Part shown: piece after piece, positions 1-64,000 of the stretch
Layout: each line of letters opens with the position of its first letter
Numbering within the stretch: the stretch's first letter is position 1
Assembly (NCBI GenBank): GCA_944548615.1
Contig: OX155965.1
Location: 19,627,101 to 19,691,100, forward strand
Origin: Micropterix aruncella
Lineage: Eukaryota > Arthropoda > Insecta > Lepidoptera > Micropterigidae
Length of the DNA stretch: 64,000 nucleotides
Reading direction: 5' to 3'
Position numbers and translations under genes: made by a program
The notes under the pieces: generated by a model
Told to the model about the DNA's origin: nothing
What the model saw: the letters and a program-made list of their open reading frames with translations, nothing else
The model's database searches: none

Positions 1-130
1 AACCAGGTCAGTCTACCCTGTACAACGGTGGTTGGAACTTGGCCAAAACGTCGGGTGCTACAAAATTCACATGGTAAATCTGTTTAAAATCTTTTTTATA
101 ATGACAAACAACCGCAACAGTCTTCGATTT
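1..130 (+). mobile_element. Penelope-like element, 3' terminal fragment
   Basis: This edge fragment matches, with substitutions, the 3' end of the better-kept Penelope-like copy at 50330-50430. Shared landmarks, in order, are an AACGTCGGG block, a 'tacaaa-ttcac--ggtaaat' block, 'ataatg-caaacaaccgc' and 'agtcttcgatt'. No coding sequence remains. The window edge cuts it on the left. The same tail recurs at 44038-44240 and, inverted, at 48923 and 55715. Confidence 0.75.
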
Positions 131-488
131 CATATAGGTTCTAATGTACTCGTATCTTTCATTTAATAAAACCAAATAATTTGATGATAAACATGTTTTA
201 TTATATAAGAAAATAATTTCGACCTCTCCGCATATTTATTTATCATCGGCTGGTTATACAATATAAGGATACAATATCCAATTAAGCGAGAGTTGGGCCC
301 TTGTTAGTCTTTCCTTGTCGACTTAATTAAGTCGCGGATCGTAATTTAATCCGACTAATCTCGGCGGTTGCGGTTTCCATCAAACGGTTTAATCCGTGTT
401 ACGACGACTCTTCGCGTCATTCTTCTGCTGTATTCTGGAAATTTAATGAAAAAGACAATCTGAATCTATGATTATTCTTCAAGGAATT
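131..488. other. Gene-free AT-rich stretch
   Basis: No feature recognised. Positions about 290-430 are richer in G+C than the surroundings and do not match any repeat in the window, so they may be unique host DNA. Confidence 0.5.
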
Positions 489-492
489 TTAA

Positions 493-1248
493 CCCTTTAA
501 GGACCATGGAACATATGTGTCCAATTAATAAACTATATTTTTTTAATTAAAAAACTATATAGGGACATCAGAATCTTAATATTAGCAAAAAAAATATTGC
601 CTAAAAATATACCGCAATTTTTTCTTTTAAATATCGCAAATGACTAACTAATTCTGGGGATTTAAAATAAATGTATAAAATATTTATGGTGACTTTTTCA
701 ATTTGTTTTTTATCTTTTAGTACGGTTATTAGTACGTAATATATTATAATTTATACAATAAAATAATGAAATTTTGGTAAAAGTTGTATTTTTGCATAGG
801 GACTCTTCTTCATCATCGCGTATTCGCCCACCGTTGGGCATACGCCTCTCCAATTACTCTCCACCCGGATCGGTTGTCCGTTTCCCTCATCCAGACTGGT
901 CCAGCTATCTCCTTGATGTCATCTGACCATCGGGCCGGTGGTCTGCCCACACTTCTTCTGCCTAGCCGGGGTCTCCACTCCAAAACGCGCTTGCTCCACC
1001 GTTCGTCGTGTTGTCGGGCCACATGGCCGGCCCAAGCCCACTTCAGCTTGGCCACTCTTTGACCCACGTCGACCACCTTATGTCTTTGTGATTTACCTAG
1101 GGACTCTTATATCTCGTCAATTTATACAGAATCTATTGAACCAATTTTCACAAAGTTGACATACATATTACTATATACATTACTCTTTAACAGTTTTATG
1201 TATCAAAAACATCCATACTCTACCGCAAAGTTTATTGTCCTCAAAGGG
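493..1248. mobile_element. piggyBac-type MITE with TTAA target sites
   Basis: The left end CCCTTTAAGGAC follows TTAA at 489-492. The right end GTCCTCAAAGGG precedes TTAA at 1249-1252. The two ends are inverted repeats with one mismatch. TTAA duplication is the hallmark of piggyBac insertion. There is no transposase, so it is non-autonomous. The internal AT-rich sequence resembles a second, more worn copy at 13250-13688, for instance around 'tcgcaaa--ttatggtcctcaaagg'. A later LINE insertion at 808-1097 accounts for about 300 bp of its length. Confidence 0.75.
808..1097 (-). pseudogene. 5'-truncated RTE-like LINE, RT C-terminus
   Basis: On the minus strand, 1076-813 reads as the C-terminal tail typical of insect endonuclease-reverse transcriptases. 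Landmarks are RVAKLKWAWAGHVAR, KRVLEWRPR, RRSVGRPPARWSDDI and a closing GEAYAQRW motif, then a stop at 815-813. Just after it comes a GATGATGAAG 3' tail, usual for RTE elements. Only about 90 codons survive, so it is 5' truncated. The perfect 11 bp repeat TAGGGACTCTT at 797-807 and 1098-1108 is its target-site duplication, and it places the insertion inside the TTAA-flanked MITE. Family (RTE clade) is inferred from these motifs and the tail. Confidence 0.85.
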
Positions 1249-1252
1249 TTAA

Positions 1253-1619
1253 TTAGTGGTATATGTGCCGTACCATCGTACAAATATTTTTGTAGACAGG
1301 CCAGTGGGGAGGGTTATAGCTTTTCTTAATTCCTTACCCACAGAAATAGATATCTTTTGTATATCCCTTTAGCAGCTAAAAAGGCAACTCCTTGCTATCT
1401 CATGTTTATCATAATCTGTCTTTTATTTAGTTTTATATTTTTATGTTTTTTCCTTGTTCAATGTTAGCATTAATTTAGTTATGTGAGTCATTTATTTTTA
1501 GACTTACACTATAGATTTAATATTCAAGGTCAAATTGGATTCGCCTGTAATGCTCTTGAATAATATTTAACACTAATAAAATAAAAAAAAATAAAAAAAA
1601 ATTAAAATTAATGAACATG
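1253..1619. other. AT-rich spacer
   Basis: Nothing recognised. An A-rich stretch with AATAAAA units lies at about 1570-1612. Confidence 0.5.
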
Positions 1620-2420
1620 AAATGTTGAGCAAACAGAGATCTTCCCTGTAAGCAGTGTCGTCATACAAGGATGTGTGATCGCACCGACTCTGTTTTATTT
1701 TTATTTCGCATTCGTATTGATTACCTACAAAACATCCCAGAAGGTATCCCATATATGTTTTTGCACTGATGGTGGAATTTTAACCAGTTTAGACTAGATT
1801 CCTGCGACAAAATTGCAGGAATAATGTTCGCGGACGACTTATGTTTCTCAGTGGAATCCCCAGCCGTCTTCAACTGGAATTGACGGGTCATATAGGAAAT
1901 TAAGGTCTAAATATGACCATAAATAAGATTAAAGTAACGGCACAAGTGTTGATGAGTCTTTCCTAATATGTTTTTACTAAGATCTACTGAAGCAAGCGGA
2001 GAAAAAAGGTAAAGAAGTGCGATAACGTCACAATAAGACACTGACGCTGACATTAATTATGGAATTGGCAACGCTTAAGCCACTTTCGGCAAACGTAGCT
2101 TTCCTCTCGCATGACATCAAGTTAGCGACATAAAATTCTGGATACGTAGCGATTCCACTGCCGAATATGCTATATTATTCAGAAACGTGGTATTTATACT
2201 GGCAGCAAATTCGCATATTCGACAGATTCCATTTGTAATAGCCTTGGGAGATCACGAATATCCACAGGTCGAACGACATTAGACCCACAGAAGTCCTACA
2301 TCGGGCTGAAATGCATGACATACAAGCATATCTAACGCATTGGCAGCTGCACTGGCGCGGACATGTATCAGATGTCAAAGGAGAGACTATATCAATATCT
2401 TTTAAGGAGAGTGATTAACT
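1620..2420 (+). pseudogene. Decayed LINE reverse transcriptase (RTE-like)
   Basis: Plus-strand frames, with many stops and shifts, still show LINE landmarks. Near 1640-1700 there is a VIQGCVIAPTLF-like segment, matching the 'V-QGC-LAPTLF' RT motif. Near 2170-2215 there is a YSETWYLYWQQIR segment, the counterpart of 'YG-ETWT-YR--I'. At 2270-2380 there is TEVLHRAEMHDIQAYL followed by HWQLHWRGHVSD, the usual RTE C-terminus 'EVL-RA----IE--L---QLRWAGHV'. At least two stop codons lie inside these blocks, so this is an old, non-functional copy. The order of motifs fixes the strand. The exact ends are uncertain. Confidence 0.7.
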
Positions 2421-2766
2421 ATATCAAACCGATCCAAGTCCAGCGCTAGCGTTTAGAAAAGTACTTGTACGTTTCTTATTACTACTAGTTTGTGCACCTT
2501 GTTTATAGGTATTTATGCAAAAATGAACCTCAATATCGATTCTGCATTCTATATGGTGGGCAGCTAGAACCTGTCGATTTGTCGTATGAGTATACGATCT
2601 GATAGTTTACTGAAAGCTTTAAATTGTTAGTAAGAATAAAAATAAGGATACATTTATTTCCGAAATTAAATGCTTGAAAATGTGATTTACAAAGTTTGCC
2701 TAACTAGACCGATAACTACCATATCAAAGTAGAATTGGCTATGTTAGTTGTAAATTTTGAATTCCA
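2421..2766. other. AT-rich spacer
   Basis: No feature recognised. Confidence 0.5.
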
Positions 2767-2836
2767 ATTTTGAAGTCCAAGAGCAGATTTTAGCCGTCCA
2801 TTGACGGCTAATAACTGCTCTTGGACGTTTCAAAAT
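2767..2836. repeat. 70-nt near-perfect hairpin
   Basis: The arms GTCCAAGAGCAG...TAGCCGTC (2775-2798) and GACGGCTA...CTGCTCTTGGAC (2803-2826) pair over 24 bp with two mismatches around the tetraloop CATT. The stem then continues with ATTTTGAA (2767-2774) against TTCAAAAT (2829-2836), with small bulges. It could be a tiny inverted-repeat element or a transcribed hairpin. No flanking target duplication was seen. Confidence 0.7.
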
Positions 2837-4039
2837 ATTTGGGTTACGGAGCAAGTCTCATTACTACTGTAATATGTACTTAATATGCATAGGTTGTTAA
2901 GAATTTAGCTATTAGATTGAAAAATAAATGTATCTAAGAATCTTCGGAACCTACTAAAAGTTATTCATCGTAAAATATTATTACAAAACCAATAAAAGGC
3001 TCATTAATTAGAATAGATAATAAACGGTTTGGCACCTACTAAAAGCCACTCATCACAATAACTAAAATAGTCACTAAAATGTTGAATAATCAAAGCAAAA
3101 GACTGCTATAAAAAGTAATATTACTAAGAAAAGAAAAAAGTCTGTTAAAGCTCTAATTATTAAGCGGTATGCATATATTGTTTTAATCTAGGTAACTAAA
3201 TAACCTGTAATGATTTCTAATAATTCATAACCAGGTAAGCGAAAACAGCAATTTTTACAAAAAAATACCAATAAAATAAAAAATATTAAATAAAAATTAA
3301 CAAATATGAAATAAAATTGTAGTTAAACAGTCAGAAAATAATAGAAAGAAAAAACCTAGAACAAATAAACGATACCGTCGTATTCGACCGGTATCGTATT
3401 AATCTAATATTGTTGTATAAGGTTGATTATTTATTCTCTAATATCTAATTATTCTGGTAATGCTAATTATTATTAATTATACGTATCCCCTTAAAATGAG
3501 GTACATACACCGTTAAGAATCAGAGGTCAAAATTGAGACGCGGTGTGTTACCGCGCACAGCGTCTTCAATAATATCTAACCTCACGGTCTACCATCAACG
3601 TAATCGCTTCTTCAAACTTGGAGATAGTATAATTTTGTACCAATGTAAATGGGCCAAATTAGGGACACTGCTAGACAAACTTGGCCAGTTAGGGTTCTCA
3701 GCGCCCTCAGTAATTGAAAATTTCTCCACCCGAAGCAATAACTTACGCTTAAGTTCTTCGAAAAATTTAATTCGTCACCACCGGTACGTTTTATTGGTTT
3801 TCTGCCTCGCCTGTCTCTGCTGTCTAACAGTCTGCGTTTCTCCCTCGATTGCATTCTGCTTGAATAGGTGATTTCCCCGAGGATACAACTGGCATACACG
3901 CAAACCGCCACTCAGGCAATTTATCGTACATTTATGGAAATCGAAAATTGAGTACGATATAACCGAAGAGTGAGAATATTCACACTAGTTTGATAGATAT
4001 ATGTAAGTACATTTTGAAAGGGCGTTAGAATATATTCCA
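2837..4039. other. Gene-free region
   Basis: AT-rich. A motif of about 20 bp, 'cctactaaaag--a-tcatc', occurs at about 2950 and again at about 3034. A block at 3530-3910 with higher G+C is open for about 100 codons on both strands, but neither translation resembles a known protein and I do not call a gene there. Confidence 0.5.
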
Positions 4040-4360
4040 TGATAAATTCATAAGCAATGAATCCGGGTCACTAACATACCTATTGTGTACCTTAATATCT
4101 CCGAAAATAAGAATCCTAGGTTAGTCAAACAACAAGCATTTTATAGAAAATTCAACACTACTTAAATAAAATTTATAACTCTCCTTAGTTGCTTTCATGC
4201 AATGCCATCAAAAAGGCTAAAAGAAAATCAATGATTTTTTGTAAAATCTAACTACGAATTCACTGTACTTGCTTTTGCTTTTGTTTCTATTGTCTCTCAC
4301 AAATAAAAATTATAACAAGCGCTCCTGGTATTCGACACTCATTATTAATATAGTCTAAAC
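4040..4360 (+). repeat. Dispersed repeat A, copy 1
   Basis: It aligns in the same orientation with 27360-27640. Shared blocks are 'atgaatccgggtca', 'ccttaatatct', 'gccatcaaaaaggctaaa' and a 'ttgcttttgtttct' tract. It is non-coding and the class is unknown. It ends about 160 bp before the left end of the transposon at 4519. Confidence 0.65.
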
Positions 4361-4518
4361 TAGAATATATAAACGTTATTGTGCTAACAAAATTACAACA
4401 TTACACTGGTTTTAAAAAACTTAGAAAAAATTAACACTTTCACTGATATAACGGTCTATCACGTCGTAGGAATTTTCCAGTTTTGTAGCAGAATGTGGGA
4501 TCACATCGTCTTTTATAT

Positions 4519-4541
4519 CTGTGCCTCCTGTGACCGGTGAT
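4519..4541 (+). repeat. Left terminal inverted repeat of the DDE-like transposon
   Basis: CTGTGCCTCCTGTGA then CC then GGTGAT. It matches the reverse complement of 8937-8959 except for the two bases in the middle. Confidence 0.85.
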
Positions 4542-4719
4542 ACAATTGAAAAATCACTACTTTACAGGACAGCCCAAACAATATTTAAAAAATTCTAGTT
4601 CATGAACGAAGTGGGTTAGGTTACATTTAAGTACCTTCTTTTGTAGATCGAAACATCCACTTTCATTCTGTTTTTATATTTTTGTGGTAAATATTATACT
4701 TTTGAAGTAATTCATGAAA

Positions 4720-5075
4720 AACTCGCAGTTGTACCCTTTTTAATTTCTAATATGTGATAAAATTACGTGATAAATGATACAAGTACAGTTAAATCATGTT
4801 GCACATTTATGTTGTCTTTGTGTAAAGTGATATACAAGAAGTGAAAAAATCCAATAACTAATAAGAATATGTTCAAAACACAATGTAGCTCAAACAAATG
4901 ATAAAAATAATACTCCAAAGATTCGAATTTTTTACTTCAGTCTTCTATTTTCATATTTTACCTGAATTGTATCAGTTTGCTAAAATTCTAGTCTTTATAA
5001 AAATGTGTTAAATGATACAAGTCCAGTTATATCCTGCATTAAAATACCTATGTATGGTGGAAATGAATACAAGTT
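4720..5075. repeat. Left subterminal motif cluster of the transposon
   Basis: Repeated variants of a motif close to GTGNAAAGTGATACAAGT occur here. Positions are about 4768-4795 (gataaatgatacaagt), 4819-4840 (gtgtaaagtgatataca), 5004-5030 (gtgttaaatgatacaagt) and 5056-5075 (gtggaaatgaatacaagt). An AACTCGCAGTTGTACCC block lies at 4730, and its counterpart, inverted, at the right end. Such arrays usually serve as transposase binding sites. That role is inferred. Confidence 0.65.
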
Positions 5076-5526
5076 TTAGAAAAATACTTAACGTTTATTA
5101 AAGTCTTCAAAATTATGAAATTACTTACAAATAAGGCACAGTTTTATCAAAATTATAAGAAGTAAATAGAGATCTTTTTAAATGCAATTAGTCTTAAACT
5201 TAAATACTTAGAAATGACACAGATCAATCTTACGCAGCTATCACAATAATCAAAGTGAACCTACTCAGTACAAAACATAACAGCACAGCCATTGTGTGAA
5301 TCCTTAAAAAAATCTAGAAAAATAATAAACATCAAAATTGCTAACACTTTAAAACTTACACAGTACAGTTAACAGCTGTTAACCTATCCTATAGGCAGTA
5401 ATTCGACTCTATGAGTGAGGTAAAAGAATGAAGAGAACAAAGAAGTACGTAGGTACCTACTTAAATCAAAATAAAACCTTTAATAGGTCTTGGGAGTTAG
5501 ATGAACATAACTATCATATCATAAAA

Positions 5527-7848
5527 TTACTCATCATCAGAATCATCATCATTATCCGGAGCAGTGTCTTTGACATCATTCTTGCAGCTCAGACTTCTGT
5601 AAAACTCATGAGAGCTCTCATGAATAAAGCACAGCAAATCCAATAGATCCTTCTTCTTTTCGGTTGAAATAGTAATCTTGGAATGGTAGGCTTTCGGTAC
5701 TGTATTTATTGTAATCATATCGTAAGCTTTACCCCGCTTAGAACAATCCATGTTCATGTACTCAACATTCTTGAATTCTTTTTTGTAAGAAAAACGGGAC
5801 ATGTTTTCTTTGGTATACAAAACAGATCGAACGTCGCACCACAGAAATTTTTCATTGTCTGTATTGGTTTTCCTGAGAGTATAACATTGTTTTGAAAAAA
5901 TGTTGAAATCGTAGAACATATCACGAGTCATCTCGATAACAGTGAACTTCGCTGTTTTGTTTGAAGCTGTACGCACTAGCTGGTACCAATCTCTTGGCAA
6001 GTGAATATCCATACTCGTGTGCTTCTTCTTACGCTCAATCAACGCATGGTCGGTGTCAGCCTCCATGTGAGTATGACCGGGTACGAGAAATTTATGTTCA
6101 ATAGATTGTAATTGAGGGGATAGTTTAGCCACTAGCATCAACATTGTTGTAACAATCGAATTCTTGTTTTGACCCGGGCAACTATCTGAGTACATGATCA
6201 GCTTCTTGGCGTTTGGGTTTAAATGCGGCAGTTGATTTATGATAAAATCGTATAGACATGAAGCTATGTCGTTCGCTCCTCTATTCCCTTCACACTCCGG
6301 CCACATGTAGCAAAACGCTTTGTTTGTTTTTAGATCATGTATGGTTAGATTGTACGTCCATAGCTGTCTCTTGTAAAATGCTACATTCGTTTGCAAGTGT
6401 GGGGTGGGCAAACATTGTTGCAAATCAAATGTTATTATGTACCATTACATCATCGCATGTCTGAGCCAGGTGTTTATCTTTTTTCTTTTCTTCGTAAGCA
6501 GCCTTAAATGCTTCTTGGTGCTCTTCGAGTGCCTTCGTCAAATCTGCAGCCTGTGCCTCGGTTGCGTACTTAAGTTTCATATTTATGGAGTCACATTTAG
6601 AACAAGTATCTAATGATGGTTTTTTGAAAGACAAATTCATGGTATCAAATACCTTTTAGAAAATGGTTTTGCTGACTGGAGTTTCTGTCTTCAATTTGTA
6701 CGAATTATAAAGAACTTGTAAGTTGAGTTCAGAATTCAAGAATTTCTTAGTCGTTTTGTTACGGCCGTAGTGGCTTTCTGTGCAAGGGAAACAGGCAATA
6801 TGAGCTTTATTTCCTTTAGTTTGAAATCAGGAATCGACTTACCGACTCGACGTTTACGTGGTGGAAGGTGACCGCCATTGTCCCGTAGTTTTTCGCAAAT
6901 CGTTTGTAGAAATTTATGACTTTCGTCGAAAGTCTTCAAAAGACATCCTTTACAAATTTGATGTTTTGTTAGATCAGAACTTTGAACGAAGTATCTAAAG
7001 CTGACGTTGCGTTTTTTCTTTGGAGAAGACCTTGACGTTTTTTTTCCGCAAACTTCAATGCATTTCGCCATATAATCGATCCTACTTTCATAACTTCCCA
7101 GACTCCAATATGTATCGAAAAGATTTTTCCTTACATGCAATGGTAGCCTATCTTTGCACTTCTTACGACAGTTGTCTAGATCACGTAATTCACGACTTTT
7201 CTTAGTTTTTCCTGACTTTGTTGTGTATTCCAAGCCAGTGTTACGAAAAAGTTTTCTCTTTACTCTATCATGTCTTCTTTCTTTCTCACTTTTTCTTGTT
7301 TTTTTCTTTTTTCCGCCACTATTCATACCGCTATTTTTCCAGAAGGAATCAGCGGGAGCATTCTCTGATATGCTCGCATTATTTGGAGATGGTGTTTCAG
7401 GAACCGTAATATTATTTTCTGATGTAGCCGTTTTCTTTCTTCTCTTTTTAACCGGAGTTCTTTCGTCATTAGTGGATGAGGAAGATTCATCAGTACCGCA
7501 AATGTAATCATCACTGCTAGATGATCCAAAATCACCATCGGTTGATGAACCTGCATCTGTCAAATCATCTAACAGGTTTTCGGAAGCATTTACATTTGTT
7601 TTGTTCGTCTTATCGTTGTCAATAACCATTTCTGTTGAATTATCTGAAGATATTGGATTCTGGTGTTCGTTGATAGTAGGGACTGGACTTTCAATAGACT
7701 TTTCTGGCAGTGATCCTTCAATTGGTTCTCTTACTTCGTATCCGTAGCCGCATTCATTGGTATTATTATTTTGTTCTGTTCGTTTAATTTCAGCTTCGAT
7801 GGGGTATTGAGAACTCATGTTTGCTGAGTCATTAGTGGCTAAATCCAT
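5527..7848 (-). pseudogene. DDE-like transposase (DUF7869-type), three lesions
   Basis: One broken gene, read right to left. The first ATG is at 7848. A splice acceptor (TTTATTTTTGTTTCAG) ends at 7882 just upstream, so a 5' leader intron is likely. The first part (7848-6830) has an acidic Ser/Asp-rich segment (about residues 80-125), a basic KKRRKK stretch, a Cys-containing region (DLDNCRKKCKDRLP, YWSLGSYESRIDYM) and HQICKGCLLKTF. The next parts contain a CFPCTESHYGR block and KKPSLDTCSKCDSIN. The C-terminal domain (6420-5527) shows the probable acidic triad: Asp of TIHD (6336-6334), Asp of [12 protein letters not shown] (6186-6184), and [15 protein letters not shown] (about 6078-6034). It ends in an Asp-rich tail, with the stop at 5529-5527. 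Lesions: a frameshift between about 6830 and 6814, an in-frame TAA at 6658-6656 between flanking conserved sequence, and a frameshift at about 6440-6433. Three separate short genes would be a misreading. The family name is from memory. Confidence 0.85.
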
Positions 7849-8239
7849 TATTTTAGCTATTCGGGATTTCGGAAACGTCAACTGAAACAAAAATAAACGT
7901 CTGTACTGTAAGAAGGTACGTACTTACCGGTTTTAATTGAGCAATAATTGTAAGAAAACTCTTTAGAATCAGAGTACGGAAAAAATAATTATGTATCTCT
8001 AAACTACTGATAGTTAGTACTGATAGATAGTAAAAAAACATCAAAAGTAGGTTAACCAAAAAAGCGGAAAATCACTTTGAGTAGGTAGTCAATCGTGAAT
8101 CAAATTAATAGGAACAAAATAGCAAAAGTAAAGATTAGTACCTTGACTATGTTTACATTACAATAGGTACCTACCTATCTATTTTGTGTCAAGTGATTTA
8201 ATTCAATAATGAAACAAAAATCCAAAACTATGCAATTTC

Positions 8240-8936
8240 GTGTAAAATGATACATCTAACAACTTACGCGTCGATCCATGGCGACTTCGGACGTGACCAA
8301 GCTTCATAAAGGCCGCAGCGACACTAACGCCCGCGCATCTCCTACCCCGCGTCACGCCCTCACTTCGCCTCGCGCACCCCCGCCACTCTCGTCATGTTCG
8401 TACTTGTATCACATAGCACATCTAGTAATTAATAAAAAAAAACAAATCTGGTTTGAGTTTTAGATACAACTCAATTTATATTCGTTTACACATAAAAAAT
8501 TCTTTGTGTCGAATGATGTAAGTCGAGATGCATCACTTATCACAAATCAGGCACAACTTTAGATTCGGATTAGTAGGTACATGTTGAGTTATACCCTAAT
8601 CAGTATGGAGAAAAATTGGTGCAAAGTGATATAACTCTAAATATATCAATATTCACGATAAATATACTGAAAAATAAAGTGTGTAAATTAATATAATCCC
8701 TCTTATACCACGAGGCACAAAAAAAAATGTGTGAAGCAATGACCTAAAGGGGTTACGACTTGACTTATATCTAAATTCACGATATTTTTTCCGAAATTCT
8801 GTCAGTTATATCACTTGGCACCAAATTATCTCCGAAACTATAGCAGATAGAAGGACTTGAGTTGTACCAAAAAAATCGTAATTTTTTTCTGACAATTTCT
8901 ATGTAAAAATCACAAAAAGGGTACAACTCGAGTTAA
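8240..8936. repeat. Right subterminal motif cluster of the transposon
   Basis: The motif family of the left end recurs in both orientations. Positions are about 8240-8259 (gtgtaaaatgatacat), 8404-8412 (cttgtatcaca, inverted), 8506-8525 (gtgtcgaatgatgtaagt), 8619-8638 (gtgcaaagtgatataact), 8803-8825 (agttatatcacttggcac, inverted), 8852-8868 (gacttgagttgtacc) and 8919-8940 (gtacaactcgag). Symmetry with 4720-5075 supports a single element. Confidence 0.65.
8268..8400. other. GC-rich island inside the transposon, upstream of its gene
   Basis: About 130 bp of clearly higher G+C, rich in CG dinucleotides, lies about 420 bp upstream of the transposase ATG between AT-rich flanks. It is open on the plus strand for about 60 codons, but the predicted peptide is low complexity. 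It could be a promoter-proximal CpG-rich segment or foreign filler. I see no recognisable promoter element. Confidence 0.4.
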
Positions 8937-8959
8937 ATCACCTTTCACAGGAGGCACAG
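8937..8959 (-). repeat. Right terminal inverted repeat of the DDE-like transposon
   Basis: ATCACC, TT, then TCACAGGAGGCACAG. It is complementary to 4519-4541. An (ATTTT)n-like tract follows at 8965-8992. Confidence 0.85.
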
Positions 8960-9309
8960 ATATTATTTTATTTTTTATTTTATTTTATTCTGGAATCAAA
9001 CAGAACTACATACAATGCAATAAAAACCTATTTAAAAGTGACAAAAATCCATTAATGTGATTCCGAATATAAAGTATACACAATGAACGCAATATAATTT
9101 TATATTGTTTCCGCTTGAGAATGGGGGGAATCAGGATGGGAAGTGAGGTGAAAGGGAGAGACAAAATAGATAAAAATATATTATGTATGTATATAAATAT
9201 ATTTATATTTAATTTTAGGTATGATATATAGTTATTATAATGAACATACTTGAGATAAAATTATGTCCTTAAACTAAATTAAATGAAATATAATATGTAT
9301 TTCACACGA
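8960..9309. other. AT-rich spacer
   Basis: It contains a TTTTA-type simple tract at 8965-8992 and otherwise nothing recognised. Confidence 0.5.
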
Positions 9310-9690
9310 CTGTCCAACAAAAAAGGAATGTAATGTGTTCAGGTTTCATCTATGTATGTTTTCCGTTACTCCGTTACTGTTTTCCATAACTTTTAAACGG
9401 TTAAACCGATTTAGCAGCGTGCGGTATTGTTAGATTCGTTATGCACTCGGGCATTATATTTCCAAATATCAAGTAAGTACATAGTTGTCTAAATATCTAA
9501 ATGTCAATAAATTAACAAAAATATATGTGAAATGAAAGGTTTGATTGAGTAGATTCCGGAAATATACATTTATTTATATGGATAAATACATAAAACAAAA
9601 AATATTTCATTAAAAACCGTAATAAAAATTATTATAAATACAATCAATAACGAGTCACTTTCAGTAACGACAGTCGTGTTTTATCCCTTA
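9310..9690 (-). repeat. Dispersed repeat B, copy 1
   Basis: Its reverse complement aligns with 40031-40390 along most of its length. Shared blocks are 'ttatccatataaata', 'tttccggaat-tactcaatca', a 'cactcgg' block and 'aaatcggtt-aa-cgttta-aagttatgg'. The 'tcggtt-aaccgttta-aagttatgg-ggaa' segment near one end is a phrase widespread in insect non-autonomous repeats. It is non-coding. Confidence 0.7.
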
Positions 9691-11036
9691 GGAGCGTTCT
9701 GCATTTAGTGTTCGTCGGAGGAGTCGTTGTATGTGATTAGAATTTGTTGACCTTTGATAGTATTTCTGTGGCTCAAAATTATGAATGCTGTATGGAACAT
9801 AGCTGACGCATCATCTTAACTAGTAATTGCTGGTTTTTCCCACAAGTAATTTTGAACTTGAATAATATCGGTTTGAGTTGGAATTCAGCAACATTACAGA
9901 TTCTTGCGATCTGGTACAATAGTTAGCGCAAATGTGTATTGTGAACAACTGCAAACAATGATGAATACGCCCGTGATTAGATAACCGAGTCTAGTAAATC
10001 GCTCTTTGCCAAAAAGTTGTAGGATTTGAGACTTGTACTCGCCAGGCCTTGCTCCAACAGATTTAAATACGGTTCTTTTCTGGCAAGGAAAGTATTGTAA
10101 ACGCACTTCTGTGAATCTGTGTGTTTGTATGTATGTGTGTATTCCTCCACGATAGCGCACAAACACTTCATTCGTTTGAGCTGAGATTTAGCATGCAAGC
10201 ATCATTTGGTCATGGCAAGAGTTGAAAAGAAATTGAAAAGAAGAAAGAAGTTGTGGTTGAAATCGGTCCACCAGGGGACGCTCTAGTCATACTTCAATCT
10301 CGAAATATTGGACATAGACTAGAAATAGATGCGTCGTAGGGTCGAAACTATAAACATTATAACATTTGGGGTTGGAAAAAGAGGGGTTAGGAGGGAGTGG
10401 GTGGGTTTGGAAGGGTTTGTGGGGGGGGGGGGGGGTTGTATGTATACAATTTATTTTCCAAAATATTAAACGTAATACCAAACAGGACACGATCACACCC
10501 GAATGTCTCAGTTAATTGTAAACAACAATGGAAAATCCCCTCAGAAAATATCATCAATCATTAAAGATGCAAACCGCATGCAAAATACTCCGACGCTAAT
10601 CATGCAGCAGTTTCCTCCTTAATCGGTAGATGGCGCTGCTGTATTACAAATAACAGATTGCGCTACTTGATTTTATCAAACAGATGTTATTACTTACTAA
10701 GGTAACGCATCTTCCAAAATTTCTATGCCAGTTCTGTTGATTCTTGGAAGTCTTGCCGGGAAAGTCTTGGGGTGACCCAACCGATTTTTTTTTGACAATG
10801 GAAAGGAAGTTTGAACAGAAAGTTAAAACGCCTTCAAAGCATTCATTGATTGCTGTCGATGAGAGTCTTACAGCAGATGCATTAACAGACTCCCATTAAA
10901 ATAGCAGACTGCATATATAATATGGATTATATATTTCTATTAATTAAAACTTTATTTCACCTAAAATACTGGTCTTACATTTTATTTTATAGAACGGCAT
11001 CGTCATAAGGCCTCATTATCATTATATCACCGTCAT
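9691..11036. other. Gene-free region with a G-rich tract
   Basis: No gene recognised. At 10365-10436 the plus strand is strongly G-rich (GGGG, GGG and GGGTGGG runs, then G15 at 10421-10435), a potential G-quadruplex. The short phrase 'tagatggcgctgctg' at about 10626 is commonly seen in insect intergenic DNA. Confidence 0.5.
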
Positions 11037-11480
11037 ATCATTATATCTTCTTCTTTTAGTGCCTCTCTTACAGGAGTTTAGCTGTCAGCTCTGTGAATTT
11101 TTCCTTGCATTGGGCCTAGCGAAATAGTTTTTCTACGCTTAAGATGATTGTCCACTCTCGGATGTTGCGAAGCCAAGACCTTTTTGTTCTTACAGCCCGT
11201 CGTTTACCGCAAACTTTCCCCATAATAATGAGCTGAAGCAGTTGGTATTGCTCATGTCTCAGCACGTGGCCCAGGTACGCCACTTTCCTTTGCTTGATTA
11301 TGGGTAAAAGTTCGCGGTCTCTAACGATAAGTTGGAGTACACATTGGGAACTCTCTGGATCCAGCTTATGCGGAGCATTCTACGGTAGCACCACATCTCA
11401 AGTGCTTTGAGACGCTCTGGGTGTCAGCTTTCAGGGTCCAAGCTTCGCTACCATAAAGCACCACATACTATGATGGAAAT
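11037..11480 (-). pseudogene. LINE reverse transcriptase C-terminus (RTE-like)
   Basis: Read on the minus strand from about 11465, stitched over several frameshifts, it gives LYGSEAWTLKADTQS, then RRMLRISWTQRVPN, then IIKQRKVAYLGHVLRH, then KVCGKRRAVRTKRSWLRNIREW. These follow the order of the region after the RT core in insect RTE-type LINEs ('YGSE-WT', 'RML-I-W---V-N', 'R---YLGH--R', 'SWL-N-R-W'). A repetitive CAT/TAT-rich tail at 11025-11055 would be its 3' end. It is 5' truncated and non-functional. Confidence 0.8.
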
Positions 11481-12099
11481 AGCTAAATACTTCGGAACAT
11501 TGAACAAAATAGAAAACTAATCTCGATCAATAAAGAAAGAGAAAATCGCCTACATGTCTGTTTGAACGGAATACGCTTGTCAAACATCTGTTAAATTGGA
11601 GGCGGCCCGGGCGAAATGGGCACTTGATGTCAGCAGAAAAAACTCGCCCAATTTGGCAAGTCAAACAGAGACGCAAAGACCCCAAGCAAATAATACTCGG
11701 CGGGCTCGCCCGAAATTGGACAGTCATACATTTTGCATTATATTAAACGTTTATTGAAATGAAATTTTCCTATGACACGTTTTTTATCCCTTTAATATTA
11801 CCGGGCCTGGCGCGGTGTTAGAAGTGTTTGGGGTTGCCTCTTGCGTGTGTCGGTAAGTAGGGTATATATACTACTACTCACTAGACAAGGATAAATTGGA
11901 CAACCTGATATAGCAGGAAAAGTGGATGTAATTTAATAATACAAAATAGATGGGTGGGTACCTAATGGTGAATATGCGAAAAAAAGACACAAGTTATATT
12001 ATTATTTCTATTCGTTACTGTGGGCAGCCTCGCCTCCTAACTACCTTTGGTAGAACATCTCCGTCTGGAGTCAACCTTTAGGATACCTCCATCCTCCCG
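11481..12099. other. Gene-free region
   Basis: It contains an unusual GC-rich patch (about 11590-11710) with three related phrases: GGGCGAAATGGGC, then CTCGCCCAATTTGG, then GCTCGCCCGAAATTGG. These are partly inverted copies of each other. No gene recognised. Confidence 0.45.
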
Positions 12100-12440
12100 A
12101 CTGGTTACGGGTCCATAGTCGCTTACGCGGCCTCGACCTGTTGTATTACAGCGGTAATTCAATTTGAATTTATCGCTGACCTTGGCGTTCTTTGCCCGTA
12201 GTGCTACACGGGATCGAGTGGCCCAAGGTCATTTCAAGAGTGGCATGACAACAGGTCAACATCCACCGCCGCTGCTTAGGAGACAGTATATTACCATAGT
12301 CTCCAGACTCCTTCAGCAATTAGTCAGAGTGCACAACCGATTGGCGTCGCCGAACGGTGCGCAAACCGTCCAGTTGCGCCGGGATACAATCCCGCCAGGA
12401 GAAACCGGTCCATCAGGTTTGAGGCCTGAGACGCGAGAGT
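12100..12440 (-). repeat. GC-rich terminal-repeat family C, partial copy
   Basis: It corresponds, in reverse orientation, to the middle of the family-C units at 36032-36660 and 59894-60522. Landmarks are 'tcgcttacgcggcctcgacc', 'ccttggcgt-ctttgcccg', 'ggtcatttcaagag' and 'aaccgattggcg--gccg--cggtgcgcaaaccgtcca'. Both termini are missing. It is non-coding despite being open for 100 codons on the plus strand. Confidence 0.7.
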
Positions 12441-12474
12441 ATGTCACGGGCAATATATATAATTAAAATATCAC

Positions 12475-12600
12475 AGACCAAAATGCATTAGCAAAAAACT
12501 GATAACTTGATAATCCATACACTATTGCCAGTGCCATTTTATTTTAATGCCACCTAACTAGGATTTAGCTTGTTCTAAGGTGCACATATTTTTTTATATA
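12475..12600 (+). repeat. Dispersed repeat D, copy 1
   Basis: It matches 45005-45130. Shared blocks are 'cattagca-aaaactgataac', 'ttgccagtg', 'cctaactagg' and 'tgttctaagg'. It is probably the 3' part of a retroposon, and the class is not determined. Confidence 0.65.
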
Positions 12601-13249
12601 AATATGTGTATAATCTATATAAAAACTATATAAAGAAAATACCATATTAACGTAACATATTGATTTTCTTTCATTTATACAGTCCCGTTATAAGTGCTAA
12701 GATTAAATAATATAAGTATGGAAGAAGGCAGGGATTCTTTAGAAGGAAAAAGTTATTAAATATCTAAAATTATTATTAATGAAAATAATATCAACGCAAT
12801 ATTTCGTCACTTGACTTTTCTGGAATCGAACAATTCCTTGAAAAACGGAAGAGCGAATAATTCCCAAAGAGTTGAGCAAAGAAATAGATGAAAAATAATT
12901 TTCATCAGCCAGGTCAAAGTACAACATAACTAACGGAATAAAATACTATAATTTAGTGAAAGTTTTAAAAAAATAGAAAAACGCGAGGAATGTATATGTT
13001 TTCTAAATGGAAAATTAAACAATGGGTATAAATGTATCTATTAATACCAGAACATTAATACGCCCTAAATTATGAATGAAAGTCGTCTTCCAAGACTTTT
13101 CATCGCGTTCTTTAGTAATAATATTACTAAGGCACTTTAACAATAAAATATTGGTCAAATGCTAAATTCTCTACTTTTGCATGCAAGCAACGGGAAGCTG
13201 GCTACCATTACCTACAGTAGCATAATGGCTATTTCAAATGTGACCATGA
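12601..13249. other. AT-rich spacer
   Basis: Nothing recognised. Confidence 0.5.
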
Positions 13250-13688
13250 TTTCAAAAAACATTTTATAAATTATCGAACACGAATCGATATAAATTATAT
13301 TTTTCCATGTTATTGAGACCACGAAATCTTAATATTGGGAAAAAATAATTATTGATTAAAAAAATATCGTTATTCTGAACACCGCAAATGACCAACGAAC
13401 TCGAATGACTAACGAACGGTGAATTTAAATAAATTAATAAAATATTTAACGCAACTCTTTCAGTTTCAATTTTATTTTTTTAGTACTTACTGACACATCA
13501 TCATTTGTTTACAGAATTCAATATACAAAATTTATTTAAATATCTTATGGACCGTACATATATTTTACCTCATTTTTTAAAAATTTCACAAAACTTGACA
13601 TATTATACATATTATATACATCGCGTTTTAACAGTTTTATAAATTAGATTTTTCCATACTCTATCGCAAAACTTATGGTCCTCAAAGG
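13250..13688. mobile_element. piggyBac-type MITE, worn second copy
   Basis: The interior and right end align with the MITE at 493-1248. Shared blocks are 'tcttaatatt-g-aaaaaa', 'cgcaaatgac-aac', 'taacagtttta' and 'ccatactcta-cgcaaa-ttatggtcctcaaagg'. The right terminus GGTCCTCAAAGG is present, but the flanking TTAA is not intact and the left terminus is not recognisable. Confidence 0.65.
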
Positions 13689-14319
13689 AAAAAAGGTACA
13701 TTAAACACATCAAAGTGTTTGGACTAGTAAAGCAAGCACATTGATCGAACTAATAGAGAACTAGTTTTGAAGCAGAGTGGTGCAAATTTCAAGTTTATAA
13801 ATGTCTTGTACAATTTCTCTTAAATCTGTACAATTTCGTTAAACTTCGCGAGCAACGGTTCGTGCAAAATTCGCCAGACTTATTTACCTACCTTATGTCT
13901 TGTTAACTACTTTATGTCTTGTCGGGACACTTTTCAGGTTAAGAATCGAATATCTATTAAACAAAGTGATATAATTATTGACGTGACAACGTCTTATAAA
14001 TCGATGGAGCCTGCTGCACGCACGAAAAAACATGACTCATGCGGCGTTACCTCGCTCTGAGGCGTTAATTTATTATATTTATTATTCAATATAAATGCTG
14101 CCATCTACCGGTTGCGACAAGAATTATTTACTAACCTCAGTCTAAAATAGTACGAATGAAAATCACTAGATTGATTTAAATTCTTGACATAATTTTATAT
14201 GTATTCTTGATATACGGAATGTTATTACTGAACGGACAATTTTCTTGTGGGTACAACGAAGTGCAACGAAGTAAGCAACTTTTATTAAAAAAAAAAAAAA
14301 GTATGAAAAGCTATCATTA
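13689..14319. other. Gene-free region
   Basis: No feature recognised. A14 occurs at about 14287-14300, just before an inverted repeat. Confidence 0.5.
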
Positions 14320-14400
14320 CGATGCGCTATCTAGCGGTTGGTAAAATGTCGCTGATATTGTTTATTTACGACGTATTACCTACCGCTAGATGGCGCAGCG
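14320..14400. repeat. 32 bp inverted repeat
   Basis: Arms at 14320-14351 and 14369-14400 pair with about four or five mismatches around a 17 nt loop. The paired phrase is TGCGCTATCTAGCGG against CCGCTAGATGGCGCA. It could be the remnant of a small hairpin element. Confidence 0.65.
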
Positions 14401-15037
14401 TGCTCAAACGCTTTTCAAACCGTTATTTAACAGTTTGAGATTTCAAACTTTGAAATAAAAAAAAAACAATAAACTTTAAACAATAAACAATTATACAATA
14501 CTGCTATACAATAATACATTTACATGTTGTAGTCAAATCGGTGAGTATAAAAGCATATATTTTTGGGTGTTTGTAATAAACAATATCAGAATCTTAAATG
14601 AAACTGCTTCAAATGCAACCATTCCATCAGTAATTTCTTATGACGTTGTCACGTTCAACTATCGTCAGTAAACCGACTTTACAGACAACCGATTTTATTG
14701 GTATTATATAATACATTGTTCCACGCGTTTATATATTAATATCGTTTTCTAACTTATAATTGCAAAATCTACCTTATTACATTAAATTCAACTTAGTAAT
14801 ATAGAAATAGATATTTTACTATTTAACTGAAACTCGAAAATATTACTATTTTTTATTTTTTTACAAAGTATATTGATGAAAATTTGCGTAAATAGATACA
14901 ATTATTTTTATATCCATTACTAGTCACAGTAACTCCTTTTTTATCGTCTATGGGCCTGACCCTGGCCATTATCATAGAATATTGACATGAACGATGCTTG
15001 GTTAATGAGAACTCATATGTCACTCTCCTTTTTGCAG
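14401..15037. other. Probable intron sequence upstream of the globin exon
   Basis: AT-rich and non-coding. It ends in a pyrimidine-rich splice acceptor, CACTCTCCTTTTTGCAG, at 15021-15037. Confidence 0.6.
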
Positions 15038-15269
15038 ATTATTCGAAGAACATCGCGACCTGCTGAACATGTTCGAAAAATTCCGGGAGTTAAAGACGAA
15101 AGAGGAGCAGGCGCAATCCGAGGAGCTAGCGGAACACGCCAACAACGTTATGAATACCTTAGACGAGGGAATCAAAGGTCTGGATGACCTGGACACCTTC
15201 TTCCAATACATTCACCAGGTCGGCGCTAGCCATCGGAGGATACCGGGGTTTAAAGTGGAATATTTTTGG
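15038..15269 (+). CDS. Neuroglobin-like globin, internal exon
   Basis: This 232 bp exon is preceded by a strong acceptor (TTTTTGCAG, ending 15037) and followed by the donor GTAAGT (15270). The first base finishes a split codon, then 77 codons run open and end flush at TGG. So the introns are phase 2 and phase 0. The translation starts LFEEHRDLLNMFEKFREL and contains ELAEHANNVMNTLDEG and VGASHRRIPGFKVEYFW. Aligned by eye to vertebrate neuroglobin, Phe12 sits at CD1, His33 at distal E7 and His65 at proximal F8, so haem binding residues are kept. The 5' boundary lies near helix B end and fits the ancient B12.2 globin intron. Globins bind oxygen or other gases via haem in the cytosol. The A-B and G-H helix exons are not visible in this window. 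This is the only convincing host gene here. Confidence 0.88.
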
Positions 15270-15837
15270 GTAAGTTGGTCATCATCTAAAATAATTTAAA
15301 AATAGCATTTTTTCCAAATCGATATTCCTTGAAATGAGTTTCAAATAAATTCTAAAACAGTGTGACATTGCGATCATCATTTTTTGTGGCAATTATTAGA
15401 GACAAAATAGTCGATTAATTTGGTCATTTAGTTTTTTCAGAGAAACTAATGAATTTTATTACTTTTGAAAAGTTTGCTACTTATACATTTCCGGTAAATG
15501 TTATCATCTCGGTGAATTAGACAACGTTTACAACGTTTCCATACGGAATATATTGGTTTTTGCTACATAGCAACACCAACTAAGACTTAATCGTTTTGCT
15601 GATTTTTTCACGAAACTTTTAGGCTTATTTTCAGTGTAATTAAATTTTTAGCTTATTAGCCATTGAAAAATATTGCTTATGAGCTTATAGAGATATTGGC
15701 AATCACTTGTATATATTACTAAATAAGGCTGTCGTCCGAAATTGATTTGTTTCGTATGTAAATGACGTAGAATTTAATGTAGCTATTGTCGATCCCCTAG
15801 GATAATTTTCTCCTGCTCCGCCAGTTTTTGCTCCAGC
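15270..15837. other. Intron sequence after the globin exon
   Basis: It starts with the donor GTAAGTTGG. AT-rich, no feature recognised. Confidence 0.55.
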
Positions 15838-16260
15838 ATCAAATCAAATCAAATCGCATTTATTATCTTCAAAAACTTTTACATAGTTGTTTAGACACTT
15901 TATATAGCCACGTAATGTTAAAATAACGTTAAAATGGATACTAAATATTTCATTAGAGACTCACCACACAATTGATAGTTATATTAGATATCCACAGGCT
16001 TTCATGGGTCAGGGGTGTTTCACTGGTCCACGCTCTCGCGCACCTGCAAGTGGCTGACGTAGCCAATCTTGGTGTGAAGATTGCGAGTATAGTTGGGGTA
16101 TGCCAGTCAATCAGTAATACAGTCACGGGTCTAGTTAACCTCAGCCTGGAACGTCTTCCGCTAGCTATAATAGCTTTAAGCGGGGTTTTCCGTGAACCGT
16201 TCCATAGCCCAGGCTTTCATGTGGCAGGTTTCCGAACTTCCCTGCGGTGTTTTTAGAGTC
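15838..16260 (-). repeat. Probable retroposon 3' end
   Basis: On the minus strand the segment ends in 'aataaatgcgatttgatttgatttgat'-type TTTGA repeats (15860-15838). A polyadenylation-like AATAAA followed by short tandem units is typical of insect LINE or SINE tails. The upstream part (16260-15990) is richer in G+C and open on the plus strand, but has no recognisable protein. Confidence 0.45.
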
Positions 16261-16564
16261 CATTCGGTTGAATTCGAATGTTGGCTGCATGCCGAAAATC
16301 ACGGTTTGAAAAAATCGAAAAAATTACATTATTTACGAATGCGAAGTAAAACGAAAATAGTCAGTGCGAGGACATATCCTTGTTTGACGACAAAGCTTCA
16401 AAGGTGACTAAAGGAATCATTGCGAAAAGTTTTCCTTGCGCAGCAGATGGAAAGAAGATAGGTACCTTATTAGGAGTTGCAGCTATGTATATCTAGCACC
16501 GTGTATAATTTTACAGTGGCAGATACGGGAGATTGACTCCTATGCGTTTCAGCATAGGTAAGCA

Positions 16565-16815
16565 ATTTCTATTTGTGAACTACTTCGTGACCAAATATCT
16601 AAAATTGGTTCAAGTAAACGAGACAGGACAATACTGCTGGCAATACTACTATACATAACTATCCACAGAAAATAAAGTGGCTGAATCTAAGTCGCATGAA
16701 ATGTTTTGAAACTTATTCGGATGGCTTTACATTCAACAGGTAGTTTTGATGCCGGAAAATCGACGATCGTTCATTTCATATTTCGCACCAACGCATTGCT
16801 TCGTCTCGTTTGCAT
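16565..16815. mobile_element. MITE family E, degraded copy
   Basis: It shares with 38578-38870 and 56427-57006 the phrases 'gaacgagacag-acaata' (as AAACGAGACAGGACAATA), 'ttattcgga', 'caacaggtag', 'cgacgatcgttc-tttcatatt' and 'cgtctcgttt'. It is more diverged than those copies, and its termini are eroded. Confidence 0.6.
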
Positions 16816-18249
16816 TAAGGGGTGAGCCTGGTTTAGAAAACCAAAAATACCTACATGTGTCTCGTGTTTTTTTTTAACCTAAAGTTGAAATCTGATCATG
16901 AATCTTTTATATCAGCAAACGTTAAAATATTTTTTTGTAATAGTAAAATAAAAAACTATTGTTGAGATATTGAATTGCAAATGTTTCTACCGCAGAAATG
17001 ATGGTATCTGCTTTCGCCGGTAATAGCGAGTGTAATTTTTCCAGAAACAAAAAAAAACCAAGATTATAATTTTTATTCTTTTCTAAGGATTAAAAAAACA
17101 GTTTTCGCCATAAAATGTTGTGCTTAACTAGTAAAAAAGCTATATAAAAACATTTCTTTGTGATTTTTCTTTAATTCATATAGAAGAGAATTTGTAAATC
17201 TTTTTTTTTTGAACAACTCGATTCGTCAAGTAGTTTCTCTTTATCACTGGCGAAAAACTGAAAAATATGGTTTTGAGAAAAACGCGTTTAAAGTTTTCTT
17301 TAAAGTAAAGTAGTAAGTTTTTTACACTTACAGCAATCTGATACTATCAGCTATTCCAGAGGTAAAATCGGGCCCAGATGATACATCATTTTAGCATAAC
17401 AAATACCCCCTTAAAGTACCCCTAAAATCCCCGGCGAGCAAGCAGGCAGCCACAGTCCACCCATAGAATAAAAGAAGGGAGGCGACAGGCGAAAATCGAC
17501 TATCGCGCCCCTAAATAATAATTGAAATCACCGGAAACGAAACGGAATAAAACAGGGCGATTTTTTGTCGAACACACATCCGCCCTGCGGCATTTTCCGC
17601 CCTCGGGGCGATATTTACCAAATCCGGTTCCGCATCGTCGGATCCGTCGCTTAATATTTAGTTGGGGTTTCCTGTAAAGCGGGGCCTGAACAATGCCTAT
17701 AAAGGGTAGGTGTTTACATATTATGTATATGTAGGTACACACTGTGTATTCAGGGCTGTATTTCATTTAAAATAGGCCATTGGGATAATGTTGAAGATAT
17801 TGATATTAACATCTCATGATATATATGATGTTACAGCACATACATATATCATTAACTAGCTGAGTACTTCGGCATAATTTTCCACTACGTAACATAAAAT
17901 TTTTAATATCAAAGATATTGCAAAATTTCTTTAAATAGAAGAGAAGGAACAAAATAATTATTGCTTATTATAACCAATACCTGAAACAGTGACGCTTTGT
18001 ATGTCGCTTTATTAGTGCGAAATTTAGGCAAATTCTGGCATAGCATCAGTATCAGTAACAAATTATTTATTATTGCAATAACAACATCGGATCGAATAGA
18101 CCTCTTGCCAGAATGTGTCGCGTTTTTGATAAATCGTGTAAAGGATTGGATGTATTTTATGATTCCATAAATATAATAAAAGATTCAATCAATCATACCT
18201 AGCCTATCTCCTACTTTTTAAGGTTTCACTTACTGCCATCCTAATGCAC
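16816..18249. other. Gene-free region
   Basis: AT-rich except for 17400-17700, which is G+C richer and matches nothing else in the window. No open frame there resembles a known protein. Confidence 0.5.
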
Positions 18250-18606
18250 TGTATTATGATTGATATGATTATTATATTATAACATACTATTGTATTATGT
18301 CATATTATATATAATAAATATTATTATCCTATTACTCATACTTCTATTTTGCTCGATCCAAATAACCTTATTAACAACTTATTTAATTATTTCTTTTCTT
18401 ACCCTTATATTATTATTAGCTTTATTATATTTTTCTCCTACTATCAACGTGTTGATGTTATTTCTATGTTAATGTGTAACGCAAGCATTGAAAACTATTT
18501 ATAGGATAGTAAATTTGTTTCGTTTGAATATGTTTTTAGGATACTATTATCATATATTTACTATCTGTAATTTTGCTATAAAATAAAATAAAATAAAATA
18601 AAATAA
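18250..18606 (+). repeat. Probable LINE 3' end with (AAAAT)n tail
   Basis: An AT-rich stretch ends in about five AAAAT units (18580-18606). Tails of this kind close several insect LINEs. No coding remnant was recognised before it. Confidence 0.4.
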
Positions 18607-18639
18607 ATTAGGAATATACAATACAACATGTTGTAATAA

Positions 18640-18960
18640 TAACTTAAAGCTAGTTGTCATATATTATAATAGAATTTGTCCGTTGGTTATAATATATTGA
18701 CTTAAAATGAATCAAATATAATATTAATTTGATTTTAACTATATTAATATTAAACATCATTAAAACTAATTTTAAGTAGAATGTGTCTACCTTCTGTAGG
18801 AAAGGGTAAAGTTCATATTATCACATGTTAGGTAGCTACTAAATTACAGTGATATCAGAGCGATATTGGCTGTGACTAAAGTGGGCTTTACACTGTACAT
18901 ATTTTCTTTTTTCAATATTGAAGTATTTCCATGTACATGGGTAGACATATAGAATAAACA
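18640..18960 (+). repeat. Dispersed repeat F, copy 1
   Basis: It is similar in order and orientation to 23975-24185. Shared blocks are 'agaattTgtccgttg--tataatatatt' (with differences), 'tgactaaagtgggctttacac' (one mismatch) and 'tgtacat-ggta-acatata-aataaa-aatta'. Non-coding. Confidence 0.55.
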
Positions 18961-20879
18961 ATTATCATAAAATATTAATATTCAACTAGGTAGGTACTTT
19001 ATATAAAAATAACCAGGTAGGTAATACAATAAAAATTAGGTATCAAAACAAATATAGAAAAAACTACATATGTAGATGGTCAGTAATGTTATGTTAAACA
19101 TTTTAATCTACACATTAAATAATAATTTTATCATGTATATATATTTGTTATATATTTTTTTTTATAAAAAAAATATAGGTATATCACATAGAATTGGCAT
19201 GTTCTTAAATTCATCCAACTTACAGAAAGCATGTGTGGATCGCAGCTTTTGTTTAAGAAACCTTTCAAGCGTCTTTGTGTCCATCTATCTACCTTGTGGA
19301 GAGTGGTAGCTGGTTAAAAAGCTTGAAGCTCAAATACTTACCCAAAGGACTTTTGTGTTTTCGTAAGGCGTACTTTAGGTAGGACAACAGCATCACGTCT
19401 GCGTGTATTGTGGGAGGACATATTTCTGTTTACCTCTTGGGAATTTTTAGATAACGTGTATCAACCAGATGTTGTATTGATAGGGTTACCTAAGATTATT
19501 TTTCAGTAGGTACAAACTTTTTTGTGTCTCCTTTAAAATTGAACAAAATTCAATCATTACCTTTCTACAGTTAGCTACACATTTAATGAGGAAAGTAATT
19601 ATAAGGAGGTGGGGATTTGCTTCTGACCTATTAGAATTAGTTATAAGAGCTATTCAATGAATGTCATTAGATTGTCCTACAAAATGCTGAAAGCTTCACA
19701 TTGGTTAAATATTATTATGGCGTTTGCTCCATTAATAGGTTAACGTGTGTACGTCCTTTTTTCAGTCAGAATGGAGTATTCTGTTCGACATGGCGTCCCC
19801 ATTGTTGCCATGATATATAACGTATTTTAATTAGGGGTATCTCTTTGTTCTATTACTGGTATTTATTACAGGTATTTTGGGGGTGGATCGAACGGAATAT
19901 TAATTAGCTGTAACAAATATTTCTAAATGAATTATACATACGATAAACATATGAGGTTTATACGATAATTATTTATACGATATGATTTTCTGTGAATTTG
20001 AATTCGGTGCTAGTTTATAAATATATAAAATAAGGTTTATAAATGTATGACTTTCAATTGCGTATAGTCAAGAAACGCACTGCACTGAGAAAAAAAGCAG
20101 ACGTTAGCTTCTTTAATAACAATCGTTTTGACAGAAATAATGGCCAAAAAAGGTTTCGACCAGACGTATCACTATGAACAATAATGTATGGGATTTAATG
20201 GTGTAGGAACATTCCTGGTATTTAAAACGTCACTACCGATTTTACAAGTCTCTCAGTATTATACACGCTGCACATCTTGACTAAACTGACTACTTTTACC
20301 AATGTGGATAGAAAAATAAGAGTCGGGGCTCCCACACAAATAATATTGATGCTATAATATGGTAGATCTGATCTGACGCTAACTTCGCTTAGGCGCTAAG
20401 CGTTTCATCAACATAGTGAAATTTATCGGGAATCGTAATTATGGTATAGCTACCGTTAGGGGAAATATATAAGAAACGCACTATCAAGCGTAATCGATAT
20501 CGATATTTTTCGTTTCGATATCGACAACCATCTCCGTCAGACCTTACCTGCAATTTTAAATAGAGTACTGCAATTCGCAACAATAGTTTTATTTAATACG
20601 TATAATCATTACATCTTATCAATACAACTTAAATTAATATGTATTGTACACAACAGCAAATTTTATTCATTGTACACACATTTATAACACAACATTAGTA
20701 CACAACAGTTTTAAAAGATTAAATTACCTATTCACATTTTTTTTCACGTCTGTACTCCTATTTTTTATTTAACTTTTAATTGTGTATTAAATAACAATGG
20801 CACGTATAGCCTTTTAGATTTTTTAAAACACTTTTTTTTATATTTTATCGAAATTTTAACTTTAGTTTTCTTTACGTAT
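18961..20879. other. Gene-free region
   Basis: No feature recognised. A short self-complementary phrase, CGATATCGATATT...GATATCG, occurs at about 20494-20525. Confidence 0.5.
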
Positions 20880-21075
20880 TTAAATGTATTTTTTTGTATG
20901 TACTCAACTACCCACTATTTACGGAATGTCCGCCCAAGCACAAGCTTTGCTCATTTGGGCGACATCGGACAGAGGGTATCATTTAATTGAGACTAATTTC
21001 TGGCTGTGTTTTAGTTATATTATATTTTATTTCATGTTTATAAATTGTAACTTAAAATAAATTAAATTAATATAA
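20880..21075 (+). repeat. Possible retroposon 3' UTR
   Basis: A short G+C-richer phrase at 20925-20985 (with 'cccaagcacaagctttgctcatttggg', partly palindromic) is followed by AT-rich DNA ending in AATAAATTAAATTAATA. This is the layout of a retroposon tail. No coding part is visible. Confidence 0.3.
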
Positions 21076-21460
21076 AATTTTACGCTTATTACCTCGTTTG
21101 CGAAAATGACAGAAACCAAACCACATCCACATCAGTCTCCGGATCTTTTTGTTGATTGCTGTATCTGTAAACAAAAATATACTTTGGCTTCTGCAATTTA
21201 AAAAGAGTTGTTTGAAATATGGTTGGTAAATTTACATGTATCCGTAGTAGTAATTTATTTAGGTATTATTAGCACGGTCACTTGGTTGATAACATTTCCA
21301 CCAAATATGGTAAACATCGATCAGATCCCCCTATAAATTAACTGCTGGATACTTTCCTGCATCGATTTCTTTTGTGCATGGGACGATTTTTTCCGAACAA
21401 AATGAAAAACAAAAACAACAACATCGATATATATATTATATCGCTGCTTTGCACTCATTT
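21076..21460. other. AT-rich spacer
   Basis: No feature recognised. Confidence 0.45.
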
Positions 21461-21617
21461 CCCGATAATACAGTACTTTAGTCTTTCCGAAATATTCAAG
21501 ATGGAGCACCCAGATTTAATTGTATGTATAATACAATTTCCCCATAATACAGTACTTGGTCTTTCCGAAATAATCAAAACTGAGCACACAGATTTAATTG
21601 TATGTATAATACAATTA
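21461..21617 (+). repeat. 79 bp tandem duplication
   Basis: Two units, anchored by ATAATACAGTACTT at 21465 and 21544, share 'tctttccgaaat', 'gagcac-cagatttaattg' and 'tatgtataatacaatt'. They differ at a handful of positions. Confidence 0.85.
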
Positions 21618-21879
21618 ATATATGAGTATCCTCTTTACCTTTGCGAATGCAGGACATTTTTCTTTCAATGTACCTAATTGCGACATAAAAGTACATATGC
21701 ACCCACTAGAAAGAGCAAAAGCAAAAAAAAAATAGGAGTAATTACACTAACCAACAGTGAAAATGTAACAAGAACAAAGTCAGTTGTTCTGTACTAAGTC
21801 GACCACATTGATCATGAAAATAACCATGAAAATCTCCGATTAACTGTAGATTGTTGAAATGTCCAAAAACATCCTTAGA

Positions 21880-22075
21880 AATCATAAGGCAGAAAACTAT
21901 ATGGATCTTGTGGTAAATGCTTACACCAAGAAATTTTGGACATGGAAGAAAGGTACCAGGGAAATTGGAGTGAATCAATGTTAGCGGATTATTGCTGGAC
22001 ACTCATCAGGGAATCACCAGCAACAACGTACAAAAAGCAGGCAAAGCGATTGCGCCATTAGTAGTTTTCCTCGGA
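21880..22075 (+). pseudogene. C-terminal remnant of a repetitive ORF
   Basis: A plus-strand frame reads LDMEERYQGNWSESMLADYC, then WTLIRESPATTYKKQAKRLR and a stop (about 21937-22062). I have seen this 'MEERYQGRW---M-ADYCW-L-R' tail at the end of multi-copy, unnamed metazoan proteins that behave like transposable-element genes. I cannot name the element. The upstream part is frame-shifted. Confidence 0.5.
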
Positions 22076-22239
22076 GGGAGAACTACAAGGTTAATACATG
22101 AATAGTCAATTCTGAAAAGCTTCAATAACTAAAAAACAAGAGCTAAAACTGCATTTTCATTATCATTTCCGTGGTTAGCACCATTGAAAATCTAAATATT
22201 AACTATTTTCATCAATGTTACAGAAAAAAGTATTTTTTT

Positions 22240-22560
22240 TTTGCTAGTGTTATCGACTAACACCAAATGGCAACAACACTCTGAAACAACAGCGAAACGT
22301 AATAGGAAACTGTTATACATATTTAAAAACACAAGGGAGTTACTAAATACTACCTCACTGAGGACTGCTGACCACGTACATGCCAATGCACTAATCACAT
22401 ATGGACAGATTGGCTGGATAGGTATGGTAAGATCAAATCTGGATCCATTAATCAAGGATCAAAAATATTTTCGGATGGTTATTAATTTAAAAAATCCTAA
22501 ACGCTCCCTATCAAACGATTTACAGAGTCTTTAAGGGACTTAAAACAATTCAGTAATTTT
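22240..22560 (+). pseudogene. LINE reverse transcriptase C-terminus
   Basis: The open frame 22241-22534 contains KNTRELLNTTSLRTADHV, then HANALITYGQIGWIGMVRS, then LDPLIKDQKYFRMV and INLKNPKRS. This follows the post-RT region of Jockey/CR1-like LINEs ('LR--Y-A---S-LTYGI--WG------L--LI--QK---R-I'). It is a 5'- and 3'-truncated fragment with a conserved TYG. The exact clade is uncertain. Confidence 0.6.
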
Positions 22561-22924
22561 GAAAGAGCTGCCAGCTGCAGCTGACTGCTTTTTAGCAGAG
22601 GAAATAGCGCCATATTTTAGATTTTCTTTCTTGTTTTATGCCTAGATTAAAAGTTGAACGGAAAGAAAAACGCTTAAAAATTAATGACTATATTAGTTAA
22701 CGTTTCTTGTTGATTCGAGGACAAAATATTTCGTGGTCGTTTTAAAATGTAACCTAATAAAAAAAAGTAAAAAAAATATATCAATTAAAAATTTGGCATA
22801 TGTGAGCATTCATCTTACCCATTCACTCCCCCTTCGAAACCATAGAATTTGAGATGCGGAAATTGTGGTTTTAGATATTTTTTTCTAGGAAGGACTTGAT
22901 TATTTCTTGGAGATACGAAGATCT

Positions 22925-23209
22925 TTAAAAAGGTGAAACAGAGATATAGCTGGCAGGCCCCAAACGCCAACTTTCACGGCGTGAAGGTGAATGTGAAATG
23001 AAGCCATTACGGGTGACACCATTTGCGAGATCATGGTAGTTATTTAATTTGTACTTGTGGGAATCAAATATCCTAAAAATATTTGATTCCCATGGAACAG
23101 TTAATTCTACGATAAGGGCTATCTTCCGAGATAGAGAGTAAAGAGTTATATCTGGACGAAGGGCTGTGCATCTGAGACTTTCATGGAGTTTATATTGCTT
23201 AGAGACCAA
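22925..23209 (-). pseudogene. Retroelement-associated C-terminal domain
   Basis: The minus-strand frame reads LRPDITLYSLSRKIALIVEL, then TVPWESNIFRIFDSHKYKLN, then NYHDLANGVTRNGF. It resembles the 'LRPDI-L-S---K---LIELTVPWE-N---A---K---Y--L------NGW' domain. That domain is at the C-terminus of many unclassified metazoan reverse-transcriptase proteins. No RT core is found upstream in the window, and the frame breaks after 23209. I take it as a fragment of a repeat-encoded protein. Confidence 0.6.
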
Positions 23210-23479
23210 ATCGACCTCTTCGTAGAGTTAGGCAAACCAGGCCCAAAGGCCCTCCGCTGCAAAACTATGAATTTGATCAGCTTACGCACGGGCTCGACGA
23301 ACAAGGTGAGAATCACAATCAAGGTTATAAGCACATAGACCTTCATTGTAACGTTAATTATGTCAATGTATGAAAACTGACGTCATGAAAACATTCTATT
23401 CATTATATAAATGAAGAGTTGCGGGGATACAAATCATTTTTTGTGAATGTGAGATACTTTTTTTTTCTGAGGAAACTTT

Positions 23480-23765
23480 GTTTGTTTGTTTGTTTGTTTC
23501 TACTCTTTATTGTTAAATTTCACAATGGGCGGGTTTATTGTCATGTAACAATCTCTTACAACCAATCCTACTATGACGTGTTTTTATGTATGTGTGCGTG
23601 TAACATGGGTGTGTGTGTGTGTGTTGTTATTGCATTCGATCGACAGAATTGAAAATGTAAATCCGTTAATTAGATCCCAACGTAAAATGGTGACCCAGCC
23701 GGAAATCGAACCCGGGACCTTACAATGTAAGATCAGACGACCTATCCACTATGCCACTGTGGGGT
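23480..23765 (-). mobile_element. tRNA-headed SINE
   Basis: On the minus strand the head (23765-23680) has an A-box-like TGGCATAGTGGATAGG and a B-box GGTTCGATTTC, spaced as in tRNA-type RNA polymerase III promoters. A body follows. The 3' end carries a (CAAA)n-type tail, seen on the plus strand as TTTG repeats at 23482-23500. It is transcribed, if at all, by Pol III and mobilised by a partner LINE (general SINE biology). Fragments of the same SINE occur at 39190-39245 (head) and 54925-55000 (body). A (TG)n tract at 23606-23622 lies within the body. Confidence 0.75.
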
Positions 23766-23974
23766 TTACTAATTTAAAACTATATTTGGTTAACAGACAA
23801 AATATTTTTTTTCTGACTCAAACAAATAAAACTTAGGTATATATTAAGTTAGTGAAAGGTCAAGAGGTCATATCCTAAGATATTAAATTTTATCGTTTTT
23901 CCGTAACTCGTGAAATTCAGTATACAGTATTCAATTTATTCATTCAGAATATACAATAAACGCGTGAATTATCA

Positions 23975-24185
23975 ATTAAAGCTAATTATTGCATATTAGA
24001 ATTCGTCAGTTGCTAGTAATATATTAATATATTTAGATATAGAACTATTAAAGCAGAAATATTAATTTGACAATAGCGTTGACTAAAGTCGGCTTTACAC
24101 GTCAGACAAATAAAATTTTCAAAAAGAGCTGAATCAATTGTACATGAGTATACATATAAAATAAATAATTATTATATGAATATTA
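23975..24185 (+). repeat. Dispersed repeat F, copy 2
   Basis: It aligns with 18640-18960, best preserved at TGACTAAAGTCGGCTTTACAC (24081-24101). Confidence 0.5.
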
Positions 24186-25261
24186 ATAGTCATCTTAGCC
24201 TCTCTATACAAAAAATAATAATATAATAATCACACAATAGAAATGTATATTAATGTAAATGTATATACCTATATACTCTCTCGATTTCAGTCTATTGCTA
24301 CTGCACATACGTTAAAACTTTTTCAAGATTTGATGATTACATGAATATTTAATGAAATGATAATACTTATTTCCATAATACTAGATATTCAATCTGACAT
24401 TTAACCGAAGTATGCAAATTACAAACTATTTCCTATTATCAGGCAATTATTCAGTCGTAATACAGGAAGTTTAATTAACAAACTCTGTCGTTCCTGCAAG
24501 TTTAACTTATGATATGAACAGATATGAATAGAGTATTATAGGAATTCGATAAGCAAAACTGACCTGAATACAATCGGATTAATTAACACTTGACTAGCGG
24601 GTAAATTTGGATACAGCGAATTCCACTAAATTTGGATTCAGCGAATAACACTAAAATATTTGCTAATGGTAATTATAATTATTTACCGTAAACTGCCCTA
24701 ACTATAACCTCCTGCCCAAACAATGTAGCACTCCCGATTTTTTTATAAAACGCAACATCTAGTGGAAATGATGAAAGTTTGTACAATTATATTTATTAGG
24801 TCATGAACATGACTAGATGCTGTACGAATTGCTCTATGTGTGATTAGTCGCCTGCATGCAGTGAGATTGGGAAGGCATTTTTTGAGTTTCGGAATAATTT
24901 CTGCTATCAAAGAACCTCGTCAAACATGTCCGGTGGAAAAGATCTGGTAAGCATTCGGAAGTTTTCTTATAATTAGACTTTTGGACATCTTACTCGCCAT
25001 GCGAGTTTTGATATAAATACTTGCTCAAATGTATTTTTGTAGGATTTAACCTAAAAACGTAAGCTGCATGAAGAGATCTGGTGCGTTCTGAACGTGGCCA
25101 GAAGATGAAGATCAGATGCTGTATAAGCACAAAGACGTGTCGAAAAAATAAACCACCAGTTCTTGAGGCTTATAAGCGAAAAACAAATAATATATCAGAG
25201 TTGCAGAACATCTGGGGGATTTAATGTATCATACGTGTTAGTTTAAATTGTTTTCGACCTT
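24186..25261. other. Gene-free region
   Basis: It contains a small tandem duplication at 24600-24650 (aaatttgga-aCAGCGAAT twice, period about 24) and otherwise nothing recognised. Confidence 0.45.
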
Positions 25262-25665
25262 CTTCTTCCGAAGAATATCGGAAGAAGAAGAACATTTTAG
25301 TTGGAAACTGTATGCATTCTCAGTACTCAGGTATATTTTTAAAAACTTTAGTTAAGGCAGGAGAGGAACCCATGGTAGAATAAAAGAAGAATATCGGAAT
25401 ATGAAGAACATTTCAGTCCGAATCTTTATCCATCCCGACTACTTGGTCTATTTGCTTTAATGTTAAAGCACTCTAGATAAGGCAGGATAGGAACCCATGG
25501 AAGAAGAACAATATCAGAAGATGAGAAACATTTTCGTCCGTGACTTAATACATCCTGAGTACCTACTAAAGTATCTATTAAAGCACCCTAGATAAGGAGG
25601 GATAGAAACCCACGGAAGAAGTAGAACATCGGAAGAAAACGAATATTTTCGTTCGAAACGATACA
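25262..25665 (+). repeat. Tandem array, unit about 117 bp, 3.5 copies
   Basis: The anchor AATATCGGA and its variants occur at 25274, 25390, 25510 and 25625 (spacings 116, 120, 115). Each unit has 'gaagaa-aacattt', 'catcc-gagtact', 'taaagcac-ctagataagg' and 'aggaacccatgg'. The fourth unit is cut off by the C-rich block. Confidence 0.85.
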
Positions 25666-25995
25666 ACTCCCCCCTTCATCCCCCCGGCCAAACCCCCCTC
25701 CCAATCCCCCCTCCTAACCCTCCCCTTCACCACCAACCCCCCCCCCCCCCCAATCCACTCCAAACCCCCACCTCCCCCCCACTCCTCCGCTTCTCACCAC
25801 ACCTCCCCCACCAACCTAACCCAACCACAACCCCTTCCACCACCAACCCACCCTAAACCACCTCACCTCTCCCCAACCCCCCCCCCCCCCCCACCACCTC
25901 GTCCCCCCAACCCCCGATAAACAATCCACCAAGAACCCCTACCCCACCCCCACAACCACCCCTTACTCAATCCCCCCTTGCCCCCCCTTGACTCA
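25666..25995. repeat. C-rich, almost G-free low-complexity block
   Basis: About 330 bp are made nearly only of C, A and T. They include C runs of 14-16 (25738-25751 and about 25877-25892) and repeated CCCC/ACC/TCC words. It begins abruptly inside the fourth unit of the 117 bp array and ends abruptly in AT-rich DNA. It may be a genuine satellite-like tract able to form i-motif/G-quadruplex, or an assembly or base-calling artefact. Confidence 0.8.
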
Positions 25996-27359
25996 CCGAA
26001 CCCTTCGTCGAATTACAATAAAGTATTTATATACCTACAATATTTTTTTATAAAAAAAAAATATTTATAATAATACCTTACCGATTAATAAAATAGATTG
26101 GTGAAAGAATTTGCGAAATCGGACAACGCATTCTTGACCTATTAGGCCTATCTTTGAAACACAAAAACGCTTAGTCGTATATTGTAAATTTCCTCCATAA
26201 TTGGTTTTCATCTTAATTTGGAGAACTAATGAAGAGTTGGTTTTTAAAATGTTGAAAATATTTTGCTGCTCTGAATTCCATCGCTATTGAAAATATCTGC
26301 TTTTTGTATATCTTTTTTTTTATTGTATAATTTTGGTTGTTTACTTTTTTATTGTGGGTTTCTTTTGAAACCTGCATTGTATAAAAAAAAATACCTAATG
26401 GTTTTTTGGAATAATATTTATTAGAATTGTTTAATGGTCTATAAAATTATGTTTCAACGTCTGGCTCGAATTAAAATCCTCGCCCCTCGGGTCTATCAGA
26501 CCCCACTATGGTGGCTACCTCAACTCCCTAGAATTAGAAGATTTGCTACAAAGGCCGTGTACTTTATCTGAAGTTTACGCCATGTTCGGAGATTTGTTTC
26601 CCTACTAAATAATTACATTCCAACAAGGAAAAGCAGAAAGTTAAATATTGACTTAGGGGAGAGAAATAAATTTTCAAGCCTATCGTTAAAGTGCGCCCGC
26701 AAAGTTTACGTCTGAAATATTTACAATGGCATTAGCGGTCCTTATGGAAAAGCTGCCATTTTATTGATTTTCCCCGTCGCTGGACGAACGTGCCTGCAAA
26801 ATTAACTGAGGTAAACATACAGACCGGAGATAGACGGAGAAAGCTGCCACAGGAAAACCGTTCGACAAAGTGGACTTTTATTAAGGAATTAGGGTATGTC
26901 GTAGGATCAATGTTACCAACCAAAGTGATATTCAATAAATACAAGTTGGGCGGCAGTTTAGAAATAACTTTTCTCCTTTAAACGTCTTTATTTCTATTAC
27001 TTTAGTCGAAGTTCACATGAAAAGAAGGTTATTTAGAATGACAACATTGTGACTTTGCACATTGATTACTTTATCAACACGCACGCGCGAATCTTAAACC
27101 AACCATTTTGTGATTTTTTTTAGGCAAATATTTTTTTTTGACATGACTAATAATCATGTAACCACTCTTCGTAGGTTTGTACATTTTTATCAGAATTTTG
27201 GTGATAATGACTTAATATTAACCTACCTAGTTGTACTGTGTATTTACTGTGCAGTGTGCATCTAGGTGTACCGTGTATATACAATAATTGCATTTTATAA
27301 CTGCAATTTAATGATTTATGATCAACAGTTAAATTTTAATGTAGACTTCTAATTCTATA
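25996..27359. other. Gene-free region
   Basis: AT-rich to about 26440, then G+C-richer and apparently unique DNA to about 26990. There are short open frames but none is recognisable. Confidence 0.5.
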
Positions 27360-27640
27360 CTACACTCGGGAGTAACGAATCCGGGTCAACAACATAAACC
27401 TTAATATCTCGGAAACTTAGAATGCTAGCTTATTCAAAAAATAATAATTTATAGACTATTTAAAACTACTCAAATAAAATTATTAAAACTTTTATATTTG
27501 CTGTAAAGAAGCGCCATCAAAAAGGCTAAACAAAATAACTGGTTTTTTGAAAATCGACCTAAAAATTCAATACATTTGTTTTTGCGTTTGTTTCTGTTCT
27601 GTCACGTTTCTAATGTTGCCTTAAAATAGGAGTGCCTAGC
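27360..27640 (+). repeat. Dispersed repeat A, copy 2
   Basis: Partner of 4040-4360. Shared blocks include GAATCCGGGTCA, CCTTAATATCTC, GCCATCAAAAAGGCTAAA and TTTTTGCGTTTGTTTCTGT. Confidence 0.65.
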
Positions 27641-27743
27641 ATGGCGGGCTCGGCTGCACTTTACTTATCACATTAGAAAAATAAACATCTAAATAATGTA
27701 TGCATCATAATAATGGCGTGCTATCGGACTTTCGCAGCAACTA

Positions 27744-27955
27744 GGGTTGTCAACTACAGCGGGCGAGCCCGTCACCTCAGGAAGTGTTAACGATTAGTCG
27801 TTCTATCTCCCTGGAGTGAGCACAGAAGACTTGGACAAAACAGTCCACCGTCTAGCTCCGCCACAAACCCGTAAGAGGCCAACGCCTTAACCGCGAGATA
27901 GCCAGGAGTGTTACCCGGCGGGCTTACACTCACGCCCTTACTTCCAATTGTGACA
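27744..27955 (-). repeat. GC-rich family C, terminal segment
   Basis: It matches the foldback arm at 37232-37455. Shared phrases are 'gtcaactaca-cgggcgagcccgtcacc', 'taacgatta-tcgttct-tc-ccctg-agtga', 'ccaacgcctta-ccgcgag--agccagga' and 'ccggcgggct'. Only the outer end and the first 210 bp of the family unit are kept. Confidence 0.75.
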
Positions 27956-28051
27956 GAGGACTTTTGCAGCAGTGGTGATGGCGCGCGACAGCCACCGGTG
28001 GCTATGGCCGGTGACTAGTTTGCGCCGACCCTTAGAGCTCGTTCCCACTAT

Positions 28052-28398
28052 GACGGGCCGTCTGTTTCAATGGATACCGTCAAAAAAAAAATATCGGTCG
28101 AACAGTCGTGGTCTGACCTATGTTTTAACAAGTGCGTACCCCGAAATGATGCATACGGGGAGAGATGTATGTCCGCGGGGCGGGCGGAGGCATATCGACA
28201 CGTGCTATTTATCGGCACGCTCATTCACATTAAGACGGTCCAGGCGTTTAGACGACGCTCCGCAGTGGCAAATAGTTCGTTCAATAACTCGATAACTTGT
28301 ATATATCTTGTTTTTTCCCAGATCTATCTAAATGTGAACGGCTTCATATAAATTGTTCAGCCACTAGCACTTCCGGATCGTCGAAACAGACGGTCCGT
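28052..28398. mobile_element. Small inverted-repeat element
   Basis: GACGGGCCGTCTGTTTC (28052-28068) is complementary to GAAACAGACGGTCCGTT (28382-28398) with two mismatches. The enclosed 350 bp is a G+C-richer segment with short open frames and no known protein. It is probably a non-autonomous DNA transposon. No clear target duplication was found. Confidence 0.5.
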
Positions 28399-28484
28399 TA
28401 TGACGGACCGTAGAAACGGACTCTTATTAGGCATTCTGAAATGCCGCGGATTTTAACTAGCCCTACAATATTCGATTAATAATT

Positions 28485-28585
28485 CGATTTTTCGCGCGAT
28501 CTACCAAACAATTTTTCGCGCGATCTACCAAACGATTTTTCGCGAGATCTATCAATACGATTTTTTTGAGCAATCAATCACACGA
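28485..28585 (+). repeat. Short tandem array, unit about 24 bp
   Basis: Four units of CGATTTTTCGCGCGATCTACC-type sequence start at about 28485, 28509, 28533 and 28558. The last is diverged. Confidence 0.8.
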
Positions 28586-29924
28586 TATAACTTTCCTGCT
28601 GCGAGTTTACCTATCGCATCAACTAAGCGTATGACCCAGAAACGTAAGTAGTGTATTAATAGTGATCAATAATTTCAAAAAGTAAATGGCACTCAAACAA
28701 GGTTACCTCCGCTTTGCTAAATAATGTAAAATTCCCGAAGCGGCACCTGAGAGCATTATTAGTGCAAATTGAAGCTGGAAAATGGACAGGCTGGATACGA
28801 CCGAAGAGCCTTCTCGTACGATTGAAAATTACTCTGGAAGTGGTGTTAATGTGCAGGAAATTGGGTCGTAATGAGGGATGCCACTCTCCAAATTTAATAC
28901 TATTTGTCGTTTTTTATTAATCTCAAAAAAATCAATACTTCTTTTGAGACTTCCCAGTAAACTTGGTACCTACACAGCAATATTTTCCGTTTATTTATTG
29001 TTTTATACATACATTAAAAGGCAAAGTAAAATATATCCCCTGAAAATTAAAGAGTACTATTATCTATGTATTTAGTTTATTATTAAATATTATAATTAAG
29101 TGGTAGTTTTGAAATTTAGCCCCAAACTTAACCCTTTTCGACAGTTTTTGCAAGATATGGGTCTGTAGAAGTTTATTAAACCAACAAAAAAAACATGCAA
29201 AATTTATTCCCTGACAAATAAAGACAAACATAATATATGTATACTCTATTTTAGAAGTAAATTTAATATAATGGCGTTGTTAATTTTCGCTATAAATGAA
29301 TCTAAAAACCAATTTCGGCCATTTAGTAAATACACCCACCTTAAAGTGTAAAATTACTGCATTTTCTCTGATAAAATCTACCAAATCTCTTCTAGAGGTT
29401 GGTTCTACTGTCTTTCAAATAGTCCCATTCGATTTAGCGAGTAGAAAAATGTAACGTAACGAAAAAGTAGGAAAGCACATGACCTAAATCATCAAATGCC
29501 TTTCACTCCTCCCCCCCCCCCCTTAAAAACTATTTTCTTCCTTCACTGCTCTTAGTGACTCATCGAATCTTCAATTCTATTGGTTACACGAAGTTACAAT
29601 GAAAGCTTCGTCAACGCACAAAAAAAAAAGTTTTCTGTTTTTCTGGCTGGTGTCTGTAAGGACGTAATAAATAAAGTTATGTTTGAATTAGTCAAACAAA
29701 AATCATAATCAATATTTATTATTATACCTACCTAATATATAATAATTTAACTTGTAGGTATATATGTTTTCGTATACGTAAAGGGGCAACAGAATAACTA
29801 CCTATATAAACATGCGATGAGCATAAAAAGTAGACGTCTGATCTGAAAGAACTTAATTGATTTTGAAGAGGCCTAATTTATTTAATATAAAGAGGTTTTA
29901 GTAACGACAGTTTTTTCTTTTTTT
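28586..29924. other. Gene-free region
   Basis: AT-rich, with a C12 run at 29511-29522. No gene recognised. Confidence 0.5.
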
Positions 29925-30103
29925 TTACCCACAAGGCTGATGCTTTTTTGTGGAACCCGCCTTGTTCTATCGGCAACATCTTCTAGGTGTGCATTTATAG
30001 CATCACGCAGTCAAACACTCAGGCGGTCACCCATCCAAGTATTGACCGCGCCCAACGCTGCTTAACTTCGGTAACAACGATGAGAACCGGTGTCAACGTT
30101 GCT
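29925..30103 (-). mobile_element. 5S rRNA-headed retroposon (SINE3-like)
   Basis: The minus strand at 30103-30019 closely follows the 5S rRNA middle and 3' regions: GGTTCTCATCGTTGTTACCG, GAAGTTAAGCAGCG, TTGGGCGCGGTCAATACTTG, GATGGGTGACCGCCTG. The Pol III internal A-box and C-box regions are thus retained. Instead of the normal 5S 3' end it continues into about 95 bp of unrelated body and an A-rich tail, seen as poly-T at 29910-29926. It is therefore a 5S-derived retroposon, not a functional rRNA gene. The first 30 or so bases of 5S are missing. Confidence 0.8.
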
Positions 30104-30996
30104 ACGGACCCTTCAATGCCATAATTTAACGTAGATAAAAGAACTTAGTAATGCCTAATTAAAGTTATAATTTAACGTAATATAAAAGCCCTTCTTAAAA
30201 AAAAGTAATAGATAAAAAAACAACAATATTCATGATTTCAAATGTCAGTTGATATGGCAACCCTGGCAGCATTGCGTGGCACCGTGGAAGGTTCCCTTTC
30301 GCATCCGTGCAATGGGTGCGGTTACAGCAGGGCTTTGAGAATGTCTAATCAAGCGAATCTGGTAACTGGGGGTTGCCGTTAAAAATGTAGGAGAAACGGA
30401 TGTTCGAGGATTGTCCTTGTATTTTATTCAAATAAACTTACCAAAAGGGACCGTACCAAATAATTCGACTCGTGTTTAATAATGCCGAAAATGGCGACGA
30501 ATATTGCAGAAGAGATTTTCAGAAAAGAAGAACGGTTTACGTTCCTCAAATTGCTTGGAGATTTTGATCTTTCTGATATTGTAACCGAAGGGTGAGGGCT
30601 CGTCTCCTCGTTTCAAATCCTACCAGAATATCGGGTTTTCATCACAAAGAGTTGTTGGCACATCTTATAGCTTGCGCCTCCCAATATAACCTAAGTATCA
30701 TGTCACGTGATTACGTAATTGTTACCTCGCTTGTCTGAAGAAGAATGTGGTGCTCTGAGTAAACCAATGAATGATGCAGGTAATTCAGCCAAGACGCCCT
30801 TCTGCATTGTTTTCAGAGCAGTTTTTCAGTGTACACTTTGTTCATTGAAAAATGAAAATTTTAAACATTCCGGAAGCAATATGGAACACAGCGTATTATA
30901 ATTTTACTTGGACCTCCAAAATTAATGTAGAACACTAAAAGTAAGATGAAACTTAATTCCTTTAAAAGCTATGACCCCTTAAGTTAATCATCCTTA
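30104..30996. other. Gene-free region
   Basis: ATAATTTAACGTA is directly repeated at 30121 and 30170. A short open frame at 30482-30595 (starting MPKMATNIAEEIFRKEERF, 37 codons) is too short to call. No other feature. Confidence 0.4.
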
Positions 30997-31082
30997 AACT
31001 TTGTAACTCAAGAACGTACGGGTGGATAATCATCGAATTATTTCGATAATCATCAGATTGTGCGTTCTTGAGTTACAAAGTT
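30997..31082. repeat. 20 bp perfect inverted repeat
   Basis: AACTTTGTAACTCAAGAACG (30997-31016) and its exact complement at 31063-31082 flank a 46 nt loop. The loop contains ATAATCATCGAA/TTCGATAATCATC repeats. The class is unknown. Confidence 0.85.
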
Positions 31083-33384
31083 AAATCTTAATGACGTCAT
31101 AGTATAGTGAAGTTTTCTGAAAACGAACTTTTAGAAGCAAAACATGTTACTTTTGGGCAACAGGTCTTTTCTCCCTATTTCGATCCTGCTGAATTGGGAA
31201 ATGCCGGTTGCCCAAGTGTAATCCTGACCTAAAGTAAGATATCCAAGATGGCGGCCAATATGGCGCCGATACCCAAAATCGGCGCTATAAACCCCCTTTT
31301 TAACATAGGAGCGCGTCCAAAATGTGTAGTTGTATGTTTTTGAGCATGAGAAATTAAAAATATATAATTACGAAACAACGGCTAGGTTTTTTCAAGATGA
31401 CGGCTTAGAATGGCGCCAGCACTCTAATACTCCTTTTTGTCGTAAAACTTACCGTGATGTTTCTTGATATATGTTTGTATGCATGATGATCGCAAAATTC
31501 AACTCTAAAACCACGTTTGAACCAAACTTTAATTCAAATCTTTTCAATAATGAAACAAATGCTACTTCTTTAACAAGAAAGAATCTAAAAAAGGTAACTA
31601 TGTGTCTCCAGAATTAAGGCAGGTATGTTTGCAGGGAATTTTAGGAAAGGACATTTGCTTTCCTGAAACTACAGTTCTTTGAGTTACAAAGTGTTTACAG
31701 TGACAAACAAATATTTTTGGGTACGTCTTAGGAATAGAATTTAGCATCATGCAATAATTTAGATTAACTTGCTCTTCGCCAACGATATTTCAACTCAATT
31801 TTCATGTAGAATAATCCTCTGTAAGTCAACTAAAAAAATCTGGTTTAGTTTCACATACAGAGTTACCCCTTGAAAGGATTATCGAGCTGTCTTGAACAGC
31901 ATGTAATGATATCACAGACATCATGACAAATGTAGCGCAATAAAATTACGCATTCATTTTATGAATGACAGCCCTACCGTTCCGCGCGACGCGCCGCAAC
32001 AGTAAGCATTTATTTCTGCGAAGCGTCTGAGTCTAGCTAGGGTAGGAGACGGATAGTTGCCCCACTTTTTAAAAGCCCTATTATTAAAAAATATGAACTT
32101 AGTAAGAATAATGCAACATGTATATCAAAACATAGGTCTTCGATTTTTTATAGCAGCCTATTTTGGTAAACATAAATAAAATTAGTTTTTAGTAAATCCA
32201 GTTTTATTTGACCTCTCATAAAAGGGATAGTCGCCTACTGTAGCGGATAGTCGCCTAACGTTTAAAATGCTTCAGGGGAAGGTTTTTTATCCAGTTCTTT
32301 AAACGCAAGTGCTAAACTATCTTCTGTCCAGCCACAGTATAATATAATGTGGTCCAGCTGATGCAGCGCGGCACCACGCCTAGTTTACGCTTATACTTTC
32401 AAGGCATTTTGCTCACCTACAATTAACTCTTAACAGTTAAGTATTTATTGTATTTAAAACAAGTTATAGTAACAACACGTTGTAAATTGCCTTTTTTATT
32501 TGAAATTGCCTTTTTTATTTGGGAAATAAATAAAAACTATTCAACAATGAAACGTAATATACAGTGTGATTTAAACTCTAATCCATGCAATGAAGAAAGA
32601 ATGTTGACTGAAGCCACAATCAGTAATAAAAATATTGAATAGAAATTACTTACCAATATAATTTCGACGTCCGTTAAAGTTTCGCCGAGGAATATTTTTG
32701 TTTACACGGCCAAAACGCGTGGGCCTACTCCGACGGCTTACATGGCACTGAGGCCTGCGGGAGGGGCACTTCTAAATATAGTAAAGCCCTAACGCCACCA
32801 ACATCCCTAACATAGTGTATTCAAAACTGAGGCATGTATCCGACTGAGGCGAGTTTGTCGTTGAGGTCACCAATTGTTATAATGCTCTAATATATAGAAG
32901 TGTTGTAAATCTCTATTACAATATATATCTCTATATCCCTACCTAGTCGTCAGTATTTTATCGAGTCGACTGTATCATTATCTGCTATAAAGCCAAACAT
33001 CATCTTAATCTTCGTCGTTACTTCTTTCGCTCTGATTATTCTGGAAGGCTTAAGAATTAATGGATCCGTTGAAACTGCAACAGTAAAATGGATTAAATTT
33101 GCATACTGAAATTTGTCTCTGCGGAGAGGTATAAAAGAATGAGAAACGGCGTAATGATGAATTCAAAAGGGACGGTAGCGGCGGACATTTTCATGGATGT
33201 CTCCCTTGAGACATTAAGGGAACTCGGCCGAAGAAAGAGCTGAAATAACTGAATGAATTGATTTCCTTTTATATCTGTTGTTTTGCTTTGATGTGCTATA
33301 CCGTGAAGTTATTTCGCTGACTCAATGTAGATTTGCAGCTATTGCACAATCCAATTGATTTAAAAAAAAAGGAAATAATTTTCG
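31083..33384. other. Gene-free region
   Basis: Phrases such as 'aagatggcggc--atatggcgcc' (about 31246-31268) and 'aagatgacggcttagaatggcgcc' (about 31396) resemble each other and may belong to one old repeat. Another phrase, 'ggatagtcgcct', is directly repeated at 32226 and 32244. No gene recognised. Confidence 0.45.
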
Positions 33385-33855
33385 AACTAATCCTAATAAT
33401 ATTATAAACGCGAAAGTTTGTATGTATGTATGGATGTTTGTTACTCTTTCACGCAAAAACTACTGAATGGATTTTGATGAAACTTTACAATAATATAGCT
33501 TACACATCAGAATAATACATAGGCTATAATTTATAAAGATATAGTGTGAATTATCTAAAATATAACGATAACTGTCAAGTAGGTAAGTAGGAAAAAATCT
33601 AAGAAATTTACATTCGAAATTTAAATTCTATCCTACTATCCTACTTCCTACTAATATTATAAACGCGAAAGTTTGTATGTATGTATGGATGTTTGTTACT
33701 CTTTCACGCAAAAACTACTGAATGGATTTTGATGAAACTTTACAATAATATAGCTTACACATCAGAATAACACATAGGCTATAATTTATAAAGATATATG
33801 GTTTTCTATCATCATTATCACAATTTTCCATCACCACGCGGGTGAAACTAGTGTT
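33385..33855 (+). mobile_element. Helitron-like non-autonomous repeat, doubled 5' part
   Basis: Two nearly identical 5' segments start TCCTAATAATATTATAAACG (33390) and TCCTACTAATATTATAAACG (about 33643). Each continues 'cgaaagtttgtatgtatgtatgg', 'ctctttcacgcaaaaactac', 'ttgatgaaactttacaata' and 'catcagaataa-acataggct'. The second copy runs to CACGCGGGTGAAACTAGT (33835-33852). Starting with TC and ending near CTAG after a short GC hairpin fits Helitrons. The repeat is a common insect one. No Rep/helicase is present. The doubling covers about 150 bp. Confidence 0.65.
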
Positions 33856-34084
33856 TAATATAACTGCTACGAAAAAATACCTGAATGTGTCACTATAAAT
33901 CCCACAGCACAGACAAAATACGACTAATATGGTCACCGTTTTTTAAACTTAATACCACAATTTTTCAACTACTTACTGGTATTCGATTAAGCTGGAATTT
34001 GGCATACTTATGTAAGTTCAGGAACAATGCAATATTGCGTTACCATCGAGCTGATTTGATGATGGAACCGGGTTGTAGGGACTA

Positions 34085-34420
34085 GAACTCCCTGATGGCA
34101 AATAGTAGGACAGTCGAATTTATGCTAATATGTTTTGTTGTCCTGAGTAATTTTTATTACACATGATGACGAGGGCCTGAATATGAAGCCGGAAGATTTC
34201 CACTGAAACTACCTGATTAAAAGTGCTAAATTAGTCGAGTTTGGTCTCGTTTGTTTTGTTGCTTGAGTACTTTCCATTTTGCATGATGTCGACTCGAAAG
34301 TGCTAAGATAGTCGAGTTTGGGTGCGTTTGTTTTATTGTCATGAGTCCATTATACATGATGACGAGGGTCTGAAGATAGACCCGGAAGATTGCCACTGAA
34401 ACTCCCTGGTGGGAAGTGAA
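34085..34420 (+). repeat. Imperfect tandem repeats
   Basis: Phrases recur in order: GTTTTGTTG-CCTGAGTA at about 34130, 34252 and 34330; CATGATG-CGA at 34162, 34282 and 34355; CCGGAAGATT-CCACTGAAAC at 34181 and 34380. The units are partly deleted, so the period varies (about 70-120 bp). Confidence 0.65.
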
Positions 34421-35689
34421 GCTTGTTTTTAAAAATTCTTTCTTAGTTTTAATTTCTTAGATATTTTTTAGACCTATATAAAAACCTCTAGGAATTTTCC
34501 TCCATTAAAATCTATGTTACAACAAAAAAGGGATCTAATTATATTATATAAAAATTAAAAATATATTTTACTTATTCTGTGTAGTATTTAATTTTACTTA
34601 TTCTGTGTAGTAGTATTATTCTCTGAAGTGTGTTTACAGAAATGAAACTAACTAAATTTTCTAAATAAACGGCCCATTATATTTCAAATATTTAATACAA
34701 TAATTATATAACTTAAAATAATAACTAAATTAGACTTATTTACTATAATGACATTTTATGACACAAAATTTTGATATTACTAAATTAGTGAATATCATAG
34801 TGGCTTATTCTGTTATATCTAAAATGGCATATATATGTAGCTTTCTGATCGCCTATTCAGCAAGTGCGTTTTGTAGAATATCAAATTTCAATATGGGTGG
34901 TGTAAAAAACAAAATTTCTTAAAAATCGTGATTTTTCAGTTATTCAACAGGATATGGAAACAAGATATAGAAAAGTGGTTTTCAATAGTCTTGTGGCAAT
35001 AATAGTGGTCTCGACGTGGGGTATTAAACTTTGCCATGTGGTGTTAAAAACCCTCATTTAATAACCCAAGTGAATTAACCCTAAAATGGATAAGCCCAAA
35101 TAATTCAAATAGTTTTGAAAATCGTTAAAGTTATTCCTCGAGATATATCGATTAACATACTGAAACTCCTCGAGATTAGGGTGGGCCGAAGGTAGAAGAG
35201 AGGAGCTTTTCAAATGTTTCGTTTTTCAGTTTTTCGGAGATATCTCCAAAGTCTTTACGATTATCGTTGTAACTACTTCTACGAACATAAACTACAAGAA
35301 AATCCTAAAAAAAGGTTTTAATCTTTTCTAACATAAGACAAATAGTATAGGAGTAAAATTGGGTATAAGCTGATAAAAACTAACGGCGTCCTTCGGCGCC
35401 CGCGATCTGCGGTGCCCAAGCCCCACGGTCAAGCAGTACTTTTTGTCAATTTCGACCCCTCCCTACTCCTAATGTATTAATCCTACATTGAAAAGTAACG
35501 AGACCTTGTTTGTTGGAAATATTATGTAGTTTATTTTTGACATAACGCAAGTAGTTACAACGCTGGTCCTAAAGGTTTTCGAAATATCTGAGAAAAGAAA
35601 GATACATTTAAACCCCCTCCCCCCCCCCCCCCCGACTCAACTCCCGAACTTACGTACTTTCAGTATGTTCATCAGAAAAATTCGAGGAA
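34421..35689. other. Gene-free region
   Basis: AT-rich. 35385-35460 is a G+C-rich phrase (CGGCGTCCTTCGGCGCCCGC) and C15 lies at 35619-35633. No gene recognised. Confidence 0.5.
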
Positions 35690-36010
35690 GAGCTACACAA
35701 ATTTTCAATACTACGTGAATTATTTGAATCGATTCGTCTAATTTTATTGGGCTAGAGCTATACATCGGGATACAGTTACATGTGTCAGGCAATTGATGAA
35801 TAGGTCGCAGATGGTAACAGCATTTTACGATCTCGTTGAGTTACATCTGCGGTATGATATCCTACTGTGGGGTTACTGCTGCGCACTTCGAAGTTATGTT
35901 CAAATTACAAAAACAAGCCATAAGTGCGATGGAACATGTCGAGAACGTTGGTCCACGACAGTCATGTCGAGAACACTTATAAAAGCGAGGGATAAGCATT
36001 TTTTGCCCAA
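35690..36010 (+). pseudogene. LINE reverse transcriptase C-terminal fragment
   Basis: The plus-strand frame from 35793 reads VELHLRYDILLWGYCCALRS. A frame shift gives FKLQKQAISAMEHV, then VGPRQSCREH. This follows the 'YA-----YGILLWG-S------VF-LQK-AIR-I-GVGPR-SCR--F' C-terminal block of insect LINEs. It is frame-shifted, short and non-functional. It ends where the GC-rich family C copy begins. Confidence 0.65.
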
Positions 36011-36031
36011 AAAACCATTGCTGAATTTATT

Positions 36032-36660
36032 GGGGAGCTAACGGCCATGTTGCAGTTAGGCCGCTAAGACCCATGTGTTTAGGGTCGGTCAAACTCGCGG
36101 GTCACCGACTCACCACCGGCGGCCTCCACGCAGAAGTGTGAGCCCGGGTAGGACTCTGGCCTGCGGGCCAGTTTCCCCTAGGAGTCAACCTTCGGGCACA
36201 TCTGGACGGTTTGCGCACCGTGCGGCGTCAGCCAATCGACATTCCGTGCATTCCTATCGATAGCCGGGGGAGCCTGGAAATAGTACTGTCTCCTATAGAG
36301 CGGAGGTAGTTGTTACACTACCGGAAACTGCTATTGAAACAACCAATCGGCTACCCGATGAAGAACCGGGCAAAGGTTGCCGTGATCCGCGATAGATTCG
36401 GTAGACACCGTATCACCGCTACGTAAGGGAGGGGGCCGCGCAAGCGACCTCGAAGCTGTAACCAGTCCGGGAGACTGGAGTAATCTGGTTGCAACTGGAA
36501 GTAAGCACGCGAGTGTTGGCCCGTTTTGTGATTAACCTGGTTATCTCGCGGTAAGGCGTTGGTCTCTTATGGGCTTCTGGCGTAACTAAGACAGTGGACT
36601 GTTTTCGTCTTCTACGTCTTCCAAGTCTTCTACGCTCACCTCACGGGAGATAGAACGATC
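36032..36660 (+). mobile_element. GC-rich family C, near full-length unit
   Basis: It runs from a GGGGAGCTAACGGCC end through 'aagacccatgtg', 'gtcggtcaaactcgcgggtca', 'ggcctccacg', 'ctggacggtttgcgcaccgtgcggcg', 'tcctatagagcgg' and 'ccgcgcaagcgacctcgaa', to the far end 'gggagatagaacga'. It has the same order as 59894-60522. Non-coding. The outermost ~45 bp seen in the foldback copy (CGGGCGAGCCCGTC) are absent. Confidence 0.75.
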
Positions 36661-37218
36661 TATTGATGAACTTTATCGCTTTAAGGATGGAGTAATATAC
36701 CACGACGAATTATGATGACACGAGGATTATGTATGACACGAGTATTAAGATCGATTACCGCAATGATTATACACTCATTAAAGACATCGAAAAATACTAT
36801 ATTGAAAAGTAATAACAGTTAAAATGTATTTAATATTATTGTGTTAAGTGGAGTCATTTATTATTAATAAATAATATGTTATTTCAAAACAATGTATATT
36901 TATAATGGTAATAAAATTCTGTATTCTGTAATCTACATCCTGTATTATACGTTGAACTGAATGAACAAAAGCAGTAAGGATAGCTTATTCATCTTAAATA
37001 AACTCCCTCGGTATAAATTAACACATTGATTGTTTTGCTTGTAATTTCTCTTCGAGTCGGAAAGTGTTATTTTAGACGGACGAGAGAATAGAGTTTCATA
37101 TTGGACTGAACGGAATTAAAACTTTATTTATATTACCTGCCGTGGTTTTATTAGAATATCAAATATTAGATACACATGGGTCTTTTCAGAAATATCAAAT
37201 TTCATCAAGGATTGTTCA
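36661..37218. other. AT-rich spacer between two family C copies
   Basis: No feature recognised. Confidence 0.5.
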
Positions 37219-38210
37219 TAACATATCTTGCGGTGTCGACTACAACGGGCGAGCCCGTCACCACAGGACGTTTTAACGATTAATCGTTCTGTCGCCCTGC
37301 AGTGAACGTAGAAGACTTTGGACAGTACAATCCTACGTCCAGCTACGTCACAACCCGTGAGAGTCCAACGCCTTACCGCGAGTGAGCCAGGAATAAACCC
37401 GGCGGGCTCGAGATACTCGCGCCCTCACTTCCAATTATGACCAGATTTCTCCGGTCTCTGGATTAGTTCCGAGTTCGAGGTCGCTTGCGCGGTCCTCTCC
37501 CTTACGAAGCGGTGAAACGGTGTGCACCGAATCTATCGCGGACCAAGGCGTCCTTTGCCCGACTCTGAACCGGGATCGGATGGCCATTGGTCATTTCAAG
37601 AGCAGTCGCCGTAAGGTAGACAACCACCCCCGCTCTATAGGAAACAATACAGTTCCCAGATTCCCCGACTGTTAGTCGGAGAGCTGGGAACTGTTAGAGA
37701 GTCGTTCCTGGACGGTCTGCGCACCGAGCGGCGCAAGCCAATCGATTGTGGTGACCGGAGAAATCTGGTCACAATTGGAAGTGAGGGCGCGAGTATCTCG
37801 AGCCTGCCGGGTTTATTCCTGGCTCACTCGCGGTAAGGCGTTGGACTCTCACGGGTTGTGACGTAGCTGGACGTAGAATGTACTGTCCAAAGTCTTCTAC
37901 GTTCACTGCAGGGCGATAGAACGACTAATCGTTAAAACGTCCTGTGGTGACGGGCTCGCCCGTTGTAGTTGACACCCCAAGATGTTAGTCGGAGAGCACA
38001 GTCGATTGGCTAGCGCCGCTCGGTGCGCAGACCGTCCAGTAGCGCCAGAGGTTTGATTCCCAGGGGAGACTGGTTGACCCAGTGTCCTACCCAGGTTCGC
38101 AATCCATGCGTGGAGGCCATCGGATGGGTGTTGACCCGTGAGTGTGACCGACCCTGAACACATGGGTCATCGTGGCCACCTCATCATGGGCCCATTAGCA
38201 CCCTGTTCAT
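37219..38210. mobile_element. GC-rich family C, foldback composite
   Basis: Arms at 37219-37455 and 37754-37988 are inverted copies, about 97% alike over about 235 bp. Both start GGTGTC-ACTACAACGGGCG. A minus-oriented family C unit starts at 37219 and resumes at 37997. It is interrupted by 300 bp (37684-37983) of the same family in plus orientation. The perfect 13 bp direct repeat GTTAGTCGGAGAG (37671-37683 and 37984-37996) flanks the interruption. The outer unit then continues to a TGGGCCCATTAGCACCC end at about 38205. Either a related copy inserted with target duplication, or an inverted duplication arose during replication. No transposase is present. Confidence 0.8.
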
Positions 38211-38577
38211 TATCTCCCTGTTCATAACATATATGATTACAGTGTTTTTTATACATATTTGTATACTAAATGTGCATACTAAATTTCAGCAAAGTCAAAT
38301 TAGTAATTTAGGATATTGGCCAAATAGTAGACTTATAGAAAAACAGCTTTTGTTTTTTTTTGCAATCATAAAATATCTTGCTGTAGTCCTTTTTAATCCT
38401 CTGTCTTACTGTTTCATTTCTATGGTAATATAAGGTAAACAATAGAATATTGCCAGGGATTGAGAACAAAAGAGTTGCCTGTAATCAATCCCCATTGTCT
38501 GCATCTCGATGAAAAGCTTGTAACTACTCTTATATAATTTTAAAAAATGCATTTGGATTTCTTATGTCTTTTTGCTT
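38211..38577. other. AT-rich spacer
   Basis: No feature recognised. Confidence 0.5.
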
Positions 38578-38870
38578 TCTTTGTGAACTAAAACTAAAAT
38601 TAGTCCAAGCGAACGAGACAGAGCAATACATTAGAGCGGAATATGAAACGAACGATCCTCGATAAATACTACCTGCCGAACTTATACTCGTCCGAATAAA
38701 TTCGAGTATATTTCGTGCGGTGTAAGATTTGACCTTGGCGGACAGTTTTAATGCGAAAAAGTGACAATCGGTCATCTCACACTCCGCTCTAGCGTATTGC
38801 CCTATCACGTTCACACGGACTAATTTCCGATTTTAGTTCACGAAGAAACGCAATCGAGCCCAATTAGTCA
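38578..38870. mobile_element. MITE family E, copy 2
   Basis: Inverted ends: CTTTGTGAACTAAAACTAAA (38578) against the complement of a segment ending at 38846 (TTTAGTTCACGAAG). The right side continues to AACGCAATCGAGCCC (38846-38861). The interior shares 'gaacgagacag-gcaata', 'cgtgcggtgtaagatttgacc' and 'ttatactc-tccgaataaattcga' with 56427-57006. Non-coding. Confidence 0.75.
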
Positions 38871-38942
38871 TTATATTAGTAAAGGCATCAGGTTTCACCT
38901 AATTAAAGTACTCCTTTTACTCATCCTTGATCAAAGCGATCG

Positions 38943-39047
38943 TGTTTTATGTTATTTCTCTCTATACTACATATATTGTTACTTCTCTCTATACTACATA
39001 TATACTACATATGTTTCTCTCTATACTACATATATTGTTACCTTCTG
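38943..39047 (+). repeat. Short tandem array
   Basis: Three units of TTCTCTCTATACTACATATA-type sequence, period about 31-39 bp, followed by TTGTTAC. Confidence 0.8.
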
Positions 39048-39189
39048 ATGCCTACAAGATAACAACGTGGCATACGAAAGGATAAAGATGTATATTCGTG
39101 ATGACTACTATAGAGACACATTCACGATGCTAAATTCAAGGCAAAATGTGATAAAACTTATAGAATAATTCATATTCTGTATCCACTAC

Positions 39190-39245
39190 CGAAACCTTAT
39201 TATGTAAGATCAGGCAACCTAGCCACTACGCCAACGGGCCGGAAA
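39190..39245 (-). mobile_element. tRNA-headed SINE, head fragment
   Basis: The minus strand reads 'ccgttggcgtagtggctaggttgcctgatcttaca', like the A-box half of the SINE at 23765. The B-box half is lost. Confidence 0.65.
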
Positions 39246-40030
39246 TTTTAGGAAAGTTAATGAAATTGGGTGAACTAATCATACATTACATTTAAATCGG
39301 GCCTGACGACATTTCGGAGACGAAATTGGGTACTATACGCCTTGTTCACGTCGACAATAAACCAGTTGGCGGAGAACTAAGTGGGGAAATCGATAGTAGC
39401 GCTGGAAATACTTCTGTCCAGGATTGAGTTCTCTGGGGCGTTAGTGATGATGGTGAACACTGGTATTGTCAGCGTATATAAATAGTTTATCTACCTTAGA
39501 AGAATATCTACCTACGAAAAATAAAAAGTTTCCAATGGTAGAGCCATGGGGTACGCCAATCGACGAAACGTTTCGAAATACGTTATCTAAAATCTAAACG
39601 ACGACGTGTAATCACTAACAAGCCAAACTTTGCATTCAAGTTAGTATTTGAAAAGACAACATTTCACGTTGAATTTACCCTTTCGCATCCCTTACTTTAT
39701 TTGTTACTACATTGAAATGGGAATCTCTGTGAAGGTTCTTCTTTCACAATTATATGGTGCCTCTTAAAGCGACAAGCTCCCGCCGTTACTTAATGTACAA
39801 TTTGCCTTTCGAGAGAAAGGAGATTCGCAATTAAAAGAGAGTATTTCCTCTGCCTGTTATTTCATTTGATATAACTGCAAAAGATAATAGATATAATAAA
39901 GAAAGAACATTTATCACGTCGCTCGTCGAACCTTTCGCTGGATCGCTAAGGCATCTAATGTGGAGATATAAGTGATTTCTCGGGTTTACAAATATGAAAA
40001 AGATAATACAACAAGTAAATATATATATAA
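39246..40030. other. Gene-free region
   Basis: No feature recognised. Confidence 0.5.
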
Positions 40031-40390
40031 GAATAAAAAACACGACTACCGTTACAAAAAGTGTATATATATTGTATTTATAATTATTTTTATTGCTGTT
40101 TATTTTATGAAATATTTGTGGTTTATATATTTATCCATATAAATAGATGTTTATTTCCGGAATGTACTCAATCAGACCTTTTATTTGACACTAAACAGAA
40201 AATATGTACATTTGGACATTTCGACAAGTATTTTTTTTTACATTTGGACAGTTTAGTTACCATATAACACTCGGGGTGACATAACTATTCTAAGAATATC
40301 ACAGACTTTCAAATCGGTTCAAACGTTTAGAAGTTATGATGGAATAAAAAATCAGGGTTTCATCATTAATACATGCCGGTTTTTTCCTAG
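40031..40390 (+). repeat. Dispersed repeat B, copy 2
   Basis: It is the reverse complement of 9310-9690 in overall order. It starts around 'aaacacgac--ccgttac' and ends around 'aaatcggttcaaacgtttagaagttatg'. Confidence 0.7.
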
Positions 40391-40689
40391 TACTTACAAT
40401 TGCAAAGAATTATAATCTTCCAATATGTTGCATTGGAATAAATTATTATAATATTGTGTAGAGTGTAATAATTAAACATTTTGTATAATTTATTTTTCCA
40501 AATTAATATTCCAAATATTTCTATTCGTTACTGGGCCTATCGGATCTATTCCTGACGGCCGCAAAGAGGAAGATAGAAACAAAACTAAACTGTCAAATGA
40601 TGAAAGTCAACACGCACCACGTAGCATGGCGATTTATATTAAATATGGTGCTTTCTCCTATATATGAGAGCAAGGGGTCGCGGCACGTA
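40391..40689. other. Spacer between repeat B copies
   Basis: No separate feature recognised. It may be part of the same compound repeat. Confidence 0.4.
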
Positions 40690-40845
40690 CCGTACGACAC
40701 TCGGGAGGACAAAACGATTCTAACAATACGACACTTCTAAATCGGTTCAACCGTTTAGAAGTTATGGCGGAATAAAAATACGGAAAACATACATAGATGA
40801 ATCCTGAATACAAAAAACTCTTTTTTGGGCAGTAGTCTAAAAAGC
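40690..40845 (+). repeat. Dispersed repeat B, 3' part, copy 3
   Basis: It shares 'cactcggg-ggacaaaacgattctaacaatacgac', 'aaatcggttcaaccgtttagaagttatgg' and 'ggaaaacatacatagatgaa-cctgaa' with the other copies. It is the best preserved version of this end. Confidence 0.7.
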
Positions 40846-40875
40846 ATGAACAGCGGTTTGCGAATTTTTATTTTT

Positions 40876-41476
40876 AAGCTATTGCATAGCTTTTATCGCG
40901 GGCCTAGGCCAGCGCGGCGACCGAATGAAGAAATTTCTTAACGAAAATTAATGATTTTAAACTGATAATTACGTCTAAACGAGTACTGCTTACGATTTAA
41001 AAAAAATATATGTTAAACAAGAACATTTTCCTAATATTCTTAGCTTTGAATATTTTAGATTTTGTTTATATTACATAGTGTAATTAATTTGTGAAATTAG
41101 TTCTAACCGAACACAAAAACGACTACTACGCAAATACTATCTGTCGTATTATTATGAAACCTGCACTATTATTTTAAAGATAATTTAATTATCTATCTTT
41201 TTATCTACGATTTTGTTCGAAAATTCCGGTTTGTTTGCATTATCGAATAAAAAAATCGTGCGCTGCGCTCTTTCGGAAGACGTTTAAATTATTCCGAATC
41301 ATTTGCTACCGCAGCCGCAAATGATTCGGAATAATTTCAACGTTTTCCGATAGAGCGCAGTTATCTGATATCAGAAAAAATAAAATAAATAAAATAAATA
41401 AATAATTAAAATTGCATAAGTTGTTAAAAATGCTATGCAATAGCTTTACCGCGGCAGTCCCCGAGTGCCACACGTA
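40876..41476 (+). mobile_element. Inverted-repeat element H, copy 1
   Basis: This ~600 bp repeat is seen again, inverted, at 58621-59195. Ends carry AAGCTATTGCATAGC (40876-40890) and its near complement GCTATGCAATAGCTTT near 41432-41448. It then runs to 'cgagtgccacacgt'. The interior includes a long central hairpin (41265-41358). Non-coding, so a non-autonomous DNA element is likely. The superfamily is unknown. Confidence 0.75.
41265..41358. repeat. Central hairpin of element H copy 1
   Basis: The arms GCGCTC-TTCGGAA-ACGTT... and ...AACGT-TTCCGATAGAGCGC pair over about 41 bp. The inner part is perfect: ATTATTCCGAATCATTTGC with GCAAATGATTCGGAATAAT. In copy 2 part of one arm is deleted. Confidence 0.85.
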
Positions 41477-43334
41477 TTTTTTTTAAATTTATGTACCAGT
41501 TGATTTAAAATACTTAGCTTATCTAATAAAACCGAAGAAACAAGGGGGTTTCAGTAATTACTATCAACGAATACTTTGTGAATCCTGTCCGACAGGAAAC
41601 TGCGAATCGAGTTAATGGCACGTTAAGAGATACTTGTATACTTACGAAACCAAAAAATGTGCATCCCTATCTGCGACCAGGTCTAATACAAATTGTCCTA
41701 ATTATAAATAGTTGGATAACCGTCGATACATTGTCATAGGAACTTACCGCCCTATCTATATGAACGTACGTGATACGACCGCTATATTATCGTCCGAACG
41801 CAACAAAACGTATCCCGTACATTCAAGTACTAAAAAAAAATAAACAAACTCGAAACCCATAAAGCGTGCCTGATATGTGAAATTGTTCCTAGGATTCAAA
41901 ATACAAAAAATAGTCATAAATGGGTCTATTCTGTAAAAAACTTTTCTGGTATATTGTAAACAATTATTGTTATTAAAAAATCTAATGAAAAAACCCAACG
42001 ACTTTTTTAGTACTTTGAAAAATAACCCTAAGGGCGGTTAAAGGGTCAGGGAAGAAGATCATTCAGATCTTCACAGATAACTATTTTACAGATTTTGATT
42101 TCTTTAGCATACCTCGTGAGTATGTCTGAAGGTGAAAAATCGATATTACAAAGAGTGACCTAATTGTTTGGGTCCTAACTCCTATTAGCAAAGCGCATAC
42201 GCTCGGTACACCTCTAACGATCAAAGAAACAGACATCATATGAATCAGCGTCTAGTGGCATGGCTGACGCAAGAAACAGGACAGGAAGCGAGGGACGAAA
42301 CCAAACATATCAAGTACAAAAAGAAACAGCTTTATTTTTAATATCAAAGCGTTTACAAACAGATTGCAACCAAACAGATACCGACATATTGAGAACGCAA
42401 GAATTTCAACGCTAGCGCGAAAAACATCACTAATGGAAACCGTGACCAGAACGGTCTAGGTCCCTGGCAGCAACATCAGGCTGCGCGGGAACTAAAATAC
42501 GGCATGAAAGGTCGGCCATAGGCAAGCGAGACCGACTGCTACTGCATTTTCAAACCGTATACACTGGTATATTGTTTTTTTTTATCCGAGTAGTGTCGGA
42601 CTGTTTTTTTTCTATTTTTTATAATCTTCTATTCTTTAAACTGTCTAAAATCGTTTTTGTATTTCACTTTACGGTTTCCTCATATTAATATACTTATTTA
42701 TTGTATGTAAACGAATCTTTCTAGAAAAATAAAGTTTTAAATACCATTAATGGAAAATAATATTCTGCGATACATGGATCATTGTTAAAAGTATTTTTAA
42801 GTAGGTACTTCCAGCAACGATTTAGTTAGAGAGTGACAATAGTATCAGATAGCGTAAAATTAACATTCGCCTTATTATTAACCGTAAATCAGCTCAGTAT
42901 ATATTGCTAAGCAACGGCGTGATCTACTGAATACGCGTTTTGAATTACTTTATAGGGACTTTCTTAAGGTGATAGGGATGTCAGAATGGCCCGCGGGCCG
43001 TATGTTTGTTATCCCTGATTTAGCAGCTCCCTGCTGAAGCGATAGTCAATTTATCACCGCGCAGGCGACCACCATTGACGATGTAATTAAAAAGTTTAGT
43101 CGCAAAGGATTTCAATGCGCGGCTTCACGGTCGCCATCTGTCGGATTGCGGATTAAAAAAAGTAATTCAGTAGGCTCAGATTAGACTTGAGTTGTAGACA
43201 TTCGAATTTTAAATTATCTGGGCCACATAGAATCATGCCGTGGTTATTTTAAAAGTCTTAAACCTTATCCATCCATTTATATACGTGTTGGAATTGATTA
43301 TATAAAACATATCTACAGGTAGTAATAATCTGAT
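41477..43334. other. Gene-free region
   Basis: No gene recognised. The 42200-42560 and 42950-43160 segments have moderate G+C and no match in the window. Confidence 0.5.
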
Positions 43335-43500
43335 TCATCCGCGTCCAAACCTAGAACTACTCAAAAGAGATCTGAACTACAACGGGATGATATGCTACAA
43401 CAAGCTACCCCTTAATATTAAAAATATACTCTTCCAGTTAAAGTACAAGTTGAAAATGTAAGTATCTTATTGAAAGAGTATATACGAAAAGTAGTATATA
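43335..43500 (+). pseudogene. LINE ORF C-terminal fragment
   Basis: The plus-strand frame reads PRPNLELLKRDLNYNGMICY, then NKLPLNIKNILFQLKYKLK. The 'G---YN-LP--IK----...F--KLK--L' pattern is the common C-terminus of several LINE families. A comparable block occurs at 61380-61480. It is short and ends in a stop. Confidence 0.5.
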
Positions 43501-43539
43501 TGAATATATAGCAAAAAGCATCGATAATGGTAAAAAAAC

Positions 43540-44035
43540 CTATCGTTATGTTCATCGACTTGTCTAAGATATTTGATACTGTATGTCGTGACATTTTACA
43601 ACGTAAACTATTGAGTTAGGGCATAACTGGCAAGGAGAATCAGTGGTTTAACAATTACCTAGAGGACAGATCGCAGATCACGGTAATCGATGGAATCGAA
43701 AGTGATAATGCAAAAGTCCGATATGGCGTTCCTCAAGGTAGTGTTTCCGGCCTGGTCCTCTTCATATTGTACGTCAACGAGATATGTGACCTGCCATTCG
43801 GGGACAACACACGGATCGTCTCTTTTGCAGATGACACTGTTCTGCTGACGGTAGCCAAATCATGGAAAAAGCTTTTGAAAAATCGCAGATGATTCTGGAC
43901 ATTGTGAAAGGTTGTCTAGATAGGCACGTACTGACGCAGAATGCTTCAAAGACTAAAATGGTCACATTTGGATTTCGATCAGCCGTTACAACAAGTGAAT
44001 TCCAACTAATTCAATCCCACGCGTTGCAACACGCG
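43540..44035 (+). pseudogene. LINE reverse transcriptase core (Jockey-like)
   Basis: The frame shows KKPIVMFIDLSKIFDTV, then NQWFNNYLEDRSQITVIDG, then VRYGVPQGSVSGLVLFILYV, then RIVSFADDTVLLTVAKSW, then SKTKMVTFG. These are the successive RT palm motifs of Jockey-type LINEs, including the catalytic FADD (about 43823-43834) and GVPQGS. A stop (TTGAGTTAG near 43612) and a one-base frame change near 43860 break it. The 3' side does not continue as a LINE. It fuses to a Penelope-like tail at about 44036. Confidence 0.85.
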
Positions 44036-44037
44036 GC

Positions 44038-44240
44038 GTGGCCCTATTATAATCTGAGAAGTCACATCAGCAGTTTTCCGCCTACGCGCAGATGACGATC
44101 GACATTTAAGTCGAATTTAAGTCTACCCTCGATAACTGCAGCTGAAACATCGCCGAAACAGCGGATGCTACACATTTCACGCAGTAAATTCGTTTTATCT
44201 TATTTATAATGTCAAAAAAGTGCGATAGTCTTCTATTAGT
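44038..44240 (+). mobile_element. Penelope-like element, 3' end fragment
   Basis: It begins with codons for YYNLRSHISSFPPTRR, like the [18 protein letters not shown] end of the GIY-YIG protein at 50240-50300. It continues into the same non-coding tail (GAAACAGCGGATGCTACA, TTCACGCAGTAAATTCGTTT, then 'ataatgtcaaa'). It is much more diverged than the pair at 49-50 kb. Confidence 0.75.
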
Positions 44241-45004
44241 TGCTTTGGTTTAAATATTCCTTCAATCGACCGGACTCGTCAACTTGACGTTTTCCAACCC
44301 CAGCGTCCTAGTCTCGACTAAAATCCCTCTATATTCGCCGGTACCTCGATTAATTCGATTATTAATCGCTATCTCTATTGCTATAAAGCGATGGCGCTTT
44401 TAAAGCCGCTGTTTAACAACGAAACCGAAACTCGGTCATTCGGAAGAAAGACAACTAATCGTTACTATTAAAGTACATTCATATAGAACATGAAATTAAT
44501 TTATATTCTATCAAATTATAGAAAATCGGTCACCCGCAACGAGAGAGCAATCGCAGCTGGTATAATTAATTAATGATACCCGGACAGACAAATTGGTCAA
44601 TAAATTTCAGTCAGCATTTCACATATTTCCAGCAACTGCGCCCTATTAATATAACCAGAGAGAATTTGTGGCGATTGAACCGTAAATGGAACTTCGGATT
44701 TGCAATTTCCTTTTTGCGAATGGAATCAAATTAAACCCTTATGGCAATATAAAACCTCTCTGCGGATTAGAATTTGATTCGTTTCGCGATAATAAAATAA
44801 AAAGGTTGGTAGTCATAAAATGTGGGTTGTGAAAGGCTTTTTTTATAGTTATGTATGTATCTACGCACTTTGTAGGGTAAATCGCCATCTGTTATAGTAT
44901 GTTGGGACAGGTAGGGGAGACTGTTGTACCTTGGAACCCTTTCTGAATATTTGTTTTTATTATTTATTTGGTAATTCACAATGATCTACAGTAAATGAAA
45001 GATG
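44241..45004. other. Gene-free, apparently unique region
   Basis: No match to other parts of the window and no recognisable protein. Confidence 0.5.
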
Positions 45005-45130
45005 TCATAACCGAGAATCCATTAGCATAAAACTGATAACATGTTATGCCAGAAACTGTTGCCAGTGATATGTAAATGTCGCCTAACTAGGCAGTAGTGT
45101 GTTCTAAGGCGGACATTTAAATTGTTGTAA
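45005..45130 (+). repeat. Dispersed repeat D, copy 2
   Basis: Partner of 12475-12600. It shares CATTAGCATAAAACTGATAAC, TTGCCAGTG, GCCTAACTAGGC and TGTTCTAAGG. Confidence 0.65.
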
Positions 45131-45140
45131 ATATATTATA

Positions 45141-45790
45141 AAGAAAAATATAAAATACTAAGCAATGTAGAATATAGAAAATTTGGGAGAATTTATACAC
45201 TAAGAGTTACTATTAATTCTTACAAGCTGCAGTTGGTAATATAAATTTGATAACCCTAATAAAATCATTAAAAAGATATTCACAATTAGTTAGTATTTAG
45301 ATAACCATTGCTTGAAAATAGTGCATAGTCAAACTTAATTATAAAAATGAAAAATTTGTAAAATATTGAAATAAAATGGGAACTAAAATACAAGATGGGA
45401 TGAAATATGTAAAATTGTTAACCATAGCTTAATCTCCTGTACAAGCGACACTATATATATATTACGAAGAAAAATATAAAATAGTAAGTAATGTAGAATA
45501 TAGAAAATTTGGGAGAATTTATACACTAAGAGTTACTATTAATTCTTACAAGCTGCCATTGATAATATAAATTTGATAACCCTAATAAAATCATTAAAAA
45601 GATATGCACAATTAGTTAGTATTTAGATAACCATTACTTGAAAATAGTGCGTAGTCAAACTTAATTATAAAAATGAAAAATTTGTAAAATATTAAAATAA
45701 AATGAGAACTAAAATACAAGATGGGATGAAATATATAAAATTGTTAACCATAGCTTAATCTCCTGTACAAGCGACACCATATTTTATAAA
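45141..45790 (+). repeat. 326 bp tandem duplication
   Basis: The two units start with AAGAAAAATATAAAATA at 45141 and 45467 and end with CTCCTGTACAAGCGACAC. They differ at roughly a dozen positions. AT-rich and non-coding. Confidence 0.9.
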
Positions 45791-45971
45791 ATTCTACATA
45801 ATTTTGGGAAATACCATTTTAACACCACGAATAATACTACAAATATACTAAGGAATTAGGGCGCGCTGGAATGACACAACCATTTTTTTTTATTCTGTAG
45901 TTGCTTTCTTTTATTTATTTCTATCTATGTACATATCGATAAAAGATATATTGTTATTATTATTAAAAGAC
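45791..45971. other. AT-rich spacer
   Basis: No feature recognised. Confidence 0.45.
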
Positions 45972-45987
45972 GTGAATGTAATTAAAG

Positions 45988-46256
45988 TCGATTCGATAAC
46001 TAATACAGTCAAAGAAAGACGCTTACGGTGGTACGGTCACTTCCAGCGACGCCCGGATGATCACATGGTGAAGCTTGTGCTGAAACGTGCTCGTAGAAGA
46101 CCACCCGCCACCTGGTTGACGACGGTCCAAAAAGACCTGAGAGAAGCCTAACTCGACGCCTTAACACAGCACAAGATCATGCTCAGTGGAGAAGAAGAAC
46201 AAGGAAGGCCGACCACAAGTAAATGAGACAGGGTCTAGGATGATGAAGAAGAAGAA
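45988..46256 (+). pseudogene. 5'-truncated RTE-like LINE with target duplication
   Basis: It encodes TVKERRLRWYGHFQRRPDDH, then RRRPPATWLTTVQKDLREA before a stop at 46149. This is the usual RTE tail 'VKERRLRWYGHV-RR--DH---------GRPP-RW---V--DLR-A'. The 3' end is a GATGATGAAGAAGAAGAAG tail (46239-46256). The perfect 16 bp repeat GTGAATGTAATTAAAG at 45972-45987 and 46257-46272 is the target-site duplication. This makes it a recent, clean, 269 bp insertion. Confidence 0.92.
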
Positions 46257-46272
46257 GTGAATGTAATTAAAG

Positions 46273-48922
46273 GTAACCCCTGGACTGTGTACTTTATATA
46301 TATTGTTTCTGTAATTGTACAAAAAATATATAAACTAAAATATAATGTGCTTTAATTAAATAAATAAATCCACCTTCCTAACAATATTAATCATCTATTT
46401 CATAAATACTTCACAGTATTCATTATACTACCTACCTATCCGCATACCTTGTTAATATTAGTTCTTTATTAATTTCCGGGAAATTCTCCGGATGGTGGCG
46501 TTCTTCCAACCCAATAATACGGCCCTTTAGGAGGGCTTTTCTCTAAGTGCTCGAGCAATGTAATTTGACAAATTTCCCGGGAGGTTTTTTTCAGTAAATG
46601 AGAAACGAGTGGAAATGAAAGTGGTTAACAAAAAAATAAGGTCAGGAAATGAAGTACGTATCAAAATAGGTACTTCGAAAAATATCGAACGTGGAAAAGT
46701 TATATAGAAGTTCTTTATTGCATATTTGAATACAAAATATACAAAAGGTGGATATATTGCTTTAATTACAATCTCTTACAGCCAACCTTAGTGGGAGTGA
46801 AAGTATTTAGATGCTAGTAGAGTTAAAAAAAATAAACAATAAAAGAGAAACTTTATACCTAAAAAAAACAAACAACAAAAATGCCATTATTTTAAAATAT
46901 AATTTAGGATTTAGAGAATATTTGCAAGGTGCAAAGGACAGGAGACGATGGATAGGCCATTGGATAACTACGAATTTAGGGACATGAAATTATTTTTTAG
47001 AGATACTTGAGAAGTAGAAACTGCTGGTGCATCTGATATTGGACGGGAGCTGGTAGCTGCGTGAACGGAAAAAGAATATGTATAAAAAGAAGTAAAAGAA
47101 GTAAATAAGTAAAAAGAAGTAAAATAGTAGGAATCGCCATTTTACTATCCTGACTGGAACGAACTTGAAAAGTGATGTAACTATATAAGCGTGATGGTAT
47201 CTATTCTACAAAATATATGTTTTTCGACAAAATATATGAAAGGGGTTCAAGGCGCATAGGGTATAATAAAAGTGAGCTTAGTACTGTTTGAAATAATAGG
47301 CCTCGTGAATGATCAAAAATTTCGCTTATTTTACGTGGCAGCACGGAGCATGCTGTTTGCTAGATGATTGCCGGTGACCACATTACGTAGCTATGTAGAA
47401 GGGGTACCACCATAAACATGGCACAAACAGAATAAAACATGTAATGACAAATGAGCAGCTGGCATTCAAAACCCGATATGAAATAAAATTAAATATATTT
47501 ATTGTCTGAGATGGTGTCCCATTTATGGTGATAATGCAGTAGAATATGTCTCTCATAATTCTCTGTTATCGCAACAGATTGTTAATTTTACCTATTTTCA
47601 AAGTTTAGTAATACCCAATTAATTAATATCATTATTCATTATTCTACCTAAAATATCTAGCAAATGATATTAATTACAATAAAATTAAATCATTAAAAAA
47701 AACAAAATAAACAATCTCTCGATATTAAGAATTCGTAATATTCATTATATGCACTGAATTAACATTAAAAAAAGGATACAACATGATATAATCGAAAAAT
47801 ACAGGATTAAATAAAGGGCACTATCAGTGGAAAAAAATAAATAAAAATAATTCACCAATAATATAGAAAAGGAATTAAAAAAATATCAAGGAATAATCAA
47901 AAATCCGCCTATAAAAAGATAATTCATATAATTCAAAATATGTAATCTTCCTAATCACATTATTGTAACAATTGCATGCTCACAATATTGTATTAGGATA
48001 AATATGCTATTAACGTGTAAAATCTTTATTCGATAAGCCATTTCTTCAATGATGTAGTGAACCCTTTTCAGGTAGGTGGTCATAGATTTTTATTGAGTTG
48101 TATAACATTCCTTTAACCAAGTAATATTTTACATGGTAAGTAAAAAACTACCCTATCTTTTTTACCTTTACAGATATTGGGTTTTTCATTAGAAATAGAT
48201 GTGTGTTGAATTTTATCTGCGTATTCTAAATGTTTCGTAAAACAAAGTCATATTAAGAAAGTTATTTGAAAAACAAAAATGTCGTTATCGATTTTGTTTA
48301 AAAATGGTGGACATGTCTGGTTTTAATGGCAAACGAACATAAATAGGCTGATTTTGTATGAATGGTTATTTACTACTTACATATGTAAAACAAAAACTAT
48401 AAAAGTAAAAGAACTGTTATTAAATCACTATGTCTTTTTAATTTTTAGGAATAAGATATTTCTTTCATTTAAAACCTCAAAAAGCTTAGACAAATAAATC
48501 GTTTTAACTAAAGCAGAACCTGCGCATGAGGCGCGAAAAATATTAACACACGGTGGTGTTGCTATAGAGATCTTTACTGCAATTTCTCCCTCTACACAAC
48601 GAAGTGTTGAGTTTGGATCTGGTGGAATCAAGTGATTTTCCTGAATTTTAGTTTAAAAAACTAGCAAACGAGGTAGGTACATAAATAGCACTGATAGGGA
48701 AATGTATAGATAGGAAGAATAATGGAGATGGTGCCACTAGTACTTTTATATCTTTTATTTTATTTTATTTTATGGGAGTAAAATCGTTTGAGGAGTGGAG
48801 TTAACTGTTATTTCATTTTTATGGTTTAAAAGTCTATATATGCACAAACCTTTACAATTAAACAAGCCATTGGGATGGTAGCTCCTAATTAAAAATATAC
48901 AACGATTACATAAAATATTTCT
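46273..48922. other. Gene-free region
   Basis: Long AT-rich stretch. 46470-46580 is G+C-richer with a partly palindromic CCGGGAAATT...AATTTCCCGGG layout (46477-46582). No gene or known repeat recognised. Confidence 0.5.
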
Positions 48923-49790
48923 ATTATAAATAGGATAGAAAACGAATTTACCGCGTGAAATTTGTAGGACCCGACGTTTCGGTGACGTTGCAGCCGCCGT
49001 TGTCTAGGGTAAACTGAAGAGCTGTCAGTCCGTTGTTTTGCGGGTAGGCCGCAAACCGCTGCCGCCACTGCGTAGGTTATAACGGTGGTGGGGGGCCGGG
49101 CTCGGAGCGCGGGAATTTTTAAAATCCGTCTTGCACACAACACTCACTGTATCCTGTTTTACGTCTTTGCGTTCGGCGTTCGGCGGCGGGAACATTTTAA
49201 GAAGAGGGTTCCACGTAGAAGAGAGTTTGTAGCCGTCATCTCTATTGAAGTTCGGAGTTCTTCTTATTTCAATGGCTTCCCGGATCATGCGAGGAAAGTA
49301 GAATTGTTCCTTGGATAGAACAATGGGATTTTGAAACTGCATCCAGTGGTTACTTCCGCTATCCAATATATGTTCGCAGATCGCCGATTTTTCTCGATGA
49401 ACGTTTTTAACAGCTTTGATGTGTTCTGTCAGTCGCGTGGCTATGGGCCGTTTCGTTTGTCCAACGTAGGCTAGACCGCAGCTGCATTCGACTTTATACA
49501 CACCCGGGGTTTGCAGTGGTATTACATCCTTTACAGGCCTCAAAAATCGAGCTATATTTTGGGTCGGTTTGAAGATCGTTTTTATATCGAATCTGTTTAG
49601 CATCTTACTTATTCGATCTGTCACGCCCTTGACGTATGGTAAGAATGCTCTTGATCTGCTCGGTTTTTGAGTTTCGTCCGTATTAGATCGTGTGCGTGTC
49701 TCGTGATATTTTTGGATGTCAAAGTGCCATTTTTGGATGTCAAAGTGACGAGGAGAAGTGACAATACTCTCAGACATACGGTATATCGGA
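48923..49790 (-). pseudogene. Penelope-like element, GIY-YIG endonuclease copy (minus)
   Basis: The open frame runs from about 49690 to 49025 on the minus strand. It contains RISKMLNRFDIKTIFKPTQN, LRPVKDVIPLQ, then the GIY-YIG core GVYKVECSCGLAYVGQTKRP with [48 protein letters not shown] and a basic tail [16 protein letters not shown] follow. In Penelope-like elements this endonuclease follows the RT and nicks the target. The catalytic Tyr/Arg positions look intact. The RT is missing, so the copy is 5' truncated. The non-coding 3' tail ends at about 48923 (TTATAAATAGGATAG complement). It lies head to head with the plus-strand copy. Confidence 0.9.
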
Positions 49791-50403
49791 AGCCCACACA
49801 TACGGACAGATATTTGCATGCAAGCTCACACCATCATCCCTACCATCTACGTTCAGTGCAAACGTCGCTCGTGAATCGAGCCATAGCCACGCGACTGACA
49901 GAACACATCAAAGCTGTTAAAAACGTTCAGCGAGAAAAATCGGCGATCTGCGAACATATATTGGATAGCGGAAGTAACCACTGGATGCAGTTTCAAAATC
50001 CCATTGTTCTATCCAAGGAACAATTCTACTTTCCTCTCATGATCCGGGAAGCCATTGAAATAAGAAGAACTCCGAACTTCAATAGAGATGACGGCTACAA
50101 ACTCTCTTCTACGTGGAACCCTCTTCTTAAAATGTTCCCGCCGCCGAACGCCGAACGCAAAGACGTAAAACAGGATACAGTGAGTGTTGTGTGCAAGACG
50201 GATTTTAAAAATTCCCGCGCTCCGAGCCCGGCCCCCCACCACCGTTATAACCTACGCAGTGGCGGCAGCGGTTTGCGGCCTACCCGCAAAACAACGGACT
50301 GACAGCTTTTCAGTTTACCCTAGACAACGGCGGCTGCAACGTCACCGAAACGTCGGGTCCTACAAATTTCACGCGGTAAATTCGTTTTCTATCCTATTTA
50401 TAA
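49700..50403 (+). pseudogene. Penelope-like element, RT end joined to GIY-YIG (plus)
   Basis: The open frame 49667-50302 starts with the end of a Penelope [45 protein letters not shown]. It then jumps directly into [14 protein letters not shown], so the region containing the GVY...YVG catalytic half of GIY-YIG is deleted. Both parents share GCCATAG/CCCATAG-type sequence at the join (about 49880-49892). From there to 50403 it is nearly identical to the complement of 48923-49445. A small tandem duplication (TTTTTGGATGTCAAAGTG, 49708-49750) doubles FLDVKV. The endonuclease would not be functional. Confidence 0.88.
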
Positions 50404-50529
50404 TGTCAAACAACCGCGATAGTCTTCGATTAAAATATTTCTTTTTGCAGCACATGTCAGAATAAGAAACCTCAGAATAAAAGGAACGAAAACAGGTGCA
50501 CTTAGTTTCTAATTTAACCTTTATTTGTG
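50404..50529. other. Spacer after the Penelope pair
   Basis: The first about 30 bp (caaccgcgatagtcttcgatt) match the extended 3' tail seen at the start of the window. The rest is unrecognised. Confidence 0.5.
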
Positions 50530-50840
50530 TTTTATTTTATTTTACTACTATTATTTTTAATATTAGATTAATCTATAATATGTTGAAAATACATTGTGTA
50601 TTTTTTTAAACCCTACTTAATATCTGATCTCTAATCTCTAGTAATAAACTACAAAATGGCCACTCGCAATCACCGCTCATCTAGGCTCATATTTAAGCCT
50701 AGTTAAATGTGTGACGTGCATTGGGTCGCATAGATTGGGATGAATTAATTTGTCGCTGTATTTAACTAAGAAGTAATTATTTTTTTATTATGTACCTTAG
50801 GTAAGATGGAATAAATAAAATAAATAAATAAAATAATAGA
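50530..50840 (+). repeat. LINE-type 3' UTR, copy 1
   Basis: It aligns with 63300-63602: 'tattatttttaatatt', 'cacattgtgtatttttttaaa' (with differences), 'taataaactacaaaatggc-actcgcaatc', 'cgcatagat-gg', 'gcctagtta-aa-tgtgacgt' and 'aatttgtc--t-tattta'. Both end in AATAAATAAA-type tails. No coding part is attached. Confidence 0.65.
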
Positions 50841-51176
50841 TAACATCATTCTTGTTAGTGTTCTTGCGAAAATATAATCACACTAATTCTGATGGCTAGG
50901 CCGGTAAATATTGCTGATACGGCAACTTATTTTAGGCAATATTTTATTTTATGTTTCTACACCATTGTGCATCTAGATACAGACCTAAGAAGCCTCGTTA
51001 AATGTGCATAGAACCGTTTGTTACTTAATCTGTGTCATTCTTAAGCTGCTCTTTTAAATTGTTATTTTTTTTTTACTTCGGTGATGATTCAAAAACTTTC
51101 TTTGTACACGCATTAAATAAATGTATAAATAAAAAAATAATAAATAGGCCTGCCCTATTGCAACACTTGTGCGGAC
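50841..51176. other. AT-rich spacer
   Basis: No feature recognised. GTGCGGAC (51169-51176) is the left target duplicate of the following MITE. Confidence 0.5.
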
Positions 51177-51614
51177 AAGTGCCGGATTAACCCATGTAGA
51201 GGCCCTTAGGCCGTCGCAATCTTGCAGGGCCCCCTTTTGGCTGTCAAAAATTCTAACGACGATACAGTGTAGAATAGACGTGTATATAAACAAAACACGA
51301 TGGCTTCGGCAAAGTGGGCCGTTCAACATTTCTGACAACGCTTATGTCGAGTAGCAAAGACGCGCATATAAACAAAATACGATCGCACTAGCTGGCGGAG
51401 GCCAACTGTTGATAATTTATAACAGTTATACTATTAGTCAGGTCAAAGGGTGTATTAAACATTGTTTTCTTAGAATTTCACTTCGAGGATTTTTTTTGAT
51501 CTATTAGAAACAATTTAAATAGATGTGATTGTAATGATCCCTTGTCGCGGGACCCTAAAATGCGTGGAGCCCATAAGCCGGTGCCTACTTGGCCTATTGG
51601 ATAATCCGTCACTG
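51177..51614. mobile_element. hAT-type MITE, 438 bp
   Basis: The left end AAGTGCCGGATTAACCCAT and the complement of the right end (CAGTGACGGATTATCCAAT) are imperfect inverted repeats. They have the CAGTGGCGGATTA-like start common in hAT elements. GTGCGGAC (51169-51176) and GTGTAGAC (51615-51622) form an 8 bp target duplication with two differences. No transposase. Confidence 0.7.
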
Positions 51615-53104
51615 GTGTAGACAATAAAAATATATAAACAACAATCTTTAGGGACAAAACTTCTTTCACCGTATATTTTTCTCCTGTTTGCAGCCTCTAT
51701 TCGAGCGAAATGGGAAGCAGATCACGCAGGAACCCGCTGCGTTGACTCGCAAGCTTTTGCGAATCTGATTACGTGAAACGAAGTCTGACGTACATTTAGC
51801 TAAACTTTCCCTCTATACACTCCCTGATTGTTATTTCCTTATTCAATTAAACAACGCATTACAATATGTATCACTAATATGCATATCAATAACCAACAAT
51901 AATAAACAATAACCAAGTATTCATATCAATAACCAACTAAAATAAAAATTAAAATTGAACACCCCCGATATGAGCGTTAGCATACAATGTATGTACTGTG
52001 CTGCCCAGCAAAGTGCCAGGACTTTTTCCAAGGCAGCGAGATCCATAGTTTTATCTTCACATATATTCGGCAATTTGAAAAAGAAGAGAAAGAAATATAT
52101 ATTACCGTCACCATTACAAATTATAACTAATAATCACTAACTAATGATCACAATACGAAATATTTAAAATAGAATACAGACATTAAATAAACGTGTTAAA
52201 TAAAATAAAATGAAATGTCAAATAATATTAAACAATAGTAACCAACATTAATGAATAAGTAATAGTAATAAAAAGTCAACGATAATAATAAGAATTCGTA
52301 TAGGTAACGTTTAATGTTGGAAACTGTCTGGGTATATAAATTTGTGGATATTTTGTCGGGCGTCATGTATATTCACATGGTACAAAGGACATTGCCCCGT
52401 GCATTATGTAATGCAACGTGCAACGAATTTTGCTTTAAAGTTGCTTTGCTAAACGTTTGCATAATCCAGCAACAAGATCCTGCAACAAGCACCTATCAAA
52501 CTATTCTCATCTAGATGCTAATAAGCGCATGCATTGGAATGACTTCACTTGTAAAGCCACTTACACGATATGAAATCTTTTACGATGTAAACCTAGACTT
52601 CATAAAGCCTCGCTCTAATATTATTCAAGGGAGTTTAAGGAAAGTATCGTAACACGTACGCTAGTTTCCGCTCTCGGTTATCCTGGCACGTCGCGGAAGC
52701 TTTGAGAGTTCATGCAAAAGTTTAACTGAGGAAACTACAGCTAAAATGTCCAATTTATATATACTTAGGATTTCCATTTATTGTTATACCAGCTATATGG
52801 AAGGCTTCTTCGCAAACCAAAAGCATTAGGTAAAGTTTTTTTTATGGAGTGGTACTACCCCATCATATCGCAAAATCAAAATAAAATGTATAATTATAAA
52901 TGTTTTAACTACAGTTAACTTTATTAAAATAAAGATCTAAGGTCACCTAACATGATCTAATGTAAAGATCTAACATGATCATGTGACCACACGTTTATTG
53001 AATAATCTTCTACATATTCATCACGCAACTGTATATAACGGATTTTACCTAAATAAAAAAAACCTGAGAAATACACTGCAAAAATTTGATTTATTAGACA
53101 ACAT
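51615..53104. other. Gene-free region with one possible orphan splice acceptor
   Basis: A strong acceptor-like sequence, TTTTTCTCCTGTTTGCAG, ends at 51693. It is followed by 25 codons (PLFERNGKQITQEPAALTRK...) to a TGA at 51766. This could be the last exon of an unseen plus-strand gene, but the peptide is not recognised and the other two frames are also open for 17 or more codons. The rest is AT-rich with no feature. A 66-codon frame at 52314-52514 is unrecognised. Confidence 0.3.
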
Positions 53105-53515
53105 TTTAACAAAAAAAAACCGACTCCAAATGTTTTTATAAGTGCAGCAGCCAAGTCATGGCGTAACTGCTATCATAATTGAATGCGTATACAAAATTTG
53201 GTATCTGTGCTGTTGACCGTTGAGGAGTTCCCTCGTTTGAAGCCGACCCTGGGTGCAACAGTCATGTCGTGGCAAATCTTAGAACGGGCTATAAAAATTT
53301 CAAGTTTTCAAAATTAGGAGTTTCCTCAATTCATCATGGGTCCCATCATCAGAACAGGATTTTTAAAAAAGAACACTCTGGAAGTATATCCTTTCAAAAA
53401 AAAAAAATATTTTTTTCCAAATCGGTTTATAAAAGACGGAGAAGACTGAGGTACAAATATTAAAAAAATACAACCGAATTGATAACCTCCTCCTTTGGTT
53501 GAAGTCGTTTAAAAA
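53105..53515 (+). mobile_element. Non-autonomous repeat with CCGACTTCAA-type ends
   Basis: The left end AAAAAACCGACTCCAAATG and the complement of the right end (AAACGACTTCAACCAAAGG) are imperfect inverted repeats. The right part 'cgaattgataacctcctcctttgg-tgaagtcg' is a phrase I associate with a widespread lepidopteran repeat. It contains one diverged unit (about 53140-53270) of the minisatellite found 500 bp further on. Confidence 0.65.
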
Positions 53516-53740
53516 ACAAGGCAAATATTGACTACAATGATTATCAGATTCCTATTTTTTATATACCAATCTCCAATATCAATCTAAATGTTTATAAGTT
53601 TATATGTCCAATTTATTTAGAAAATACCTGTAACTCTTGACCATTATCATTATATGAAAAAGATTTCGTTTTCCTCAGTAGAAAAACGTAATATTTTTCA
53701 TTTTATAGATCTGTGACGATTATCATGATCCGGACAGAAA

Positions 53741-54255
53741 ATGACCGTTGAGGATTTCCCTCGTCGGGAGCCAACCCTGGGTACATCAGCCATGTCATGG
53801 TGAAACTTGAAAGTTGCTATCATAATTGAATGCGTACACAAAATTTTGGGTCTCTGCTGTTGACCGTTGAGGAGTCCCCTCATCGGGGGCCAACCCAGGG
53901 TACATCAGCCATGTCATGGTGAAATTCGAAAGTTGCTATCATAATTTAATGCGTACACAAAATTTTGGGTCTCTGCTGTTGACCGTTGAGGAGTTGCCTC
54001 GTCGGGAGCCAACCCAGGGTACATCAGCCATGTCATGGTGAAACTTGAAAGTTGCTATCATAATTGAATGCGTACACAAAATTTTGGGTCTCTGCTGTTG
54101 ACCGTTGAGGAGTTACCTCGTCGGGAGCCAACCCAAGGTACATCAGCCATGTCATGGTGAAACTTGAAAGTTGCTATCATAATTGAATGCGTACACAAAA
54201 TTTTGGGTCCCTGCTGTTGACCGTTGAGGAGTTCCCTCGTAGGGAGCCAACCCTG
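53741..54255 (+). repeat. 119 bp minisatellite, about 4.3 copies
   Basis: TGCGTACACAAAATTTTGGG occurs at 53831, 53950, 54069 and 54188, exactly 119 bp apart. Each unit also has 'gctgttgaccgttgagga', 'cgtcgggagccaaccc' and 'catcagccatgtcatggtgaaa'. Neighbouring units differ by only a few bases, suggesting recent expansion or gene conversion. Confidence 0.95.
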
Positions 54256-54430
54256 GGTGGACGGATTTCAACCACAATATTTTCAGCTCATGCCATGACC
54301 AAATGATGCCTGCATGCCAAATTTCAGCTCAATCGGTTGAAGCGTTTCGGCGCTATCGTCGGAGAATACACACAGGCAGACACATAGAAATGCGTACACA
54401 ATACTTTCCTTGGCAGGAAAGTAAAAATTG
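54256..54430 (+). repeat. 3' part of the minisatellite-bearing element
   Basis: It follows the last unit directly and contains 'aaatttcagctcaatcggttgaagcg' and a closing 'ctttccttggcaggaaag' palindrome (54405-54423). Both are common features of insect non-autonomous repeats. Together with 53105-53515 it may be the two ends of one element. Confidence 0.5.
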
Positions 54431-54537
54431 ACAAAAGGCTTCTTAAATTTCACCCCTTATAATTTATAAAACTTATTTTAGGCAGTGAATCTTCCACACG
54501 ATACAATTTCCGGTTTATAAATGTAGCCATTTTATGC

Positions 54538-54819
54538 GTGTCGCTATGGAAAAGCTATCAAAGTGGGACTGTTTACCGAAAATTGCGTTTGTCTGCTGGT
54601 GTTATACAAAATGATGAAGCCTTTGAAAGCACGGTGGCACAACGTAATAAAAATATCATCTATAAGCAGCTGCGTTTTATGTATAAGAGGTATCCACTGA
54701 TTTCATCCTCGGAGACGCTGTTTATTCAAGGAGATTGTTTTTGGGATTGTGACAACGGAATAAAACGGCTCTCCTACTCAATACTGCGTCTAGTTATACC
54801 TAGTATAATTCACCGTTAA
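54538..54819 (+). CDS. Unrecognised 93-codon open frame
   Basis: It begins MSLWKSYQSGTVYRKLRLSA and contains NKNIIYKQLRFMYKRYPL and FIQGDCFWDCDNG. It is basic and not low complexity. It has better amino-acid variety than the other random frames here, but no family is recognised. No promoter or splice signals define it. It could be the remnant of a mobile-element or viral-like ORF, or chance. Confidence 0.2.
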   Translation: MSLWKSYQSGTVYRKLRLSAGVIQNDEAFESTVAQRNKNIIYKQLRFMYKRYPLISSSETLFIQGDCFWDCDNGIKRLSYSILRLVIPSIIHR

Positions 54820-54924
54820 CTGATGAGATGAGAAGCGTAGAAAAATAATATTTTATTACAGAGTGAATGAAAAATAATACAGCTTGAATTAATGCTTTCA
54901 TTTCATTCATCCTTTCATCATACT

Positions 54925-55000
54925 CTTGTATTGGGAAATTTCACAATGGGCGGTTTTACTGTCATACAACAATCTCTTACAACCAACCCTATATCCTGCT
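54925..55000 (-). mobile_element. tRNA-headed SINE, body fragment
   Basis: AAATTTCACAATGGGCGG, then 'ttta-tgtcat--aacaatctcttacaacca', matches 23513-23567 inside the SINE. Head and tail are absent. Confidence 0.65.
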
Positions 55001-55139
55001 CATGCGAAATTTATACACAGGAATCCGTACTTTGCGCAAGATAAGGAGCTTCGCGGTAAAGTCCAACGCAGAGAGACCAAGGTGCTAAAGGGTTTTAAAA
55101 ACTGCCGACACTCAAGGATCATCGGATCAGATGTTAATT

Positions 55140-55370
55140 GCAGTTCGTCCACTAAGACCCAGTTAATGCACAATCGATTGACTGACACCGCACGGTGCGC
55201 AAACCGTCCAGGTGCGTCCGAAGATTAACTCCTAGGGGAGACTGGCCCACAGGCCAGCGTCTCACTTCTGCGTGGAGGCCGCCGGATAGGTGTTAACCCG
55301 TGCGTTTGACAGACTCTATACAACTGGGTCTTAGTGGCGAAATTGAAACAGGGGCTATTAGCCCTCTCCT
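55140..55370 (-). repeat. GC-rich family C, half copy
   Basis: In reverse orientation it has 'caatcgattg-ctgac', 'gcacggtgcgcaaaccgtccag', 'cctaggggagactggcc', 'gcgtggaggccgccgga' and the GGGGCTATTAGCCC end (about 55352-55365). The other half is missing. Confidence 0.75.
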
Positions 55371-55714
55371 CAATACCATAGTACTTTTTGGCAACCCTTC
55401 TATGCCGGCGATAAGCAGGTGGCGCTGGTAGCATTGTCCGGCGAAACTAATCGCATTTTTTTGGCCATATATATAATACATTGATAATGAATGTTTTTTT
55501 TATTCAGGACAGATTTTATATCAAATCCATTTTTTTTTACAAATGATAACAATAATAACATTTAATTATTAGTGCTATAGATCGCATCTCTTTATAGCCT
55601 GATTATATTACAGAAATAATACGGAGAGATAAAGTGCCATGTAATTAACCGTCTGAAAATTCAAGTGCGTAATTATTACGTATTGAAACCGATGAAATCG
55701 AAAGCAAACGCGGT
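55371..55714. other. Spacer
   Basis: No feature recognised. Confidence 0.45.
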
Positions 55715-56400
55715 TGTTTGACATTATAAATAAGATGAAAACGAATTTACCGCTTGAAGTTTGTATCACCCAACGTTTGTCTAGGATAAACTAAAGAGCT
55801 GTCAATCCGTTGCTCCGCGGGTAGGCCGCATACCGCTGCCGCCACTGCGTAGATTATAACGGTGACAGAGGGCGGGCTCGATACGCGCGATTTTCGAAAA
55901 TCCGCCGTGCACACAACTTTCACTGTATCTTGTTTTAAGTCCTTGCGCTCGGCGATGGGTACTAGGAACATTTTAAGAAGAGAGTTCCACGTACATAGAA
56001 GAAAGTTTGTAATCGTTCGTCTCTATTGAAGTTCAGGGTTCTTATTATTTTAATGGCTTCCCGGATCATACGAGGAAAGAATTTTTTTTTTTGGATAGCA
56101 AAATGGGATTATAAAACTGCAGCTAGTGGGTACTTCCGCTATTCAATATAGTCGTATTTTAGCAGATTGCCGATTTTTCTCGCTGAACGTTTTTAACAAT
56201 GTTTCATACACCCGGGCTTTGCAGCGGTATTACATCCTTCGTTTAGCATCTTACTTTTTCGATCTGTCACGCCCTAGACTTAGGATAAGAATGCTCTTGA
56301 TCTGCTCGATTTCTAAGTTTATATACTCTATTGGATCATGTGCGTGTCTCGTGATATTTTCCGAAATCATTTCTCCTAAGAACATCGTTGACATCTATAT
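55715..56400 (-). pseudogene. Penelope-like element, decayed GIY-YIG copy
   Basis: It aligns with 48923-49700 in the same orientation. It has the 3' tail ('cgaatttaccgc-tgaa'), then a frame PIAERKDLKQDTVKVVCTADF (about 55957-55890), close to [20 protein letters not shown] of the better copy. The region around 'ttaatggcttcccggatcat-cgaggaaag' is next, but most of the GIY-YIG core is deleted. It ends in sequence matching 49680-49705. Many indels show it is older than the inverted pair. Confidence 0.8.
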
Positions 56401-56426
56401 CAGATTAAAAATTAACATCTAATAAT

Positions 56427-57006
56427 GGGCTCGATTGCGTTTCTTCGTGAACTAAAATCGGAAATTAGTCCATGTGAACGAGACAGGGCAATACGCTAGA
56501 GCGGAGTGTAAGATGAGTATGAGTCAACCAAATCTGGTTGCGAAACAATTATCCGTTGAGTACGAGTCGACCAAATCTGGTCGCGCGTTTTTTTCACTTC
56601 TTTGACGTTCTCATATTTATTCATAATTATCTAATTGTTTTATAAAATGATATTTCAATATGCTATATTCGAATGCAATCATTGTGCAATCATTGTGCAG
56701 TTGTTCTTTTTATGATTGGTGTAGTAGTTTCGTAGTTATAGCACTTTAAGTCGATGTCGCCGAAAATCCTGCAAAAGAGACAGATACATCCATGAAAATA
56801 CCCATTTACTCCAAGGGTTAAAACTGCGCGCCAAGGTCAAATCTTACACCGCACGAAATATGCTCGAATTTATTCGGAAGAGTATAAGTTCAACAGGTAG
56901 TATTTATCGACGATCGTTCGTTTCATATTCCGCTCTAACGTATCGCTCTGTCTCGTTCGCTTGGACTAATTTTAGTTTTAGTTCACAAAGTAACGCAATC
57001 GGGCCC
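56427..57006. mobile_element. MITE family E, longest copy
   Basis: GGGCTCGATTGCGTTTCTTC (56427) and the complement of the other end (GGGCCCGATTGCGTTACTTT) are inverted ends about 45 bp long. AAT lies on both sides, a possible 3 bp target duplication. The GGGCC-type end and 3 bp site recall PIF/Harbinger MITEs (inference). It contains two 28 bp direct repeats, about 56515-56542 and 56558-56585 (GAGTA-GAGTC-ACCAAATC), not seen in the copy at 38.6 kb. Confidence 0.75.
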
Positions 57007-57636
57007 AATATAGATTTGTGCTGAACTTACCGCCCCTACACATTCACTTGAAACAGGTGGCGAAAGCCAGCATATATAGGCTGTCTGCCCGGGAGAGGGT
57101 AAACGTGATCTCACAAGCACTAAGATTAGTAATTTTGACTCAGTCAGTGAAACTCCAACCCTCAACATGGTATCAGACACCATGCGTCCACTCCTAAACT
57201 TTGGAAAACTTTTTACAGTGGAACTGCCGCCCAGAGACAACTGGCTAAAAAGCCAACTGCACTGGAAGGCCGGTAGCCTTAAATGGTATACTAATAGCTG
57301 CGGTGTATATGGAGAGCGACCAAACTTCAAAAGAAGTATAAAATTAGGGAAATACGCCTAAATATTCCAAGCGGAGGTATACGCCATTATTGAATGTGCG
57401 GATATCAACCTCCATAAGAACTATGCCAACCACCGTATCTATATCCACTCGCATAGCAAGGCAGCTCTTATGGCACTAGCCTCGAAGACTATTAATTCAA
57501 TGCTAGTGCAAAACTGCGTATCACTACTGAATTTCCTGGGCGAAAAGAACAGGGTAATTCTAAGATGGGTTCCCGGCCATGCAGGAATCGAGGGAAATGA
57601 AAAAGCCGACGAACTTGCTAAGACGAGAGCAAAGGG
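57007..57636 (+). pseudogene. LINE ORF2 with RNase H domain, 5' part
   Basis: Frames in order read LLNFGKLFTVELPPRDNWLK, then LKWYTNSCGVYGER. That is the RNase H start, normally YTDGS, here TNS, so the first acidic residue is lost. FQAEVYAIIECADINL (the Glu of AE-YAI) follows, then YIHSHSKAALMALAS (normally SDSQAA, here SHS), then RVILRWVPGHAGIEGNEKAD (the final His and Asp kept). Stops and a frame change near 57360 break it. This arrangement, RT followed by RNase H, fits R1/LOA/I-type LINEs. The frame is cut at 57636 by a foreign insertion and resumes at 58213. Confidence 0.85.
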
Positions 57637-58041
57637 AACGTTATTTTATTTTATTTTATTTTATTTGGTACCCAAATAGAATATTGACAACAGTGACATA
57701 TATACTACAGTTACATGACTACATCAATATCCTTTTTATATGAGTACACAATTAGCACAATGCATGAACAATGGTTGTTTTTTTTATTATATAAAAAAAG
57801 GAAAAAAAAACTAAAAAAATACCAGAATTACAGTATTTTGAAGAGGGTCGCTTTGAAGGAGCATAAACTATCATGAAATATATCGATGCGATTGTCAAGA
57901 TGAAAATTGTTATATACGGCCCTGAACCTTGCTCTGGCGTACCAAAAAGCCTTGGAAAACTAATGCTTAAACAACTATGTTTAGAACAATCCGTCAACCA
58001 CTAGAACAACACGCCAGGGTTGAATCAATCCAAAGCGCTAA
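57637..58041 (-). mobile_element. Nested LINE 3' end with (AAAAT)n tail
   Basis: The minus strand ends in about five AAAAT units (seen as TTATTTTATTTTATTTTATT at 57642). The upstream part is AT-rich with a possible degraded ORF end (57990-57840). Inserted inside the RNase H LINE. The far boundary is uncertain. Confidence 0.55.
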
Positions 58042-58045
58042 TTAA

Positions 58046-58208
58046 AGGGGCACATTACCGGACGCGTCCGTCAGCCGCGGCTTATGGCCGCGATCTGTGT
58101 AATGAATTTCTTTTGAGCCGTGGACATTATCGGACGTCGGTCGCGGACGCCTGTGCATACGTTCGTAAGCCGCGGCTTACGGACGCGTCCGATAATGTGT
58201 TTGCCCCT
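58046..58208. mobile_element. 163 bp TIR MITE
   Basis: Inverted ends of about 38 bp: AGGGGCA--CATTACCGGACG and its complement from GGACGCGTCCGATAATGTG...TGCCCCT, with matching CCGCGGCTTA blocks inside. TTAA (58042-58045) on the left and TGAA (58209-58212) on the right suggest an eroded TTAA target, as for piggyBac-type elements. G+C-rich. No gene. Confidence 0.75.
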
Positions 58209-58212
58209 TGAA

Positions 58213-58600
58213 GCTTACGACCCTAAGACGGGCCACGAGGCATAATGGCTAAATAGGAACAATCTACGCATACTAGTGAGGGCGCTCACGGGGCATTGTG
58301 GCCTTAACAAACACATGTACCACCTCAAGCTTCAAGATACAAAAATGTGGAGGTTCTGCCAAGGGGCCGAGGAAACTCCCCTTCACCTCATGTGCGAGTG
58401 TGGCCGCTGATGCACAAAAGATACACCCACTTGGGTGGTCATTACCTCCAACCTGAGGAGGTAAAACAATCTGGCGCCAAAAGCCTGTTGCGGTTCTTAA
58501 ATTACACGAGGCTTAGCGCAGAACTATAGTAGGTGGCGAACACAATAGATCAGCAATGGTCGCAAAGTCACAAGGTTCATAAATACCTTAGGAAAGCCCC
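58213..58600 (+). pseudogene. LINE ORF2 with RNase H domain, 3' part
   Basis: Frames give LTGHCGLNKHMYHLKLQDTK, MWRFCQGAEETPLHLMCECG (zinc-knuckle-like Cys/His block of R1/LOA-type LINEs after RNase H, with the first Cys changed to Trp), then HKRYTHLGGHYLQPEEVKQ, then LLRFLNYTRLSAEL and a stop at about 58529. It continues the protein interrupted at 57636. One frame change lies near 58410. Confidence 0.8.
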
Positions 58601-58620
58601 ACACAACAAAAAAATAAAAT

Positions 58621-59195
58621 ACGTGTGGCACTCGAGGACTGCCGCGGTTTAAGCTATTGCATAGCATTTGTAACAACTTATGCAATTATAATTATTTATT
58701 TATTTTATTGTTTCTGATTTCAGATAACTGCGCTCTATCGGAAAACGTTGAAATGCTACCGCAGCCGCAAATGATTCGGAATAATTTAAACGTCTTCCGA
58801 TAGAGCGCCGCGCACGAATTTTTTATTCGATAAAGCAAAAAAAACGGATTATTCGAAAAAAATCGTAGATAAAAAGATAGATAATTAAATTATCTTTAAA
58901 ATGGTGCAGGTTTCATAATAATACGCCAGATAGTATTTCCGTAGTAGTCGTTTTTGTGTTCGGTTAGACCTAATTTCACAAATTAATTACACTATGTAAT
59001 ATAAACAAAGTCTAATAAATATTCAAAGCTAAGAATATTAGGAAAATGTTCTTGTTTAACATATATTTTTTTCGAATCGTAAGCAGTACTCGTTTAGACG
59101 TAATTATCAGTTTAAAATCATTAATTTTCGTCAAGAAATTTCTTTATTCGGTCGCCGCGCTGCTAGGCCCGCGATAAAAGCTATGCAATAGCTTA
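58621..59195 (-). mobile_element. Inverted-repeat element H, copy 2
   Basis: The complement aligns end to end with 40876-41476 at high identity, from ACGTGTGGCACTCGAGGACT to 'aagctattgcatagcttttatcgcggg'. In the central hairpin one arm has lost ATTATTCCGAATCATTT-type sequence (near 58753), so the hairpin is asymmetric here. Confidence 0.8.
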
Positions 59196-59442
59196 AAAAT
59201 ATTAAGAGCTATGATTTACACATTATTCAATTTTGATTTTATTTCGGGATAGGATGCTGTATTGGCGTGTTTAGAGTGGCATCTATAGTGGGCAGCCATA
59301 CTCACATACCACGGTCGCCGTCATATTGAACATAAGAGAATATCAATGTTTTCAACTATAAATGCCATTTATACGTTGCGTTTCGTTGTGAAATCCTAGA
59401 TGCCAAAACGTAGAACAACATTAGTAATGTAATACTCTATAT
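59196..59442. other. Spacer
   Basis: No feature recognised. Confidence 0.45.
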
Positions 59443-59820
59443 CGGTGACTTTCAATCAGTGGGTCGCGACCCCCTGGGGGTCGCGACTCCCGGGGGGTCG
59501 CAGGATATCTAAAAATTAAAATCGAAGACAGTACAAAACCTTTATTTATGTAATATGCAAACATTTACAGCTTCGAAAGAGAAATATATTTCTTATGGGT
59601 TTTTATATTGCTTTTACAATGATTTATGTTGATCTAAGATGGTTAGGTACAGCTTCGAAAACAGTTTAAATTAATGTGGTTTTCGCTTCTTTTTTTTAAT
59701 CTCTATTTATTGGATGCTTACATCTGTGGAAGGGAAAACAATTTAAGTGGGGTCGCGTAAGAGTATTATTTTTATACCAAAATGGCGGTTGCGATGTAAA
59801 AAAAATTGAAAAACACTGCC
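59443..59820. mobile_element. hAT-like MITE
   Basis: The left end CGGTGACTTTCAATCAGTGG and the complement of the right end (GGCAGTGTTTTTCAATTTTT) resemble the CAGTGnTTTTCAA termini of hAT MITEs. The left part is GC-rich (GGGTCGCGACCCCC), which is frequent in these. CTCTATAT and CTAAATAG flank it, a weak 8 bp duplication (5 of 8). The right end is tandemly repeated at 59847-59882 (GGTTGCGATGTAAAAAAA, ACACTGCC). Confidence 0.6.
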
Positions 59821-59893
59821 CTAAATAGGCAATGGTTACAAGTTCGCGGGTTGCGATGTAAAAAAAAATAAAAACACTGCCTAATATAGTTAA

Positions 59894-60522
59894 TGGGGGT
59901 TAATGGGCCCTTGATGAGTTAGCCACGAAGACCCATTCTGTTCATGGTTGGTCACACTCACGGGTCAACACCTATCCGACGGCCTCCACGCATGAAGTGC
60001 GAGCCTGGGTAGGACTCTGGCCCTATGGTCAGTTTCCCCTGGGAATCAACCTTCTGGAGCTCCTGGACGGTCTGCGCACCGTGCGGCATAAGCCAATCGA
60101 TTGCGCACTCTGACTAACAGTCGGGGGAGTCTGGAAGCAGTACTGTTTCCTATAGAGCGGGGGTGATTGCGGACCTTACGGCTACTGCTCTTGAAACGAC
60201 CATCGGCTACCCGATCCTGAGTGAACAGCCGGGCAAAGATGCCGTGGTTCGCGATAGATTCGGTGTACACCGTTTCATCGCTTTGTAAAGGAGAGGACCG
60301 CGCAAGCGACCTCGAACTCGTAACCAATCGAAAGACTGGAGTAATCTGGTCGCAATTGGAAGTAAGGGCGTGAGTGTAAGCCCGCTGGGTGACACTCCTG
60401 GCTATCTCGCGGTTAAGGCGTTGGCCTCTTACGGATTTGTGGCGGAGCTAGACGGTGGACTGTTTTTGTCGTAAGTCTTCTGCGCTCACTCCAGGGAGAT
60501 AGAACGACTAATCGTTAAAACG
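59894..60522 (+). mobile_element. GC-rich family C, near full-length unit
   Basis: It runs from GGGGGTTAATGGGCCC through 'cacgaagaccca', 'ggtcacactcacgggtcaacacctatcc-gacgg', 'ctggacggtctgcgcaccgtgcggc', 'aagccaatcgattg', 'gaccgcgcaagcgacctcgaa' and 'gcaattggaagtaagggcgtgagt', to 'gagatagaacgactaatcgttaaaacg'. It has the same extent as 36032-36660. Non-coding. Confidence 0.8.
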
Positions 60523-61139
60523 AAAGTACTGCGACAAAGCCAGAGTAAAAGAGAAAAAGATGAACAAAACGGCAACAACCTGTTTCTCGCTCGCTCCCCC
60601 GCAGAAGTGATTGATGTTTCGCGTGACATATTCTGATTACATTCGACTTTTGAAACACCGCGTATGCGGCACGATTCCATATTTGTCACGGGATTCGAGC
60701 GCAGAAATAAGGCATCCGCTTCGCAGGGGGCGAGATTGAATTATTGGGGGTGTTCCGAAAATGTCTCGTGGCCAACTTCCCATCGCGCTGTCGCGCCATC
60801 CACGCTGGAAATGAGAGCTTTAACCATCCGCGCAAATAAAATCAACGTCGACGACACGAAATTCTCCCTGTCATCGGCAGGAAGCACGAGGACCCGCCCC
60901 CCCGCGAAATATGCTTTTATTCGGGGTTTTATTTGGCTATGAATAAATTCGCGCTGTTTTCTCTTTAAATAAATATGAGCAATGGGTGTAAAGATACGCA
61001 TACGCGCGTTATTAGTGCCATTCATGGATCAGGTACAAAATATACTATAATCTTATCTCCCCTTTCGGAAATCTGAACAGCCTTCCGTTACCCGTTCATT
61101 TTCATAAATAGAAATGGCCTTTCATAAACAGAAAAGTAC
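60523..61139. other. G+C-richer, apparently unique segment
   Basis: 60540-60960 has clearly higher G+C than the surroundings, is open for about 90 codons on both strands and matches nothing else in the window. No protein family is recognised. It could be single-copy host DNA, possibly regulatory. Confidence 0.4.
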
Positions 61140-61537
61140 GCAGACAGCAAATAAAAACTACAATAGCTGGAGAAGATTTAAATTTAGCGATACCTCAGAT
61201 GAGAACGACATTCGAACAAAGGCAGGATTGGTCCATTGCATCCCGAATGTACAATAAACTCGAACAACCTGTTAAAATATTAGATAATATTGCTACTTTC
61301 AAAACGCACGATACAAGGAATAAATCACCTTATATCCATTCATCGCACGCTGCCACTTCAGAGTTCCAACGTACAACGATGTATAGAAGCGTATTTTTTT
61401 ATAATAAGCTGCCACAAAATTTGAAGGATATTAATAATTATATTGAGTTTAGAAAACGAACGAAACAATATTTGTTATCCAAATGTTTGTGCAATTTGAG
61501 TGAGTTTTTCCTTATGGATTTATGTTATTTTATTTAA
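61140..61537 (+). pseudogene. LINE ORF C-terminus
   Basis: The open frame 61199-61537 includes KTHDTRNKSPYIHSSHAATS, EFQRTTMYRSVFFYNKLPQN, LKDINNYIEFRKRTKQYLLS and a stop. The 'G---YN-LP--L-----FK--LK-YL' layout is the common C-terminus of several insect LINE families. It is 5' truncated. The AT-rich DNA after the stop could be its 3' UTR. Confidence 0.6.
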
Positions 61538-62765
61538 TTGTTACATTTGAATGCTTTATTTAAGATTTGTATTTTCTACACACAAACTTGTTTTTTGAAA
61601 ATAAATATGATTTTATTTGGATTATAAATAATAAACGACTTATTTTTATCTTTATTCTTTCTATATTGACTATTACATAACTGCGATTTTTTATTCTGAC
61701 TATTGGCGATTGACTATTAGTATAATAACTTGTAAACATTTGTATTTTTTTTAATACCATTTTTATTTTTGTCTATGATTTGTAAAATTATGAAATAAAT
61801 CTGATCATTAGTACATGTACAATAGTACGATATCACGATAATAAAAATTATAATTTGTGAAATTGTTTGTTTATTATATATAACCTAGAAATATATAACC
61901 TAGAATATCTGCGCTTGAATGTTCAACCTTCTTGTATGTATAAACCTTCTCTTGTATTAAACACATTTGTTAGACTAATTCCTTTGTCAGATTAAAAAAA
62001 ACTTTTAAAATTTTAATCAAATGCGTCAGTTTGCGCGTCAACCATCGATATGTGATCCCCTAGATGTTTCACACTCGAAAATGACCACTTCAAAACCTTT
62101 ACTGAAAGCCGGCCAGTAGTAGTTTGGTCGCAGTCCGCTGGCAGACAGCCGACCGTTTCTGGTGTGAAAGCTGCCTGGCAGCATATTGGTGCGCTATTCT
62201 CTCGCATACTGTTTAATTTATTGCTCTCCCTGTCACATGATTTACGAGCAAAAGGTATGGAGCCAACTTATTTGTATCTGAGGGCATATCTAGCTAATAT
62301 ATCGATGGGGTCAACAAACAAAATATAACACAGCACAGCCAGATACAGACCTTCTAGTTCTAGTTAGTTGTGCGATTTCGCATCATTTCGGATATGCTAG
62401 CATATTTATATGCATAGAGCTATGTTTTTTCGCTATACTAATGTGTATATTTAACGATTCTGCATGTATAACAGTATGCATGTCCTTGTCTTTTTTGTAC
62501 ATTACTTTATAAAATAAATAATTAATACATTTTATGCAGTAATATCTTATTCCTTATAATGTAGTAATATACATATTCGAGTAGTAATTTTAATTAATTT
62601 TGTATTCTGGTTTATATTCATATCCGAGTAGTAATGTTGGTTAATTTTGATTACCAAGTGTAGAACCTTCTATCGACTGGTTAAATAAATAAAAAAATAG
62701 AATTGAGGCGTTCTGAAACAAAGAAATTCTGACAATTTTAGTTTAATCAGTTTAAAATTATATAT
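61538..62765. other. Gene-free region
   Basis: AT-rich with many AATAAA. A G+C-richer patch at 62020-62230 is unrecognised. Confidence 0.5.
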
Positions 62766-63289
<524 letters not shown>

Positions 63290-63299
63290 GCTAATATAA

Positions 63300-63602
63300 C
63301 CACTGTTATTATTTTAAATAATATTTAATATTTAATAGGTATTGAATATATTGTATATTTTTTTAAAAACTACATAATATTACTTTCTTACTAATCCCTA
63401 CAAATAAACTTTATTTTTAATATGACAGCTGGCAATCTAAAATAAGTCGTAAATCGCATAGATAGGTACAGGGTAAGCCTAGTTAGAATTGTGACGTACT
63501 TCGGATTGTAGGGGATTAGGAATCAATTTGTCTTTTTATGTTGATATATTATTTTTTCTAGTCTATCTAGAAGTATGAAATAATTAATAAATAAAAATAA
63601 AA
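63300..63602 (+). repeat. LINE-type 3' UTR, copy 2
   Basis: Partner of 50530-50840. It ends in AATTAATAAATAAAAATAAA. Confidence 0.65.
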
Positions 63603-64000
63603 TGATGCCGATGTTCGGCCACCAAATCTCTCAAGAGAGCTTTCTTGTTATATTTAAGGGCGCTCGAACGATTCCACTCAACTTGGGCTACGATGCCAGC
63701 TCGTCTTATTGGTCGGCGCAACTCTTGGAGCAGATCCATCTGTTAGCTTCCTTGAAGAGTTGTGTAAGCAGCAGTGTCCCTCGGACGGACCTTGGGCGGA
63801 CTTCACTCTTCGCAGTTGTAATGATCGTTGAATCTGATGAACGACCGGTAATGTCGGGAAACGTATGTTTCTTACGAAAGCGGGCTAGATGTTGACCTGT
63901 TGTCGTTTATCATTTGAAATGACCTTGAGACACATTTTATCTTAAAACTTCGTTTACTCAGGAAATACACATTCTAAACTTCAAAAAAATATTGAACAAA
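63603..64000. other. Unrecognised segment to window end
   Basis: Open on the plus strand for 98 codons (63602-63895), with G+C above the local mean. The translation resembles no family I know. Confidence 0.35.

Follow-up and report, generated by a model that had tools for sequence, protein, structure and literature searches.

The question raised by this locus is whether a gene of DUF7869 type, carried by the lepidopteran Micropterix aruncella, belongs to a complete DNA transposon and whether its product is the protein that moves it. The stretch analysed, hereafter the window, comprises 64,000 nucleotides of contig OX155965.1 (assembly GCA_944548615.1, forward-strand positions 19,627,101 to 19,691,100). 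We conclude with high confidence that window positions 4519-8959 hold a damaged member of a DNA transposon family that is both young and autonomous and has an RNase H-fold transposase, of which DUF7869 is the catalytic domain. An insect protein family of "unknown function" is in this manner very probably linked to the element that it moves.

Ends, target sites and copies

A preceding sequence-only reading had claimed perfect 15-bp inverted ends (21/23 over 23 bp), a possible ATAT target duplication and a single gene between the ends, and each of these claims stood on re-measurement. Positions 4519-4533 match 8945-8959 at 15 of 15 positions, with 21 of 23 matching over the longer span, ATAT lies at both borders, and the interior holds one minus-strand gene with a DUF7869 match (Table 1). 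A repeat search of the window returned the arms 4515-4541 and 8937-8963 (27 nt, 93% complementary, with the flanking ATAT counted in), and Rfam gave no match in window positions 4400-9100.

Across the 1.08-Gb genome the exact end pattern occurs 86 times (45 + 41), compared with 0 + 0 for the reversed-pattern control. Eighty-two of these ends form 41 inward-facing left/right pairs about 4.4 kb apart, 26 of them spaced exactly 4438 bp, with element lengths of 4410-4582 bp; three exact ends without a listed partner each adjoin an intact gene copy. A protein search of the genome recovered 45 gene copies, of which 36 keep the 772-aa frame open throughout. Other elements in which these ends enclose this gene, for which the earlier reading had advised a search, are indeed present. 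The MITE derivatives that it also proposed to look for did not emerge, there being no short derivative with exact ends among the 41 pairs. When up to three mismatches are allowed, 151 ends, 100 of them listed, are found in the genome vs. 0 in the control; for the right-end version this yields 82 matches (43 exact, one with a single mismatch and 38 with exactly three), and by eye none of these 38 lies less than 10 kb from another right-type end among the matches listed.

The flanks of 36 of the 41 pairs were read, and the 4-bp duplication is perfect in 35 of them, the remaining pair having unequal flanks (AATT/ATAT). The duplications comprise 24 ATAT, five AATT, three ATTT, two AAAT and one AGTT, where 21 of the 36 read pairs are the window copy and copies picked by a search with an ATAT-carrying query; the other 15 consist of three ATAT, five AATT, three ATTT, two AAAT, one AGTT and the unequal pair. 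The form AWWT accordingly describes 34 of the 35 perfect duplications, with AGTT in the one left over. That ATAT might be the element's own terminus is ruled out, since AATT, ATTT, AAAT and AGTT sites adjoin identical element ends. Empty-site comparisons, another of the proposed checks, placed the boundaries at identical positions and likewise showed a duplication of 4 bp. Arrays of (AT)n hold 12 of the 36 read sites.

The 21 aligned copies depart from their majority by 1.9 substitutions each, and the sequences show that the family spread in a recent burst, which reached about 45 sites. In-frame substitutions among the copies (0 synonymous, 20 non-synonymous and 1 stop) give no sign of selection after insertion, and three close copy pairs suggest local hopping. 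As the copies are near-identical, insertion polymorphism is likely, and the family may thus be an active source of new mutations for the species. The same genome harbors a second, related family of at least eight uninterrupted copies with near-equal scores.

Table 1. Features of the element, in window coordinates
Feature	Position	Strand	Remarks
Complete transposon copy	4519..8959	.	4441 bp; other copies most often 4438 bp
Left target-site duplication	4515..4518	.	ATAT, directly outside left end
Right target-site duplication	8960..8963	.	ATAT, directly outside right end
Left terminal inverted repeat	4519..4541	+	First 15 bp perfect
Right terminal inverted repeat	8937..8959	-	Partner of left terminal inverted repeat
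Left subterminal array of GTGNNRRRTGATAYAA	4530..5020	.	5 sites, each with no more than 2 mismatches; motif derived from this element
Right subterminal array of GTGNNRRRTGATAYAA	8186..8948	.	9 sites, each with no more than 2 mismatches, motif in both orientations; motif derived from this element
Predicted transposase gene, broken in window copy	5527..7848	-	772-aa frame open in 36/45 genome copies
Predicted coding exon 1	8268..8279	-	ATG GAT CGA CGC, then GTAAGT donor
Predicted 386-bp intron	7882..8267	-	GTAAGT...TTTCAG, phase 0
GC-rich (61%), CpG-rich patch	8251..8400	.	At and upstream of predicted exon 1
Predicted first catalytic Asp, D474	6424..6426	-	FDLQQ, end of beta-1; invariant 84/84
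Predicted second catalytic Asp, D554	6184..6186	-	Within YSDSC, where beta-4 ends; invariant 84/84
Probable third catalytic Asp, D597	6055..6057	-	GHTHMEAD, N-terminus of alpha-C; invariant 84/84, 11/11
Alternative third residue, E604	6034-6036	-	

The gene and its predicted catalytic core

The sequence-only reading had tacitly taken the window copy to be intact, but indels that shift the reading frame, together with a premature stop, disrupt its gene, and the residue numbers used here refer to the intact protein. This measures 772 aa, or 787 aa should the prediction of the first exon hold; the GC- and CpG-rich patch could, as a guess, be a promoter or 5' leader. The only other stop-to-stop frame of at least 80 aa inside the element spans 137 aa, antisense to the gene.

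DUF7869 (PF25273) matches window positions 5530-6444 with an E-value of 1.5e-7 and 31.6 bits, the cutoff being 26, and the intact protein scores 27.4 bits, above the Pfam gathering score of 26. Structure modeling predicts with high confidence that this region adopts the RNase H fold of a transposase/integrase core, in which invariant acidic residues lie, and in the predicted fold three acidic residues, the presence of which the earlier reading had proposed to check, occupy positions corresponding to those in Mos1 and retroviral integrase. The third of these is probably D597, which would make a DDD triad with a distance of 43 residues from the second member to the third, while E604 (DDE) is the alternative. 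Both are invariant in two alignments (A1 and A5); in a distant clade, D597 is retained in 11 of 11 sequences and E604 in 9 of 11. Since D414 and E517 are likewise invariant among aligned relatives, the triad is not picked by invariance alone. The earlier reading had counted the Asp of its IHD motif in the catalytic set, a candidate that is ruled out by its presence in only 56 of 84 aligned relatives, as compared with 84 of 84 for the Asp of FDLQQ.

Foldseek hits, weak taken alone, had a best E-value of 2.9e-4 for the whole model, and for the core only were headed by terminase nucleases (E 5.5e-4). Comparison with viral protein structures gave nothing specific, and a sequence search of solved structures returned no match to the Mos1 or retroviral integrase cores; its one match was a ribosomal protein (E 0.36). 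Weak NARF and TPR domain matches and one NCBIfam match fell under their cutoffs.

Kinship and mode of movement

The closest known kind of transposon is Sola2, to which, set beside its published description, the element probably belongs. Sola, with its 4-bp targets, had been the first comparison named in the earlier reading, and the choice was apt insofar as dictyostelid Sola2 elements are reported to have 4-bp AWWT duplications, with ATAT, AAAT and ATTT named (PMC3627910); here, an AT-rich duplication of that form was found in 34 of the 36 read pairs, together with short inverted repeats. Sola elements in general are described as having a DDD transposase, a length of mostly 2-9 kb and inverted repeats from about 11 bp upward (PMC10741241), compared with 4410-4582 bp and 15 perfect bp in the present family. 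The element differs from Sola2 in its single AGTT and several AATT sites, in the absence of a Fanzor gene, and in its long subterminal arrays, of which the available parts of the Sola2 accounts make no mention (PMC3627910; PMC10741241).

Other kinds fit less well. The target of Tc1/mariner elements (Mos1) is a 2-bp TA, in contrast to the 4-bp AWWT duplication found here, and the second-to-third acidic distance of 43 residues, if D597 is the third, also sets the protein apart from the Mos1 and retroviral integrase cores. TTAA, the target of piggyBac and Sola3, was found at 0 of 36 sites. Elements of the hAT and CACTA types that carry subterminal transposase-binding arrays resemble the present one in having a short motif repeated in both orientations near both ends, but differ in their ends, duplication length and transposase family. 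In the present element, the subterminal motif's first copy shares bases with the inner part of the left terminal inverted repeat.

Under the rather unlikely alternative that DUF7869 transposases are not Sola2, they would constitute a large unnamed arthropod DDD superfamily of their own, sharing with Sola2 only the 4-bp AWWT duplication and typified by AWWT targets, subterminal arrays, local hopping and at least one family still jumping here. Consistent with this, Pfam gives DUF7869 no function, the literature searched contained no paper mentioning "DUF7869" and none of the protein motif strings, and no Sola-, transposase- or dictyostelid-named protein occurred among the 120 matches listed for each of three protein searches, out of 250, 144 and 311 that passed. 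Against it, the AWWT duplication, inverted-repeat length, size and probable DDD-like signature all fit published descriptions of Sola/Sola2 (PMC3627910; PMC10741241), and Sola elements are reported from moths (PMC4735498; PMC8634313).

Whatever the name, we favor the DUF7869 protein as the transposase. It would bind the subterminal GTGNNRRRTGATAYAA repeats, pair both element ends, cleave at CTGTG and join the 3' ends to target strands with a 4-bp stagger at AWWT, the movement presumably being cut and paste with some local hopping. That the gene is instead a passenger on an element moved in trans by a different transposase is very improbable; although the window copy has good ends despite its broken gene, and the activity of the DUF7869 protein is a prediction from its model, the element has no other long gene, this one would encode an RNase H core in which acidic residues are invariant, its frame is open in most copies, and the related family repeats the pattern of uninterrupted copies. 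A replicative (copy-out) route to the present copy number is improbable, though somewhat less so. It would account for the presence of many full-length copies that are nearly identical, excision footprints were not seen, and a 4-bp duplication is compatible with either route; however, to our knowledge those eukaryotic DDD/E elements with short inverted repeats and duplications that have been tested move by cut and paste, and the excess of close pairs fits local re-insertion. Segmental duplication or assembly repeats might be invoked for near-identical copies, a third of whose read sites fall in (AT)n arrays, but this explanation can be virtually dismissed, being already contradicted by the exact boundaries and 4-bp duplications at 35 of 36 read sites; moreover, the 1.0-1.6-kb flanks of the two close pairs that were read, C21 and C2, gave no match to each other (low-complexity filter on).

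The DUF7869 family

The protein shares 84% identity with one from Parnassius apollo, and DUF7869 proteins of insects have the same motifs (FDLQQ, SD.C.GQN.N and GH(T/S)....D). These proteins, so far represented by gene predictions only, are multi-copy in butterflies, moths, beetles, aphids, stick insects and others, and the sources examined attach neither ends nor a target site to them. The present element supplies a probable function, ends and target site for a family annotated as unknown, such that DUF7869 genes could be masked and named as transposases. No biochemical test of a Sola transposase was found in the literature searched, and about 45 near-identical copies with mostly intact genes offer a realistic start for such a test of this transposase type. 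A search for virus-borne relatives gave three pattern matches in viral contigs, none of which was confirmed. Among the protein matches listed, one (P0132) bears the name of a reverse transcriptase and seems to be a fusion protein.

Paired ends and subterminal arrays

The window occupies C21:19627101-19691100 in an assembly of 1.08 Gb and 742 contigs. The element at window 4519-8959 is bounded by inverted ends CTGTGCCTCCTGTGA that match at 15/15 positions (21/23 across 23 bp), with ATAT immediately outside both. A genome search with its left 246 bp returned 93 candidates, of which the 40 scored were all 100% identical (rounded); the 20 of these fetched with flanks were without exception full-length (4410-4459 bp) and 99.1-99.8% identical to the window copy. 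The sequence-only reading had anticipated copies with the same paired ends elsewhere in the genome, and such copies are plentiful. A degenerate pattern fitting both ends, with zero mismatches allowed, occurred 45 times forward and 41 times in reverse (reversed control pattern, 0), and 82 of these 86 ends formed 41 inward-facing left/right pairs, 21 oriented one way and 20 the other. Spacing was exactly 4438 bp in 26 pairs (range 4410-4582), and an additional pair on contig C4 carries one mismatch in its second end. Judged by its sequence, window 4519-8959 is a transposon having exactly these ends. At exactly three mismatches, the right-end pattern occurred at 38 scattered places (control, 0), none less than 10 kb from another listed right-type end; these diverged ends possibly represent a related or non-autonomous family.

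With up to two mismatches allowed, the motif GTGNNRRRTGATAYAA occurs 22 times across the 64 kb of the window vs. 7.4 expected, an enrichment that is descriptive because the motif was derived from this element. Fifteen sites lie inside the 4.4-kb element. Of these, 14 are outside its gene; they occupy both ends and run in either orientation, and each inverted end overlaps one motif copy with its inner part. A weight matrix, circular in being trained on the element itself, placed 8 sites in the left kilobase, 14 in the right and 2 between, and at the same threshold 30 over the window's remaining 59.5 kb. The motif likely serves in transposase binding.

Target site and local clustering

Flanks were read at 36 of the 41 exact-end pairs, and the ATAT duplication proposed for the window copy held up: the 4-bp flanks were identical at 35 (ATAT 24, AATT 5, ATTT 3, AAAT 2, AGTT 1). 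The sole unequal pair (AATT/ATAT) flanks a 4582-bp copy on contig C20, which has an enlarged open frame of 845 aa and is perhaps a recombinant of two insertions. Twenty-one of the read pairs consist of the window copy together with copies retrieved by a query that itself contained ATAT; the other 15 comprise ATAT 3, AATT 5, ATTT 3, AAAT 2, AGTT 1 and the unequal pair. Since 36 of 41 is almost a census, ATAT is still the commonest site despite the ATAT-bearing query. Twelve sites lie within (AT)n arrays. At the 24 outside them, flanks were equal over 4 bp in 23 and over 5 bp in none, and ten other offsets gave equality in 0-2 of 24; AWWT (W = A or T) accounts for 5.4% of the 4-mers across the remainder of the window.

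Empty-site comparison at two fetched copies, L023 and L037, agreed with both the 4-bp duplication and the boundaries. Three tandem units stand at L023: one is interrupted by the element, and the two intact ones beside it carry a single ATAT. The L037 site aligned, without a gap at the junction, with two related copies of a repeat at window 40010-40355 and 9297-9684, which is weaker evidence because identity was just 77% and 73%.

In three pairs the two copies are less than 75 kb apart (8, 47 and 72 kb) vs. 0.15 such pairs expected (P about 0.001, with the threshold picked after seeing the data and the lengths of six contigs assumed). This closeness beyond random placement suggests local hopping. 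With a low-complexity filter on, no match linked the flanks read for the two C21 copies, nor those for the two C2 copies, and therefore neither pair looks like a segmental duplicate.

Coordinates of features in the window and elsewhere in the assembly
Feature	Location	Detail
Close pair	C43:16838700 + C43:16846946	8 kb
Close pair	C21:19585172 + window copy	47 kb
Close pair	C2:28974507 + C2:29046673	72 kb
Copy with unequal flanks	C20:25299033-25303614	4582 bp
Diverged copy of repeat hosting L037 insertion	window 40010-40355	compared with L037 site
Diverged copy of repeat hosting L037 insertion	window 9297-9684	compared with L037 site
Further piece of the same repeat	window 40696-40842	
Tandem array	window 45131-45782	period 326, 2 copies
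Tandem array	window 53742-54258	period 119, 4.3 copies
AT microsatellite	window 62977-63283	307 bp; kind often entered by this element
Second-family loci	C1:10510133, C1:13396686, C1:17581297, C9:5480987, C9:27910440, C24:25788137, C32:4011878, C32:5140117	
Relative with many stops	C51:17345561-17347084	65% identical

Gene, age and proposed mechanism

The sequence-only reading had placed one gene between the ends; a single minus-strand gene is indeed present, but its frame is broken in the window copy. Pfam DUF7869, for which an RNase H fold is predicted by model, matches the C-terminal part of its product (E 1.5e-7). A predicted upstream exon may lengthen the 772-aa frame to 787 aa: window 8279-8268 offers a Kozak-like GCCATGG start, codons MDRR and a GTAAGT donor, and a TTTCAG acceptor follows a predicted 386-bp intron in a phase that fits the long frame. 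A similar N-terminus (MxxRxRIxxMxxL) occurs in 3 of 12 inspected relatives (P0008, P0009, P0011), and most of the others, the closest included, have a predicted start near the inner ATG.

At the protein level, the genome search yielded 3106 candidates; among the 58 scored, with rows merged, were 45 copies of the element family. The 772-aa frame is open throughout in 36; two more, on C3 and at 25.3 Mb on C20, are open with in-frame length changes, and the remaining seven, the window copy among them, are broken. In an alignment of 21 copies, 39 substitutions depart from the majority, or 1.9 per copy (0.042%); each is private to one copy, and three copies have none. No selection on individual copies after insertion is visible, as expected for new insertions, since in-frame substitutions number 20 non-synonymous, 1 stop and 0 synonymous.

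Transposase made by an intact copy would bind the subterminal arrays, bring both ends together, cut at CTGTG by its RNase H triad and join the cut ends to an AWWT target across a stagger of 4 bp. Sequence or model shows the defined ends, the target duplication and the fold; we infer the binding, the cutting, a cut-and-paste route and present activity.

Relationship to Sola and to other DUF7869 proteins

The element agrees with what passages of published accounts say of Sola and Sola2. Dictyostelid Sola2 is there described with AWWT duplications (ATAT, AAAT, ATTT) and inverted repeats of 12-21 bp (PMC3627910), and Sola generally with a DDD transposase, 4-bp duplications, lengths mostly of 2-9 kb and inverted repeats of 11-1124 bp (PMC10741241); other passages list Sola among the transposons of moths that turn up in populations of baculoviruses (PMC4735498; PMC8634313). 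No Sola-named protein appeared among the matches listed in protein searches. We think it probable that the element belongs to Sola2, with whose published descriptions it is compared here, and call it Sola2-like. As a transposon it most probably adds one more member to a kind already known. A literature search for 'DUF7869', run without most subscription papers and Repbase, found no paper; what is new against the sources examined is that DUF7869 is tied to a defined element that was active recently and whose ends and target are known.

Protein searches showed DUF7869 relatives to be numerous in insects, the closest named protein among the matches listed being from the butterfly Parnassius apollo (84% identical), which makes a lepidopteran source likely. 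The same genome holds a second related family that shares 42% identity across residues 143-769; its eight loci score almost equally, and each has a 670-aa frame free of interruptions. At least eight is a lower bound, many more being possible with 58 of 3106 candidates scored. The C51 relative is older, a relic of an earlier wave. P0132, a protein of 1546 aa from Chilo suppressalis, is the product of a predicted gene in which reverse transcriptase, RNase H and DUF7869 domains are joined, and probably reflects one element within another.
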